Shown here piece by piece: positions 1-64,000 of a DNA stretch of 64,000 nucleotides. Both the position numbers and the translations under genes were made by a program. Below the pieces are notes generated by a model. It was not told where the DNA came from. It was given only the letters and a program-made list of their open reading frames with translations, and did not search any database. Origin of the DNA: Peltaster fructicola (Eukaryota; Ascomycota; Dothideomycetes); contig CP051140.1 in the NCBI GenBank assembly GCA_001592805.2, positions 3,473,501 through 3,537,500 on the forward strand, written 5' to 3'. Position 1 is the stretch's first letter, and each line of letters starts with the position of its first letter.

Positions 1-2
1 GT

Positions 3-689
3 GCCTTCATCTCGGAGCATGCTCTCGAGCAGCATTTGCGCGACTCACCTGCGCATGCCGTCACATACGACTGCGACGACTGTAATCGTGCCTTTGACAC
101 GGAGCAGGCCCTCCAGCAGCACCTGCGCGACTCACCCGCGCACGCCATCACGTATGACTGCGACGAGTGTGATCGTGCCTTTGCCGATGAGCAGGCCCTC
201 AAGCAGCATCTTCGTGATGCGCCAGCACACGCCGTTGGTCTCACCACTTCATACGATATGCGACCTTCTCTTCACCAGGACGTGTGCCAGTTACTTCGTG
301 CTCACAGCTTGTCTTTCGGCTTTTTCGCAGCGGATGACCCAGAAGATGCCCTGCAAGAGCATGATACCAGTGTCATGGGCACATTTGTCTGCCCCAACGA
401 GACTTGCTCTACAGTCAGATGGACGAGTCGCCAGATCGCTATAACAATTCGAGAGTACCGAGGCCGCCGGTATAATGCCAGGGTGTATCATCAACGCTGC
501 GCATCTTGCGATGCGCTAAGTCGGCCAGAACTAGACGATTCGTACGCTGCGAGGGTCTCTTATCGCCTGGCGAGGTGGTCTGGTGTTGCAGTCGAAGCGC
601 CACCCTTCGTGGGCCGGAGTCAGAGACCCCATCAAGCTGAACTCTGCGAGGGCTGCCGGCATGGTCATTGCAGACAAAGTCGCCTCTGA
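3..689 (+). CDS. C2H2 / 3CxxC-type zinc-finger protein, 5' partial
   Basis: The frame is open from the window edge, so the N-terminus is missing. What is visible is a tandem array of near-identical C2H2-like fingers of about 26-27 residues (YDCDxCxRAF..EQAL.QHLRDxPAH): one partial and two complete copies within the first 230 bases. A C-terminal zinc-binding module follows, with FVCPNETC, QRCASC and LCEGC cysteine pairs around a YNARVYHQRC core, which fits the 3CxxC-type zinc-finger family. The finger units are also alike at DNA level, so the array was recently expanded by duplication. Nucleic-acid binding is likely from the domains; the target is unknown. The real start lies upstream of the window. 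Confidence 0.8.
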   Translation, partial: AFISEHALEQHLRDSPAHAVTYDCDDCNRAFDTEQALQQHLRDSPAHAITYDCDECDRAFADEQALKQHLRDAPAHAVGLTTSYDMRPSLHQDVCQLLRAHSLSFGFFAADDPEDALQEHDTSVMGTFVCPNETCSTVRWTSRQIAITIREYRGRRYNARVYHQRCASCDALSRPELDDSYAARVSYRLARWSGVAVEAPPFVGRSQRPHQAELCEGCRHGHCRQSRL

Positions 690-2760
690 TCTCAGGTTTC
701 GACGGGAGCGTCGATATCTCTTGATCAGGTGTGATTTATCTGCTTGTAAGTTAGTGCTTTGAAACAATCCAGTCCAACGGCGATCATTGCGGCTCTGCTT
801 GTGTAACAGGTGATTGTGCACTGCCATAAACTTAACATCAGCCAGTAGCTTCACGGACTATTGAAGGATAGCCTGTCCTTGCTACCACGAGCAGAAGCTA
901 CTCTTCCTGTACAGCCGAGTCGCATCAGTACTGCTTTCGTAGATTCTCCAGTGCCTGAAAGCAAAATGCAGGCTCCAGATCTTGCGGCTTTATTTCATAT
1001 GGACTGTCCTGTGATAGAGGCTAGAATGTGAATGCAGTGTATCAAAGATCCTAGCGTCAGGCCGCGTTGTGAACCTTGCCCATGCTTGTGATGAGGATAT
1101 CGTTATATCAGTAATGGCTCATAGCGGATCCCGGTTCGTCGAAGGTACTGCTTGTCCCTCAAGGTTATCATTGTGAGGTGCTATCGTTGTATCGGAAGTC
1201 TTCTGTGAAGGTGTCCTACTTTGCAACGGTACTTTCCGTCGAATCGTATGCTACAACAGACTTGTGTCGGACCGTAGACACAGCGAATTCTCGCCTCCAT
1301 GGAAGCTCTCCTAGTCGCTCTGGCGAGAGCATCGCGATAGACTATCATCACCGCTCTTGGATGTCTCCAAATCAGACCAAGGACATATAGTGTGCTTGCC
1401 TGCGTTGATGCTCTCTGGAGTTCAATGACGATGTCGCAGTTAGAACCTAGTCTAGTATCAGATGTCCAAGACCATTCGCTGTAATCTGACGGACTTCTGA
1501 GATTGAAGGTGAGCGAGACTCGAGACGTATGCTCGAGGGGCTCACGCTCGCATGGAATATTTGCAGAGTACTCACAAACCATTCCTCGAAGCATGACCTC
1601 TGTCAAGCCGTATCAACACGCTCTGCTGAGGCGTAATTGATACAAGCGTCGAATGGTCTTAGGAGACCTCACGGGTCCATGTCAAGCTGATGAAGCACAC
1701 CAGAAATGACGACCTGCCTCCAAAAGTCAGCCTATCACAAAGCGAGACCCGACTGCAGACCGCCTGGCATGCAAGCCATGACTTTCTAGGTTTCCTGCAG
1801 CATCTGTGTTTCGAGGTCAGGCCTTCTCAGCATGGCCGTCACGTTTTGCCGGTAGTCCCCACGTTGTACGAACCCTAGCACTTCAAGTCGAGATCAGATC
1901 AGATGAGTGCCTTCACCGGACCACAATGCCATCTTACTGCTGAGCATTCCCGGAAGATGACGTTGACAAAGCTCCTGTACTTTGTATTACATCGGGTAAT
2001 CCAATCCAGGCAGTCGTCCGCGATGGACACAATTCCTCGGCTCTGGGCAAAGGTATTTCTGTATCCCTGTCATTCTGTACCCGTGTCTGCACCTATGTGT
2101 TGCATCAGTCGTGCAACCTCTGTCCCCAGTCGATGACAGAACAATGGCACATCATATCTTGACCGACAACATGGAGAGCCCCTCGTTGGTGGAAATAGAT
2201 CCACTGTTGTGTTGCGCGATGAGACAGACGAGGAACTCAATCGCCTGCAGATGCGGTCCGCTGCGTTTGGCGCGAGACGCACGTGAAGAAGTGAGGGCGC
2301 TTGGGAGACTGGCCTCATGTAGTACTACAATCGCTGGAGCTGAAACCTTGTGGCTCCAGTTAATCCCAGGAGGTGCGGCAAGGCTCGCCTACACAGCTCT
2401 TCGGTGCCCGCAGCGCTTTTGTCATAGAAGTTCGTTCAGGTTGTGCATTGCTCTCGACATTGGCGAGTTTTTCAGCAGGACGAATAGCTGAGGCAAGGCG
2501 CGTGGCAGTCGCAGTGCCAAGCCGCTAATTGACTGGCCATTTCTCGCGAGCTCCTTCGGCCAACAAAAAGCCAGCACTTCCTCCTCCCAACTCTTCCCGC
2601 CCATCAAAGCTCGACCACTCAGATCGCACTCTACCGAAGGACCAATCACACACAGACGCGTCAGTACATCGACCACTCGACAGTCGTCCTGTCTTGCAGG
2701 CCATAGACGTAGGCATACGCGCCTAGGATCTCCTCGAGCGACACCCAACCAGACATCACC
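690..2760. other. Intergenic region, about 2.1 kb
   Basis: No open frame here has recognisable domains, and the longer ones overlap on opposite strands as chance frames do. The last 150 bases are the hapB leader and contain a CCAAT box at 2642-2646. Nothing else could be supported. Confidence 0.6.
2642..2646 (+). promoter_or_regulatory. CCAAT box upstream of hapB
   Basis: CCAATCA lies 119 bases before the hapB start codon. CCAAT is the core recognised by the HapB/C/E complex that this gene helps to encode, and the Aspergillus nidulans hapB gene is known to be autoregulated. Use of this site here is inference from sequence and position. No HapX-type RWT half-site follows at the expected 12-base spacing. 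Confidence 0.45.
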
Positions 2761-3657
2761 ATGGATTACTCGCAGTCCTACCAACAGTCGCGACAACAAT
2801 ACCCTCCTCATCAACAAGCACAAGGCGGCCAGATGCCTCAACCACACATGATGAGCCAGATGGCTTATCAAGGTGCTCCTGCCTACGCGATGCCACAGCA
2901 GTACAACCCATCGCACGCCGCCGCGATGGCCACCGCCGCTGCATCAGGCTTCCCTGCGTACATGCCACAAGATACACTTGGTGGTCAAGTGCCTCAATCG
3001 TCGCCGCGCATGCCACAACAGATGAAGTCTGATGGCCGCAATCCCGCCTCACCACACACACAAGGTCAGATGAACGCGCCAGGCAGTCTACCGAGCCAGA
3101 TGAACATACCCTCTGCAATGCACCTTCCACCACAATCAGCAATGCCTGGACAATTACCAAATGCGCGTCGCATGTCGCATTCGCTGCAAGGTCCTCCGTC
3201 ACAGCAACCGATGAGCGCACCACCTCGTCCGGCCACATCGCAAGCTCCAGGCGGACCCGACGCGCCTCCTGCTGCTGGCACCGCCGAAGAATCTCCTCTC
3301 TACGTCAACGCGAAGCAGTTTCATCGTATCCTGAAGAGACGCATGGCACGACAGAAGCTTGAAGAGGCACTGCGACTGACCAGCAAAGGTCGCAAACCAT
3401 ACTTGCACGAGTCGCGTCACAACCATGCCATGCGCAGACCTCGCGGGCCAGGCGGCAGATTCCTGACTAGCCAAGAGATCCAGCAGCTCGAAGAGACCGG
3501 CAAGATGCCAGATGACACAAACGGCGCCAACGGTACGAAGCACGAGAACGGAGCCAATGGCTCCAAGCGCAAAGCGACTTCTTCTGATAACAACGGATCT
3601 GGCAAGAAGGCCAAGACCGACGACGATGAAGAAGATGATGACGAAGACGACAACTGA
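2761..3657 (+). CDS. hapB: CCAAT-binding complex subunit HapB (NF-YA/Hap2)
   Basis: 298 residues, apparently intronless, starting at an ATG in good context (CACCATGG). Residues 1-175 are rich in Gln, Pro and Met. The NF-YA/HAP2 core spans about residues 178-236: the subunit-association helix beginning [21 protein letters not shown], then the DNA-binding part with [26 protein letters not shown] Lys-rich patch and an acidic tail ([12 protein letters not shown]) end the protein. With HapC and HapE it forms the trimer that binds CCAAT boxes in nuclear promoters and, in fungi, controls iron, redox and carbon/nitrogen genes. The match is essentially complete, so identification is secure. Confidence 0.97.
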
Positions 3658-3660
3658 TAA

Positions 3661-4312
3661 AAGACATTTCTTTGCAAGGCGATCCACACCTGGTCGCATT
3701 TATTCAAATGAGACATATACCCTCGTTGCTGTTAGCGAATTCGAAATGTTATGGGCAGCGAAAGAACCGGTAGACTGCTGAGTCGGGATGATTAAGTGGC
3801 AGCGATATGGCGTTTGTTTGAGGGATATCTTGTAGGTCTTGTAGACGCTGCATGCACGATATGTTCTATTGTCTTACTGTCGCGTGGACTACGTGAATTG
3901 TCTCATCGTCTGTACAGCCTGAGCCAGATTGGGCTTCGCGGCAGTGTCCTCCGTACCTTTTGGCTTACAAAGGCGGGATTGAGAAGCAGTCGACCAGTGC
4001 TCGTGACTAGCTCAATCCGCCTGATCCCTACGTCGGCTCTCTTGATAGCAGAGTTTGTCTTACTGTCTCACTGAGAAGCAAGAAGCTTGATGCGCGCCGC
4101 GCTGTGTTGTCTGAGCACAGTGTGAAGGATGAAGCGATCTACTTTGATCTCTTCAAGCCTATCATTACCGAAAGATCGTGGTCGTTGTCAAGGATGAACC
4201 AAGTCTTCACATTCAGCTTCTTGAGCATGAATCTACCAGCTCTCTTGGCCACATTTACAGAGGGTCTCGAGCTGCACTCAGGACACATTCTCTCCTCAGA
4301 CCGCTCATTGCC
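3661..4312. other. Intergenic region between hapB and the kinase gene
   Basis: Presumably holds the hapB 3' UTR and the kinase promoter. An in-frame upstream ATG at 4178 could extend the kinase N-terminus by 45 residues. No other feature is supported. Confidence 0.5.
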
Positions 4313-5487
4313 ATGTGGCGTCACCTGACACGAAAGTTCTCAACTATCACCAAAGGCGTGCAAATCAACAAGACGACACAGACTATTGTCGCAGACTCAG
4401 GGCGCATCTACAGTGTAGTTGAGGTGTTGCGGTCTCATCGGAACGACAGCCAATATGATATCAAGCTTGCTGAGTGAATAGCACCTCTTCGACACGACTC
4501 CCATGGCTGAGCATTGCGCAGATCCTCTGAAAAGAAGTTCGTCTTCAAACGAATGCCGAGACAGCACTTCGACGGGTGTTTGCGACTGGCGGCTGAGTTT
4601 CCCTCGACGCGACGACTTCGCATGCACACCGACTGCATTGTCCAGCAATCCATCCTATTCTATCCTCACCTTCGAGATACTTGTCTGACATTGCTTCCAG
4701 AGGATGCAGAATTCCCTCCAGAGCAGCGACTCAAGATCATGCGAACGGTCGGTGAAGCTGTACAAGAACTTCACGAGAAGGACTGGGTGCACGCAGGTGC
4801 GTGTGAGGAGATCGCCTTAGGACGACTATATCGACATGTCTTGCCAGATGTGAAACCTGATAATGTACTGGTCGACTGGACGTGCGACATTGATGGCCGA
4901 AACAAGACTGTCATTTCAACAGTGCTGGGTGACTTCGATCTGGCGTACAAGCTTGAGCGTGATCAGGCTTTGATTACTCCTCACGCAATTGGTAATGCCA
5001 TGTGGCGTAACCCAGAAGGTCAGACCGGAGTTGTCACAAGAGCCTCTGACATCTATTCGCTGGGCCTGCTGGTGAGCACAAGCTGTGAAGTGATAGGCGA
5101 TGTTGACAGTACCGATCAGACCTATAGTATCTGTTCATTCTAGGTGCTGGCGAAATGTTACTCCTGCACGATTATCGTCAGCTTCTGCAGCCGGGTATCT
5201 CACCAGAGCAGGAAATTGTGAACAGGCACTTCGCATATTTTGGTCCAGTCCCTGACGGTATCTACACGCACATCAAGAAGGAGATCTGGAGAGCTGCTTT
5301 CAAGGAAGCTTCGGCAGCAGCAGACAAACTAGTTGCGACCCGTCCGCAGTTGAGGGCTCGCTTCTGGCTGGAAGAGCTAGGCCCAACCGCAGCGGATATG
5401 CTTGCTAGGATGACGAACCTCGACCCAGCAGCTCGTCCATCGATACAGGAAGTGCTGTCCCACGCTTATTGGGAAGAGTCAGCCTGA
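4313..5487 (+). CDS. Divergent fungal protein kinase-like protein
   Basis: Four exons by splice-site and frame reasoning: 4313-4473, 4522-4796, 4848-5071 and 5128-5487, giving 339 residues; introns are 48, 51 and 56 nt. The joined protein shows a short nucleotide-loop region (GRIYSVVEVL), a VFKR segment that may hold the ATP-site lysine, a catalytic loop HADVKPDN (HxDxKPxN), a metal-binding motif DFD in place of DFG, GNAMWRNPEG as the activation-segment end, and SDIYSLGLL. The last splice was chosen because it yields YLFILGAGEMLLL, which continues the kinase fold. It resembles an expanded fungal kinase family with LGDFDLA motifs. Whether it is active and its substrate are unknown. The start could instead be 4178. 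Confidence 0.75.
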
Positions 5488-6320
5488 TACCTGCACCAGT
5501 TGGGTCTATTACATGTTGGCAGAGAACATCAGTTTCAAATGAGAAGCCGGAGAGGCCTCTCAGACCGACATCAACGGCTGAGATCCGTATGGCAGAGAGC
5601 TAGGCCGCTTGTCTACGATTACCAACATGCACGTCAGCTTTGTCTGCATCTACGCTACTCTTGCTGCTGGTCACAGCTGGACGGATCAACACATGGCACG
5701 ATGTCAGCCTGGACCTAGTATCGACAGATTACTGCGAGACAATGGCGGGACAGCTGCAGAGCTTCTGAAGCCAACTGACAGACGCAGTTATGCGGACAAA
5801 TCCCTTGTTGGGGTCTCAGCATGGCCTAATAACTCCCTCCCTGGCGATCGGGTTCCCAGTGTCGACACTAGCAGTGGTCTGCAACAATGATGCCGGCACA
5901 ATGGCAGCTCTCACTACTAGTTGGTTCAAGAGCTTGCGTATCGAATCAGCGTATTACGAACTTTTGAGACATGTACAACACTTGACAGACAGCGGAGCGG
6001 ATGTCAGGATCATGGTCAATGGGTAGGAAGATCACTTTTAGTAGAGCTGGCAGAAGTACCAGATTGCGTAAGGAAGCATGATATTGAAGCAAGGTGTGGC
6101 AAAGGCTATAGACAGCAGCGGCCGCCAACTATCAGATGTATGCAACAATCGTCATCGCGTTCCAGAGAGCATCTTGTCGAAGACTCCCTAGAGACGTCGT
6201 CTGTTCAATGCTGCACCCTGCGATGTTGGCTCCTCAGGCCACAAGAATCCGTTCTCTCCGCATGTCTGAACAAGCCCATACGGGCAACTACCATAACTAC
6301 AACTCACTCTCACATCTGCC
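5488..6320. other. Intergenic region, about 0.8 kb
   Basis: Only overlapping short frames without domains. The final part is the promoter and leader of the mL54 gene. Nothing else is supported. Confidence 0.5.
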
Positions 6321-7039
6321 ATGGCCAATATGATCTGCAACAATTGCTTGATGCGCATGGCACAGCCGAATGCCTTGTCCGCTGCCAACAAAGTCATTCG
6401 TCGCGCCTTCACATCATCTAGCATTACACGAGCAGCAGCAGTTTCAGCACAAACTGCTACAGCGACGAATCCTCGACCCAACGACAAGCCTGCAGCCACC
6501 TCGACATCAGCAGCTCAGCCCTTCACCGCTGGTACTACACCAAAGAATGCAGCTCCGACATCTACAGCTTCACCTAAGCCGCGACAACCTAGCTCAGCAC
6601 TTGCCGGCCTGCCTTTACGAGGAATTAATTATATGAAGAATCAGCAAGATCCTATTGCATTGGAGGATCACGAGTATCCGGATTGGCTATGGGAAGTGCT
6701 GGACAAGAAGGAGTCGAAGAAAGATGATCTTGATGGAGAGGGTGATCTGTTCTGTATGTGGTCGATGGATATTGTGTGAATGGACACTGACGATTTATAG
6801 CCAAGAGTGCGAAGCAACGAAGAATAGCTGCTAAGGCTTTAAGAAAGCAACAATTACGGGATCCAAACAGCATGGTGCCTAAGGTCCCACTGTACGAGCA
6901 GACGATCGACATCTATGCTGGAGATGGTACACTCGAAGGAGCAGCTCGGGCCAATGCAGCGAGACAAGAGTTGACAAAGGCGATGCGAGATCAGAGAAGG
7001 AACAAGATCAAGGAGACCAACTTCTTGAAGACCATGTAA
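6321..7039 (+). CDS. Mitochondrial large ribosomal subunit protein mL54
   Basis: Two exons, 6321-6753 and 6801-7039 (47-nt GTATGT...ATAG intron), give 223 residues. The N-terminus is basic and hydroxylated with no acidic residue, as expected for a mitochondrial presequence, followed by an Ala/Thr/Pro-rich linker. The conserved core reads DPIALEDHEYPDWLWEVLDKKE, and the splice joins DGEGDLF to SKSAKQRRIAAKALRKQQL, both typical of the MRPL54/Mrpl37 (mL54) family. It is a structural protein of the mitoribosome large subunit. The start sits in good context (GCCATGG). Confidence 0.9.
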
Positions 7040-7885
7040 CAGAATTGTGTTATCATCGATTGGTCCGCACTCAGGAGTTGTAACGGTGTGTCGACTTGAC
7101 ACATTCACTTCCTGCATTCCTGCACGGGCATCGCACTCGAGTCTGTGGCCCACTGGAGACTGCATGCGGCTCTCTGTATGTGTTCGTCGAGCTGGCCGTG
7201 GTCTTGTCAGAAGGACAAACTTGCGAAGGACGACAAAGCCAGGCGGCAAGTGGCAGATCTTTGAGCAAGGCCCAGAGCAAGGCCCAGAGCATAGCAGCTT
7301 GACGGCGTCACCACTTTGCTTGTGATGGGAAGCCTCACATCTGGTCTAGTCAAGACGACACAAGAGGGCGTGTCTACACATCGTGCTCTCATTCTTGTAC
7401 TATACATACCACGATCAAGATACCACGATCGTGGTACTCGACTTCGCCAACAAGCATATGTACATTTTGGATACACTGTTCACATTATCAGCATAACAAT
7501 ACGCCTTCTATATCTATCCCAGTCTCGTCTATCCTCTATCTCCATTACTCCAACTTGGGATCGATACGAGGACCGCAATCCTCTTGCAGTGTTCGTAAGT
7601 CATTACTTGGCGATGCTTGTCATTGAGTAGACGCCACGAGCCATGAGCATCGCGAAGAATGCTACAGCAGGTGCTGATTCTCGCAGACAGTGCGCTCTGA
7701 TGCTCGACCAGCTCTTCTGCTGAAGGGCATCCTCATGCTGTCCTGGATTTCGCATAGAACGTCTCACAAGACATTCGAGCGCATGGCAGCCAATCTGTGT
7801 GGGGATCAGACCATATCAGCAGTTCGTCTTGTCGGGCAAATGTGGCTCTTGCGGGTCATTCCACCGTTGAGCGGTTGACCACCGC
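7040..7885. other. Intergenic region with palindrome and small tandem repeat
   Basis: Lies between two convergent genes. It contains a 12-bp tandem duplication (GCAAGGCCCAGA twice, about 7264-7287) and a perfect 16-bp palindrome at 7421-7436, preceded by a partial direct copy. No coding potential is supported. Confidence 0.5.
7406..7436. repeat. Perfect 16-bp palindrome with preceding half-copy
   Basis: TACCACGATCGTGGTA (7421-7436) is fully self-complementary. The half ATACCACGATC also occurs directly before it at 7406-7416. It could be a dimeric factor site or a cruciform seed; function is unknown. Confidence 0.6.
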
Positions 7886-9334
7886 TCAGACGTTGATCAG
7901 ACCAAGCAAGAGTATACTCAGTGCCAAGTCAACGGCATACCAGACATAACTCAAGCCAGCAGTCGCAGCTGCAGCGCTCGTACTCGAAGTGGTGGTTGTA
8001 GTCGTGCTTAAGCTTGAAGAGTTCTTGCCATTGACGCCTGGCGCTGGCGTCGAGCCTAGTCCTGCTACCACACAGCCTGCCAAACCACTGCAAGCCTGGG
8101 TAGCTGTGGAACTGCTGCTCGAACCTGCAGTCTTTGAGGGCGAAGTGTTTGCACTACCCTTGGCAGACGAGGTAGAGACTGAGGTCGTGCTTGTTGATGC
8201 AGTCGACGTAGTTTGGGTTACGGTTGACGAGGTCGATGAGATCGGCGAGGTTGATGAGGTTGTCGAAGTTGACGAGGTTGACGAGGTTGACGAGGTTGTA
8301 GGCTGCTGAGTGCTGCTCGCTGTTGTCGCTGCTGCACTACCAGTCCATTGGTTGCCGGATTTTGCATCACGGTACCAGTTTTCTTTTGGATCATTCAGAC
8401 AGTCGCCAAGAAGAATAGTTGAGTAACCCTTGGCACGAAGTGTGTCAAGCATATACTGCACAAAGCCATGGACAGTGCCATTGTGGATGTCGTGAGTCAG
8501 AGGCAAGAAAGAGTCCTTACTAGGATCACTTGACTGAATCGCTGAGCTGAAGATGTTTCGGCTGTTCGCATAGTTCTCCTGCCAGTCGAGTGTGTCCAGA
8601 TTCCATGTCACAATATGGTAGCCGAGATTACCAAGGATGGTTTGACAAGCAGAGCTGCTGCAGAAGCCATATGGTGGACGTAGATATGTCGGGATAAAGC
8701 CAAAGACATCAGAGAATGCAATCTCGTTCTTGATTATCTGATCGGTGATCTGTTGAGGTGTCAGAGCATCAAGACTCTGATGCGACCAGGTATGCGAGGC
8801 GATCTGGTGGCCCTCGTTGAATGCTCGTCTCATGATGGCTGGCCACGGCGTGGAGTCAAGCTCGATCTGTCCTTTGCCGCCGTTGTTACCGACGATGAAG
8901 AACGTTGCCTTGACGTTCTGGCTCTTAAGAAGATCCAGCAGATCTGATGTGTATAGATATGGTCCATCGTCGAAGGTCAAGGCCACCTTGCCTGGGGTAT
9001 TGCAGTGCGTGATCGTCGTTCCATATGGTACATTACCAAACTTTGGTCGTGAGATGGTGGATGTGTTGGTTCCTGGTGGTGTCTGATTGGCATCACAGCC
9101 AGGACCCCATTGGAATTGACAAGCAGGAGCTACGCAGGCGCCGTTCGCAGTACCACACAAGCCATCTGCCGAGCAGCATTGACCGGCATCGCAGACCTGG
9201 TTGTTGTATGACGGACCGCACTGTGTTGCTCCTCGTTCCGTCAGTCCAGATGGTTGCCATAGGTCGTCGTAGTTCATCAAGGTGTGAGCAGCAGCAAGGC
9301 TACCGCCCAAAAGCGTTACTAATGGCTGCCACAT
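7886..9334 (-). CDS. Chitin deacetylase, CBM18 plus CE4 domain, GPI-anchored
   Basis: 482 residues from the ATG at 9334; a longer frame extends upstream, but this Met is the one followed by a signal peptide (WQPLVTLLGGSLAAAHT). A CBM18 chitin-binding domain occupies about residues 38-77 (QCGPSYNNQVCDAGQCC..GLCG). The carbohydrate esterase 4 domain is at about 110-320 with TFDDGP (Asp122/Asp123), HTWSH (181-185, metal ligands), RPPYG (219-223), and a late THDIH. A long Ser/Thr-rich stalk and a hydrophobic tail of GPI-signal type follow. It should remove acetyl groups from cell-wall chitin to make chitosan at the surface. All catalytic motifs are present. Confidence 0.95.
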   Translation of the reverse strand: MWQPLVTLLGGSLAAAHTLMNYDDLWQPSGLTERGATQCGPSYNNQVCDAGQCCSADGLCGTANGACVAPACQFQWGPGCDANQTPPGTNTSTISRPKFGNVPYGTTITHCNTPGKVALTFDDGPYLYTSDLLDLLKSQNVKATFFIVGNNGGKGQIELDSTPWPAIMRRAFNEGHQIASHTWSHQSLDALTPQQITDQIIKNEIAFSDVFGFIPTYLRPPYGFCSSSACQTILGNLGYHIVTWNLDTLDWQENYANSRNIFSSAIQSSDPSKDSFLPLTHDIHNGTVHGFVQYMLDTLRAKGYSTILLGDCLNDPKENWYRDAKSGNQWTGSAAATTASSTQQPTTSSTSSTSSTSTTSSTSPISSTSSTVTQTTSTASTSTTSVSTSSAKGSANTSPSKTAGSSSSSTATQACSGLAGCVVAGLGSTPAPGVNGKNSSSLSTTTTTTSSTSAAAATAGLSYVWYAVDLALSILLLGLINV

Positions 9335-10467
9335 GCTGAATAAAGTTAGGGACGTATATCTGTGCGACCTCTCCTGGATACGAGGTCTGCTATATGTACG
9401 TGATTGCAAGCAAGATGCCGCTGAAAAACAACAAGGGATTGGGATGGGAGGATTGCAACCAGGCAGTGTAGAAGAGCACACGTGTAGAGGCTGCGGTTCA
9501 ACAGACTACTAAGGCCGTTCATCCGAGTTTTGCGTAGACAAAAAGGAAGCGCGCTGCGAGACATGATCAACGTACACTCATCTCAGCCATCTAGAGAGCA
9601 CGCCGTTGCCAGGAGAGCCAAATCGGTGCCATTCTGTATAGGCTAATCGCAGATCAGCAGAGACCAGTCAGGAAAAGCAATGAACCTTAATGTGGTGTCT
9701 GCAGTCGAATAGGCAGCGGTACGTAGGAGGTGAATGTCGTGCTTACGCCTCTGCTGCTTATCGTCAGTCTAGACGAGGCTGTTCGAACACACGCCACTGT
9801 CCGAGGAGGGACGCAGGAGCGCGCCATGTTCGTTGTACCAAGCATTCCAAATCCTGTCCGCAGTATGATCGGACGAGTATTGTGCTGGAAGACCGGCATC
9901 TTGACGGACGGTGTTCGTAGATCTACAGCCGGAGAAGGCATTCAAAGTTTTGTTTGTGGTTGAGAGTGAAGCAATAACGGTGTTGCGCAGCCAATCCGCG
10001 TTGAGGTATTTCCCACGCAGAGCACGTGGCCAGCTGAGACCAGGCGGGATGTTGTCCTCACTACTTTGTTGCCGCGCAACGCCATCAAACCGACTACTAT
10101 CGAGATTAGGCAATTCAGCAAGATCAGAGAAAGGCTGTCACAAACGTTACTGTATGATGACATGTCATTGTGGAAATGAGTACAGTGAAGAACGTGGCAA
10201 GGATTACAATGCATCGTTGCTAAGTTTACATGAGGCTGAGGATTTCAGCTAACAGCATGCCAAGAAGTCCGGCCCTGCAGAAGGAAACAAGAGCTCCTAC
10301 TACTGCGGTTCTGGCCCCAGCCATGAGTTTGACTCCGCGGATGACATTCCTGAAATCGATCTGTGGCCAGGTGTTGGGTATCGCTTGTATGCTGGACGTT
10401 GGTCGTCTATTCTGTATGCCAGATTGGCACAAGCAGTTAGACGCTTGTCGTGCGCATCGGTCCGTCG
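9335..10467. other. Intergenic region, about 1.1 kb
   Basis: The first 200 bases are the chitin deacetylase leader and promoter. The rest holds only overlapping chance frames on both strands. Confidence 0.5.
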
Positions 10468-11166
10468 CTACAGTTCGTCGAGCGCCTGATCTCGTAGCCA
10501 GTCGGCAATGGACTGCTGTCGGGAGCCGCGATGATTCCCTTCGAATCGGATTTCACGTCGACCTTGTCTTGTGCGCTCACGAGCCTCCAACAGCGACCAT
10601 TCCATCTCGGCATATGTCGTCGAGTTCCCAGGATATTGTGGTGCATTCGCAGTGCGCGCCCTGAAAGACTCGCGTCTTGCGAGCCGACTACGACAGCGTG
10701 GTGGAGATCTTGAGAGGTTCTGAGCGCGACGAGCAGGCGATCTGGAGAGATCTTGTGTGTTGCGAGCAGGCGACACGACGGCGACTCGTCTGTCGCGGAC
10801 CTGCCGACTTGGGTTTCTGCGACGTGAAGAGGGTCCAAGATTGTACTGGTGTTCTCGGGTGTAGTCGAAACTGTAGTGGATGTATGGTTGTGCAACTGGA
10901 GGCTGATGATCGACCCATGGATGATCCGTGCCGACTCGACGACGGCGTTCTGCGAGAAGATGCATGAGTAGCTCGTCGGCCTGTTCTGAAGTGATTTGGT
11001 TGCGTGACGGGTTGCGTGCCGGATCTGACCAGTCGTAGGGTATGAGGAGCAGGAAGTTTCTGAAGATGGCATACATCAATGCCAGTATTGCGATCATGAG
11101 CACAAGCTTGATGCAGAATGCTAGTACTTCATCGAATGTCTCCAAGACCTGGCGAGACCACGTCAT
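10468..11166 (-). CDS. Hypothetical single-pass membrane protein, Arg/Ser-rich
   Basis: 232 residues, no recognised family. Residues about 14-40 form one hydrophobic helix (VLAFCIKLVLMIAILALMYA...), followed by a basic, Arg/Ser-rich tail with repeated RSPARRAQNLSRSP-like segments and a short acidic end. Chosen over an overlapping frame on the same strand (10437-11072) because only this frame gives a coherent membrane segment. It lies tail to head upstream of nothing in the same unit; its other neighbour is the Rmd5 gene, also on the minus strand. Real gene status is likely but unproven. Confidence 0.5.
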   Translation of the reverse strand: MTWSRQVLETFDEVLAFCIKLVLMIAILALMYAIFRNFLLLIPYDWSDPARNPSRNQITSEQADELLMHLLAERRRRVGTDHPWVDHQPPVAQPYIHYSFDYTREHQYNLGPSSRRRNPSRQVRDRRVAVVSPARNTQDLSRSPARRAQNLSRSPPRCRSRLARRESFRARTANAPQYPGNSTTYAEMEWSLLEARERTRQGRREIRFEGNHRGSRQQSIADWLRDQALDEL

Positions 11167-11531
11167 GATCGCGAGTTCTGAACGAGATCAACGACCGCTC
11201 TGCTCGTTTGTTGTGCTTGTGTTGTGTTGTCGGTTAGCAGGTTTGATCGTGGAAACAGCATCCTTTTATGCTCCCATGTTTGTCGGTGTATCCCAGCAAG
11301 TCAATGCTGTGGTCTCCAGGCAATTGACTGTTTTCACATCCGTCGAATGGGGATGCGCAGAGCGAGTAATGGGAGACTAGCCTGGAACCTCATGGTCAAC
11401 CGCTTCAAAGCGAACGACTGAGAGTGCTCGCCTGCCGCCATGCGGTACAAAGCACGATACAGCTAGCTGTACTCGACTACGATCGTCCATATTGAGGTTG
11501 AAGCTCAGCGTGAAGTGGCTATAAGCACTGC
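11167..11531. other. Intergenic region between two minus-strand genes
   Basis: About 365 bases holding the presumed promoter of the membrane-protein gene and the Rmd5 3' end. No motif was recognised. Confidence 0.5.
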
Positions 11532-12791
11532 TCATATGAAGATCCTCCTTGCATCTCGTGGCTGGCATTCTTGGGGACAGTAAGGACACTTCATCCTGTT
11601 CTTGCCTCTGCTGTGCGCTTCTAGCGACTGCTGTGCTATTACATGCCCACAAGGCAGCATCATTGGTGGGTTGTCGTCAGTAGCTTGCTCCTTGCTGACC
11701 GGACAGACAAAGATGCTGTGGAACTTGAATGATTGTGGTAGTGGCGTCTCGACTGGCAGCTCATTCGGACTTGTCCACTGTCCACCAGACTCGGCCATGA
11801 TCCTCTCAAATTTCTCGATCACCGGAAGGGCGATGCCACCAGCAGTGACCGCAGTGTACAAAGGTGATTTCTCTGATAGCCCGAGCAGACCACAGAACTC
11901 TCTCGTGAATGATTCGCTAGCTTCTTCCCATGCGGTCTGGTTGAAGAACGCGTCGTGGTATGGAGAGTCTTCCAAGCAAGTTGAGAAAGCCAACGAGCCA
12001 AGCAGTCTTGAGGAGTCTCGCATGTAGCGAAGGTTGAATCCCTGAAATACTGTCTGAGCGTATTGTAACGCGCGAAGTCGACCTTCCAGTGGACCGCCTG
12101 CGACATCGTTCATATACAGCTCCACAAACTTCAGTCGACTGAGCTCGAACTCCAGATTGCTGCCACGCTGTTCGAGCTGAATGCTGTGGTCTCTTGCCCA
12201 GCTAATTGCAGGAGCCAGGTCATGTTGGTTCTTCAGTGCATCAAGGATGGTGTACATCTCGGTGAAGTGTCTTTGGATCCAGCTACGCTCCTGCGTCGTT
12301 GTCTTACAATCCGACATGCTGACATCCTCTCCAGACTCCTGCATCCATGAGCGGGTCAGCTGAGTTCCTTCCGCATCTCCATTGTCTGCTCTTTCTTGCT
12401 CGAGGAGCTCATTATTCAGGACGTTGGCCACATCGAACTTGCCATCTCGAAGGAGGTGCATGACGATAGCACGGTTGATGAGTTCTGGCTGTTCCACGAG
12501 CGGACCCGTCGATGCTGTTGGCAGAATGGTCTTTTTGAACTTGCGATCCAAGGCTTTCTGGTATTGATTCAAGCCTTTGTTCACCTCCTTGAGGTCATCA
12601 TCCAGTTTCTCGAAGGAGGATTTGACTGGCTGTTTGAGCTTGGCCATCGTGAGCAGGGCTGTGTTGGGATCATTGGTGATAGCGTCTCGGGCATTCTGGA
12701 GCAAGGCGATGATATCTTGGGTATCAGCGATGGCTTTAGAGAGGTTGCTGCGCTTCTCCAGCTGCTCGTGTGCTTGAATAATGGCGTCCAT
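11532..12791 (-). CDS. GID/CTLH ubiquitin ligase RING subunit Rmd5/Gid2
   Basis: 419 residues, single exon. After an N-terminal coiled coil, a LisH-like helix pair (about 100-130, ELINRAIVMHLLRDGKFDVANVL) leads to CTLH/CRA helices (about 175-330). The C-terminus is the degenerate Gid-type RING: CPVSKEQ (Cys363), LPCGHVI (Cys381, His383) and CPYC (Cys402, Cys405), ending RRIFI. The reduced zinc ligand set is normal for this family. With Gid9 it forms the catalytic core of the GID complex, which in yeast marks gluconeogenic enzymes for proteasomal breakdown when glucose returns. Length and motif order match the family. Confidence 0.93.
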   Translation of the reverse strand: MDAIIQAHEQLEKRSNLSKAIADTQDIIALLQNARDAITNDPNTALLTMAKLKQPVKSSFEKLDDDLKEVNKGLNQYQKALDRKFKKTILPTASTGPLVEQPELINRAIVMHLLRDGKFDVANVLNNELLEQERADNGDAEGTQLTRSWMQESGEDVSMSDCKTTTQERSWIQRHFTEMYTILDALKNQHDLAPAISWARDHSIQLEQRGSNLEFELSRLKFVELYMNDVAGGPLEGRLRALQYAQTVFQGFNLRYMRDSSRLLGSLAFSTCLEDSPYHDAFFNQTAWEEASESFTREFCGLLGLSEKSPLYTAVTAGGIALPVIEKFERIMAESGGQWTSPNELPVETPLPQSFKFHSIFVCPVSKEQATDDNPPMMLPCGHVIAQQSLEAHSRGKNRMKCPYCPQECQPRDARRIFI

Positions 12792-13507
12792 GCTTGGAAG
12801 AGTTGGTCTCGAGGCTGCGAGATCAGGAATGTGGTTGTGTCATGTGTGCGGCTGATCAGATTCCGGATCCAATTCACTGCGTCGATACGGTTGCAGCACC
12901 AGCAAGCCCCAGGCAAATGCTGCTCTGTTGTCGATGAATCACATGTAGATGGAAGCTCAAGCCACAGTGGAGTTGGACTTGCGGTCATCTCTGGGCAGGC
13001 AGGGACGGAATGAACCCGCTGACTCTGCATGATCGTATATCTCTCCTCTCTGAGATATGTATACATCCTATGAGACGAGTCCGCGAATCGTCATATTGTC
13101 AGATGCAGCAGCGACCTCTACAAGATCCCGCAGCATCGTGCCAGCCGGAGGCGACGGAGCCCGCTATCGACGGCACAGAGATGGAAGACATTCCGCAGCA
13201 AAGCACACATCTGATTGTGAAGCTATTGGTGACACCAACAACGCGTCATTGCTACACAATAACACTCCTGTACACTTCTGACTGTCCATCTGTCGATTCC
13301 TGAGCTCTGTAGCTCACCATGGCGTGTATCGAACACGGTAGGCCACTAATCTCTTGTAGGCTTCATGCTTATAAATCCGTCGATGTTACGTGAGGATAAC
13401 GTCAATCTATCCTTTTCATTCCCTCACCACTTATACCACGACTTGTTGACACTGAAAGCTCTGCAATCTCGGCACAACGTGCTCATACTTCATACTCATC
13501 GTTCACA
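12792..13507. other. Intergenic region with TATA-like box
   Basis: Divergent spacer between the Rmd5 and epimerase genes. TATAAA at 13370-13375 lies about 135 bases before the epimerase ATG and could serve as its core promoter. Small frames here lack domains. Confidence 0.45.
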
Positions 13508-14685
13508 ATGTCGACGGGCAAGAAGGTCTTCATCGTGGGTCCTGGTTTCATTGGGTCCAACGTCCTTGACCTTCTCGTCGCCGAGGGCTACTCCGTTCGT
13601 GCCCTCGTGCGCAGACAGGAAGCTGGAAAGGACATCAAGGCATGGGGAGCGGAGCCTGTAATCGGCGAGCTCGATGACACCAAGCTCATCTCCGAAGAAG
13701 CTTCACAGAGTGACATTGTCATTCATGCTGCCACAGCTGATCACCTCCCTAGTGCTCAAGGAGTCCTTGACGGTGTGAAGACAAGGGCATCTAAGGGGTT
13801 ATCGACTATTTACATCCACACCAGTGGTGCCAGTGTCTTCGACGATGGTGCTGAAGGTGCTTATAAGAACGACAAGGTCTACAGAGATGACAAACCTGAA
13901 GAGATCGACACCGTTGCTGATACAGCTCCACATCGAGAAATCGATCTTGCTATCTTGAAGGTTAAGAAAGAGCTACAAGACAAGGCGAAGATCGTTATAA
14001 TGGTCCCACCACTGATTTATGGTTGTAAGTATTCACGTGGTCATTGAACAGTCTTCGCATGAGCGTAGGCTGTACGGTCAATCCTCGACGCAACGAAGGG
14101 ATCTGCAGCGACGTCAGGACATTCTAGTCATGAGCACGACTAACGATTGCGCAGACATTCCAAAGCACGATCGACTGTCCATTCAGATTCCGAAGCTGAC
14201 GAGATTCGCGATTGAGCATGGCTATGCAGGTCATATGGGAGAAGGTCTATCAGTCATATCGACCATCCATGTCCTCGATCTTGCCCGAGCATACATCTAT
14301 GTCTTACATCACCTCGAGAACACGTCTGCATCAGATTCGGACCTGATCAATCCGTAAGGCATGTGATATTCTCGAGAGTCATGCTGATTGCCATAGATAC
14401 TACTTCATTGAATCCTCACATGACAAGGAGCCTAGCTGGCGTGAGGTGGCTGAGGCCATCGGCGAAGGCCTCCACAAGAGTGGTCATCTTGACGATCCAA
14501 AGCCTCATACCCTAGCGAAAGATCAATATGGCGACTTATTTGCATTCTCACCTGGACCAGTCTTCGGCCTCAACACACGCACTAGATCTGTGCGTCTACC
14601 GAAGCTCGGATGGAAGCCACAAGAGATAGACTGGCGCTCATCATTTCTGGATGCTGAGCTACCACAGATCTTGAAAGAGTCGTAA
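13508..14685 (+). CDS. NAD(P)-dependent epimerase/dehydratase family protein
   Basis: Three exons: 13508-14024, 14155-14353 and 14397-14685 (introns 130 and 43 nt; the first has ACTAAC just before its acceptor), giving 334 residues. The Rossmann start KKVFIVGPGFIGSNVLDLLVAEGY carries GxGxxG, with ALVRR after it. The middle holds HTSGASVF, and the spliced product contains VMVPPLIYG-type and STIHVLDLARAYIYVLHH segments typical of extended SDR proteins related to NmrA/dihydroflavonol-reductase-like enzymes. A canonical YxxxK is not obvious, so catalysis is uncertain. Substrate unknown; probably cytosolic. Confidence 0.85.
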
Positions 14686-17600
14686 TGAGTCGATTGGGCA
14701 CCGGGAAGGCAGGGTGAACGACATGACGACTAGCGAGGCGATGATAGTATATTTGCTGATTGAGCACAACTGGATGCTTCACCGCTTTAGAGTCCAAACG
14801 TATCCATACCTTGATCAAAGTGTCAAACCAAGCACAGGTTATTGATCTGGCAACTTTGAGGATACGCCGAAGCATGCTTGACACACGCAGTAAATTCGCA
14901 CACAGATAAGATTGTCAATCTGCAGAAGCAGACGTCGTTCTGACGAGGACACACTACAGTGATGCTTCAAGCCTCAAGGTTGTCTGGGAAAGGATGCTCT
15001 AGTCTCCGAGCACGTCGATGTCCTTACACAGAGATACACTCTCTCCAACATCCTTAATAGATCGAGCTTTAAGCAGTACTTCTTCTAACATGCCAATGCT
15101 TGTCGACAGGGAGCGGAAGCTCCAGGCTTGTTCGGCGAGGGTACACTTTCAGTCCGTTGCGTTGTCTCCTTGGTCAGGTTCAGCCAAGCCAGGTACAGCA
15201 ATATCAATCGTCCTAGTTGACGTCCACGTAAGGGAGCACATACTCATCCATGTCCTCCTTCGTTCGTGTTCTAGCCGTGCAATGATCGGTACGACCTTGG
15301 GTCTCTGCTCCCGGAGGTCTGAAAACACACGTCAGCGAAAGGCCGCAGTCCTCGGCGTCGTGCACCTTCGTCTGCCCGAGAAGTTGTTCTCAACTTCAAC
15401 GTCGACCTCAACCTCAACCTCGGCATCCAGCAGTGTTTGCATCAGTCAGCGAACAAACAGGTCGTACATCATGGAGCATGCCGAGTTAAGCATCACGTAT
15501 AGCTTCCAGATCATGCCAGGCCATGCTGGCTGTTCTTCGAAGCAGCTGTGGTGTGCTGGAGAGCATGTACAGCACGTAGCTAGAGGACGCTGATCAAGTA
15601 CAACGAGACAAGCGCAATAATCTTCGATCGCCTCTCAACAAGTGATGGTTGACTGAAGAGCATGTAGCTCGCGTAGCCAGAGAGACTGACAACTTTTGGG
15701 TCCCACGACAGTCGCTTCTCGAAGAGTCGCCATTCAAGTAGCTACGTTCGGCCAACGGACATGTAAGTCTTGTAGCTAGAGAGGCTTGGATGCGGACGAC
15801 GACGACGTAGTAGCCGGCTCATTGCTCAATCGTCTCCTACCTGTGGATAAGTATGCAGACGGTGTGGCCAGAGGAAGCTTGACCGACTGCAACGACACAA
15901 GACTCACACCTCTCCTGGTTTTCTCGATTGACACCAGATCAGCGATGCCTAATCAGTGAGCGCGCAGATTGTGTAGTCAGAGAAAGTCTTCAAGACAACC
16001 AATGAGAAGGAAGCTCGACTTCCAAGCACTATCGAGCGCCGTGGAGCACGCTGTGGAGGTCTATTCGATGTGTTGTGTCGATTTCGAGCGCCACAGAACC
16101 GAGCTCATTGTGGTCCAGCTTGTTTGATGGAAATTGCAGCCAGGACCTCAACAATGGGTTGTCGGAGCTCATATGCAGTCTGCACGCTCTGTTCGACAAT
16201 GTGTGCAGATCCAGCAGTGACACAAGCAGGCATTGAGACCGACCGATCCCAGCCTGACTCGTCCAAACGTAAGAGAATCCGTTCTGCCGCCAACGGTACC
16301 GCCATTAGTTGCATGTCTGCCGTGCCGTTGACCTGTGATGGACCACTAGCTCTAGGCTGCACACCATGCTGTGGATGACTGGTCTGTATTGTAGAATGGG
16401 TCTAGCACAATGACAAGGAGAGCTCGAGCATGCTTGTGCAAGCTGTCACAAACATCAGCATACCTGATGGCTAAGAAGCCACAGTTTACCCGAAGACTGC
16501 GATCTGAGCAAGATGATGTTGTGTAGCATGACGAGCGATAGGATGAAGCAGAGATCTTCTTACCTGTAGGGTAACTGCTTACCTTGAGCATAAATCTCCT
16601 GAGCCATGCATTCACGAGTCAGGAAGATATGCTCGTCGCACAGTCTGCTGAGCGCTGTATGATGTCTTGAGCCTATCCAGCTTTTTGCAATTCGGATCGC
16701 AGAGTAAGTCGTCGATCTGCAGTTTCCCTTGACATGGTTCATGGCGAGCACTGCAGGGATTGGCGAACGATTGTGGAGATGACGATTGCAGCTCTCTGCT
16801 ATGCAACAGGGCAGCCAGAACCCATCCTCCATTGTGTGAAACCGGTTTTTCGGTCACAGCAGGACAGCCGGACGATAAGGACGTCGCAATCCTTCAGCGG
16901 TGACAGACGTCGAAACGTGGGTGTCACATCCTTATCTGTAGGACAGATGTTGGCATAGATATCTGGTAAACCCCAAGGAGTGCAAACGACAATGGGCGAC
17001 CAGGGATGATCCTTATCGGCGGAGAGAGTAGAGCCCTGAGTTGTGGAGTGCACAATATTGATAGAGTGTACGCATTCGTCTGCTCTTCTCCTGCGATGCA
17101 GTCGCCGCAATCCAGTCTCCCGGGACAGGTGCAGCTTCGAGTTGTCGTGGCTCCTGCAAACGTTGAGAGACAGCTTCTTACTTGAGCAGAGCAGCGCTAC
17201 TGCAGCTTGGCGACCACCAGCATTCGTAAGAAGAGTGGTGTCTTTCCTGACGGACCGATTTCGTATCTGCCGCGCATCCGCTGACGTGACAGCACAAAAA
17301 ACGTGTAGCAGATCTGGTAGGAGTTTCAGAACAGCTCATCGATGATCCGTCCGCCAGTGGAGCAAGGATAAGGTGCTGATCGTGACGACCGGGCTGCACG
17401 TTGTGGCTCGAAACAGGGAATGGCGAGAGAGGTGCGGCAGAGTGAGTGAGAGAGTGCCACGCTATGTGGCGCGTGCAAAGCTGGCTGAAAGGGAAGTGGG
17501 GCGTTTCGTCTGCGACGGCGAGTCCACCTTTGCGCGATGATGAATGACCGTCCACACACCCAGCTGCTCCGTTTTCATTGTATGGTAGCGAAGCGTTTTG

Positions 17601-18711
17601 CTGTCACTTTCTTTTGCAGCTCTGATTCGTGTACGCTTGCCTCTCGATCAGCGTCTTGCGTGAGGAGTAGCAGGATCGGAAAAGAAGGAAAAATGGGCAC
17701 AACCACAGTTGTAGATCCCTGGGTGTGGGTTTGTGCAAGTACATGTACATCTTGATCTAGCCTGTCGATACGTACCCCAAGACTAGGCGCGCGGAAGCAG
17801 TGATCTTAGCCAATACAATCCCAATGTCGGTAGTACAGGAAAACCGTCGATATGCAGGCCAGACTGGCGGAGGGAGCATTCTTCGACACACACTCTCTCG
17901 CTGGAGATTATCGTAAGATGAGATGGCCATGGCAGTCCGCATTCCTCAGGAGATCCCACGGCTGTTGAGCAGGCGGTCCGTGGGATGTCATCTCCAAGTG
18001 CCATAGCATAGTGAGCAAAGAGGATGAGCCCTGAGGAGGTGACTCCGTCTGATTCGTACACGCTGTACCTGTTTCGCTTACACTGACCCACCCCATGTTC
18101 GATATGTCTTGTACTGTTGTGAGCTCCCTCCTAGCGACCTCCCACACTGCTGGGTTTTCCGGCTTTCGCCGCCAAGTAAAAATAGGGAAGGACTGACAAG
18201 TTGAGCAAGTAAATCAACAAGGACAAAACCCTCCTCACCTTCTCTTCCTCCAGAACACGACAGCCTTCTTCTTCGTCGATCGCTAGGACCGCTCGCTGGC
18301 TTCATCGGCCTGTCATCCCCAGTTTGGAAATTCTTGGAAGAAAACATCAGTGCTTTAAAACGAAATCCTGGGGCCTGGCTGTCATTAGCTGGAGTGCACG
18401 TCCGCTACTGGTCTGGTCGTCACAAGGTCACCTGAGAAACTCGCACAAGGAACTCGCTCGAAGGGCAACACCTGACATTCCTTCTTCCAACGGCGACATC
18501 TACGCTCAATTGACCCTTTCAGCGACCCAGATCACGCCGGATCTCGATTCACTCGCGCATCTATCACGATCACACTGGCTTGTGAACAGCCCACCTTGAG
18601 AGACAAAGACCTCCGTCATACACGACTAGTCGCTCGCTCAATTCGCCTTCTTCTGCTCGCTCTCATGTCGCTGGCACACGTCTAATCGCACATGCTGAAG
18701 GGACCATACGC
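14686..18711. other. Gene-poor region, about 4 kb
   Basis: No credible gene. It contains a short ACCTCA-type simple repeat near 15390-15420 and a decayed ~100-bp tandem array (about 15560-16050). The last 500 bases are C/T-rich and are probably the leader of the Reg1-like gene, including a 91-codon upstream frame (18324-18599). Confidence 0.55.
15560..16050. repeat. Decayed tandem repeat, ~100-bp unit, about five copies
   Basis: Unit heads with the pattern CATGTA....GTAGCYAGAGA recur near 15564, 15661, 15760, 15852 and 15961 (spacings 97, 99, 92 and 109). Each is followed about 50 bases later by a CTCTC/TCGAT-like segment. Copies are strongly diverged, so this is an old minisatellite. It shows no coding continuity across units. 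Confidence 0.55.
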
Positions 18712-20478
18712 ATGATGGCTGAAGTCCTGTCGCCACAGCCGGACAGTCAGACAGCATTCTACACCTCTCAAGATCACTCCGCGACCTCGACATACTTCAT
18801 CTCGCCCAACCTGGCTGCTCACAACTCGAACTCCGTGCTCAATGCGGGCGCTGCTTCGTCACTGCGTAGCCATCCGTCCTCAACCTCTCTCTCCTCGCGG
18901 ACCTCCACCTCAGACTTCTCCAATCTCCTCTCGCTCGCAACACCTCCTTCCAGTGTCGGTTCGTCGTTAGAGGACAAGTATAGACAAGAGTTAGACGAGG
19001 ATGACGACGACTATCCACATTTCGAATTCGACACTCAGTTCATCGACCATGATGACGAACAGGCAGAGCAGGAAGAGCAAGCATCCACAGACACCACAAT
19101 CTCAGATACCTCGCTGCCCACACCCACCGTCGTGGACGACACCGCTGTAGGACAGCAACCATCACAACATGTTGACTATCTCAGCCACAACTGGCGAGAG
19201 GAAGACGTCTGGTCGTCGTGGCGACATATCGTCTCGCAGCGACGAGTATACGGTCAACAAAGCAGGCTCGAGAATGCGGCATGGCGAACGTGGGTCAAGA
19301 ACAAGTACAAGTTGCGTACTGTGAGTCCAGAAACGCTCAACTGGCTCAAGGAGAGCGACGTGACTTGGCTCTATGGTCCATTGAAGCCTGCACAATCACA
19401 CCCAATCTCACAACCAGAATCCGAGACCGAGTCGCGGATATCGAAGAACAATTCATTCATCCTCAACAAGAAGCCTATCCTCAAGAAACGTAGCATGTCA
19501 GAGGTTATGCTTCAGCGTTCTCTCTCGACGTCATCGCTGCTACAGCAAGCTGCGGCGTCTGTACAAGCACAAGGCAGACGTGCATGGCGACAAGAGGACT
19601 TTCCAGCGTCAGCATTAGTTTCAGAAGCATCAAGCAGAGATGCTCCTGCCAGTGTCTGCAGTACGAGCAGTTCAGGTACGCAGACTCCCAGCGAGTGCAG
19701 GGAGAAGAAACACATCAGATTCGACGACACGGTCGAACAATGCATTGCCGTGGAAGCCAAGCCTGAAGAATACGACGATGACGAATCCGATACGGAAGAG
19801 CGACCAGGATCGAGCTTGAGCTCAAACTCCAGCGACGAAGGACTCGTGATGATGCGAAAACCAAGACGACCTGGCATGTACATCAGACACAGTAGCAGCA
19901 GAGGCAGTCGGAGCAGTTCGCAAAGTCGCAAGACCATTGAAACACTGCCATCAACGACACTCAAATATCGAACTGACAGTCCTGAAGTCTCAGAGCAACA
20001 GCAGCAGGCCGCCATGGCAAAGTTCGGCAGCAGACCACGACTTTCACCCAGTGCGAGCCAAGAGACGTTGAGACCATCCAGACCTTCTCGAAATTTCCTA
20101 CTGGGCAATGACGAGGACAATGACGAGGAAGCGGAGGAGACGAGTTGGTCTTTCGGCTCTAGCAATCCGCGATCCTCACTCGGAGCTGCGGCAAGCTCTT
20201 CGGAGAACCTCAAAAGGTCTGCGTTACCACACTCACGCAGCAGTATGGAGCACCATCATCAGCAGGATGACGAAAGCTCCCGCCAGTTGCAGGGCCTCGA
20301 GAGCGAGCCTGGAGCATACGGCGTCCAGGGCCTTCGTCGCACTGAGAGTGGCATGTTCATGCCAGAGGACGACGAGGACGATATGATCGCCACAGGTCTC
20401 TTCGGCAGAATCAGCGAGACAGTCAACACTGCTCGTGACATTGCACACGTCATATGGAACGTCGGCTGGCGGAAATAA
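18712..20478 (+). CDS. Reg1/Hex2-like PP1 regulatory subunit (DUF1752 family)
   Basis: 588 residues, single exon, mostly low-complexity Ser/acidic sequence. The signature domain is at about 155-225: NWREEDVWSSWRHIV, then RLENAAWRTW, then SPETLNWLKESDVTWLYGPL. It is followed by ILKKRSMSEVMLQRSLSTSSLL and a PP1-docking segment KKHIRFDDTVEQCIAVE, where HIRF is an RVxF-type motif. Yeast Reg1 with PP1 (Glc7) dephosphorylates Snf1 to keep glucose repression on; the same role is inferred here. The C-terminus GLFGRISETVNTARDIAHVIWNVGW is also conserved-looking. A long C/T-rich leader with an upstream frame hints at translational control. Confidence 0.9.
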   Translation: MMAEVLSPQPDSQTAFYTSQDHSATSTYFISPNLAAHNSNSVLNAGAASSLRSHPSSTSLSSRTSTSDFSNLLSLATPPSSVGSSLEDKYRQELDEDDDDYPHFEFDTQFIDHDDEQAEQEEQASTDTTISDTSLPTPTVVDDTAVGQQPSQHVDYLSHNWREEDVWSSWRHIVSQRRVYGQQSRLENAAWRTWVKNKYKLRTVSPETLNWLKESDVTWLYGPLKPAQSHPISQPESETESRISKNNSFILNKKPILKKRSMSEVMLQRSLSTSSLLQQAAASVQAQGRRAWRQEDFPASALVSEASSRDAPASVCSTSSSGTQTPSECREKKHIRFDDTVEQCIAVEAKPEEYDDDESDTEERPGSSLSSNSSDEGLVMMRKPRRPGMYIRHSSSRGSRSSSQSRKTIETLPSTTLKYRTDSPEVSEQQQQAAMAKFGSRPRLSPSASQETLRPSRPSRNFLLGNDEDNDEEAEETSWSFGSSNPRSSLGAAASSSENLKRSALPHSRSSMEHHHQQDDESSRQLQGLESEPGAYGVQGLRRTESGMFMPEDDEDDMIATGLFGRISETVNTARDIAHVIWNVGWRK

Positions 20479-21985
20479 GTTCATGCGATACAACTACACC
20501 GTTCGCCTCTCTGAGACAGATCATCAGGCACTAACGAGATGCCTCGAAGGATTTGAGACTCGGGAGCGTCACACGACAAGTTTCCCGATGCGGAGACTGG
20601 CGGTCAAGGTATCGAAGTATCTCTTCTTTCTTTTACCTCGGGGGAAGTGGCTGCATTGTGCATTTGGGAGTTCTTTCATCTTCTGGGCCTTGTAACAACA
20701 ATTGCGCGATCTCACTATCGCACGACTAACGAATCGGTCGGGATCAATGGTGCACGGTAGAGGCATGTGGTGTGTCGTAATCATATCTAGGCGAGGACTC
20801 ATCTTGACTCGAGTCTCTCCTAAATGCAGGTAGTACAGACATTATAATTGTCTTCTACATCTCTCCTATGTTTTCCATCATGCTCAACTATTCCGAGTGT
20901 ATGCTTCTGCTCGAGATGTGTTCCTGTACGGCAGCTTGATTACGCGGCCGGCTCATCACCTCCGAGGGCATGATGGAGACTACGTCTGGTAGTTGTCCCT
21001 GCATGCTGACGGCGCTGCTGAACACGAACTCTCACGCCAACAGAAAGGCATCAGGCGGAATGTGCTCCTTGTAGGGTAATGGTCCAGCCTTGCATGAGTG
21101 TGTTGCTCTCTCCGAGGTACAGAGGACCTATATATGCTGCACCAACAGAAGCTGGAGTCATCGGCCGACAGCCGTGTATCGTCATTGGTATGCTTCTCAC
21201 TCGAAACCCTGGTCCAGAGCAACCAGGAGTGGGAGCGAGGCTCAGAGTTTACTGAAACCGCCCACTCTTGTCTCCAACTTGTGATTTGGGCAAATCATAT
21301 CGGCGGCACCTTGCAAGATCGCTTTCGTCACTGTGCTGCGTGCTGTTACATTGCTTGCTGCTGAACCGACTACTTGACCACGGCATTTGCAGACTACTCT
21401 ACTTCTCTTTCATCTCCTTTCACAATCTCCCATTCACCGTATCACTATCAGTTCTTCGGATGCCCACTTGCATTGTACAATCTAGACCGTCTCTTTATCA
21501 GCAATTTCCCTTCCTCTCCTGTGCCACTCTTCACATTCGACTAGTCAGGCCAGGCACAAACCTCGCCTCTACCGCTCAGCTTATATAGCCGTTTCGATCC
21601 TCCCTGCTTGGAGTGAGACAACAATTAGTCCGCACATATCTCTCACTCTATTCCGCCGATCACCTGGAGTGAAGAAGTGGTCTATCCTCGCTAGTTCAGC
21701 GGCGTCAGCAATTCAGATCGTCCTTTCTATCCGCTCGGTTCAAGCAACACCACTACTACACAACTCAATACCAATGTTTCGACATCTGCGCTTCCTCTTC
21801 TCCCTCATGCTCTTCATCTTCATCTGCAAGATCTCACAGGTGTTGAGCGAGAAGGGTAAGTTCAAGGTTTGATTGGACCTTAGCGAGACCAGAAGAAACG
21901 TCCGTGTCGATTGGGCAATTTGACGAAGCTTGGATCGGCTCTCACTTCGACACCTTCGTCCGCAATCATCTACAACACTACCATC
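20479..21985. other. Intergenic region, about 1.5 kb
   Basis: Between two plus-strand genes. The last 600 bases become T/C-rich, as in fungal promoters and leaders. A 67-codon frame at 21669-21872 with a hydrophobic stretch lies in the probable leader of the next gene; I do not call it a gene. Confidence 0.5.
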
Positions 21986-24144
21986 ATGGACGATATACCG
22001 GACGTCGCGTCGCTTGTCGCTGGGCTAGAGGCTGAGAATGACGCAGCTCGAAAGTATGCTGTCTTCAAGCTGCAATCCTTGCTCCACGACCCAGAGTTTG
22101 CCGATGCTTTCATACAGGGAGATGGCATTGGGCCGCTTCGACAGTGTGTGCTGGAAACCACTGGCAACGCGCAAGCATACGCGTTGGGAGGTCTTGATGC
22201 ATTGCTGGAGCAAGACATGGGATGGGATGCAGTAGATGCGCTGGTCGTTGAGAAGGTAGGACATGTCTGATGCGCAGGTCGCGATAGCTCATACTCGACA
22301 GGCCGTCAACCTCGCTGTAGCACATCCTCTCGTCAACATTGTCCGTAACGCTCTGACTTTACTCGTCCCTCATCGTCAGTCGGTTACTCTCGCCGGTGGA
22401 GCCACCGACATATGCCAACATCGGCTTCAGAGCCATCAAACCTGCTCTCGACGAGCACCCACATTTCCTTGAATCCCTCGTTCAGCGACTCAACGCGAGC
22501 GATCACACTCTTTGTGCCAATGCATTACAACTTGTGAACGTGCTGATGCGCGACGCCATCGTCAACGGTGGTGAAACAGAATGGCCGAAATTCATCAAGA
22601 GACTGCAGGATCTGGGCGTCATAGGAGGCGTCGGCACATTGATGCGCAGTGATGCTGCTGGAGATCCTGCTTCGCCTCTTGTTGGTGCTATACTCGAGTT
22701 CCAGAGCTTGACCAAAATCTTGCTGCGGAAGTGGAGAGGCGTGCCAGTCAATACGGAACTGGGAGAACACAAGAGGGCATTGAAGACGATACACCTGCTT
22801 AGCAAGCCGGAGCCATATCACGCGCCTGACAGTCCGTCAAGTGGACGACATCCGAGCAGGAAACACCACCCTGAGAAATGGCGACGACTGGGCTTCGAGA
22901 CCGAAAGTCCTGCCTACGAGTTCGAGGAGACTGGTTATCTTGGCATCATGGACTTCGTTGAATTCGCACGCCGTAATGAAGACACATATCAGAAGACTCT
23001 GATGGAGCAGGCTGTGCAGTCTCGAGAGAATCGATGTCCGCTCGCTCGAGCGTCCATGAGTGTGACGCTGGTCCTCTACGAGCACTTCGAGATCGATGAT
23101 GTGACAGACCAGGAAGCTCTGCAAAGTCCCGGCTACAATTCAGAGACGGTCAACAAAGCAAACCTTGACAAGCTTTACAGACCATTACTACTTCAATGGG
23201 GCCGTCTCCACACTGCAGCACTGAACGCTTTCATCCGCCTTTGGAAGCTTGCGGTCGCCGAAGTTGAAGACTTCTACAAGATTGAGGAGCTCGTTCGTAT
23301 CGTTGTTGAACGCATCATCGGCACCGCAGGCAGACGTACGGAGATCTCGAAAGTGGAAGAAGAACTCCGCAACGTTCTTCTCGAGGATGCTCGGCGTTGG
23401 CAAATGGAGGGTCTGGATGAGATCTACGACGATGCTTGGGGACCAGATCTCGTACAGGTCCGGGAGCAGCTCTACCATGAAAGTCTGCAATTCATGAAGG
23501 AGCAAAGAGTAAGGTGTCTACTGAAAGGCTCCTGGTTCCCGACAACAACAGCGCCCAGCGGTACCAATGCTGGACGCGAGACACAGCCCATGTGGCGTTA
23601 CGTACGGTTGAGTCATAACAGACGCTGGCTACATTATCAAAATTACAGCAACAAACGCAAACAAGACGAGATACCTTTAGAAGAGCTGCAAGAACGGATA
23701 GATCTCAACAATGTCACGAGTGTTGAGAGCAACGTCTCTGCATCGGATCCGGTCACGACCGGCGCAGATGCATCGACAGAGACGCTCACAAGCCGGAACG
23801 TGGTTCCAACGACAAAGATCACGGTCCTCGGCAAGGCATCAGCACTCGCTGGAGACGAGACGACACTGCTTGAACTCCTGCCACAGTCGCCAAACTTGGC
23901 CTCTGAATGGCTCGATGGTCTTCTGCTTCTGCTCGATCAGCAGCCCATCACAAAAACAACCACCTCACTTATCGATATGATGACAGACTGGGGTGTGAGG
24001 TTGAGAATGCTTAACTTGCGCTGGGAAGATATCGATTGGTCTGGTCTTGAGGCCCGCGTCAAAGGCTTGACTGTGGAAGAACGCGAGGTTCCTAGTCGTG
24101 AAGGCCTCAATGATGATTACTGGTATGCGATTGCTGAGAAATAG
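21986..24144 (+). CDS. ELMO/CED-12 family protein, with one apparent frameshift
   Basis: Exon 1 is 21986-22255; a 46-nt intron follows; exon 2 runs 22302-24144. About 703 residues if one base is discounted near 22368. N-terminal helical ARM-like repeats (DDIPDVASLVAGLEAENDAARKYAV, VNIVRNALTLLV), a central ELMO domain (about residues 260-420) and a C-terminal PH-like region (WRYVRLSHNRRWLHYQNY) agree with fungal ELMO proteins, which partner with DOCK-type exchange factors on Rac/Cdc42 signalling. The frame changes by one base in the run GTCCCTC at 22365-22371: the family pattern LTLLV-LIVSR needs one C fewer, and no GT-AG intron gives the right phase. Assembly error and true mutation are both possible. 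Confidence 0.8.
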
Positions 24145-24283
24145 AGCTTGTATATGCATTGTGCTCAACATTTCGTGGTGCGCCAGTGTTCGGATATACT
24201 TCTTGCTGGATTTTATTCAATTCCTCTGACCTGGGTATCAAAAGTCGCAGGCTATGCTGGTCGAGCGTCTTCATGTCTATCAT

Positions 24284-25552
24284 CTACTTGATCTGTGTCT
24301 TGGAGAGGGCATCAGCGAGCTCGTCCACATCTGTATCCTTCTGCTGTGCCACTGGCTGCGACTCTGCCTGCTCTGCCTGCTTCACAATGGACTCCTCCTT
24401 CTTTTCAAGCTCTTCCTCTTCTTCCTCAGCCTCGTCCTCGTCATCCTCGTCCTCCTCGAGCTCATCAAGCTCATCGACGCCCCAAGCCTCCTCATCATCC
24501 TCGTCCACGTGAGCGTACTCGCTCGCCGACTCCTCTTTACGCTTCTCAAGCAGCTCGCGGAGGCGCTCGATATTAGGATCCTCCTCTAGGAACTTGTTGC
24601 CATTGAGCTCAATCCGTCTTAACCGTGGCAAGGCAGTGGTGTCGGCTGCATCAGCAAATGCCTTGACGCCCTTGGCATCGATCTCGTCGAACTGTAGTCG
24701 GAGAACTTCCAGCTTCTTGTTCTCGCCCTTGCTCAACGATGCAGCCAATGCCAAACCTGAGCGTGCAGACAGAAGTGTATCACTGACTCCAAGCTCGATC
24801 AAAGCTGGCCATGCGGTGACGACGTCTGCCAGCGTCTTGCCAGCCAACGATGTGAATGTGTTGTCCTGCAGATCCAGCACCTCCAGCTCTTTGCAATGTA
24901 CCAAACCCTCGGCCAACAATACCTTTACTCCTTCTGGTCGAATACCGTTCTGCACCATCTTGATCGTTCGTACTTTGTTGTTTGCTGTGTATGCCTTGAC
25001 CCAAGCAGCCATAGATCCAACCTCTAGTCGGTTGCGTCCACAAACGACGGTCTCCAAATCGGGTACATTCTTGCCCTCCTTTCGTGCGGCAGCCTTCTGT
25101 GCAGCAAGTTTTTCCAATGCCTCTGCAACATACGTGCCAGCAGTAGGACCAAGACCGTTGTTGTTGAGGTAGAGATGTCGTAATGGTGCGTGTTGGCTAA
25201 GGAAAGGCCGTAATGGCTCGACAGTGTTCAGGCCAAAGGCATTGTCGTTAAGGTTGATGGTCTCGAGCTTCTCGCACTTCAGGAGTGCTGTGAGCAAGGC
25301 ATGTAGTGCTTGTGGAATCTCACTGAGGAGACGTCCTGTGAAGAGATCCGCAAGATTGGCCAGTCGCAGCTTTGACTTCGTAGCAAGGACGTCTGCAAGG
25401 TATTCACATGCCGAGACACCAAATGTGTTGCCCTCGAAGTGTACCTCTTCAACATCTGGGTTCGACTCGAGGGCTGAGATATGCTTCTTGACGTCCTCTG
25501 CGGTGTCAAGTTTGAGGGCTCGACCTCTGAGAGAAAACACTTGTTCTGCCAT
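24284..25552 (-). CDS. rna1: Ran GTPase-activating protein (RanGAP/Rna1)
   Basis: 422 residues, single exon. Eleven or so leucine-rich repeats of the RanGAP type fill residues 5-340 (for example LETINLNDNAFG, LRHLYLNNNGLG, LEVLDLQDNTFTSLAG). The catalytic arginine sits in LFTGRLLSEIP at Arg74, the same number as in fission yeast Rna1. An acidic segment (about 350-390, long runs of Glu/Asp) and a short helical tail follow, as in the family. It triggers GTP hydrolysis on Ran in the cytoplasm and so sets the direction of nuclear transport. It is transcribed away from COX17 with only 152 bases between the start codons. Confidence 0.96.
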   Translation of the reverse strand: MAEQVFSLRGRALKLDTAEDVKKHISALESNPDVEEVHFEGNTFGVSACEYLADVLATKSKLRLANLADLFTGRLLSEIPQALHALLTALLKCEKLETINLNDNAFGLNTVEPLRPFLSQHAPLRHLYLNNNGLGPTAGTYVAEALEKLAAQKAAARKEGKNVPDLETVVCGRNRLEVGSMAAWVKAYTANNKVRTIKMVQNGIRPEGVKVLLAEGLVHCKELEVLDLQDNTFTSLAGKTLADVVTAWPALIELGVSDTLLSARSGLALAASLSKGENKKLEVLRLQFDEIDAKGVKAFADAADTTALPRLRRIELNGNKFLEEDPNIERLRELLEKRKEESASEYAHVDEDDEEAWGVDELDELEEDEDDEDEAEEEEEELEKKEESIVKQAEQAESQPVAQQKDTDVDELADALSKTQIK

Positions 25553-25704
25553 GGTTGTGGTTGTGTTTCTGTGGTGAAAGAGGGTCTATAGCATCCCATC
25601 GTAAACAAATCTTTGTGCACGGCCATTGCTGACTCAGCGTTCGCTATCGATCACGTCAATCATCGTGGCAACCTCATTTCCCATTACCACCACCTCCAAG
25701 CAAT
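25553..25704. promoter_or_regulatory. Shared divergent promoter, RanGAP / COX17
   Basis: Only 152 bases separate the two start codons, so both promoters and leaders must share this stretch. Co-regulation is possible but not shown by the sequence. Confidence 0.6.
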
Positions 25705-26066
25705 ATGTCTACACCCGCTACAGCAGGAGTCATCTCCGCGTGTACGTACGATTAGATCGCTTCACAATCTGCGATGACTGACTTGAACTATAGCCGCCGG
25801 CGCAATGCAGCCAAATAATCTTGCAGCCAACCTCAAACCTCAAGGAGATGCCAGTGCCAAGGTGAAGGTCGGTCATGTTATGCGTTGACAACACAACATG
25901 ATGGCTGACTTGCTACTCACAGCCTTGTTGCGTCTGCAAGGACGAGAAAGCAGCTCGCGATGAGTGCATGCTCTTTTCCACCTCATCCGATCCACAAGCA
26001 GCATGCAAGGACCTTGTGTCGCAGTACCGAAGCTGTATGGCTGGCTTTGGCTTCAATCTACCATAG
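25705..26066 (+). CDS. COX17: Mitochondrial copper chaperone Cox17
   Basis: Three exons: 25705-25741, 25794-25867 and 25923-26066 (introns 52 and 55 nt), 84 residues. Exon 3 encodes the diagnostic PCCVCKDEKAARDEC...C...YRSCMAGFGF. Cys39-Cys40 bind Cu(I); Cys42-Cys52 and Cys65-Cys75 form a twin CX9C hairpin imported through Mia40 into the intermembrane space. Cox17 hands copper to Sco1 and Cox11 for cytochrome c oxidase assembly. The exon 2 donor could instead be six bases earlier (removing Val-Lys before PCC); 25868 was preferred for its GTnnGT form and the usual KPCC context. Confidence 0.95.
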
Positions 26067-26548
26067 GAACATTGCATAACGAGCTGGGCATTGCGAAGGC
26101 GTAAGAGATGTATCATATACTGCTTAAAGGTGCATAAAAGGTTGTATTATACTGTACAGAACGAATGAATGGTCGCGAACCGCTCAACAATCTGGTCGTC
26201 TGTTTCAATGAGGCTCTCTGTCTAGGTCTTGTCCCAGGCGTAGATATAGACTGTCTAGATGGCGTCTTCGACAGTAACCAAGGAATGTAGCACCTGGGCA
26301 CATGCCCTACGTTCGAGGGCTTGGCTCTCTGACTCTTCCCAATACAAAGCAGCAAAGGACGCCTGATGAGTATCTCAAGAGGCATCAAGATGTGTCTGAC
26401 ATAGCCGCATAGATTTAGCTGGCAAGCTTGACGTTCCCGAGACGTGATCGAATGTATAGAAGACCTCCTCGTGAGTACCGAAAGATGTCTGGTTCTATGC
26501 TTGGAGAGTTATAAATGCTTATGTGCGATACGCTGGACCACTCGCTCT
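26067..26548. other. Intergenic region between convergent COX17 and ALG6
   Basis: About 480 bases of 3' flanking sequence for both genes. No feature recognised. Confidence 0.5.
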
Positions 26549-28414
26549 TCACTGTGTCTTCTTTGTGTGAGTTTTCTGTCTAGGCCTCAAGCCTAGGAAG
26601 ATAAGTGGACTGTTGAGGACCATCCTCAGCAAGCACCACAGATAGCACAAACCAAATGCACCTGCACCAATGCAGGCATTGGCTACGACCCAAAGATCCG
26701 GCTTGCTGGTCGGTGGATCGATCGTAAACTCAACAATATGCCAGATGATCATGGCTGCGTAAGTGAGTAAGTGAATCATCTTGCTGCCAATATCTAGATC
26801 GATCTGCTTATTGCTGCCGCTGTAAGCCTGTAGTGATGTTGGTGGAAGTCCGAGTAGCCATGCCCAGAGCATTGTCATAACAAGGTATGGTATCCTGAGC
26901 TGGTCTCTTGAGAGCAATGGGAACAATGTCCAGCATGCGACTAGGTTTGCGTAGCCAACCCATGCTCGAACCTGCGGGTGCATACCATCCTTCAAACAGA
27001 GCAGCATGGTCATTGGTAGCAACGGCAGCAGCACATTCTTCTCATGCACCTGGTATGAACACATGAAGAAGCCCCAAGCAGTTGTGGCAAATGCATAAGG
27101 CAGGAGACTCTTCTTAGGAAAGAAGAATATGATTGCACACGGAGGCGCAATCGAGAGCAGCGTAAGAGCAAGAGACGCCTTACCTAGCAGCGCCGAGTCG
27201 TACTTGGTAAGCTTGTGTAGTCCCGAGCTATGGACTGCACACCATAAATTCGCAACCTTGTCCTCGAAGAGACCCCGAGCGAAAGGGAAGATTCTGTGTA
27301 TAGATTGTGCCACTTGCACTATGTATGGTTGATAGAATGCGTCATTGGCGATGTGAGGTAGGAGTTCAAGCAGAGGCGGCGTATCGATGTCTGCTGGCAG
27401 TGGTATCTCGCGGTAAGTATCGTACGCCGTACCGAGCATCAATGGAAGGTACAGTAGCGCAAAGGAGGCTAACGTGACAATCGCAATGCCAACGAATCGA
27501 GTAACGTTGATATGTGGGAAGATGCACGATCCAGCCAGATATGCAGCGACCGCTGGAGCATAGAACAAAGCCATCTGCTTGAACCCCAGAGCAGCAACGA
27601 AGAAGAAGCAGCTCCATAGTCTCTTCCCAGCGACCATGCTGGCCAGCGCAGCAGCAAAGAAGCCCAGCATGACCGTATTGTACTGGAAATGACCATGATC
27701 TATGAGCATGGTTGCCGGCTGCATGAGGATCGCCGTCAATGCTACTGTCGTCTCCCATGCTGCAACGCCCGAGATCCTGGCGAATTGTCGTGATGCCAAG
27801 ACGACCGCTGGTATGTAGATGAGATACTCGCTGACAATGACCGAACCGCGCATGAAGACCTTCAAGTCTTGGCTATCGAGCTTGCGGGAGTGGTAGAGTG
27901 CGAACCACTCTGACTGTATGAGAGCGCCGACCTGCCCGATTACCCACGAGTGGTATGCTGTCAATGGAGGATAGTCCAGTCCCCACCATTGGAGATCGTG
28001 ATAATACCAGTGTGTCACTGGCAAATTCGTTGTGACTTCCATCCAGTGCCGTTGCGCTTCAAAGTCGCCATGCATGGGTGGCTGCTGATACCCGGAATAT
28101 GGCCAGTATCCGAGACACCATCGAAAGAGGCCAGTGACGAGTAATATGCTAGATAAGACGAGCCATGGCGATACTGTTGATGGTCTTGCAGGCCAGAGAA
28201 ATGCTGCCAAGGGGAACGCTGGCTGTTGATGGTGTAATGCACATCCGTTGTGCAACTCATCTCTAGGAGGATGCCCTGCTTTGTGCTTCGGTCGAGGTTT
28301 ATGGGAAGACATTGCATCAGTAAGCCTGCTGAGTGGTGCCGATGAAGGTGAGGATGCCGCGAGTCTTCCTGGGGAATGGCTCGTCCTACTGCTATTCGCT
28401 ATGCCGGCTGTCAC
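26549..28414 (-). CDS. ALG6: Dol-P-Glc:Man9GlcNAc2-PP-Dol alpha-1,3-glucosyltransferase ALG6
   Basis: 621 residues, single exon. After a hydrophilic N-terminus comes a multi-pass membrane protein of the ALG6/ALG8 family, with the luminal signature GDFEAQRHWMEVTTNLPV and WWGLDYPPLTAYHSW in the first loop and about ten later hydrophobic helices. It adds the first glucose to the lipid-linked oligosaccharide in the ER lumen before transfer to protein. The chain ends KKTQ, a dilysine (KKxx) ER-retrieval signal. ALG6 is favoured over ALG8 by the WWGLDYPPLTAYHS form. The start could be Met35 (28312) instead of Met1. Confidence 0.93.
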   Translation of the reverse strand: MTAGIANSSRTSHSPGRLAASSPSSAPLSRLTDAMSSHKPRPKHKAGHPPRDELHNGCALHHQQPAFPLAAFLWPARPSTVSPWLVLSSILLVTGLFRWCLGYWPYSGYQQPPMHGDFEAQRHWMEVTTNLPVTHWYYHDLQWWGLDYPPLTAYHSWVIGQVGALIQSEWFALYHSRKLDSQDLKVFMRGSVIVSEYLIYIPAVVLASRQFARISGVAAWETTVALTAILMQPATMLIDHGHFQYNTVMLGFFAAALASMVAGKRLWSCFFFVAALGFKQMALFYAPAVAAYLAGSCIFPHINVTRFVGIAIVTLASFALLYLPLMLGTAYDTYREIPLPADIDTPPLLELLPHIANDAFYQPYIVQVAQSIHRIFPFARGLFEDKVANLWCAVHSSGLHKLTKYDSALLGKASLALTLLSIAPPCAIIFFFPKKSLLPYAFATTAWGFFMCSYQVHEKNVLLPLLPMTMLLCLKDGMHPQVRAWVGYANLVACWTLFPLLSRDQLRIPYLVMTMLWAWLLGLPPTSLQAYSGSNKQIDLDIGSKMIHLLTYAAMIIWHIVEFTIDPPTSKPDLWVVANACIGAGAFGLCYLWCLLRMVLNSPLIFLGLRPRQKTHTKKTQ

Positions 28415-29145
28415 TGATCAGATGATGGCCCCATGCAGCATGCCTGAGCTTCTTCGACCACCGCCGTGTCGATTGTTGTTTCGACGGAAGTGCTGCTCAT
28501 TGAGGACAGATGTGTATTTGAGGCTTGAGCTATAAGCGCGTTGCCTTCATGCGCGTAGCGCTAATGAACCCTGGAAATCAACCAATCGCATGGAGCAATA
28601 GAGCTTATATCGCTACAAGGTTCTCTTTCTTAGGATGAGTGCCGGTCTGCTTACCGTGTGTGCATAACGACGGCATCAGCGCATGGTTCATGCTGAGATT
28701 GTTGCCATGAAGAGCTCCTCAAGATTGGCATATTGACAGCCAGAGGTGGTGTATAGCAGATTTCGGCTGCATCGAACAGCGACGTCTGAGCACTGATTAG
28801 TAAGAATGCCGTCACTCATAAACCCTCGGCTCGAAGGGCGTGATTGCGGGAGTGCTCACGACCTCTGTCCACATAATACTGAGCACGCCATCTTGGCTGC
28901 TATGTCGGCTCACCTGTCTGACACAAGCATTCCTCTGCCGGAGCCAATCGCCACACTATACAGCAGCGAGCTTTGCAAAGCCAGCCGGGTATAAGGCTCG
29001 GCGAACGATGACGTGAGCCGCAACCATTGGCGATCCTTGACTTCGTTACAAATACACATCTCTGAAGGCGAGTTCAAGAAGGTACATATATCTTTCGTTC
29101 TTCGTCTATTCTGCCTTCTCCCATCCAACATCACAGCTATCCAAC
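28415..29145. other. Divergent intergenic region, ALG6 / oxygenase gene
   Basis: About 730 bases between divergent start codons. No domain-bearing frame and no convincing site beyond AT-rich patches. Confidence 0.5.
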
Positions 29146-30005
29146 ATGTCCACCACAACCACACAAACACAAGCCACCTCCTTCGGCGTCTCCAGGGACA
29201 TTGAAGTGCCTCGCGGCCCTGTACAATCACAACTTCGTTTCTCACGCACCACCCCGAAGATGGTGCAAAGCCATTCAACTATGTAGAGACGCCGCCAGAA
29301 GGCCAACCGCAACGCAACTACCGCGAAGCGCCACACTCTGTGACAATCAATGATATCCGTGGACGAGAGCACGAATTCAATGTCAATGTCAACGGCTTCG
29401 GTACTGTGCAAGGCGTACACAGCAAGGAGAAGGACTTTAACGATGACGATCAGATCAAGCAGAACTACTACCCAGAGGTAGAGCAGCTGCTTATCGACAA
29501 TGTGCCTGGTGCAAAGCGAGTCTTCATCTTCGACCACACTGTTCGTCGTAGCGACCCAAACGCAAAGCGTGCACCTGTCAACCGCGCACATATTGATCAG
29601 ACCACCAAGAGTGCCATCGAGCGAGTGCGATATCATTTGCCTGAAGAAGCCGACGAACTACTGAAAGGACGCTATCGCCTCATCAATGTATGGCGACCCA
29701 TCAACGGACCTGTGGTGGGATCACCACTCGCATACGCAGACTCACGATCCGTTCCGGACTCTGACATTGTGCCGGTCGAGCATCGCTATCCTCACCGCAC
29801 AGGAGAGACTGCTGGAGTGCAATACACTGAGAAGGGAAATTGGTATTACTGGTCTGGCATGACGAATGATGAGCGCATCCTGCTGCAATGCTTCGACAAT
29901 GGCGACCACGCCAGAACGCCACATTCAGCATTCGTCGATCCAAGGACACAGCCAGAATGGCCAGGACGAGAGAGCATTGAAGTGAGGACTTTGGTCTTTG
30001 GCTAG
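29146..30005 (+). CDS. AsaB/CTB9-like Fe(II)/2-oxoglutarate oxygenase, one apparent frameshift
   Basis: About 286 residues if one base is allowed for near 29241. The N-terminus (SFGVSRDIEVPRGPVQSQLRF) and the rest (EDGAKPFNYVETPPEGQPQRNY...) lie in frames one base apart; the family pattern needs an extra C in the run TTTCTC. Core motifs are NYYPEVEQLL, FIFDHTVRR, NRAHIDQT (HxD iron ligands), GRYRLINVWRPINGPV, a late HSAFVDPR (possible third His) and GRESIEVRTLVFG, all typical of the hydroxylase/desaturase family that includes AsaB, CTB9 and CmcJ-like proteins. Members act in secondary metabolism, but no biosynthetic cluster surrounds this one; substrate unknown. Confidence 0.82.
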
Positions 30006-30378
30006 TATGTTACGAGCTGTACAGTATGTAATTTGCAACGAATCTATGAGTTTACGAGCACTCGTCTTCTGAAAAGCGATATGGGTATCTCAATGCGCAC
30101 CATCCGCCCTTAACTCTCTTCTGGGATTGTATCCTCGTTGACTACTCGCAGCCTACTTGATTTCCTTGGTAAGTGACCGGACGCCTTTTGGGCGGTAAGC
30201 CATTCTTCTAATCGAAACACTGCCCTGTGAGACACTACATCAGCAGCTGGCCGAAGACTCGCTCTCGCTTGATCACAACAGGAACTTACACGGGATTGGG
30301 CATGCTCGAATCTGTGACTTCGGACAAAGCAGCGTGGCCGAATGATGAACTTCGATCAGGAAGGGACTGAAAAAGATC
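30006..30378. other. Intergenic region between convergent genes
   Basis: About 370 bases of 3' flank of the oxygenase and patatin genes; no feature recognised. Confidence 0.5.
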
Positions 30379-33300
30379 TCAATACTTGTTCAAAACAGAA
30401 TCAAGCGTATCGCGCCGGGCATGCTTGGAAGGAATCTCTCGTACCTGAACAGTGGGCGATGCGACGACCGGAGACGCATGCGCATAGGCTTCCTGTCCAC
30501 TGTACGTGGACGCTCCGTCTTCCTCGAACTCGGTGCCTGCAAGGCTGGCGTACTTGGCTGCTTGGAGTGTTTCTTGTGCCTCGTCACGGCGTTTGGTGTA
30601 CATATCTCTGGCCTCCAGCTCTTGAGGTGCTGGCTCTGAAGATGGCGCTGTCTGGAAGGAGGTTTGCGACATCAGGGTTGAATGTGTCATTGGTGGCGAT
30701 TCCAGTTCAGCTGGCAATTGTTCTGACAACTCGGCTGGCGCTGTTGGCGACATCTGAGTTGTGGCGGCGAACCTGGCAAGTTCGTCCTGTGTGTACAGCT
30801 CAGGATGCTGCACCATGTGGTTGTTGCCAATATACGTCCAGAAGCGGTTTGTGCGTTGGCGGACGCTGGTTCCTCCTCCCTGCGATTGTGAGATGATATC
30901 CGCTAGGGACATCTTTGGTGATCCAGTGCGCAGATTGTAAGGAGAGAGCCTAGCTTGCACATCATGCCAGGAGTCTGCACCATCGCTGTCGCTACGGCGG
31001 TGCATTGCTTCAGCTGGACCGTTGAGCGAGATCGAGTCCTGATCAGAGGTGGCAGACGACATGGACGCTTTGTGACTGATTGGACTTCGCAGACTGGCAA
31101 CAGATCCTGTTCGTGTCTCCATACTTGGTCGCTTAGGCCGATTCTTGGCTGCTGTAGCCTTCTCGCCAAGCAATACTCGTGGCATATTACTGATTGTGAA
31201 GCCTTCTGGCTCTAAGCCGTCATGTGCGGAAAGGAAGAGATTGATGCTTGTTGGCTTGGCTTCGTCCTTGAGTGGAATATAGATGTTGGGTAATGCGAAG
31301 ACTCCGTTGTCAGTCATGCCTCGGATGACGTCCATGGTGATGGTAACCTTGAAAGCAAGATCTTTCGTCTTAAGGTCAGGCCGGACGTAGAAATATGGCT
31401 CGAAATCATCGACAATGCGATCTTCGAATACCTTACCGAGTGCTGCCATCTCAATACTGGCATCCTCAAACCGACAGCAGATAGAGCCAGTGCAGACTTG
31501 CTCGGACTTCTCGGCTGTTGACTTGGACTGCAGATCAAGATAAAGGACGACGCAACTAATCGTTGTGCCACGTTCCGCAATGCCTGCACTCTCTGTGTGG
31601 CAGCTGTAAGCTCTTGCGGACCTTCAGCTGGATAGCCTCGAGCTCATTCTTATTGTCAGAGGCTGGCGGCTCCCTCTCGAGATCAGGATTCAGTCGCACA
31701 AATCTTCGTCCTCTGGCTTCCGATCGCTCTCGTACTGCATATTCTCTAAATTCCAGCCAGGCGATTTCAGCATCAAGGACATCGTCGACCCTCTTTGACC
31801 TCCAGCGCTTTCTTGTGTCCATTGCTGGTTGCGAGTTCGTAGGGTTCGCACTTGTGGTACCAGGTGCGAGTTCCGAGAGCCTGTTGAGGACCTGCATACG
31901 ATGTTGACCAGAGCCAATGGACAGGAACAGATCAGGTTCGCCAACGTCTGGCCAGATGAGCCGTCGTTCTCTATCTGCGACCATAGCAGGGTTTGGCATC
32001 CTCAGTCCACCATCCTGATATGTCTTGCCGTGGAAGGTGAATGATCTGAAGTGGGCAGGGTTTGCGATAGACGCCGCTACGGTCTGCCAGATCTTGAGCT
32101 CCATGTCTGGCTCGTGAGGTCGCTCGAAGTGGTAGGTAGGCACAACATCCTCAGGCCGTCGATAGCTCGCCAGCAAGATTGACTCCCGTCCGGTAGCGCT
32201 GGTCGATGTCAGAGCGACTCTCGAACCCGTACGAAGTTTCGAGCGAGGACTGAATAGTGGGTCGTCTTCTCCAAACGCTGTCTTTAGAGCGCTGTAGAGT
32301 GGCTTTGTCTTGTAGCGCCTGCCACTACCAAACGCAGCAGCAATCGTAGTGACGATCGGAATACCCTTCATCCTTGGTGTGAATGCGTGCTCGCAGACTG
32401 CTTTGAATTGGTCGATGCATGAATCCACTGTGCGATCTTTCGTGGCCAATGCCACAGCAAGCATACCTCCTGTTCCAGTGCCAACAATCAAGTCGAAGAA
32501 CGCTTGTATGTCGATATAGCCGCCCAAGACTTGCTCAATCGCGCGTAGGACTTCAAGCTGGACAATACCTCGAATACCACCACCATCCAGACATAGGACT
32601 CTTACACCAGCACCTGTTGGCTTGAACTTGATGATCGCTGGCTTGGGCCACTTTGTAGCAGTGCGGTGAAGCGGACAGCAGGGCATGGATGTAACAGATT
32701 TGGTCGTCTTTCCGTAAGCCTTCACACAGGCTGAACAGAGGATATGTCCACAAGGTAGTGCATGCTCTGGGACGTCCATGAGACAGCAAAAGCAAGTTGC
32801 GTGAGAGATAATCGTGACTGCAGGGCCGACAGTCTCGTAGAACTGGCTGAGGTACTCGATGTGAAGATCCAGAGCTAGTCGTTCTTCTGGGATGCTCTGT
32901 GTATCTTCGCCGTTGGCAAGCTGCTCGAGCTCGTACTGGAAGTCCTGTTGAATGCGATGAATGGCCGAGCGAAGCTGTGATTTCCACTTGGTGACGAAGC
33001 TTGCATCAAACGCTGCTTCATAGTCTCCTGCAGCTATGATGCCCTTCTCGTCTTGATGGCCCTTCGGTTGATGTCGTGCCTTGACGAGCATACACTGTCG
33101 AGTGCCGTCTGGGCTCACATATGAGCAAGGATAGTGCAGTTCGAGGTACTCGCCCATTGCATAGTCGAAGAACTTTTCATAGTTTGTGAACAACTCATCG
33201 ACCCGGCCTTTTCGAAATCTAGCGCAATCGAGCAGGACGCAGGACGCAAGCATGACTGAGAGCTTCTCAAACATCCATGCTACCCTTCCAGGTTGGTGGT

Positions 33301-35134
33301 TTGGCTGTTGCTTACCGATAGTTGTACAGAGCTGCAGGATATGTCCTCCGAAGTCGTTTGGGACTAGTAGTCTGTTAGTGTTACTGTCTCGTGCTTGTCG
33401 AGAGGAAGTACCTACTGGGATTTCGTAAAAGTGATATCTGCATGAAATTGAAAGGGACATCAAGATGTGCAGTGAAATGATCAAACCCAGATTGCAAATA
33501 TGTGTTCAACTCGTCTGCGTTCGTCAACATACGAGCTCGGCGCTTAGCCTTGAAGCTCTCTTCGCAGTTTGACTTGATCATGCCATGCAGCTTGTCGACT
33601 TGCTCGTTGATAAGCATGTATCTTGGCTTGCTGGGTATGCGAATGACTTTGAAAGAGCTGTAGTATCGAAGGATGAGGTCCTCAACCGAGTAAATGTGCT
33701 TGCCGAGTGATCTCCAGTGTTCGGCTAGCTCTCGAAAACGTGGCACACCCTCGACGTAGTCCAGTGCTCCCTTGACGGACGACAGCAGACTCTGTGTAGC
33801 GTAGTTGATGTCCCACTCCTTCTCATCAACGGCAGGATCTGTACCGTTGAGTGCAACAACACAGTGAGGCAGCGCAGGTTGATTGATCGACTTCTCGAGC
33901 GCAGACACACCCCAGTCGAGCAGCTTTGTGAGCACAGCAGATTGGAATGTCTTGGGGTTGCGTAGGACGAAGACAACGCAGTCAGAGAAGGTGTAGAGCA
34001 GTCGTGGATAGAGAGCTGTAACAGCATACTCTCTCTGCCTCTGCTCTTCTGAGACAGCCCACTCGATTGCACGAGTGTGCACATTGCCGAGCTTGGATGG
34101 GTCTTTCTTTTGCGGATCAGAGTTGGCTCTCCGTCGAGCTCTTGCACCAAGAGGTGTTCGTTCGCCACCCTCGAACCCTTCACAATCTGCGTAAAGGATC
34201 GGAAGCTGTTCAGCGTGTGTTGAAGGATCCGCGTAGAGATGCACATCTCCAGATGTTGGCACAGTGTCATTGACAATGCTGCCGACTATTGGCGACGGGA
34301 ACTCTGTTCGTCCGGTGGGTCCCTTGGTCTCGTTGTCGTGGTTAACCAGCATCTTGATCAGAGTCGACTTTCCAGCGTTAGTAACACCAATGAACGAGAC
34401 AAGCTGAGGGTAGCGATTGCCCAGGCTCTCGATGGGTGAGATACTGGACATGAGCGTGGCATAGCGACCGTAGTCCTCGAAGTTCGGTCGTCCTGTAAGA
34501 TCTCGGGTGACACCAAACCATTTCGTCGATTCGTCATCTTCATGCTGCTTCTGAATCTCGTCTGCGTTCTTGGATGGGTTCAGAATAGCTTTCAGTCGCC
34601 GTACGATATGTGGATTCGTCTTCTCGTGAGGCACACCATCGCGACCTTTCTTCTTCGGCTTGTGCGGTCCTTGCAGTGCCCAGCATTCGCTGATGGTGTC
34701 AGTCAGTGCATCAGACACGCCGCAGCCACGTACCTGCAGTAAGAGCTGTCACAATCTACACAGTGCCAGACTGGCGGTTGCGGACCTCGGCATCGATCGT
34801 CTTCGCATTCCTCTGATGGCTCGTCGGATTCGATAGCACTGGAGTCAGTTTCAGTGTCGCTGTCGCTCCGGCGATGGTCGTCCTGGATCGCCATGTCCGC
34901 AATGTGCGCCGGTCGCTGGGAAGAGACCTGCTCTTTGCGATGCACAACAGCCTCGTCCTCCTCTGCGATTGATTCCTCGACGCCCCGCGGATGAGCGTGG
35001 GGCTGAGTTCTCGACAATCTCCAGATCGCAGACTTGCGCGATGCGCGCTGCTGTTCAGCGACACGAGGATCCGTTGTGAGATCTGTGCTGGAGGAGGAAA
35101 GGCTGGCAGCGCAGTCAAGAGAGTCAGAACCCAT
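30379..35134 (-). CDS. GTPase-RING-patatin multidomain protein, nucleophile Ser replaced by Gly
   Basis: Exons 35134-34734, 34689-33416 and 33363-30379 (introns 44 and 52 nt, both with CTGAC or CTAAC). About 1553 residues if two missing bases are allowed (near 31611 and 31542). Order: B-box-like zinc motif WHCVDCDSSYCSECW (~residue 125-140); P-loop GTPase with GVTNAGKST (235-243) and DCEG (302-305); RING-like CFCC..PCGHILCSAC (749-770); patatin domain with GGGIRG oxyanion loop (819-824), GTGTGG where GTSTGG is expected (853-858) and DGG (1009-1011); then a long Ser-rich tail. The catalytic Ser is therefore Gly (codon 32474-32476). Such multidomain patatins are known in fungi and are sometimes linked to innate-type responses; here lipase activity is doubtful. 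Confidence 0.85.
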
Positions 35135-35829
35135 GATGATCGAAATCCTACCCAGCGCTTGCGGCTCCTCCTGCAGGCCTACAAGACGGTCAGGATCAGT
35201 CGCGTGCGAGCTCGTCAGTGGGGCATCGTGCGGCCAGCCTGAACACTGGCCACAGAATCAAATGTATCTTTTCGTGATGTTGCGGTCCTGTGATTCGCGG
35301 ATCGGCTGCCGTTGATGCAGGAGGAAGACGCTAGTCAGGATTTGTAGACGGCTTTCTCGAGCTGCATATTCCCTTCCGACCTCAAGAAACAAGCAATGCC
35401 GTCTTGTTCTTTGACAATGGAGAAGACATGGAGCAAAAGTTTTTCAAAGACAGTGTTGAGCTGAGCTCCAGAGCTCGGCAATCGGTTGCTGACCCTCCCA
35501 TAGTTGCAGCATCGCCATTCTCTTGGCTCGAACCACCTTAGCCGATACGGCTTTTGAGTTCAAAACCAAGGCCCTTACAATCTTCTAGCCACTCTTCCGG
35601 CCTGATTTCAGTTGGCCTGCATGGACATTCCTCTTCTCGATGCCTGTTTCAGCTTGCGGCAGACAATCGATCTTCACGTGATCAGCAGAGACGACAAGCT
35701 CAGCCGTACGAGAAGTGCGTGAAAGTATGCCGACTGATTTTATCTATAAGATAAGAGATGATGTTCATATACTACAACGGAATAGCGGCACAGCTATAAC
35801 GCAGACGACAAGATCGCCAGTCCTGGGAG

Positions 35830-36470
35830 ACTTGAAGAGTAGCTGATTGCATGTCCGAGATGATGTCTAGTGCTCTTTTCGAGGTATACGCAAGAGCGAA
35901 AGACTGTCTTCACACGGACAGATCGGAGGTGACAATTGCGCCATCCTCGATGCGCATGAAGAGGTAGGCAAGGTGTCCTACACACGTACTGATCGAAAAG
36001 CGACGATTGCGCCATCCTCGATGCGCATGTGACGTGCGTACATTACCTCCTTACCCTGCTTGCAGAGTGAGACATGCAGGCTCAGCTGAGCAGACAGGAG
36101 ATCATGACTACAGCTGTTCTCATGCTACGTGAGGCCGTAGACGCACCGGCCTCACACAGACAAGACAGGGATGATCACTACAGCTGTACTCATGCTATGT
36201 GAGTTGGTAGACACATCAGACTCACACAAACAGGACAGGGATGACTACTACAGCTGTTCCCAAGCAGCCTGAGGAGGCAGGCACACGATGTCACATAGAC
36301 AGAACGGAGATGACCAACCCAGCTGCTCTTATGCTACATGAGGTGGTAGACATATCAGCGTAATGAGGACAGAGATGGACTACTACTGTTGTTCTCAAGC
36401 AATCTGAGGAGACAGCCATATGATGCTCACACAGGCAGATCGGAGTCATGGTACAGCGCAACTCTATCGA
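35830..36470. repeat. Minisatellite, unit about 66-72 bp, eight or nine diverged copies
   Basis: CAGCTGTTCT-like anchors recur at 36111, 36181, 36251, 36320, 36386 and about 36452 (spacings 70, 70, 69, 66, 66), each within ACAGGGATGA..ACTACAGCTGT..TCATGCTA..TGAGG..GTAGACA. Two earlier, more diverged units share an exact 21-bp segment beginning GCGCCATCCTCGATG at about 35938 and 36010 (72 apart). The array is head-to-tail and non-coding. Confidence 0.75.
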
Positions 36471-37713
36471 CAGATGTCTTTCTTAACAGCTGTGGGATGT
36501 TGGAAGGATGTTTTGTCCTGTTCGATCGCAACCACTTGCACCCAGTCTATGCGCCTGCTGCAACATCCTGGGACTCCAATCGAATATGACTTGCTGCATG
36601 CTGCCATTGAAGCATAAACAGCCTCGCTTGAGATCACTCGTGAAGTGCCTGCAGGCTAGCGATCGCGTGAATGCATCACGAGCAATTGCTAAGCACAAGA
36701 CCACAACACAACACGTCTGACAGCACTGGTTGATTGCTACAAGGCTCATTGACTCTTTGGTCGCTTGCCATTCTTACAGCATATCGTGTCGGTCATCAGA
36801 CTCGTGAATCGCACGCACGCTTTTGTGTGTTATACCTGCGTACGATGGTGGCTACGCCTTGTATGCACGGCCGAAGCTCGTCCGACGTCAGCTCTAGCAT
36901 TGCTGAGTTTTGATGGGCACTTCTCGAGTACAACAACCTATTTGCTAAGCCCATCAACTTAGCGACCATTCTCTCTTGAGCTTACATGGCATTACAGGTA
37001 TTTTCTGAAGAGCATATACATGAAGACACAGTCTTGTCGTTCTCACATCTACACCATTGATACACTCTCCAAGCTCGATCCCTGACGCTACGCGACAACA
37101 GCACATAGCCGTACAGGAGATATGAGCTCACCCTCACCGTGCTCGCATCCTATCGATTGTGTCAGTTGGGCTCAGTACTAGGCAGATCAACCAGTGTAGC
37201 TCCCGAAGCGCATATCCCAGTCCAGACGAAAAGTCAAAGCTGGTCCCGGAACACAATGGTCGGTCTCAGAACTACGCATGCGCAAACAAGGAGATGACTC
37301 TGTCGTGTTCAAGGAGTGGACAGCACTACAGCACGGATCGAAGGCTCCTACATGTCTCGCAAAGCCCTTGCTGCCACCTGGTAGCTGATCCAATGCTGGG
37401 ATCTTGTTACCGAGCTTTCAGCCAGAGATTCACGATCAATCAACACTTGTCCAACTACATGGCTCGGGCAGCTACGCCAGCATGGCTACGCACATGCTCT
37501 TCTCGTCAACCGACTGCTCGTATGTCCCGCGTGTCGTCTCGTCACGCAGGGTCCACGATGAGTTGCCGCATGGTAGTGAGTACTTTCCTCCAGCACCGGC
37601 ACAACTTAGGAAGGCACGTTCAGACATCATATACAGTGGCCAGTGCTCCTTCCTCATCGAGCGACCTACCAGAGACCGATCAAGTCAGGAAGGCGCGGAA
37701 AATCCGGGTTTCT

Positions 37714-37724
37714 TAGCTCAGTTG
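37714..37724 (+). promoter_or_regulatory. Internal Pol III A box, crossing the intron boundary
   Basis: TAGCTCAGTTG fits the A-box consensus. Its last G is the first base of the insert, and the following conserved G is a T in the gene, so the insertion slightly weakens the A box. Confidence 0.6.
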
Positions 37725-37773
37725 TGAGTTTCACTCGACTTGGCCTTCTTCAACAGTAACTAACAGTACCAAG
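37724..37773 (+). other. Spliceosomal-type intron within the tRNA D-loop
   Basis: 50 nt, GTGAGT donor, CTAAC branch-like motif ending 10 nt before the acceptor, AG acceptor. Length and signals match the protein-gene introns of this window (41-61 nt, CTAAC). A 5-bp CTTGG/CCAAG pairing could form inside it; I could not draw the bulge-helix-bulge that tRNA endonuclease needs. No T run longer than three. Confidence 0.7.
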
Positions 37774-37808
37774 GGTTAGAGCGTGGTGCTAATAACGCCA
37801 AGGTCGCG

Positions 37809-37819
37809 AGTTCGACCCT
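37809..37819 (+). promoter_or_regulatory. Internal Pol III B box
   Basis: AGTTCGACCCT matches the B-box consensus except its first base. The A-to-B distance of about 85 bases stays in the range that TFIIIC tolerates. Confidence 0.65.
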
Positions 37820-37837
37820 CGTAGAGACCATCAATCC

Positions 37838-37842
37838 TTTTT
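37838..37842 (+). terminator. Pol III terminator (T5)
   Basis: TTTTT lies 8 bases after the tRNA 3' end, the normal signal for Pol III termination, so the transcription unit looks complete. Confidence 0.75.
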
Positions 37843-38884
37843 GCAGTCCCAGAGTCCCTAGAGGGCTCCCAGGGTGTCTAGGTGTTCCTGGACGCTCGTC
37901 CGGACAATTCTGTCTTTTGCAAGCCTCTGCGGCACCACAGGGCATCTCCGGCAAGCCTGGCACCTCAGGAGACTGCTGAAGACGTTCAGGGTACTGCTGG
38001 GAGCATAGCAGCGTTCAGAGATATGCTTGGAGCAGACCTTTGCACAGCAGATGGCAACACAGCAACACACCCTCTGCTCTCAGCATGACGGCTACTGCAA
38101 CCTCTCAGCTAACTCTGCCTCTAAGCGACGAGTGACACACGTGTGCAGCAAACCTTGGAACGCAATATGTCACGAAGATAATGCCACTTCACGGTCAGTC
38201 GCTGTCCGGTACCAGCGCACAGGGATAGATATACGAGTATTCTGCTCCTTGAGCTCAGCAACAAAAGTATCTCAGGCTCCAGAGGCGTGATCACCCATCG
38301 AGCTCCTACGCTGACTCAACAAGACCTTGATCGCCTCGACATGACAGCCAACGCGGCCAACCACGAATACCTAGGGAGGCGAACCTTACCTTTCTGTCGA
38401 CACCAGACGACAACAGGTCTGTAAGTATCGTTGCTGCACGCTGGGAAAGAGAACAACTGTTCAGACGGTGTGGTTGAACACGGACAACCACGAGGAAGAG
38501 GTTGGACCAAACTCGTTTCCTACAGACTACTCCAAGTATAAATCAAGGAAATCGGGTCGACATTTGCTCCTGTCCAGGCACGGAGAGCCTTTCAGCTAGT
38601 GGAATCGATATCGTTGCAGAGACGATACAGTCATTGTAAGTTCTTCCTGGTACGACATCATGAAGAGCGCATAGTCGCTCCGCCTTCGACAGTTCGATGC
38701 CAGGATCCACAAGATTGGCCAGTATGTCCCTTGCCGTCATGGGCCACACAATCGGGGATTCTCGAACCACACTGCAGCTTCGAGCCAGTATGACACAGGC
38801 TGTGCGTAGCTTGAGAAGGCAGAGCTATCGGCCCAGACATCTCGGACTCGCCGTGAGGATATTGTGTGTCTTGAACGCCAGATA

Positions 38885-39410
38885 GTTTTGGGAGCCACAG
38901 CTAGTAGTCCCTGAGATGTCCGTACTGTCAACAGAATAGTGTTATATACGGCACATTAAACAGCGTGAGAAACCGCAGCTCTCTTCATAAGTGTCTTCGA
39001 TGTAGTCAATGCGCGAAATGCAGCGCCGTGCTCTTCAAGAAGCTTGAGCATCACAGCTGCCATCTCAAATATCTCCAAAACTTCCATGTGAGAACCTTTC
39101 GTTCGCCTTGCATACAGCTTGGAAACCCACAGCTATCGTCTCAAGTAGGTCAGAACTGCGCAGGTGAGCGTTGTAAGCACAGGTCTTCTCGCAGGTCAGG
39201 AGCCGTATTGCTTGCCTTAGAAATCTCTGATCTGCCAATGTGTGCATGCTGTGCTCTAGGACCGGGTAGTCTGAGAAATCGCCGTCGTGATTGTGGATAT
39301 TTCCAATTTGCCAATATGACAACGCTGTGCCAAGGAGTGTGTAGCATGGGGACTTGCAATCGCCATCGCTGACATCCTTGGTCTGACCGTGCAAGGAATG
39401 TATGCTCTGC
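38885..39410. repeat. Decayed tandem repeat, ~75-bp unit, about seven copies
   Basis: Heads of the form GAGAAACC.CAGCT....TCTCAA recur near 38891, 38966, 39045, 39120, 39199, 39273 and 39348 (spacing 74-79). Adjacent units 39199 and 39273 also share a TGCCAATRTG segment. Copies are well diverged. Confidence 0.6.
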
Positions 39411-39968
39411 TGTCCATGTCATTCAACAAGCTTGAGTGATTTGAGATCAGCCCTCGTGTCCATCCCCGAGATGGCCATACGAAGATCGTACGTATACCTC
39501 TTTGTGTAGCTTGAGGAAGCCGATGACAGTTGTAGGACCATGTCTGAGTTGCCGGTAGGGATACTCGTACAGCGTACACTCAGTTGCAGGTCAACCTTGC
39601 CATTGACTACTTCGTGTAGACTCCCTCGAGCATCTCCGTCCGAAGTATAAGCGCTCGTAGCACGAAGGATGTGGTTGTCTCCAGATTGTGATCGGTGTAA
39701 GCCCCTTCTGTACAATTGGCACCTTGGAGAACACCTGCTGTTGCTGTCAGGATGTTCGATATGCCGTGAGGGGTATGTCTGGTCTTCTCTTGCTTCCTTG
39801 ACCATTGGGTCGTTCATTCATCCTGTCTCACTATAAACATCGATTGCTGTCTTGACGACGAGTTTCCTTCCTCACTCATGTTCATCCAGCAACACTCTCT
39901 TGCTTGCGGGACCACGAATCATCCTCTTCGCTCATGCCATTGCGTCTGGTATGCTTTCGCTTGAGTAA

Positions 39969-40715
39969 TCACGGAGCTTCCTCCATGCCTTCTCGCTGCT
40001 TCGTCGGACCATGCTTGAGGTATTCATTATGCAATTCCCTCAGAGGGATCCACCGGTTAGGACCTCCTTCATCCTGCGCTCTCTGCGCTTTCACTTCTCT
40101 TCCAGGACGCTTATCATGTCTCCAATCAATATTAGCCATCGGTCTGAGAGGAACTCTCGAAGCAAGATCCTCGTTCGGAGTCCTGCGGTAATCCGGCATG
40201 AAGAAACCATGGAACCAGCCCATATCGATGTCCGTCCGCAGATCAGTCAAGGCTCTGTTGACAACCAGCTTGAACACACGTGAACCCGTCGGCTCTTCGC
40301 TGTGCTGTTGATGAGGTACAAAGACTTTACGAGGAGGTGGCGTTGGCAGACCGTCTGGCGATGTTTTGAGTTTGTGAGGAGGAGAGTCCGACAATAGTGG
40401 TGCTATGCGCGCTTCGAAGCTGTCGTCGGTGAAGTTGTCTATCGTGTGATCGGAGTCTTTGCCTATCGTGAACTCGAGGCCACTCTGTTTCAGACAGTGA
40501 TCCGCCATGATATCGTCTTTGAAAACGACCATTGCGGCTCCGTGGGAAGGGATCTTGTCGTATCGCATATGCCTGTAGTACTCTACTTCGCCGAATTGTG
40601 AAAGAAGACGATAGACTTCGCGCGATTCGCCTATGTTTGAGACAGCAGGTTGTGTGCGTATGTGAAGCACACGTCCTGCATGAGGTCGTGTGAGTCTCAG
40701 CCCTGCAGAGAGCAT
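39969..40715 (-). CDS. Predicted mitochondrial RRM-like protein
   Basis: 248 residues. The first 30 residues are basic with hydrophobic spacing (MLSAGLRLTRPHAGRVLHIRT), as in mitochondrial presequences. Residues about 28-85 resemble an RRM: REVYRLLSQFGEVEYYRHMRYD, then AAMVVFKDDIMADHCLK. The C-terminal half (LRTDIDMGWFHGFFMPDYRRTP) looks conserved but I do not recognise the family. An RNA-related mitochondrial role is inference. Divergent from NPR2, with 318 bases between start codons. Confidence 0.65.
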   Translation of the reverse strand: MLSAGLRLTRPHAGRVLHIRTQPAVSNIGESREVYRLLSQFGEVEYYRHMRYDKIPSHGAAMVVFKDDIMADHCLKQSGLEFTIGKDSDHTIDNFTDDSFEARIAPLLSDSPPHKLKTSPDGLPTPPPRKVFVPHQQHSEEPTGSRVFKLVVNRALTDLRTDIDMGWFHGFFMPDYRRTPNEDLASRVPLRPMANIDWRHDKRPGREVKAQRAQDEGGPNRWIPLRELHNEYLKHGPTKQREGMEEAP

Positions 40716-41033
40716 ATCTGGGCCGTGATGTTTGGACGAGTTAAGGTGTCAAAGTTGTGATGAGGTTGGAATTCTGTCGAGCAAGTCCACCTCAGCAACA
40801 ACATCATCGCGTTTGTACGAGTACCTCACTTCTAGAACAGAAGTTTGTGTGACTGCTTTATCGTTCGACTATAGCAATGCTATGCTGACTGCTAATCTTA
40901 TCAGGTTCAGTAGGTAGAGTGGCTGTCTGGGAGCACTTCGAGCAACAGTTCCTCTCGAAGAGTGCTGCCATTCAGCTATTCGTAACACAACTGCAGTACC
41001 CACGCAGGACACTTTCACCGAACAACACTTCTC
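40716..41033. promoter_or_regulatory. Divergent promoter, mitochondrial protein gene / NPR2
   Basis: 318 bases between two divergent start codons must contain both promoters. No specific site recognised. Confidence 0.5.
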
Positions 41034-42425
41034 ATGCTGAAGTCTATCTTCTATGCACGTTTTCACTCAGAACGAGGCCCGGTCGTCCTTCGTCAATATC
41101 CTCGTCAGAGTATCTTCACTTCACAGCGCAATGCATCGCATGATGACACACAACTGATTCACTTCAACAACATCTCTTCATACATCATTCCTCCTTATGA
41201 GCTGTGCAACGATGCTCTGTCAATCGCTCACAATGGTCACCTCATTCTAGGATGGCCTGTGTCCATTGAAGATCAGAACTATCCAAGAAATCGCTTCACT
41301 TTCAACGTATGCTTCGTCCTTGATGACAGCATCGATGAAGACAGCAGACGCGCTTACAGAATCCTGGTACGCAAGACAGCACGGTGGTTCAAGGGCATCG
41401 AACAGAGTGATGGCTTGCTCTCCTCGATAAGTGAGGACAACGACCTCCCACAGCCTGTTTGTCACGACAATGATATTGATATCGTGTCGAAGACCTTGGA
41501 GCAAGTGTTCTACCAGTTGTCGGAGTATGGCGAATGCTGTATACCCATCTCAGATGTACACGTGCTCAACCTACGCCTCGACATCAGGGAGCCAGCACGA
41601 GTCGTTGCCGTTCATGGCTGGGGCGTACCTCTTCTCATCTCAGAACTGCCTGATCAGGCTACCACAACGTGGAATCTTGTACTTCAGCAGTGCTATCCTT
41701 ATATCAACGGCGTCAACCATGTCCAGAAGATTGCAGATCTGGCAGATGTTGAGCTTGAGCTTGTGCGATCGAATATACAAATGCTTGTTGGAACTGGAAA
41801 TGCCATGCTACTAGACATCTTCCATTCGCAAGCGATCTATGCACCGACAGCAGATATGGCATGGTTCATCAAGGATCACACCTTGCTAATCGAGTGTCAG
41901 CAATACATCACACGAGATAAGGATAACCCATTGCGCATTGACGAGCTGATCGACTTATATCTCTACCTCCAGCCAAGCTTAACAATGGCAGACTTCGTCC
42001 TAGCGCATCAACAGCCTCTTTCCACAATCGATCTGCGAAGGATGATAACATTCGGCGTGATCAAAGGCTTCCTACGAAGAGTACACAGATACGCACAACT
42101 ATCAGAGCCTGCGAGCACGCAAGACACTTCAAGACCTGCAACCTCCTTCAAGGATCCAAGTGCAGATGCACGGCAAGCATGGAGACAAGCAGCACTATCG
42201 TCTGGCTGGGCAACACCACCGTCTGACATACCCGCCAGCTTGAAGACCAGAGCACCCAAGACGGAGAGCGAGCTGCGATCAGACGAAGACACTAAACTCA
42301 AGCGTTATTTGAATGGTCAACATTGCTTCGATCAGATCTGTGTTGAGATGAACATGACCGAGAAACAAATCATGAGCAGGCTACAAGGCGACGACTTCGG
42401 CGAGATCACTTTCTTTGTGAGGTAA
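41034..42425 (+). CDS. NPR2: Nitrogen permease regulator 2 (SEACIT/GATOR1 subunit)
   Basis: 463 residues, single exon. It opens IFYARFHSERGPVVLRQYP, the longin-like start of Npr2, with IPPYELCNDALSI and RFTFNVCFVLD shortly after. It continues through VLNLRLDIREP, LLQQCYPYINGVNHVQKIADLADVELELV and ends with helices around DLRRMITFGVIKGFLRRVHRY. Npr2 with Npr3 and Iml1 forms the SEACIT/GATOR1 GAP complex that inhibits TORC1 on the vacuole when amino acids are scarce. Somewhat shorter than yeast Npr2 through smaller linkers, normal for filamentous fungi. Confidence 0.92.
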   Translation: MLKSIFYARFHSERGPVVLRQYPRQSIFTSQRNASHDDTQLIHFNNISSYIIPPYELCNDALSIAHNGHLILGWPVSIEDQNYPRNRFTFNVCFVLDDSIDEDSRRAYRILVRKTARWFKGIEQSDGLLSSISEDNDLPQPVCHDNDIDIVSKTLEQVFYQLSEYGECCIPISDVHVLNLRLDIREPARVVAVHGWGVPLLISELPDQATTTWNLVLQQCYPYINGVNHVQKIADLADVELELVRSNIQMLVGTGNAMLLDIFHSQAIYAPTADMAWFIKDHTLLIECQQYITRDKDNPLRIDELIDLYLYLQPSLTMADFVLAHQQPLSTIDLRRMITFGVIKGFLRRVHRYAQLSEPASTQDTSRPATSFKDPSADARQAWRQAALSSGWATPPSDIPASLKTRAPKTESELRSDEDTKLKRYLNGQHCFDQICVEMNMTEKQIMSRLQGDDFGEITFFVR

Positions 42426-43048
42426 CACAACATCCACGAATGAAAGCGAGGAGAATGAATGAGATGGCACGCTGACAATATTCTACATTGAACCCTCCCA
42501 AAACTCCTATTAGGGCGGACAGAGTCATTCGAGGACGACACAAAGCAAACTAGGAATATACCATTCGTTCCATGACCTCTTGATATTTGATTGAGAACAA
42601 AAACTAGCCAACCAGCCTTTGCAACCCTGTGCGATTTACACAAGAGCATTTGTTTGGACGCCCGTCCCCAGTGTGTGAGATATTCAACTGTTGAGGACAA
42701 CCCAGTGTAAACAGCAAAAGAAATGATGAGCATGAGTGAGTCGAGAAGAGCCTCCGTACACGATAGTCCGTCGATGGAATGTCCCAGGCCTCAAAAGACC
42801 TTGTTATCCAAGGCGGTATACTCCTAGCCGGTAGCCCAGTACTATGAACTTGACGCTGCTGTGAGGATACATTGTGGGAGGACCTCCAAAGTATCGATAT
42901 TTGTACGTGCCGAGAGATTGTGCTTTCCGGTGATAGGGACTGCCAAGCGGTACTAGACAACTCTGCGAGAGAGGGCTGCTCGGTGATCGTCAGGTATTGA
43001 GAACCACGTCCGGCTCCTCCAGACTACCAGCGCTGAATCTTATCCTTC
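42426..43048. other. Intergenic region between convergent NPR2 and somA
   Basis: About 620 bases of 3' flank; overlapping chance frames only. Confidence 0.5.
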
Positions 43049-45371
43049 CTAAGGACCAAGACCTTCGCCAGCCTCAACACCTCCGAAATCATAGTCGAAA
43101 CCAGCCATACCTCCATCATTATCGGTGTTCTGCAGGAACGCATCAAAGTCGAAGTTATCCAGAACATCATGGTTGCTGTCCATAGTAAAGTCGTTGATCA
43201 TGAACTGTCCAGAGTCGTCCATATTGAACGGCGCAACACCCATGTCTTGCTGACCTGGTTGCATAACACCTGGCTGCATGTTGGGAGCACCATTGACTTG
43301 TCCATTCGGTATCGCTCCGTTAGCCATTGCTGCAGCTTGATTCTGACCGAAGTTCTTAGCATTAGTCAGTGGTGTCTGCGGTGTTGGCGTTGGAGGTTGT
43401 TCCGATTCCGAAGCTGGTGTAGCTGCAGTCGTTGCGTTCTTTTATTGGAGCCCTTCTCGATGTCAGAAAAACGTTCAGCACACAGCTGCGGCTACTCACC
43501 TTTCCAGCCTTGGTATCCTTCTTCGCTGCTGGCTTGCCCTTTGCAGATTGACTTGGCGTTGGTGGCGCTGCAGGTTGAGGACTACTTGGCTGTGTTCCAG
43601 CAGCATTCGGCTGCGGTGCAGGTGGAGGAGCCATATTACCCTGCCTTGGAGTCATGTTTGGTGGCCCTTGACCTGGCTGTGGTCCTGGCTGGCCAGGCAT
43701 CATTCCTGGAGGCATACCCGGAGCACCCTGGAAAGAGCCATTCGGCATCATCTGTCCTGCTGCTTGCGCTCTGAGCATCTCCATCTGTGCCTGACTCATC
43801 TGAGCTTGACCCATTGGACTCGATCGTGGGATCAACTGCCCATTAGCAATGACCATCATTTGATTCCTCTGCGCAGCAAGCGCATTGAGCATGTTGGGAT
43901 CATTGTAGGGCGCCGGCGAACCACGACCAGCAAGACCATTAGGTGATGGACCATTATTCATCTTCGGGGTACCCCTCGACATATCGTTCGGGTTTGGCGA
44001 CGCAACTCGTCCAGATGGTGACATGTTTGGTGCAAACTGGCCATTCGCTGCAGGAACTCCAGTGTGATTGTTCATGGTATCTTGGTCGTTGCGTGCCATT
44101 TGCAGACGCCTCTTGTTTTGCTGCTCGAGCAACATAAGCTGCATCTGATAGTCCTGCAAAGCATGACTGCCGTTGTTGTTGGCGCCGGCCTGTTGAGCAT
44201 TCATATTGGCAGCGGCATTGTTCTGCATCATGTTCTGGCGCATCCCATTATCGAGACCCATAACGTCCATTCCACCTTGAGGCATTGGACTTCCTTGGGC
44301 ACCAGCCTGTAGTGCGGCCATGGCGTTTTGAGGCATGCCCTTAGTCATGTTAGAATTTGCTTGAGCTTGTTTGAGCGCGTTGTTCATTTGCTGCTGCATA
44401 GAGCCGCTGTATGACTCCAGGGACTTTTGCTGGTGATTAGTAGGTTGCATTGCAAGGTTATTGAAGGTGGCTGGATCTATAGTGTTTGGGTCGATGTTGT
44501 GAGCAAGCATGAGGGCACGTGTACGGGCTTGAGCTTCAGGGTCGGGGGGAGGTTGATTTGTAGGACCCACCTGAGTTGGCATTTGACCTGGTTGCCCTGG
44601 TCGTTGTTGATTGATGGGCTGCATATTCCCGTCCACGCGTGGCCGTTTAGGAGACGGAGCACCACCAGAGCCAGGAGATCCAGAATGGGCATCCATTTGA
44701 GAGGCTGAGCGCTCCATTTGACCAGCTTGCATTTGCTGCTGCTGATGACGAGCGCGCATAGCAGCTAGAGCTTGTGGATTCCTACAAGGTTAGTCTTGAG
44801 AAGGGAAGTGCTCCTTTCCAAACGCTACTCACATGTTGCCGTTGTTCTGCATGGCCATTTTCTTCAAATCAGCAGGTTGTCCGTTGGTCATGCTGAAGTT
44901 GCGCTGTCCAGAGGCATCAGCAGTCATGCCGCTTCGTGCTTTCTGTAGCACTCGCTGATGTGAAAGATATGTGATGGTTGACGGCTTTCCTTGACCAGAT
45001 CTTCGCGAATAGAAGACATCCCAAAATTGAAACCACCAGTCTTCCAGGAAGTGTCCTCCAGCAGCCGGCAAGTCAGTCAAAGGCAGGTCGGGCGGCCTAT
45101 TGACATCATTTTCTAAGTCCATGTCGTCCAAACCATTTGCTTGTCGCTGACCAGGTGAAGACTTGCTGTGAAGACCGATCGGGAGACTATCCTTGATCAT
45201 AACCCGCGCGCAATCGTAGTGTCCATTGCGCACGAAATAATCGTATATGTACGTGTTCAACCTCTTGACATACTCGGATGGATCTGAGTTAGGGTTGGCA
45301 GCATGATTGGGCGTGTTCGCATTGACTGGACCACCCATGTTGGCCATGGTCATGGTAGCCTGTTGACTCAT
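43049..45371 (-). CDS. somA: SomA/Flo8-type LisH (LUFS) transcriptional regulator
   Basis: Exons 45371-44833, 44781-43500 and 43438-43049 (introns 51 and 61 nt, GTGAGT donors), 736 residues. The N-terminal LisH motif EYVKRLNTYIYDYFVRNGHYDCARVMI (about 33-59) and the following LTDLPAAGGHFLEDWWFQFWDVFYSRRSG segment define the LUFS domain of LUG/Flo8/SomA proteins. The rest is Gln/Asn/Pro/Met-rich activation-type sequence with a KRPRVDG basic patch, and the end (DNFDFDAFLQNTD...GFDYDFGG) is acidic-aromatic. In A. fumigatus SomA acts downstream of cAMP-PKA on adhesion, biofilm and conidiation. Splice sites were fixed by frame continuity. Confidence 0.92.
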
Positions 45372-46271
45372 GCTAACACGCGCGACAACGATGCACGTCG
45401 AAGGTTGCGCGAGGAGTATGTGGTGGAGGATGCGATTGCGACAAGTGTAAGGTGTCGTTCTCGTCGTACGCGGTATTGGGTTGCGGGCGCAAAGCCCGGC
45501 CTAGGAGAAAGCGGTCACTGCGAAGTGCTGCCCAAGGTTTCGTGGTTCTATGCAGATGCGGTCGTGGCGACACCTGCAGCCTGAGACGCGGCTGTGACAG
45601 GGCGCGCGTTGATATGAATGCCGTGCGATGATGGGAAGGATGATGACTAGGTGAGGTTGAGGGTAGTGGGAGGCAGGTTAAGGTATCGCTTGGTTGGCGG
45701 GAAAGGTGGCGGCGCCCTTTGTATGGTCGAATCGGTTGGGTGCCAAGATGAGCTGGATGTTTCTCATGCTCTGCTTTGCAGTGTCCGCAGAAGCTGTGAG
45801 CACTGTCGATCGTGGACGCGCTGGGCTATGCTATGCTTGAGTAGTCTCTGAAGACTGGAGGATGATGTGTAGAGCACACAGCGTGCTGAACATCAACCGC
45901 ACGCGATTTGGGTCCCGTGCTTCGAGGTATATGCCGGAGGTAATCCGGTCGATGATTGGTGCAGCGACGACAGCTCTGATCGCAACCTCGATAATTGTAC
46001 CTCCCCTTTTTTCGATGGCTCCGAATTAGCAATGTCAAGTCACAGTGACCTGTACCAAGGGAGCTGAATACTCTCACGATGAGTACTGTCTGACACACGT
46101 CTAGAAGGCAGTGCGGCTCGTCATCTCGAGTCTATGAATAAGCTACATAAAGCATACTTTACTGCTAGTCACGCCAGAGCGCCAGACATGCATGCTGTCA
46201 AATGTGTAATCCTTTTCTTGCTGATAAACAGAGGATCTCTCGCATCAACATGATGAGTCTCAAGAACAACC
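45372..46271. other. Intergenic region, about 0.9 kb
   Basis: Contains the somA promoter and the Bet3 3' flank. Frames here overlap on opposite strands without domains. Confidence 0.5.
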
Positions 46272-47018
46272 TCATTCATCATCAGGAGGCATCTCATCCT
46301 CGATGTATCGTATTAGAGTCACCTTCATCTCGGTTGTGTCATCACCTCGTAGAACATCCCTGACAAAATGTGCCTCGATCTGCATTTGTATCTGCAAGGG
46401 ACGTCAAAATATGACCCACGTCGACAGAGACTGCACTCACCATTTCAAGTGCTCCACGCAGTACACCACATAGGATGTTTGAGTACCAGAGCTCATCCTG
46501 TGCTCGGCCATCATCTGGTAGCTCCACAAAATCTGCTAGAGGGTTCTCCTCGAAGATGAGGTTGAATGACTTGTTGTCTTGACTCCAGGACGTCACAACA
46601 GGCGTAATGTTCATGAAGATCTTGAATCCAACCTTGCTGATCATCTCGGCCGTCTCGCGCAGATTCGAGCATTGTCCAGTGTTTGACTTGGCTAGGAAGT
46701 CTTCAATGAGACGAAGGCCGATGTTATAGCCCATACGGTCTAGCTCTGTGTTGACAGCAGCATAGTCTGTCTTCTTTGCTGTGTTGGCGACTGTCAGATC
46801 TCGACATAGCGACGCCACTATCGTTCCGTATGTGAGTGTGACTACTTCAGTGTTGATCTTATCGATGCGCGATCTGAATCGACGTCAGCTGGATGCAATC
46901 CATGGGCCTCCTGATCAGACGTACTTCCACACTCTATGAGAACGTCAGCATGATCGTGCAAAGAGTCTCAGCTGAGGTCTTACTCCTCACCCAAACGAGC
47001 AGCCTTGCTTGAGGCCAT
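46272..47018 (-). CDS. bet3: TRAPP complex subunit Bet3 (TRAPPC3), with a 9-nt microexon
   Basis: Exons 47018-46984, 46933-46925, 46873-46441 and 46391-46272 (introns 50, 51 and 49 nt), 198 residues. The second exon is only 9 nt and completes GEEVWKSRIDKINTE, the usual Bet3 start. The body (ELDRMGYNIGLRLIEDFLAK, ETAEMISKVGFKIFMNITP, FVELPDD..ELWYSNILCGVLRGALEMIQMQIEAHFV) follows the family throughout, and the end reads LIRYIEDEMPPDDE. Bet3 is a core TRAPP subunit acting as a GEF platform for Ypt1 in ER-Golgi and later traffic. Without the microexon the frame would break. Divergent from U5-40K. Confidence 0.95.
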
Positions 47019-47266
47019 GCTCGTACGATCCTCACTCGGATACCATCAATCGACTGTTGATCAGTAAGACAACAAGCTTGAGAGTAAGTGATGTAACGAC
47101 AGCACCGTGTAGAGTCTATACAAGGAGAGATCGTTCTGTAGGTTAGGATGTGTTGCGCTGGGGTTCAAGCTTCTGCGCGCATGACATCGCGGAAAGTCCA
47201 AATTTTGAGGATCGAAGCTCTTCGACAGCAACAAACACATCCTCGCAAGCCGTTGTGGCGCAAAAC
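47019..47266. promoter_or_regulatory. Shared divergent promoter, Bet3 / U5-40K
   Basis: 248 bases separate the two divergent start codons, so control elements are likely shared. No specific site recognised. Confidence 0.5.
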
Positions 47267-48471
47267 ATGTCGAAAATGTCTGGAGAGAAGCGAGCAGCAT
47301 CAGCATCATTTGGAAGCACACAACTCGTGAAGCGACAACGATCTGAAGCCAATCTCAATGGCAGCGCACTCACAAAGACGAATGCCGGCACCAGCAATGC
47401 GCTCGTTCAAGGTGTAAGTAGATATTGCTCCCTGGCCTCAAGCAGAGCTAAAATCAATTCTTCAAGATCAAGGACTGACCTGGTGGATATGTAGGCATAC
47501 AGCGCAGCTTCACTACCGGCTTCAGTAATGCAGATGAGTGGTAAGTTTCTCTAGAACACCTACGCTTGGTGCTGACTTTGCCAGGCCACACTGCAGAGAT
47601 CTTCGCAGCACGATTCGATCCCAGTGGAGCTCAGTTCGCATCAGCTGGCTCAGATAAGAACATCCTCTTGTGGAATGCTACAGGAGAGTGCAACAATCAC
47701 AGCATATTAGCTGGTCACAAGGGTGCAATCTTAGACCTACAATGGTCGCGAGACAGTGGTGTCATATACTCGGCCAGCGCAGATCTACACATCGCATCCT
47801 GGGATGTCGAGACACGAGAACGAATACGGAGACATGTTGGTCATGAGGAGGTCATCAATAGCATTGATATAAGCAGACGAGGAGAAGAATTCATAGTCTC
47901 GGCCAGTGACGATGGCTACATTGGCATATGGGATCCCAGAGCAAAGAATGCAATGGATTTTATTGAGACACCATATCCGGTCACAGCAGTTGCCATAGCA
48001 GAGGCAGGAAACGAGGTCTACTCGGGTGGCATAGACAACGATATCAGAGTGTGGGACCTGCGGACGAAGAAAGAGGTATACAGACTGACCGGCCACACCG
48101 ACACGATCACCTCGCTTGCACTGTCGCCAGACTCGCAGTCCTTGTTGTCTTTTGGCTTCGACAACGCTGTCAGGACATGGGATATACGACCTTTTGCGCC
48201 GACAGACAGGAGTATAGGCAGATTCGATGGTGCCCAGATCGGTGTCGAGAAGAACCTCGTCAAAGCCAGCTGGGACGCGGATGGTAAAAGGATCGCAGCT
48301 GGAGGAGGTGATGGTACAGTCACCGTGTGGGACAGCAAGAGCGGAAGGATGCTTCACAAGCTGCCCGGTCACAAGGGTATTGTGAATGATGCTCGCATCT
48401 CGCCTGACGGATCAATGTTGTTGTCTGCTTCGACAGATGAGACACTTCTGCTAGGAGAATTGCCGAGGTAA
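47267..48471 (+). CDS. U5 snRNP 40-kDa WD40 protein (SNRNP40/Cwf17-like)
   Basis: Exons 47267-47413, 47495-47540 and 47585-48471 (introns 81 and 44 nt), 359 residues. The splices link QGAYSAASLPASVMQMS to GHTAEIFAARFDPSG, matching the start of U5-40K. Seven WD repeats follow (for example SAGSDKNILLWNATGEC, SASADLHIASWDVETRE, YSGGIDNDIRVWDLRTKKE, AAGGGDGTVTVWDSKSG). The protein is a U5 snRNP component near Prp8 in the spliceosome. Start chosen at the first ATG giving the basic head MSKMSGEKRAAS. Upstream in-frame sequence lacks a Met in good context. Confidence 0.92.
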
Positions 48472-48960
48472 TGTACAAGTATGAGTCAATGATTGAAGAG
48501 TATCGGCAAGGTCGCCGCATAGGTCTGTACAGTAGGCTCGACTGCTGGCCATGAAACATCTGGTCGTAACATCTGTATAGTGGTCCGTGCGAGATGTGTC
48601 AAGTGAAGCGCGCGACAGCCAATCGTTCTCGAGTACTTCACGTGTCTGTCGCGAGCGCTGCACGTCTTTGTAACATCCTGTCGTACTGCATCACAACGAG
48701 AACACAACACTAGACACTACCTGCAGCGATGTCCATCTCGACGGCAACGACTGGGCAAGCTTCGATAATCATTGTATGTTTCAGCTAAGTATCGCGCATT
48801 GTCTCTCACGAGCACGACCACTCGAGAGACCAGAGCTAGCTGTTCATGAGGCTGCACACAAGCAAGCATCCGATAGCAGATGCACAAAAGGTGAAGAAGA
48901 GTGTCTGTTTCTAAACTTCTACTTCCTCACTCTCCCATCTCTCCTTGTCACCCATCCATC
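48472..48960. other. Intergenic region before the two-span membrane protein gene
   Basis: About 490 bases; becomes C/T-rich before the ATG at 48961. An ATG at 48729 with a short frame was not convincing as an upstream exon. Confidence 0.45.
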
Positions 48961-50192
48961 ATGCATAGTCCACTACCAGATTCGAGTGCCCTGGAGGCAG
49001 GTATCCTAGAGGATGCTCCACCATCACGTCTCTCACGTGTCCAAGACAACGTTCGCAACCTCCTTCGATCGTCTATGTTAGGATCAGTCAGAAGCTCACC
49101 ACGCGTTGAGACACCCACAGCAAGTCCTCATCAGCCAGCTCGATTTGCAACAGCGCATGTATGGCCTCAACCGGAAGTGCTCCCTAGTCCTACGGAGAGC
49201 ATGGCAACAACAGCATCAACAGACTCCTCGGCCACTACCGCGTCGACTACATCGCAACGATCGACTGATGGCCTCCTGCCGAACGCAATCATCCACCAGA
49301 TGGCACGCCAGTCCGCATTGTTCGACACCAGAGCTATTGCTGCTCTAAACCATCCCGACCTCGAGACTGGCTGCCATACTGGCTCAACACGAAGCGATGT
49401 TAGACACAAGCACCGTCATGCATGGAAGAGATCGAAGAGACGCGAATTGCACCATAACATTGTGAGATCACAATGTGTTTTGATCGTCATCGTGGGACTC
49501 GCTCTAGCTGGTCTGGTCGCGACATGTACGTCCCTGACAGGCATATCGGAAGTAGACTGACAGAGACAGATATCGCCCTGGCAGTGACATCAACACAGGC
49601 CCCGCCGGTCTTCCACATCTTGTTCATCCTTGGTATCATGTTGATAGGCATTGCGTTCATCCACGCAATAGCTCGCATGGTGTTCGTGGATAGTTACCAG
49701 CGCAGACGACACGGCAAGACGAGACATAGACATCGACACGAACACACAACCACAAGAGCTCGAGTCATGCCCAACACCCATCACTTCTCTCCGACAATGC
49801 CAATACCAGTAGTGACTGGCACAGACGAGGTTCGCCTCGATCCCACTGAAGCCCAGCCGTCTACAGCAGTACACCAGCCTCCAGAGGTCTGGGACAAGGA
49901 CAGTGCAAGGACTGTCACGAATCCACCACCAGCATATGGAAGATGGCGTGGAAGTGTGCGAGCTGATCCTCAGCTGTTACACTGGCAAGCAGTGTCGCCT
50001 GTGGAAGAAGTCATAAGCATTCCATCGCCGACATATGAGGACTCGCAAGCCCAGAGCAGTGCAGGTTCGCCGCCAAGCTATAAGACCAAGGAAAGCCCTG
50101 CAAGAACGAGAACGGAGTGCGGATCACTAGCTGCGCAGGCGCTCCCAGTGCCGGAAATGGTGCAAGGACACGGCATAGGTATTGCAGAGTGA
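48961..50192 (+). CDS. Two-span membrane protein of unknown function
   Basis: Exons 48961-49525 and 49570-50192 (44-nt GTACGT...ACAG intron), 395 residues. The N-terminal half is Ser/Thr-rich and hydrophilic. Two membrane helices straddle the splice: CVLIVIVGLALAGLVATYIALAV and, 11 residues on, FHILFILGIMLIGIAFIHAIARMVF. The C-terminal half is Pro/Ser-rich with PPPAYG and SPPSYK motifs of PPxY type, possible docking sites for WW-domain (Rsp5-like) ligases. The arrangement recurs in filamentous fungi as uncharacterised proteins; function is unknown. Confidence 0.8.
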
Positions 50193-50549
50193 GTCTCCTG
50201 TAAATGTACAGCTTATATAGGACCGAAGGTCAGAGCATAGCGTATACCATGGTCCAGGTAGTCGGACATGTCAGAGTGCACAGGAGCGACCAGGCAACAC
50301 CTGACGTAGCGGTTGAGAAGACAGCAGTGGACCGCCGAGCTGATGGTCATGTATCACAAGTACCATGGTAGCATAAGATAGGAGTATACCCGAGCTCACA
50401 TGAAGTGCTCGTTCGTACATCATGCCCACTGAATTTAGCCTAAGAAAGGCCTCACCCCCTGCAGGGACACTCCATCTTGTTATCGTTCTCGTGAGTCCAT
50501 GAACACTGCCGTTATTGTTCATAGGCTCGCAGAGCTATGCTGAGATGCT
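50193..50549. other. Intergenic region between convergent genes
   Basis: About 360 bases; 3' flanks of the membrane protein gene and the B55 gene. Nothing else seen. Confidence 0.5.
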
Positions 50550-52378
50550 CTACAACGCCGAGAACACAAAGAGCTATTGACGTTAGTATCGCTGTGGTTC
50601 GAAGTGAGAGAACAACTCACATTGTTAGTTGCGGCAATGGCAATGCTGTCCTCATGCGGATGCCAGCTCATATGCAGGATCTTCTTGTTAAAATCGATCT
50701 GATCTGCATCGGTCTCTTTGCGCATGCGCTGAGCACCACCAGCAGGACTATTAGCCCGACTACCACGCTTGCCATCCTTGCCAACAACTCCGGGGTTCAT
50801 AGGCGTTGGAATGCCGACCTTCTTAGCCTTGAATGCACTCTTATCAGCTTGCAACACAACCTCGGTATCCTGTCCCTCTTCCGAAGGATAGATCATGAAG
50901 TTGTTGTTGTAAGAACCAGTCATCACGTTCTTGGCATCTCCAGAGAAGACAACCTCGAACTTGTCGAAGATGCTGTCATTCTCATACGTGTCGCACAGGC
51001 GAGGTCGTAGGTGTTCGTGGATAGGTATGGTCTTGACCGGCGTTCGCTCCATGTTGATGTCCCAGATCTTGACAGTGAGGTAGTCGCGAGAGAGAATGTA
51101 TCGTCCATCGTATGAGAAGCGCACATCCGAGATCGAAGAGATGATCTCACTGAAGAACGACCGTGAGGATGGATCTTCTTCTTGCTCGAATTCTGTTGAG
51201 GGTTAGCATAATTCACCGTACTTGACATAACATACGCTTTGCATGCTCATCGCAAAGAGCCTTTTGCCGCATGTCTGCCAGCTTGATTGTGCCCTTGCTA
51301 CTGGCATACATGAACCAGTTACAACTTTGAGGATGAAACTCAGCAGCTGTGATCACTTCTGTCAGCTCTTCCATGTTGGCCGGCTTTATGTCAACGATAT
51401 TGAAGCTCTGGTCCTGGATGTTGAGGTTCCAGAGGTTTATCCGCAAGTCGTCGCTCGAGATGAATGTCTCTCCATCGCTGTTGACAGAGATGCTGTTGAT
51501 GTGGTAGGCGTGTGCATTGGCGTAGACCTTCCGAGGGACTGCCGCCACGACAGTATCGTGGTGTGTCATCCGAGGAAACTTCAGATCTGCTGCACTTCGG
51601 AAGGCGTGGTATCGTGCTCCTCCTCCGCCATTCGCCGCTCCAACTCCAGCAGGTGTCAATTCCGAGGAAAGGTTGTTCTCTGCCACCACCTTCAACGACT
51701 TCTCAAAGACCTTCCATAACTTGATCGTCTTGTCGTTCGTGGAGAGGAGGTAGTGTGAAGCATTCTGACGTTTGCACCATTTGATCTTGTTAATCTTCTC
51801 TTCTATCTCGAGGGATTTCAGGTAGTCGAACTCCGGCTCGTGTGATTGGAATTCTGTGTGAAACTTGTACTCGCAGGTCTTCTTCGTTTCGTTGCGCTCG
51901 AATAGTACGACACGGCCGCCCTTGTCACCTGTCGCGAGGTAATTGCCGGTTTGGTCGAACTCGACTGTCGATATGATATCTGCTTCCGTGATGTCTTCTA
52001 CATCTCCTTTATCGCCGAAGCACCTGTTAGTGAGGAGTTAGTGATGGTCTGCAACGAACAAAGTAGTTGTGTACGAAGACAAGCGAAAGTGAGGCATTGT
52101 GTCGACAACATCGTCTAGAGCTCCATCCTGCTGTCCGTCGTAGCTTCGGCTCGGTGGTGTAGTCTCTTCAGTTGACTCGATAGAATCTTCTCTCGAACAG
52201 CAACTCTCGTTTTCATGAGGGCTCCTGCTGGCCTCGCGTGGGTAGATGGCGTAGTATATCGAGTGAAGCATAATTTGTGGATGTAGTAATATCACTGCAA
52301 CAGAATTTTGCTGCGAAAGGACATTACTTACTGTGTGAACTTCCACGTGGGAGTCTGCGCATCGGCGGTATCTACCAT
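50550..52378 (-). CDS. PP2A regulatory subunit B55 (Cdc55/PabA)
   Basis: Exons 52378-52332, 52023-51236, 51192-50621 and 50573-50550, 476 residues. Introns are 308, 43 and 47 nt; the first is unusually long but ends ACTAACAG. The joined protein starts [23 protein letters not shown], carries the seven-blade WD40-like B55 fold ([43 protein letters not shown]-type blade, [22 protein letters not shown]) and ends in a 24-nt exon coding NLFVFSAL-type tail LFVFSAL. B55 directs PP2A to mitotic and nutrient-signalling substrates. A loop insert ([18 protein letters not shown]) is typical for filamentous fungi. Confidence 0.95.
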
Positions 52379-53016
52379 CTTTGCTTGAGGTACGCCTTCC
52401 AGTCGTGAGGCAAAAGTTGCTTCACCAGTACGACCGTCCTCCACCCTTGCTCTGAGCACAATGTAACGGTGTAGCAAAGTCTTCCTGCCTCCAAGCCAAC
52501 TCTTGCGCTTTAGTTAAGGTAGCGACTGTCAAAGCTACTTGGTTCAGTTGTATTTCGGGCCAGTGAGGCAATATCTCGAAGATGTTTGCATGAAAGGTAG
52601 GCGGTCACGAGCCGAAGCGTGGTGTTGTAGGTGGTGAGTGCGCTGAAGGAGAAGAACCAGACTTTGACGAAGTACACGTGAGGACAATGAAATCGACAAA
52701 GAGGACGAGGTTCAGGAATGAGGATGCTGAGAGTCGTGGTCTATGCAGTTGCAGTACCTGTCACACATAGAGCTTAAAAGAGGTTGGATGTGCTCGACGT
52801 AATCGCAGACAAGGTACACGCTTCCGGCCAAGCATTTGGTGCCCCACTCTTCCTCAGGCAGGAGTGTCAGCACGCTTGTTCAGACCTCACGCGACATGCA
52901 CAATACCACGACATCGAAGAAGCGACTTGGCTGATATATGAGATCTACATCTCCTGGATGTCCTACCGATGAGGCCGAACGGGTGAGCTCGCTGATGCCA
53001 TGCTGCTGGCTGTGCT
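52379..53016. other. Intergenic region upstream of the B55 gene
   Basis: About 640 bases: B55 promoter and the 3' flank of the next minus-strand gene. No coding evidence. Confidence 0.5.
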
Positions 53017-53490
53017 TCAGAACGCACGACCGATGAAGCTCGAACGGCCTTTGTCGAGTGCATGCCCCCTGGTGAAGTAGTGGCTCTTCCTACGCTCGTA
53101 CTGCCAGTCCTGACGATACGGCTCCGCTATACGAGGTGGTTCAGCGATGCTCGAAGCAGCCTGCCGCGTTGAAGAATGAAAAGCTAGATTGCTGCGCTCG
53201 AGCTCCTCGGGCGTCAATGGCAGAGGTCCACTCTTGTTCCAAGTCTGGAAGGCATTACGACCATCTATCACACTTGTCCCTCGAGATCGTCTCCTGCCTC
53301 GCTTGCGTCTCACCTTGCATCGACAGAGTACGCAGGAGATGATTGTAGATGCTGACAACACAATGATGATGACGACAACAAGCCAGACGATTGTTGGTGT
53401 GGTTATGCTGGGAGTGGACGCATTAACAGTTGGCGTAGCCGATGCTGCTGTTGATGTCGGTGTACTGCTCATATTGGTATGTCTTTTCAA
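53017..53490 (-). CDS. Hypothetical single-pass membrane protein, Ser/Thr-rich ectodomain
   Basis: 157 residues, or 151 from the second Met (53472). A short Ser/Thr-rich N-terminus (STPTSTAASATPTVNASTPS) precedes one strong hydrophobic helix (IVWLVVVIIIVLSASTIISCVLC), then a basic stop-transfer patch (RCKVRRKRGRRRSRG) and a hydrophilic tail. The layout resembles small fungal wall-sensor-like or adhesin-like type I/III membrane proteins, but there is no family match I can name. No cleavable signal peptide is evident. Confidence 0.6.
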   Translation of the reverse strand: MKRHTNMSSTPTSTAASATPTVNASTPSITTPTIVWLVVVIIIVLSASTIISCVLCRCKVRRKRGRRRSRGTSVIDGRNAFQTWNKSGPLPLTPEELERSNLAFHSSTRQAASSIAEPPRIAEPYRQDWQYERRKSHYFTRGHALDKGRSSFIGRAF

Positions 53491-53936
53491 GATATCAGGA
53501 TTGGCATGCCGTTTCAGAATGTTGTTCGATCAAGCACTGTATAATTTGCAGTATGCGAATGTGTGGATGTCTGACCAGCAGATCCAGGACAGTATGAAGG
53601 AGGTACAGATTGAGACCGCACAGAAGACTGTGGTTTCCTTAACAGCAAGGTAGATGAGGAGGACAAAGAAGTTGCATTCGACCTGGCTGGACGATATTGT
53701 AACAAAGCGTCGACAAAGCAATTTGATTAGCACAATGAGCAATCGTGGACTCAGCCTGTCCAGGAGAGGAGAACACCTGCCCAGTCAATGTTCGGAGTGT
53801 CCTTTGTGACAATGCTCTCAACCATCGATAGGCCACAGGCTTGTGAAGTTACGAGATTGAACCATAAATTAAGCTGCAGACAATAGCGATCCATACACAG
53901 CACTACGAGCAGCTCAAGATCAAAGCGAATATGCTC
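53491..53936. other. Intergenic region, about 450 bases
   Basis: Between two minus-strand genes; probable promoter of the small membrane protein. No feature recognised. Confidence 0.5.
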
Positions 53937-54917
53937 TCAGCAGATAGCATCAGGCCTCCAATAACAGCCCATGCAACCACAGACATTGATGCTTCGCTCA
54001 GTCCGATTGAGCTTGAAGGCTATTCTTCCATCCTCTGTTGTCTCGAGATCGACAAAGTAGTAGTTTCGTCGACTTCTCAAAACGAACTGCTCGAGCTTCG
54101 GCAGCTGCTCCCGTAACGATCCTGCAAGGTCGCTGATTGCGAGTACGTTTCGATTGAACGGAATGTCTGAGGACATCAGTTTGAGTACCTCGAGCACTTT
54201 AGCTTCATCGTGGGTACTTGGAAGCATCGGATGGTTGCAGATGACTTCGATGGTGCGGACTCCAGTGAAGTGCGATCGCCATGAAGAAGCTTCATTCTGC
54301 TCAGGGCACACCGATAGACCTAGCAAGGGATCATTGTCTGGCCAAATGACGCGGCTAGCCGGCCGGATGAAGTAGAACAGAGCATCGAAGTGGCAGAACC
54401 GTAGATGTGGGATATACTCAACTGGAGTGTTGTGAACGATCTCGTTCCATACTCGATCCTGTTGCTCTGGGTTAGCACCGTACGAGCTTGTCATGGTTGA
54501 CATGTCGATTTGTAAGATGACAGAGCTCCAAATGATTCTAGCAGCGACCTGCTGCTCCTCATTCCACTGCATCGATGTGGTAGTGGCTTCTAGGAATGCT
54601 GCTCCAGGCAATTGCGAGTGCTCAGGCTTACCTTTGCTCCATTGAGGAGGATCATCTGAGCCGGAGATGTAGAGTCGTAGTGTGTGCTTACCATGCTGTG
54701 TATCAGGTCCTGCGAATTGTTTATAAACTTCAAGTCGGACTTCTGCAGGCAGTCCTGCGAGATTGAAAGGCTGTATAGGATCCTTTCTTGCCTTCTTGCG
54801 TCTGTATTCGGGAGCATCGCTGAAAGCTACTCGTTTGACCATATTATGGATGATGACATTGTCACTTCCTGTGTCGCTGTCCTTCGAATCATCGGCGAAA
54901 GCTACTCGTTTGACCAT
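53937..54917 (-). CDS. F-box-like (2EXR-type) hypothetical protein
   Basis: 326 residues, single exon. Residues about 52-68 (FNLAGLPAEVRLEVYKQFAG) match the F-box-like start common in fungal 2EXR proteins, usually followed by LRLY, ARIIW and similar strands as here. The N-terminus is an internal duplication: MVKRVAFADD at 1-10 and MVKRVAFSDA at 26-35, reflected in an exact 21-bp repeat spaced by 75 bp, so two in-frame start codons exist (54917 and 54842). A basic RRKKARKD patch may be a nuclear signal. Function unknown. Confidence 0.75.
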   Translation of the reverse strand: MVKRVAFADDSKDSDTGSDNVIIHNMVKRVAFSDAPEYRRKKARKDPIQPFNLAGLPAEVRLEVYKQFAGPDTQHGKHTLRLYISGSDDPPQWSKGKPEHSQLPGAAFLEATTTSMQWNEEQQVAARIIWSSVILQIDMSTMTSSYGANPEQQDRVWNEIVHNTPVEYIPHLRFCHFDALFYFIRPASRVIWPDNDPLLGLSVCPEQNEASSWRSHFTGVRTIEVICNHPMLPSTHDEAKVLEVLKLMSSDIPFNRNVLAISDLAGSLREQLPKLEQFVLRSRRNYYFVDLETTEDGRIAFKLNRTERSINVCGCMGCYWRPDAIC

Positions 54918-55085
54918 GCTGTGGACGATAGGGTTTGTGCATATATGTTAGATAAGTGACTTAAGAAGGCAGCATCCTCCTGGGTAGACTAGAGCCATAT
55001 ACCTGTCTGTGATACCTGCTGGTGTCAAAGCAAGATCGCCAAGAACACAATATCATTGAGGAGTTCTTTGTGTCAATGATAAGCT

Positions 55086-56074
55086 TTACTTGTCTGCGAC
55101 TTCATGCTCAATGTCTTTGACTCGAGGCACTCGAGTGAGCTGTAAGCCACAGAAAGATGCCACCTTCTCGATCTATGCAACGTCAGTCTCTCGCCCTTGA
55201 TCGAAATGCTATCTTACGCATCGCTGTATGATCTCCACATCGTCGTAAGATATGCCAATACGTCTCATGCCTCTGAGGTGCCATCCGGTCTCACGCTTGA
55301 GGTTTTGCATCATGATGCCACTGATTACCACTAGTTCCGTCTCGACTGGTCCAATGATACTGTGGTCAGAGAGGTACAGGCCGTAAGTGATCTCAATTGA
55401 GAGCCATTCTATGATTGTTAGTCATGAGTCAGACAGTCCAGAATGATGCTACTGTGAAGGCCATCCAGGACTAGACGTGCTGTCGATTGTCCGTAAAGAG
55501 GCCTGCTCCCTCATACTGAGCGCTGCTTGTTGCTGTAGTGTCACAGGCGTCTTGGAAGATCTCACGGACAACTCACCAAAGTCTTTGTGAGCAGCCAGCG
55601 TTCGCTCTGTGGCAGCATGATTGGACTTGTAAATCTGATCAAGCCATGCTCGACCACGAGCTTGATTCGCAGGGCCTGATTGCCATTCTTCTCTATCTCA
55701 ACATCAACTCTGGCACTCGAGAATAGAACGACCTACCTTGTAAAGGTATAGTCCTTGTCTTCGTCCTTCTCGACCTCAGCGATGCAGAAGATGGACTCCA
55801 GCGGCTTCGGCACACCGACGACAGACACCAGCTTCATCAGAGCCTCTCTGAACCTTCGTACTAGTGCCTTTCGAGCATCCGATGTCTTATACTCAGCTCT
55901 AGCTAGCAGATGACTGTACAAGTCTGCCGCAAGCTCCGGATGTCCTCCAGCAGAGAGTGAGCATAGTAAGAGAATATACCACTTATCAGACCCTAGTGTA
56001 GCGCTTGGAAACTGCGTTTCGATGTCGTCGAACAACTGAACGACGTCAGTCTGATCAGGTGTGGTGACAGACAT
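55086..56074 (-). CDS. Carboxymuconolactone decarboxylase-like fungal protein
   Basis: Exons 56074-55737, 55692-55577, 55408-55218 and 55172-55086 (introns 44, 168 and 45 nt), 243 residues. Splices were fixed by frame: exon 2 begins so that TFTREEWQSGPANQARGRAWLDQIY is continuous, and exon 3 so that HKDFEWLSIEITYGLYLSDHS is. ETGWHLRGMRRIGIS is the CMD-like helix pair. An earlier block (SDKWYILLLCSLSAGGHPELAADLY and RKALVRRFREALMKLVSVVGVPKPLES) is typical of a fungal CMD/AhpD-like group. The redox CxxC of AhpD is absent, so peroxidase activity is unlikely. Role unknown. Confidence 0.8.
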
Positions 56075-56730
56075 CGTGTTGCAATGAGGGTGGTGTTCAA
56101 CAGCCGCAGCCAGCCTAGCTGCGAGCACGGCAATGCTTTGGAGGTCAAAAAGTATATCGACCAATGACTAGTGCTCCTGCAACTCACAAGCTCCAACGTA
56201 CTCAAGACAAGGGCACTAGCCATGAGCAATGCGATGCGGTAAGACTGGTTGCTGCTTACCATCTAGCGACAGCATCGAGCACTCGATGTGCAATTCAGTG
56301 TTCACGCACCCTGAGATAATACACTCTTGCTTGTCGGCATCGTTTCGATGATTACATCGAGCATTCACTCATTACTTCGTTACTTCATTACATGCTCACG
56401 TCGAGCGTCGCTACTTGCAGACGTCGCGGCCTTTCGTCATCCACAACAGATGTCTTGTGGTGGAACTGCTCATCCCAACTCTCCTTGGGTCGAGCATTCG
56501 CTCAGCACGTAGTGTATGTTTCCCTGCCGTCCTTCTGCTTCGCCTGATGGTGCGAGCAGACAATCTCCACGAACGCTCCTTCTTGGAACCATCATAATAG
56601 GAGAGATGATGCTGCCCGAGGACATCGATGCAAGACACGACGTGTTCTTTGCGTCAACGGGATCAGCACACCGTCGCAAGGGACACGCCGATGCGAGAAT
56701 GATTGTGTGTCACCCTTCTCCAGCGCCTCT
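56075..56730. other. Intergenic region, about 650 bases
   Basis: Upstream of the CMD-like gene; short overlapping frames only. Confidence 0.5.
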
Positions 56731-57369
56731 TCACTTGTCAACGCTCTTCGTTCGCCTGGATTTGTCTTTCCTCAATCGTATATCCTTGCAGATCGATGCT
56801 CCAGTCTTGCGCATATCTGATGGACGACGGTACTCTTTCGATCGCGTTATGGATAGTCCACTCGACTGGCGTGATAACGGAGAAAGATCCACTTCATCGT
56901 CGTCCACTGCAGATGTGATCGCTGAGGGTGGGCAGACAGAGCATTGTTCTTGCTGGGTGATCATCTTGGTAACCAATGCTGCAATATCTCGGTGATGTGT
57001 AGCCGAGCACAGCAGTCTGGCGTTTGCCTGTCTGTCCGTCCTCCTTCTCGTTGGCGACATGCTGCGAAGTGGTGCTGATCGTACGCGTTGAACTGGAGGA
57101 AGACTGGTCTCTGGCTCGATTAGCCAGCCGGCATCATCGTCGACTGCAGCGTAAGAATTGCAAGGCTGTGAGTAGATCTGAGAGTTTTGTCGCAGCCGCT
57201 GTCGGTCGAAATCTGCAGCCAGGTCTGTCATAGAATACTCAGCTGCCGGGTATGGACTTGTCGCTGAGCAAGGCGAGACAGATCGCGAAGACATGGTGTT
57301 CGAATCGACTGACAGCGATCTGGTCGTGTCGAAAGTGAAGTTCTCAAACATTGTGAAGAGAGTGAACAC
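56731..57369 (-). CDS. Hypothetical Ser/Arg-rich protein
   Basis: 212 residues, no named domain. SVSPCSATSPYPAAEYSMTDLAADFDRQRLR and NSYAAVDDDAGWLIEP look like short conserved blocks of an uncharacterised filamentous-fungal family. The second half is basic and Ser-rich (SPTRRRTDRQ, RQSSGLSITRSKEYRRPSDM), probably disordered and phosphorylated. The start could be Met7 (57351), as both precede FENFTFDTT. No localisation signal is clear. Confidence 0.6.
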   Translation of the reverse strand: MFTLFTMFENFTFDTTRSLSVDSNTMSSRSVSPCSATSPYPAAEYSMTDLAADFDRQRLRQNSQIYSQPCNSYAAVDDDAGWLIEPETSLPPVQRVRSAPLRSMSPTRRRTDRQANARLLCSATHHRDIAALVTKMITQQEQCSVCPPSAITSAVDDDEVDLSPLSRQSSGLSITRSKEYRRPSDMRKTGASICKDIRLRKDKSRRTKSVDK

Positions 57370-58209
57370 AATGAGAGAATAGAAGAGCAGTGCTTATCAT
57401 CTGAAGAATGCTTGAGGAATGGACGGGCCGATGCACGTAATAAGACCCATAGACAACGAAAGAGGCGGCCACGAGGTTTTGTTAGCCTGTGGCGCCATCG
57501 AGATTCAATGTTCGACTGTCCAGCATAAGGCTGACGCCTCTCTCGCACAGCTCTAGCGCGCGCCTACACGGACAGGAGGACACGTCGACTCATTGCAATG
57601 TGCCGCAATGCAGCCACTCACGTCGACAGTGTTTGAGGACAAACTGTGGTTGAGATTCCAGGCCCGGCGTCATGTCGGCACGATCAGCGGCTCCATGTCA
57701 GTTAGTCTTCTTGGCGTCTTCGAGATCGCCGCCACCTGCAGAGCTTCTGCCAATCACTGCTGCATCCGGTCACGTTGCATTCTATGGCTTCTTTCTGGAA
57801 GTTCTATGGAATGCACATCCATTCCTGATGCAATCCTCCTTGTGAGAGTTCAACCTTGATGATCATCCTTCAGGGCACTGGAGGCGTCTCGCTCGATAGG
57901 CTGTTGATAGCTGATCACTCGCGGACGCTTCCAATGCAACGTGCAGCTCATCCCTGCAGAAGTTACAGCCACCACGTGGGAATTCCTTTTGTGAAATGCA
58001 GATGACGATCGGGCGGATTGTATGTCTCACTCTTTTGCAGGAACACGGCATGAGAGAAGTTGCTGCGGAGGAGACAACAGGAGAGTCTCCTCCTCTGCAC
58101 CTGTCAATACACTCTAATGACATACATATCGGAAACTGGTACCGGCTCCACTAGCTAGGACGACTATGCTTGGTTGTGCAGAGCAGGTGAGGCATAGCTG
58201 CATTCGATG
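57370..58209. other. Intergenic region, about 840 bases
   Basis: Between two minus-strand genes. Frames at 57593-57859 and 57863-58123 show no domain. Confidence 0.5.
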
Positions 58210-58697
58210 CTAATGACGACGCTTATCAGGCACGACTATCGAGCGTCTATTCTGATTGCTCAGCCTTTTGTCTCCCTGGCTGTCAGTATAACCGTGATAC
58301 CGGTAATCATGTTGAGCACTGCTTCTGTGGTCACCGCGTCTCGGTAGACCTCTTTCTCGACGATACAGCTCTTCGACGACTGCGTTACTGAAGCCACCAT
58401 TGAGCACTGCCTGGGAATAGATGAACGACTTCGGTCCACCAGGATATTGACCTCTCCTAACCTGTGGACGGTTAGTCGTGGTGTGGTGATAATCACCTGG
58501 ACACTTGCCTTGTGTCTTCTATGGAAATATATGCAGGTCAGGTAGAAGCCGTGGATGTGACTTGGGATAATCGCTAGCAGTAAGAGAAAGCTGTTGATGA
58601 GGACATCTGTGCCTAGTCCTGCTACCATGCATACTGCAAATGGTGGAAAGAACAGGTTGGTGAACAAAACGCATAGCCTATAGAGGAAGTTCCTCAT
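58210..58697 (-). CDS. Pmp3/UPF0057 family membrane protein, C-terminally extended
   Basis: Exons 58697-58509 and 58461-58210, 146 residues. Two close membrane helices (LYRLCVLFTNLFFPPFAVCMVAGL and DVLINSFLLLLAIIPSHIHGFYLTCIYF) with the FPPFAV and IPSHIHGFY signatures define the Pmp3 stress-induced proteolipid family. The likely intron is GC-AG: AAG|GCAAGT...CACAG, 47 nt with CTAAC, joining FHRRHK to VRRGQYPGGPKSFIYS. The only GT donor giving an open frame would make a 35-nt intron. Pmp3 proteins affect plasma-membrane potential and cation sensitivity; the hydrophilic tail here is longer than in yeast Pmp3 and has no known role. Confidence 0.85.
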
Positions 58698-59016
58698 TGT
58701 GCTGTGCTCGAGACGACTGGGACCGACAAGATGGACAGCCTGGGGAGGGATATGTTTGATCGAGGCTGAAAATGGGTCATCCTGCGATACTGGGACGTAG
58801 CGTATTGATGGCCAACTTGGATTAGCATGATATCATTGAGCATGTACTCATCGACCTCAGCACAGCAACATCACCACACTCCAGCACTACATACACCTCA
58901 GCGAGAGGTAGAGCCTAAGGTTCTGTGTTGCGGCAACCATGCAAGACGCTCGCGCATCATCATCTACTGCATATCCACGACAGGCAGATCATCAGCCACG
59001 TTTCTCTATTTCACAA
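58698..59016. other. Intergenic region, about 320 bases
   Basis: Promoter of the Pmp3-like gene and 3' flank of the oxidoreductase; nothing else seen. Confidence 0.5.
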
Positions 59017-60071
59017 TCATATCTTGCTCGCTCGCTGCGGCACCTTGACGACAACCTTGCCCCAGGTACCTCTCGATCCTAGCGACTCAAGAGCCTCTGG
59101 TACACTTTCCAACCCAACATACTCCTTGTCGGTGTAGTTGGTCGGGCCAATCTTCTTGCTCTGAATCAATCTAAAGATGCCATCCCATACCTTTGGCACC
59201 ATCTCAGGTTCATTCGTGGCATATGCACCCCAGTGGACACCAGTGACAGCAATGTTTTTCAACAGCAGCTTGTTCATAGCCACCTTCTCAATCTCTCCTC
59301 CAACGAAACCAACCACGATCAAGCGACCGTTCCAGGCAATGCATTTCGTGCTCTTGTCGATCAGACCAACAGGATCGTAGACAATGTCGACACCGCGCTT
59401 CTTCGGCGTCAAGGCCTTGACCTTCTGCGGCCATTCTGCGTCCTTGTAGTTCAGCACGTGGTCTGCTCCGAACTTCTTCGCGATCTCGAGCTTGTGTTCT
59501 GTTCCTGCTGTTGCTATCACGGTCGCGCCGAATGCCTTTGCAATCTGAACTGCTGCGAGCCCGACACCACCTGCTGCTGCATGCACGAGGACCCAGTCGC
59601 CTGCCTTGATGTTTGCTCGCTCAACCAGTCCAGCATATGATGTTGGCATGGTCACGAACAGTCCTGCTGCCTCGTAGCAGCTCCATCCTTGTGGTACTGG
59701 GTATAGTTGGACTTCTCTTGCGCACACCTTGGTAGCATATGCTCCTTGTCCTGCGCCGAACACCTTGTCTCCAATTGCGTATTTGTTCGAGCTGGACTTG
59801 CTAGGTACGCCGATGACCACTCCGCTGAACTCTGAGCCTGATACCCATGGTAGTTTTGGCTGATGTTGGTATTTGCCGCGAATCTGAAGGAGGTCGAAGA
59901 AGTTTGTTGCCGATGCGTGCACTTCGATGGTGTATTGATCTGGTGCTGGTGTAGGATCCGGGAGTTCTGTTACTGTGAGATCTCGGGGTCCCTGATATGA
60001 TCAGTCAGTGAGGGCATCCGAGTGCTGATGCTACCTACAGAGACGTATTCCTTGACTTGAATACCGCGCAT
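59017..60071 (-). CDS. MDR-family NAD(P)H:quinone oxidoreductase
   Basis: Exons 60071-60039 and 59991-59017 (47-nt intron), 335 residues. It begins MRGIQVKEYVSGPRDLTVTELPDP, then HASATNFFDLLQIRGKY and PWVSGSEFSGVV in the GroES-like domain, AAGGVGLAAVQIAKAFGATVIATAG as the nucleotide-binding Rossmann motif, and a late STKCIAWNGRLIVVGFVGG. The zinc-ligand cysteines of alcohol dehydrogenases are missing, as in quinone oxidoreductases (QOR/Zta1). It should reduce quinones or enones with NADPH in the cytosol; the physiological substrate is unknown. Confidence 0.9.
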
Positions 60072-60671
60072 GTTGAAGGATGTGTTATGTCGAAAGGTTA
60101 TATGCTCAGAAAATGCGATAAAGGTAGATTTTGGTCATGGAAGGACTATCCATGCTGGTATACGCCATCGGCAATCGTCTGTACAGATACAACCGCAAGC
60201 GACGCGGGCCTGAGAGTTTGACCTCGGACACTCTTCATCAAGCTACCATTGGCACCAAACACAAGATGCCACCGCCATAGCATCGATCAGAGTCGGCCTC
60301 ACCGCTAGGATCTATCCTCCATGGCCATTGTTGACTTATCTATGTGTAATGTGCAAGATGCACTCACGGACATGTATATGGCCGAACTGTGTGTAGTCAG
60401 CAGTTTTGAGGCTTTTTGACCAGAGCTACCAGCTCAACCGCCGCATTCATCCTTCATCGCATTCGCAACGTAGCAAGCAATGATCTCTTTCCACAGCATA
60501 CGAAGCTCTGCAAGAGATCTGACATCACGAAGCTGCTAGATCGCGTCGGTCACGGCAGCCGACGCTTATAGATCAAGTCGATCACGGTGCTGAAATTGTG
60601 ATTGGGCGCGAGTATCACGAAGCTACTCCATCACTCCAAGCATATACCTGCGAAACGACAACCGTACGACA
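60072..60671. other. Divergent intergenic region, about 600 bases
   Basis: Between the oxidoreductase and the large membrane protein gene, read outwards in both directions. No motif recognised. Confidence 0.5.
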
Positions 60672-63600
60672 ATGGCTTCCAAGGACTTCTCGGAAAGCTC
60701 TGATCCTGAACAACCACCGGCACCAGCTGCCAAACCCTCGAAGATCAAGCAGTTATGGCAGAAAACCGGTCTGGACGTCAAGACTCTCTTGATGATGTTC
60801 AAGGGCTCGCTACCACCGACCATAGCCGTTGCGATGTATCAATCCACAGCGGTCGCAAATCAATATGGGACTCTCGGATACCTCGTCGCTAGTGAGTCGT
60901 TCGGCCTCTTTCTGTTATGACTGACACAGAGCAGTCATGTCCATCCTGGGTATGGCCATCATGCCTCGTGGGAAGTTTCTCGAGACAATGTCTTTGAATC
61001 TGATTGCTGTCGGCCTTGGAGCTGCTATTAGTGAGTAGATTGGAAGTGTATGTGGCTCTTCTGACCTTGCAGATCTCCTGGCAATCTACTCTGCGATACA
61101 GGCTCGTCTGCATACTACAGCTCCTGGTAGCCTTCCGACTGCATACAACTCATCTGCGAGTGCAGTCTGTGGCGTCTGGCTGTTTGTCGAGGTCTACTTC
61201 ATCAACTATCTTCGAGCAGCAAAGCCACAGTTCCAGTTCCCAGCCATCATATATTCAATCTTTGCGATGGTGAGCCTGACATACGGACCATCGTTCCCAA
61301 CGGTTGCATATGGTCTCAGCTTCATGAAGATGCTTTTGGAAGGCTTCTTGACTGGCTTCGCCCTGGCTACTGGTGTGCACTTTCTCGTTCTACCGATCAG
61401 CTCAAGGACAGTAGTCTTCGCCGAGCTCTCCGGCTACACAATGAGCATTGTCGGCGTCCTCAAGGCACAGACTGCACTCATGCATTCACTAGAAACTATC
61501 GATCCTATCGCAGTACGACGAGAGCAGGTTGAGGCTGCTGAGAAGAAGTCAAAGCACAAGCATGTCAATTCAGAGGATTACGGCGTGTGGACTATTCCTG
61601 AGAGCAAAGGCTTGAAAGCTGCACTCGAACAGACCATTGCGTTGCATGCCAAGCTCAATGGCGATATTATCTCAGCCCATCGTGAGTTTGCTTGGGGTAA
61701 GCTGGAGTCGAAGGATATCTCAAAGGTCTGGAAGTCTACCAGAGTGATCTTGACTCCGGTCATGGGACTTCTGTCCATTCTTGACCTCTTGCGAAGGATG
61801 ACCATCGAGCGACATTGGTCTGATCCCAATCTGTCAGAAGCTGAGCTCGCACGTAATGAGACTGCTGTTGAGATCCTGCGCGCTACAATGAAGGCCTTGC
61901 ATGAGCCGTTCCAGTTCATGACGGACCTCATTGGCGAAGGCTTCAAGCATGTGTTATATACGCTGGAGATCAGTAAGCCGCCAAAAGTAAAGGTTCAAGA
62001 CGAGGAGAGTAAGCAGAATGTGCCAGGGTCGGGTACATTTGCAGCGTACTTTAAAGAGCAGTTGGACACATTTGAGAATTCGAAGACAGGTATGTGGTGA
62101 AGCAGCTGTTATGCTTCGTGTGCTAATCATCTAGTTACCCTCCAAGAGTGGTGCCAAGATAAGGGTATTGAGAACCCCGACCATTACTTCTCTAGCATCA
62201 TCATGGATCCGAACAACGAGTCGTGGAAAGGAAGTGGACAACCGGCAGCAGGTCTCTTACGGAAGCAGCTCTTCCTCATGCTCTACCTTGAGTACTTACT
62301 CCTGAGAATAGGGAAAACAGTGCTGGACCTCATCATCTATGCTGACAGTGTCAAACAGGAGGGCAAACTAAAGCGGTACCGACTACTTTTCCCAGGTAGA
62401 AGAGTGCTATACAAATGGTTCCTATCTGTCTTCGTCAAGGAAGACATGTCTCCTGACGACCATCTAATGAGCGATATGGAGGTTGGCGCAAGCGAAGCGC
62501 TCTATCTTGGACAAGACTTCGGCCGGAAGTACGATCCAGAGCATCTGCCACCACAGAATGCTTGGGAGAAGATCGGCGAGGGTATTCGATTCATTCCAAA
62601 CTTCTTCCGCACGGATTCGTCAGCATTTGGCTTTCGTGTTGCTGCAGCCACGATGTCTGTGGCCATAATTGGTTACCTCCAGGCCTCACAACAGTTCTTC
62701 CTTCAACAACGACTCCTCTGGAGTATGATCATGATAGCCATTTCGATGTCTCGGACAGCAGGCCAGAGCACGATGAACTTTCTTCTGCGCATTGGAGGCA
62801 CTACAGTCGCGATGATCGGTGCCTATATCATTTGGTACATCGTCGATGGCCGGACAGCAGGTGTGATCGTCTTCCTCTGGCTGTGGATCTTCTGTGCCTA
62901 CTACGTGGTCTTCAAAGTGCCCAAGCTCATCATCGTTGGCATTCTGTCTATCGTCACGGCCATTCTTATCATTGGATACGAACTACAAGTGCAGAAGCTC
63001 GGCGTTACAGCGTCGGAGAGCAATGGACAGCCGGCGTATCCTACATATATCCTGGCTCCCTATCGACTGGCCTGTGTCGCGGGAGGACTCTTCGTTGCAT
63101 GGATCTGGACTATCTTCCCGTACCCCATTTCTGAACACTCCGAGCTACGCAAGGACTTGGGTGCATCGACATATATGCTCGCTAATATGTTTAGCAATGT
63201 TCACGCAACTATCACTTCCAGGCTGAAGGGTACATATGGCGATATTGGACTGAAAGGCTCGCATGCATACAATCTGGAGAAGGCCAGAACGAAGATCTTC
63301 GTAAAGCAGGTCGCCCTGTTGTCTCAGCTGCAGATGAACTCTGCTTTCTCGAAATTCCAGCTTCGCATTGGAGGGAGATTCCCATCCGAGACCTATGCTG
63401 GGTAAGTCAGACGGCTTTCGCGTGGACTAGCTGACAGGCGTAGTATGCTCGATTGCGTACGACGTATCTTTGTGGCGACATCACTGATCGCACACGCTTC
63501 TGAGACGATCTCCTCTCGCGGACCTGACGATAGCGAGCAGTCGCAATGGTCCCAGGACTTCCGCAAAGTTGTGCTTGCAGTAAGCCAGAACACGAATCGG

Positions 63601-63990
63601 GTGACATCGACATTGTCCTTGCTCTCCGCAAGTCTGTTGAATGCCCAGCCTCTGCCTCCATTCATGGAGCTACCGAAGCAGTTCGAGTTCGTCGAGAGGC
63701 TGGAGTCGGTCGATGCTGGTATCTTGAGCATACGACATATCGCCGAGCCTGAGTATAGTGCCTTTGTGGTCATTCAGTTGGCGGCCGAGTCTCTTCACTG
63801 GAATCTGAAACAGCTCAAAGAGTAAGTGTTGCATGCTGTCTTGTTGCGTTGCTGACCAGATAGGCACGTCAAGAACCTTGTAGGAGAGATGGACTTTTCC
63901 TTCCATGCACTGCATTCTAGTGAGAATGATTCGGATGAAACGCTGAATGATGGAATCAAGACGGTACGAAGCAGCTCCAAGAACGATTGA
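60672..63990 (+). CDS. Large aromatic-acid-exporter-like membrane protein (Bre4/DUF2421 type)
   Basis: Six exons: 60672-60891, 60935-61030, 61073-62089, 62135-63401, 63444-63821 and 63864-63990 (introns 42-45 nt), 1034 residues, complete. An N-terminal six-helix block (MFKGSLPPTIAVAMYQST, SILGMAIMPRGKFLE, LLAIYSAIQAR, YSIFAMVSLTYGPSFPTVAYG...) fits the fungal 'ER transporter 6TM' domain. A cytosolic segment follows, then a second membrane block (FGFRVAAATMSVAIIGYLQ, SMIMIAISMSRTAGQSTMNFLLRIGGTTVAMIGAYI, LACVAGGLFVAWIWTIFPYP) of FUSC/ArAE type and a soluble C-terminus. Related to yeast Bre4-like proteins; transported substrate unknown. Confidence 0.88.
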
Positions 63991-64000
63991 ATGTCTGAAG

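Follow-up and report, generated by a model that had tools for sequence, protein, structure and literature searches.

In Peltaster fructicola, a small fungus of apple surfaces, about eleven nuclear tRNA genes are very likely interrupted by ordinary U2-type spliceosomal introns; each is the sole gene located for its anticodon, and they would be working Pol III genes whose transcripts are spliced by the spliceosome. One of them, a tRNA-Ile(AAU) gene that is probably functional, lies in the window, by which we mean the whole 64,000-nucleotide stretch of contig CP051140.1 (positions 3,473,501 to 3,537,500, forward strand) analysed here. The sequence evidence that these interrupted tRNA genes are a real, and very surprising, feature is strong. 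An initial annotation of the window had put forward the tRNA-Ile(AAU) gene as a single case; that case is real, but it is one of about eleven such genes.

The gene had been described as split in the D-loop by a 50-nt insert (37724-37773), and this is what the sequence contains: GGTTTCTTAGCTCAGTT is followed by the 50-nt insert, by GGTTAGAGC...GACCA and then by five T. The intron-like signals claimed for the insert (GTGAGT, CTAAC and a terminal AG) were recovered as GTGAGT, ACTAAC at 37759-37764 and a CCAAG end. The T5 terminator is present at 37838-37842, and the insert is free of T4 runs, as had been claimed, and of any BHB. The features of the locus are as follows.

37707..37723, + strand: exon 1 of tRNA-Ile(AAU), comprising the acceptor 5' strand, positions 8-9, the D-stem 5' strand and the first D-loop bases (ARAGORN, spliced form)
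37714..37724, + strand: A-box-like sequence TAGCTCAGTTG, whose last G is the first intron base
37724..37773, + strand: spliceosomal-type intron of 50 nt at tRNA position 17/18 (D-loop), GTGAGT..ACTAAC..CCAAG
37759..37764, + strand: branch-point-like ACTAAC, with its A at 37763, 10 nt before the intron end
37774..37830, + strand: exon 2 of tRNA-Ile(AAU), comprising the rest of the D-arm, the anticodon arm (AAT), the variable loop, the T-arm, the acceptor 3' strand and the discriminator A
37809..37819, + strand: B box AGTTCGACCCT, uninterrupted (pattern match G000:C2:3511309)
37838..37842, + strand: T5 run, a Pol III-type terminator 7 nt past the mature 3' end

The two boxes are assigned by their fit to the consensus of the A and B boxes. 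Exon 2 has no canonical 37/38 intron. Removing the insert had been said to give a complete tRNA-Ile, and ARAGORN agrees: no tRNA was called on the unspliced gene, while the spliced form was called as tRNA-Ile(aat) with a score of 116.835. The uncut window as a whole gave no tRNA by ARAGORN (bacterial code) or by Rfam at the gathering score, and in the Rfam search of the genome the locus reached 18.9 bits against a cut-off of 29. In the predicted fold of the unspliced RNA the D and anticodon arms are lost and the acceptor and T arms kept; in that of the spliced RNA the acceptor, D and anticodon arms are present and the T arm is shifted. Nearly 5 kb around the gene (35135-39968) hold no ORF longer than 185 aa, and the longest ORF near it (37159-37716) stops within exon 1; the median intergenic distance given in the genome report is 463 bp (PMC7181583).

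The initial annotation had also called for a count of tRNA-Ile(AAU) copies, and the window gene is the only one found in the genome. BLAST and T-arm patterns run over the whole genome returned no second tRNA-Ile(AAU), and the window locus had no further BLAST-level match. The Ile(AAU) anticodon-arm pattern, with up to two mismatches allowed, matched exactly once in the genome (in the window) and inexactly 23 times; none of the nine inexact matches checked gave an ARAGORN tRNA.

The inventory was extended to the whole genome, which comprises 18,987,130 bases in five contigs with TAGGG telomere repeats at all ten contig ends (L087-L096). The genome report gives 18.99 Mb and five chromosomes, and describes the TAGGG telomere unit as previously unseen in fungi (PMC7181583). 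Identified by ARAGORN and by reading by eye, 44 tRNA genes were located: 11 carry inserts outside 37/38, and the other 33 have at most the usual 37/38 intron. The published tRNA count, obtained with tRNAscan-SE, is also 44 (PMC7181583), although the two gene lists need not agree. Candidates came from an Rfam tRNA search (at least 29 hits, from the best 63 of 380 candidates) and from patterns: the T-arm pattern GTTCRANNC followed by T5 (46 matches genome-wide) or by T4 (169 matches, listed as far as contig 3, among which mainly the tRNA-like ones were taken), four Watson-Crick versions of the 52-62 pair followed by T4 (28, 22, 25 and 16 matches) and two D-arm patterns (17 and 7 matches). All matches not already counted as tRNA genes were examined for the T5, 52-62-pair and D-arm patterns. 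Forward matches clearly exceeded those of backward controls only for GG..CC (28 vs 13) and TG..CA (25 vs 12), with T5 standing at 46 vs 34; because the T- and D-arm patterns were otherwise not clearly above their controls, identification rests on reading the sequences. A further 40 loci matching T-arm patterns, some of them the T4 pattern, gave no ARAGORN tRNA, the tRNA model never doing better there than an E value of 2.2, and a T-arm-like match on the minus strand of L042 was rejected as it does not extend to a full tRNA. The canonical intron or anticodon of eight genes (L005, L008, L009, L021, L047, L050, L064 and L069) was set by eye, mostly against ARAGORN, and the assignment of L021 as Ile(TAT) is tentative.

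No anticodon occurs twice among the 44 genes except CAT (initiator and elongator Met), and the tRNA set looks single-copy. tRNA-His(GTG) and tRNA-Val(AAC) were found in the genome by none of the patterns used, which leaves the inventory incomplete; these patterns could miss genes whose T-arm is unusual or that lack a nearby T4, and the His(GTG) and Val(AAC) genes are possibly hidden by introns as well. The set is very rich in canonical introns, with a 37/38 intron in 34 of the 44 genes by our own reading and in 25 of the 33 otherwise uninterrupted genes by ARAGORN; these introns reach 69 nt (examples are L005-L027, L043, L047, L050, L059 and L063-L069).

Between them, the 11 interrupted genes have 12 inserts of 48-54 nt; these are spread over all five contigs, and each lies at a tRNA position of its own, never 37/38 (tRNA numbering is our own, and boundaries were placed by eye with the splice signals).

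Pro CGG (L074): insert at 4/5, 49 nt
Ile AAT (window): insert at 17/18, 50 nt
Leu AAG (L044): insert at 19/20, 49 nt
Pro AGG (L048): insert at 24/25, 49 nt
Asn GTT (L080): insert at 26/27, 49 nt
Glu CTC (L065): insert at 29/30, 51 nt
Ser CGA (L029, minus strand, G000:C1:1824027-1824214): inserts at 39/40 and 40/41, 48 and 49 nt
Ser GCT (L055): insert at 43/44, 54 nt
Gln TTG (L045): insert at 51/52, 51 nt
Arg TCT (L025): insert at 52/53, 53 nt
Arg TCG (L028): insert at 59/60, 51 nt

Nine of these genes additionally have an ordinary 37/38 intron by our own reading. Asn GTT, the only Asn gene located, was found last, when it was sought as a missing isotype. With the inserts removed the stems are largely intact; minor acceptor flaws are seen in Pro CGG, where a T-T mismatch at 6-67 remains, and in Arg TCG, whose acceptor has four wobble pairs (both by our own reading). 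Ser CGA can be read in two ways: as a single 107-nt block without GT, for which ARAGORN gives 113.3, or as two introns flanking an exon of a single nucleotide, together with a 37/38 intron of 10 nt, a reading that scores 106.6. We regard the latter as the likelier, if uncertain, reading because both parts have full splice signals.

Removal of the inserts restored recognisable tRNAs throughout the set. On the spliced forms ARAGORN agreed with the assigned anticodon for 10 of the 11 genes; it called spliced Pro CGG as Ser(cga), the Pro assignment being our own reading, and with another intron limit it named spliced Leu AAG as taa. On the unspliced forms there was no call in seven genes and a lower-scoring tRNA in four (Pro AGG, Glu, Ser GCT and Asn), where ARAGORN absorbs the insert into a longer intron or arm; Ser GCT and Asn kept the right anticodon even so. 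Given wider context and with longer introns allowed, unspliced Arg TCT and Leu AAG received wrong names. In a structure-only test on ten genes, every block of 38-62 nt was removed and the products scored by ARAGORN with splice signals ignored. The GT-AG cut was best or tied in five of the ten (Ile, Gln TTG, Arg TCT, Arg TCG and Pro CGG), with many ties for Ile and with Pro CGG at the top under the name Ser cga. In the others, the products scoring above the GT-AG cut numbered one for Pro AGG, two for Leu, two for Asn, eight for Glu and 268 for Ser GCT. Structure does not fix the boundaries in Glu CTC and Ser GCT, and for inserts lying in loops ARAGORN is unable to do so.

When each of 285 signal-bearing GT..AG segments (44-60 nt), drawn from 222,639 bases enriched for tRNA loci, was removed in an automated scan, tRNA calls spanning the junction appeared at 11 locus-strands, of which nine are interrupted genes counted above. 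Eight of the 11 had the assigned isotype with scores of at least 109 and one was Pro CGG under its other name; the remaining two were a wrong call at L029 and a call at L065 on the strand opposite the gene. The scan left out Arg TCT, which has no branch motif. Among 1,247 segments from the controls (three Markov shuffles and one reversal), none gave a tRNA, and neither did any of the 18 signal-bearing segments at the 40 loci that match T-arm patterns alone.

The inserts resemble spliceosomal introns in their signals as well as in their length. All 12 have GT..AG ends, although their boundaries were chosen with GT..AG in mind. A G at +5 is present in 12 of 12 inserts versus 24.7% of random GT..AG segments, the random set being 3,814 such segments of 48-54 nt from the window. 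Every insert except that of Arg TCT (11 of 12) has NCTRAY 10-14 nt upstream of the acceptor; at 6-36 nt the motif is found in 10.2% of the random segments, and both signals (G at +5 and NCTRAY at 6-36 nt) coincide in 93 of the 3,814 (2.4%). When protein-gene introns of the window were sought ab initio from codon usage, the 16 candidates were uneven in quality and could not support a weight matrix, and a looser version yielded 24 candidates with signals and 277 without. As this detection was too weak, published values served as the intron reference: a median intron of 50 bp is given in the P. fructicola genome report (PMC7181583), with which the insert lengths of 48-54 nt agree, and for fungal U3 introns GTRWGT, RCTRAC and a branch-acceptor distance mostly of 6-36 nt have been given (PMC5832005). 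The inserts show no sign of forming a family. Among the 11 compared (Asn left out), the best pair scored 10 versus shuffled maxima of 8-11, and BLAST matched the window locus nowhere else in the genome. The idea that the window insert might be introner-like, raised at the outset together with a comparison for introner families, was rejected on these grounds; the comparison covered the 11 tRNA inserts and a BLAST of the window locus.

Pol III-type terminators are kept at most of the interrupted genes. In 9 of these 11 genes, and in 26 of 33 other genes, a run of four or more T follows the mature 3' end at no more than 12 nt (background 1.5%), beginning 2-8 nt past that end in the nine; the first T4 is distant in Glu CTC (28 nt) and Asn (25 nt). 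A TATA at -45 to -25 precedes 4 of 11 interrupted and 6 of 33 uninterrupted genes (10 of 44 in all; background 3.2%), which suggests upstream Pol III promoter elements at tRNA genes. The B box is contiguous in the DNA in 10 of 11 interrupted genes. Pro CGG is awkward for a start site measured from the A box because its insert precedes that box; an upstream TATA may place the start in such genes.

These observations also bear on a second possibility named in the initial annotation, that the precursors are made by Pol II, alone or within longer transcripts, and spliced co-transcriptionally like mRNA. Spliceosomal splicing normally accompanies Pol II, the Arg TCT insert contains TTTT and the Pro CGG insert lies ahead of the A box. 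However, a Pol II precursor would not need T runs a few nucleotides past the mature end, placed as in most uninterrupted genes; B boxes are contiguous in 10 of 11 genes, and the window gene sits in the stretch without long ORFs described above. We consider this origin unlikely.

Less probable still, and in our view very unlikely, is that the interrupted genes are dead or dying copies struck by intron-like insertions, as the initial annotation had allowed for the window gene (a recently killed copy). Eukaryotic tRNA insertions outside 37/38 have mostly been supposed to mark pseudogenes (PMC4090602), and our inventory is incomplete. On the other hand, the Rfam search and the T-arm and D-arm patterns found no second gene for any of the 11 interrupted anticodons; Asn GTT is the only Asn gene located, the stems are largely intact after removal, terminators are kept, and the inserts are tightly clustered in length and signals. 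For the window gene, the lack of a second tRNA-Ile(AAU) and the existence of ten other such genes likewise disfavour decay.

It is also highly improbable that the inserts belong to the non-canonical tRNA introns that the endonuclease cuts at a BHB in red algae, nucleomorphs and archaea. Introns of this type are known in the D, anticodon and T arms of Cyanidioschyzon merolae and nucleomorph tRNAs (PMC4090602, PMC9602550, PMC3978253). Under the standard geometry, central-helix pairing in our inserts was 1.5 of 4 versus 1.56 in shuffled inserts and the full motif was present in none of the 12; a BHB origin would moreover leave GT, G at +5, the branch motif and AG unexplained. Finally, long-read assemblies can contain local errors, but 12 inserts that agree in size (48-54 nt) and bear splice signals, located at 12 tRNA positions on five contigs, are so unlike random error that an assembly or polishing artefact has a negligible chance of being the cause. 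Splicing of Pol III transcripts by the spliceosome, itself one of the options first listed for the window gene, fits best, given ten other genes with the same kind of insert and their retained terminators.

In the literature searched (open-access papers only), no precedent was found for spliceosomal introns in tRNA genes. The U6 RNA of fission yeast is made by Pol III and its intron removed by the spliceosome; in P. fructicola the single U6 snRNA hit (L041, G000:C5:1564325-1564425, minus strand) is uninterrupted, so a U6 intron is not a precedent inside this genome. Bhattacharya et al., as cited in PMC2586383, reportedly described spliceosomal introns in ascomycete rDNA in 2000, which like the Peltaster inserts would be mRNA-type introns in a structured non-coding RNA; rRNA, unlike tRNA, is a Pol I transcript. 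A 2017 study states that, among small structured RNAs, only U3 and U6 are known to contain introns often (PMC5832005). Those fungal U6 snRNA and U3 snoRNA introns share with the inserts an mRNA-type GT-AG structure, an RCTRAY branch site and a small structured host (PMC5832005); unlike them, the hosts here are tRNAs, about 11 genes are affected at 12 positions, and a second, endonuclease-type intron is usually present. Outside 37/38, eukaryotic tRNA introns are treated, in the parts of the literature concerned with them, as pseudogene-like or as red algal and nucleomorph cases (PMC4090602, PMC3978253). The introns of C. merolae and nucleomorphs likewise occupy the D, anticodon and T arms, with up to three per gene (PMC4090602, PMC3978253, PMC9602550). 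They differ from the Peltaster inserts in that those of C. merolae are linked in these accounts to BHB and the tRNA endonuclease, whereas ours have GT-AG ends and branch signals and no standard BHB; those of the Guillardia theta nucleomorph are given as 3-24 nt (PMC4090602), compared with 48-54 nt. About three quarters of the tRNA genes located in this genome have canonical 37/38 SEN introns, and the inserts are set apart from those introns by their other positions, near-fixed length and splice signals.

We propose the following order of events for these transcripts. Pol III would transcribe from the internal boxes, in some genes with the help of an upstream TATA, and would stop at the T run, as the boxes and terminators suggest. 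The spliceosome would then remove the 48-54 nt GT-AG intron in the nucleus, to judge from the signals. The affected arm would fold only after this step, so that end trimming, export and most modification would come later; in Pro CGG, splicing would have to precede formation of the acceptor. In 9 of the 11 genes the tRNA endonuclease would also remove the ordinary 37/38 intron. With about a quarter of its tRNA genes apparently bearing mRNA-type introns, the fungus probably needs both the spliceosome and the usual tRNA-cutting enzymes to make those tRNAs.

tRNA introns are taught as a matter of tRNA endonuclease and ligase, and spliceosomal introns as a matter of Pol II; mRNA-type introns in about 11 tRNA genes would contradict both teachings together. 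Such genes would make it possible to study in nature how uncapped Pol III transcripts are recognised by the spliceosome, which of two splicing systems acts first on a shared RNA, and by what route introns come to lie in non-coding genes. Since ARAGORN missed or misnamed most of the interrupted genes in their unspliced form, 'missing' tRNAs in other fungi may hide in the same way. For P. fructicola itself, it is likely, judging from gene structure, that the spliceosome is a general and essential tRNA-processing machine: about a quarter of the nuclear tRNA genes, including the only located Asn gene, would yield tRNA only once the spliceosome had acted on a Pol III transcript, in most cases together with tRNA endonuclease acting on the same molecule, and translation would be directly spliceosome-dependent.
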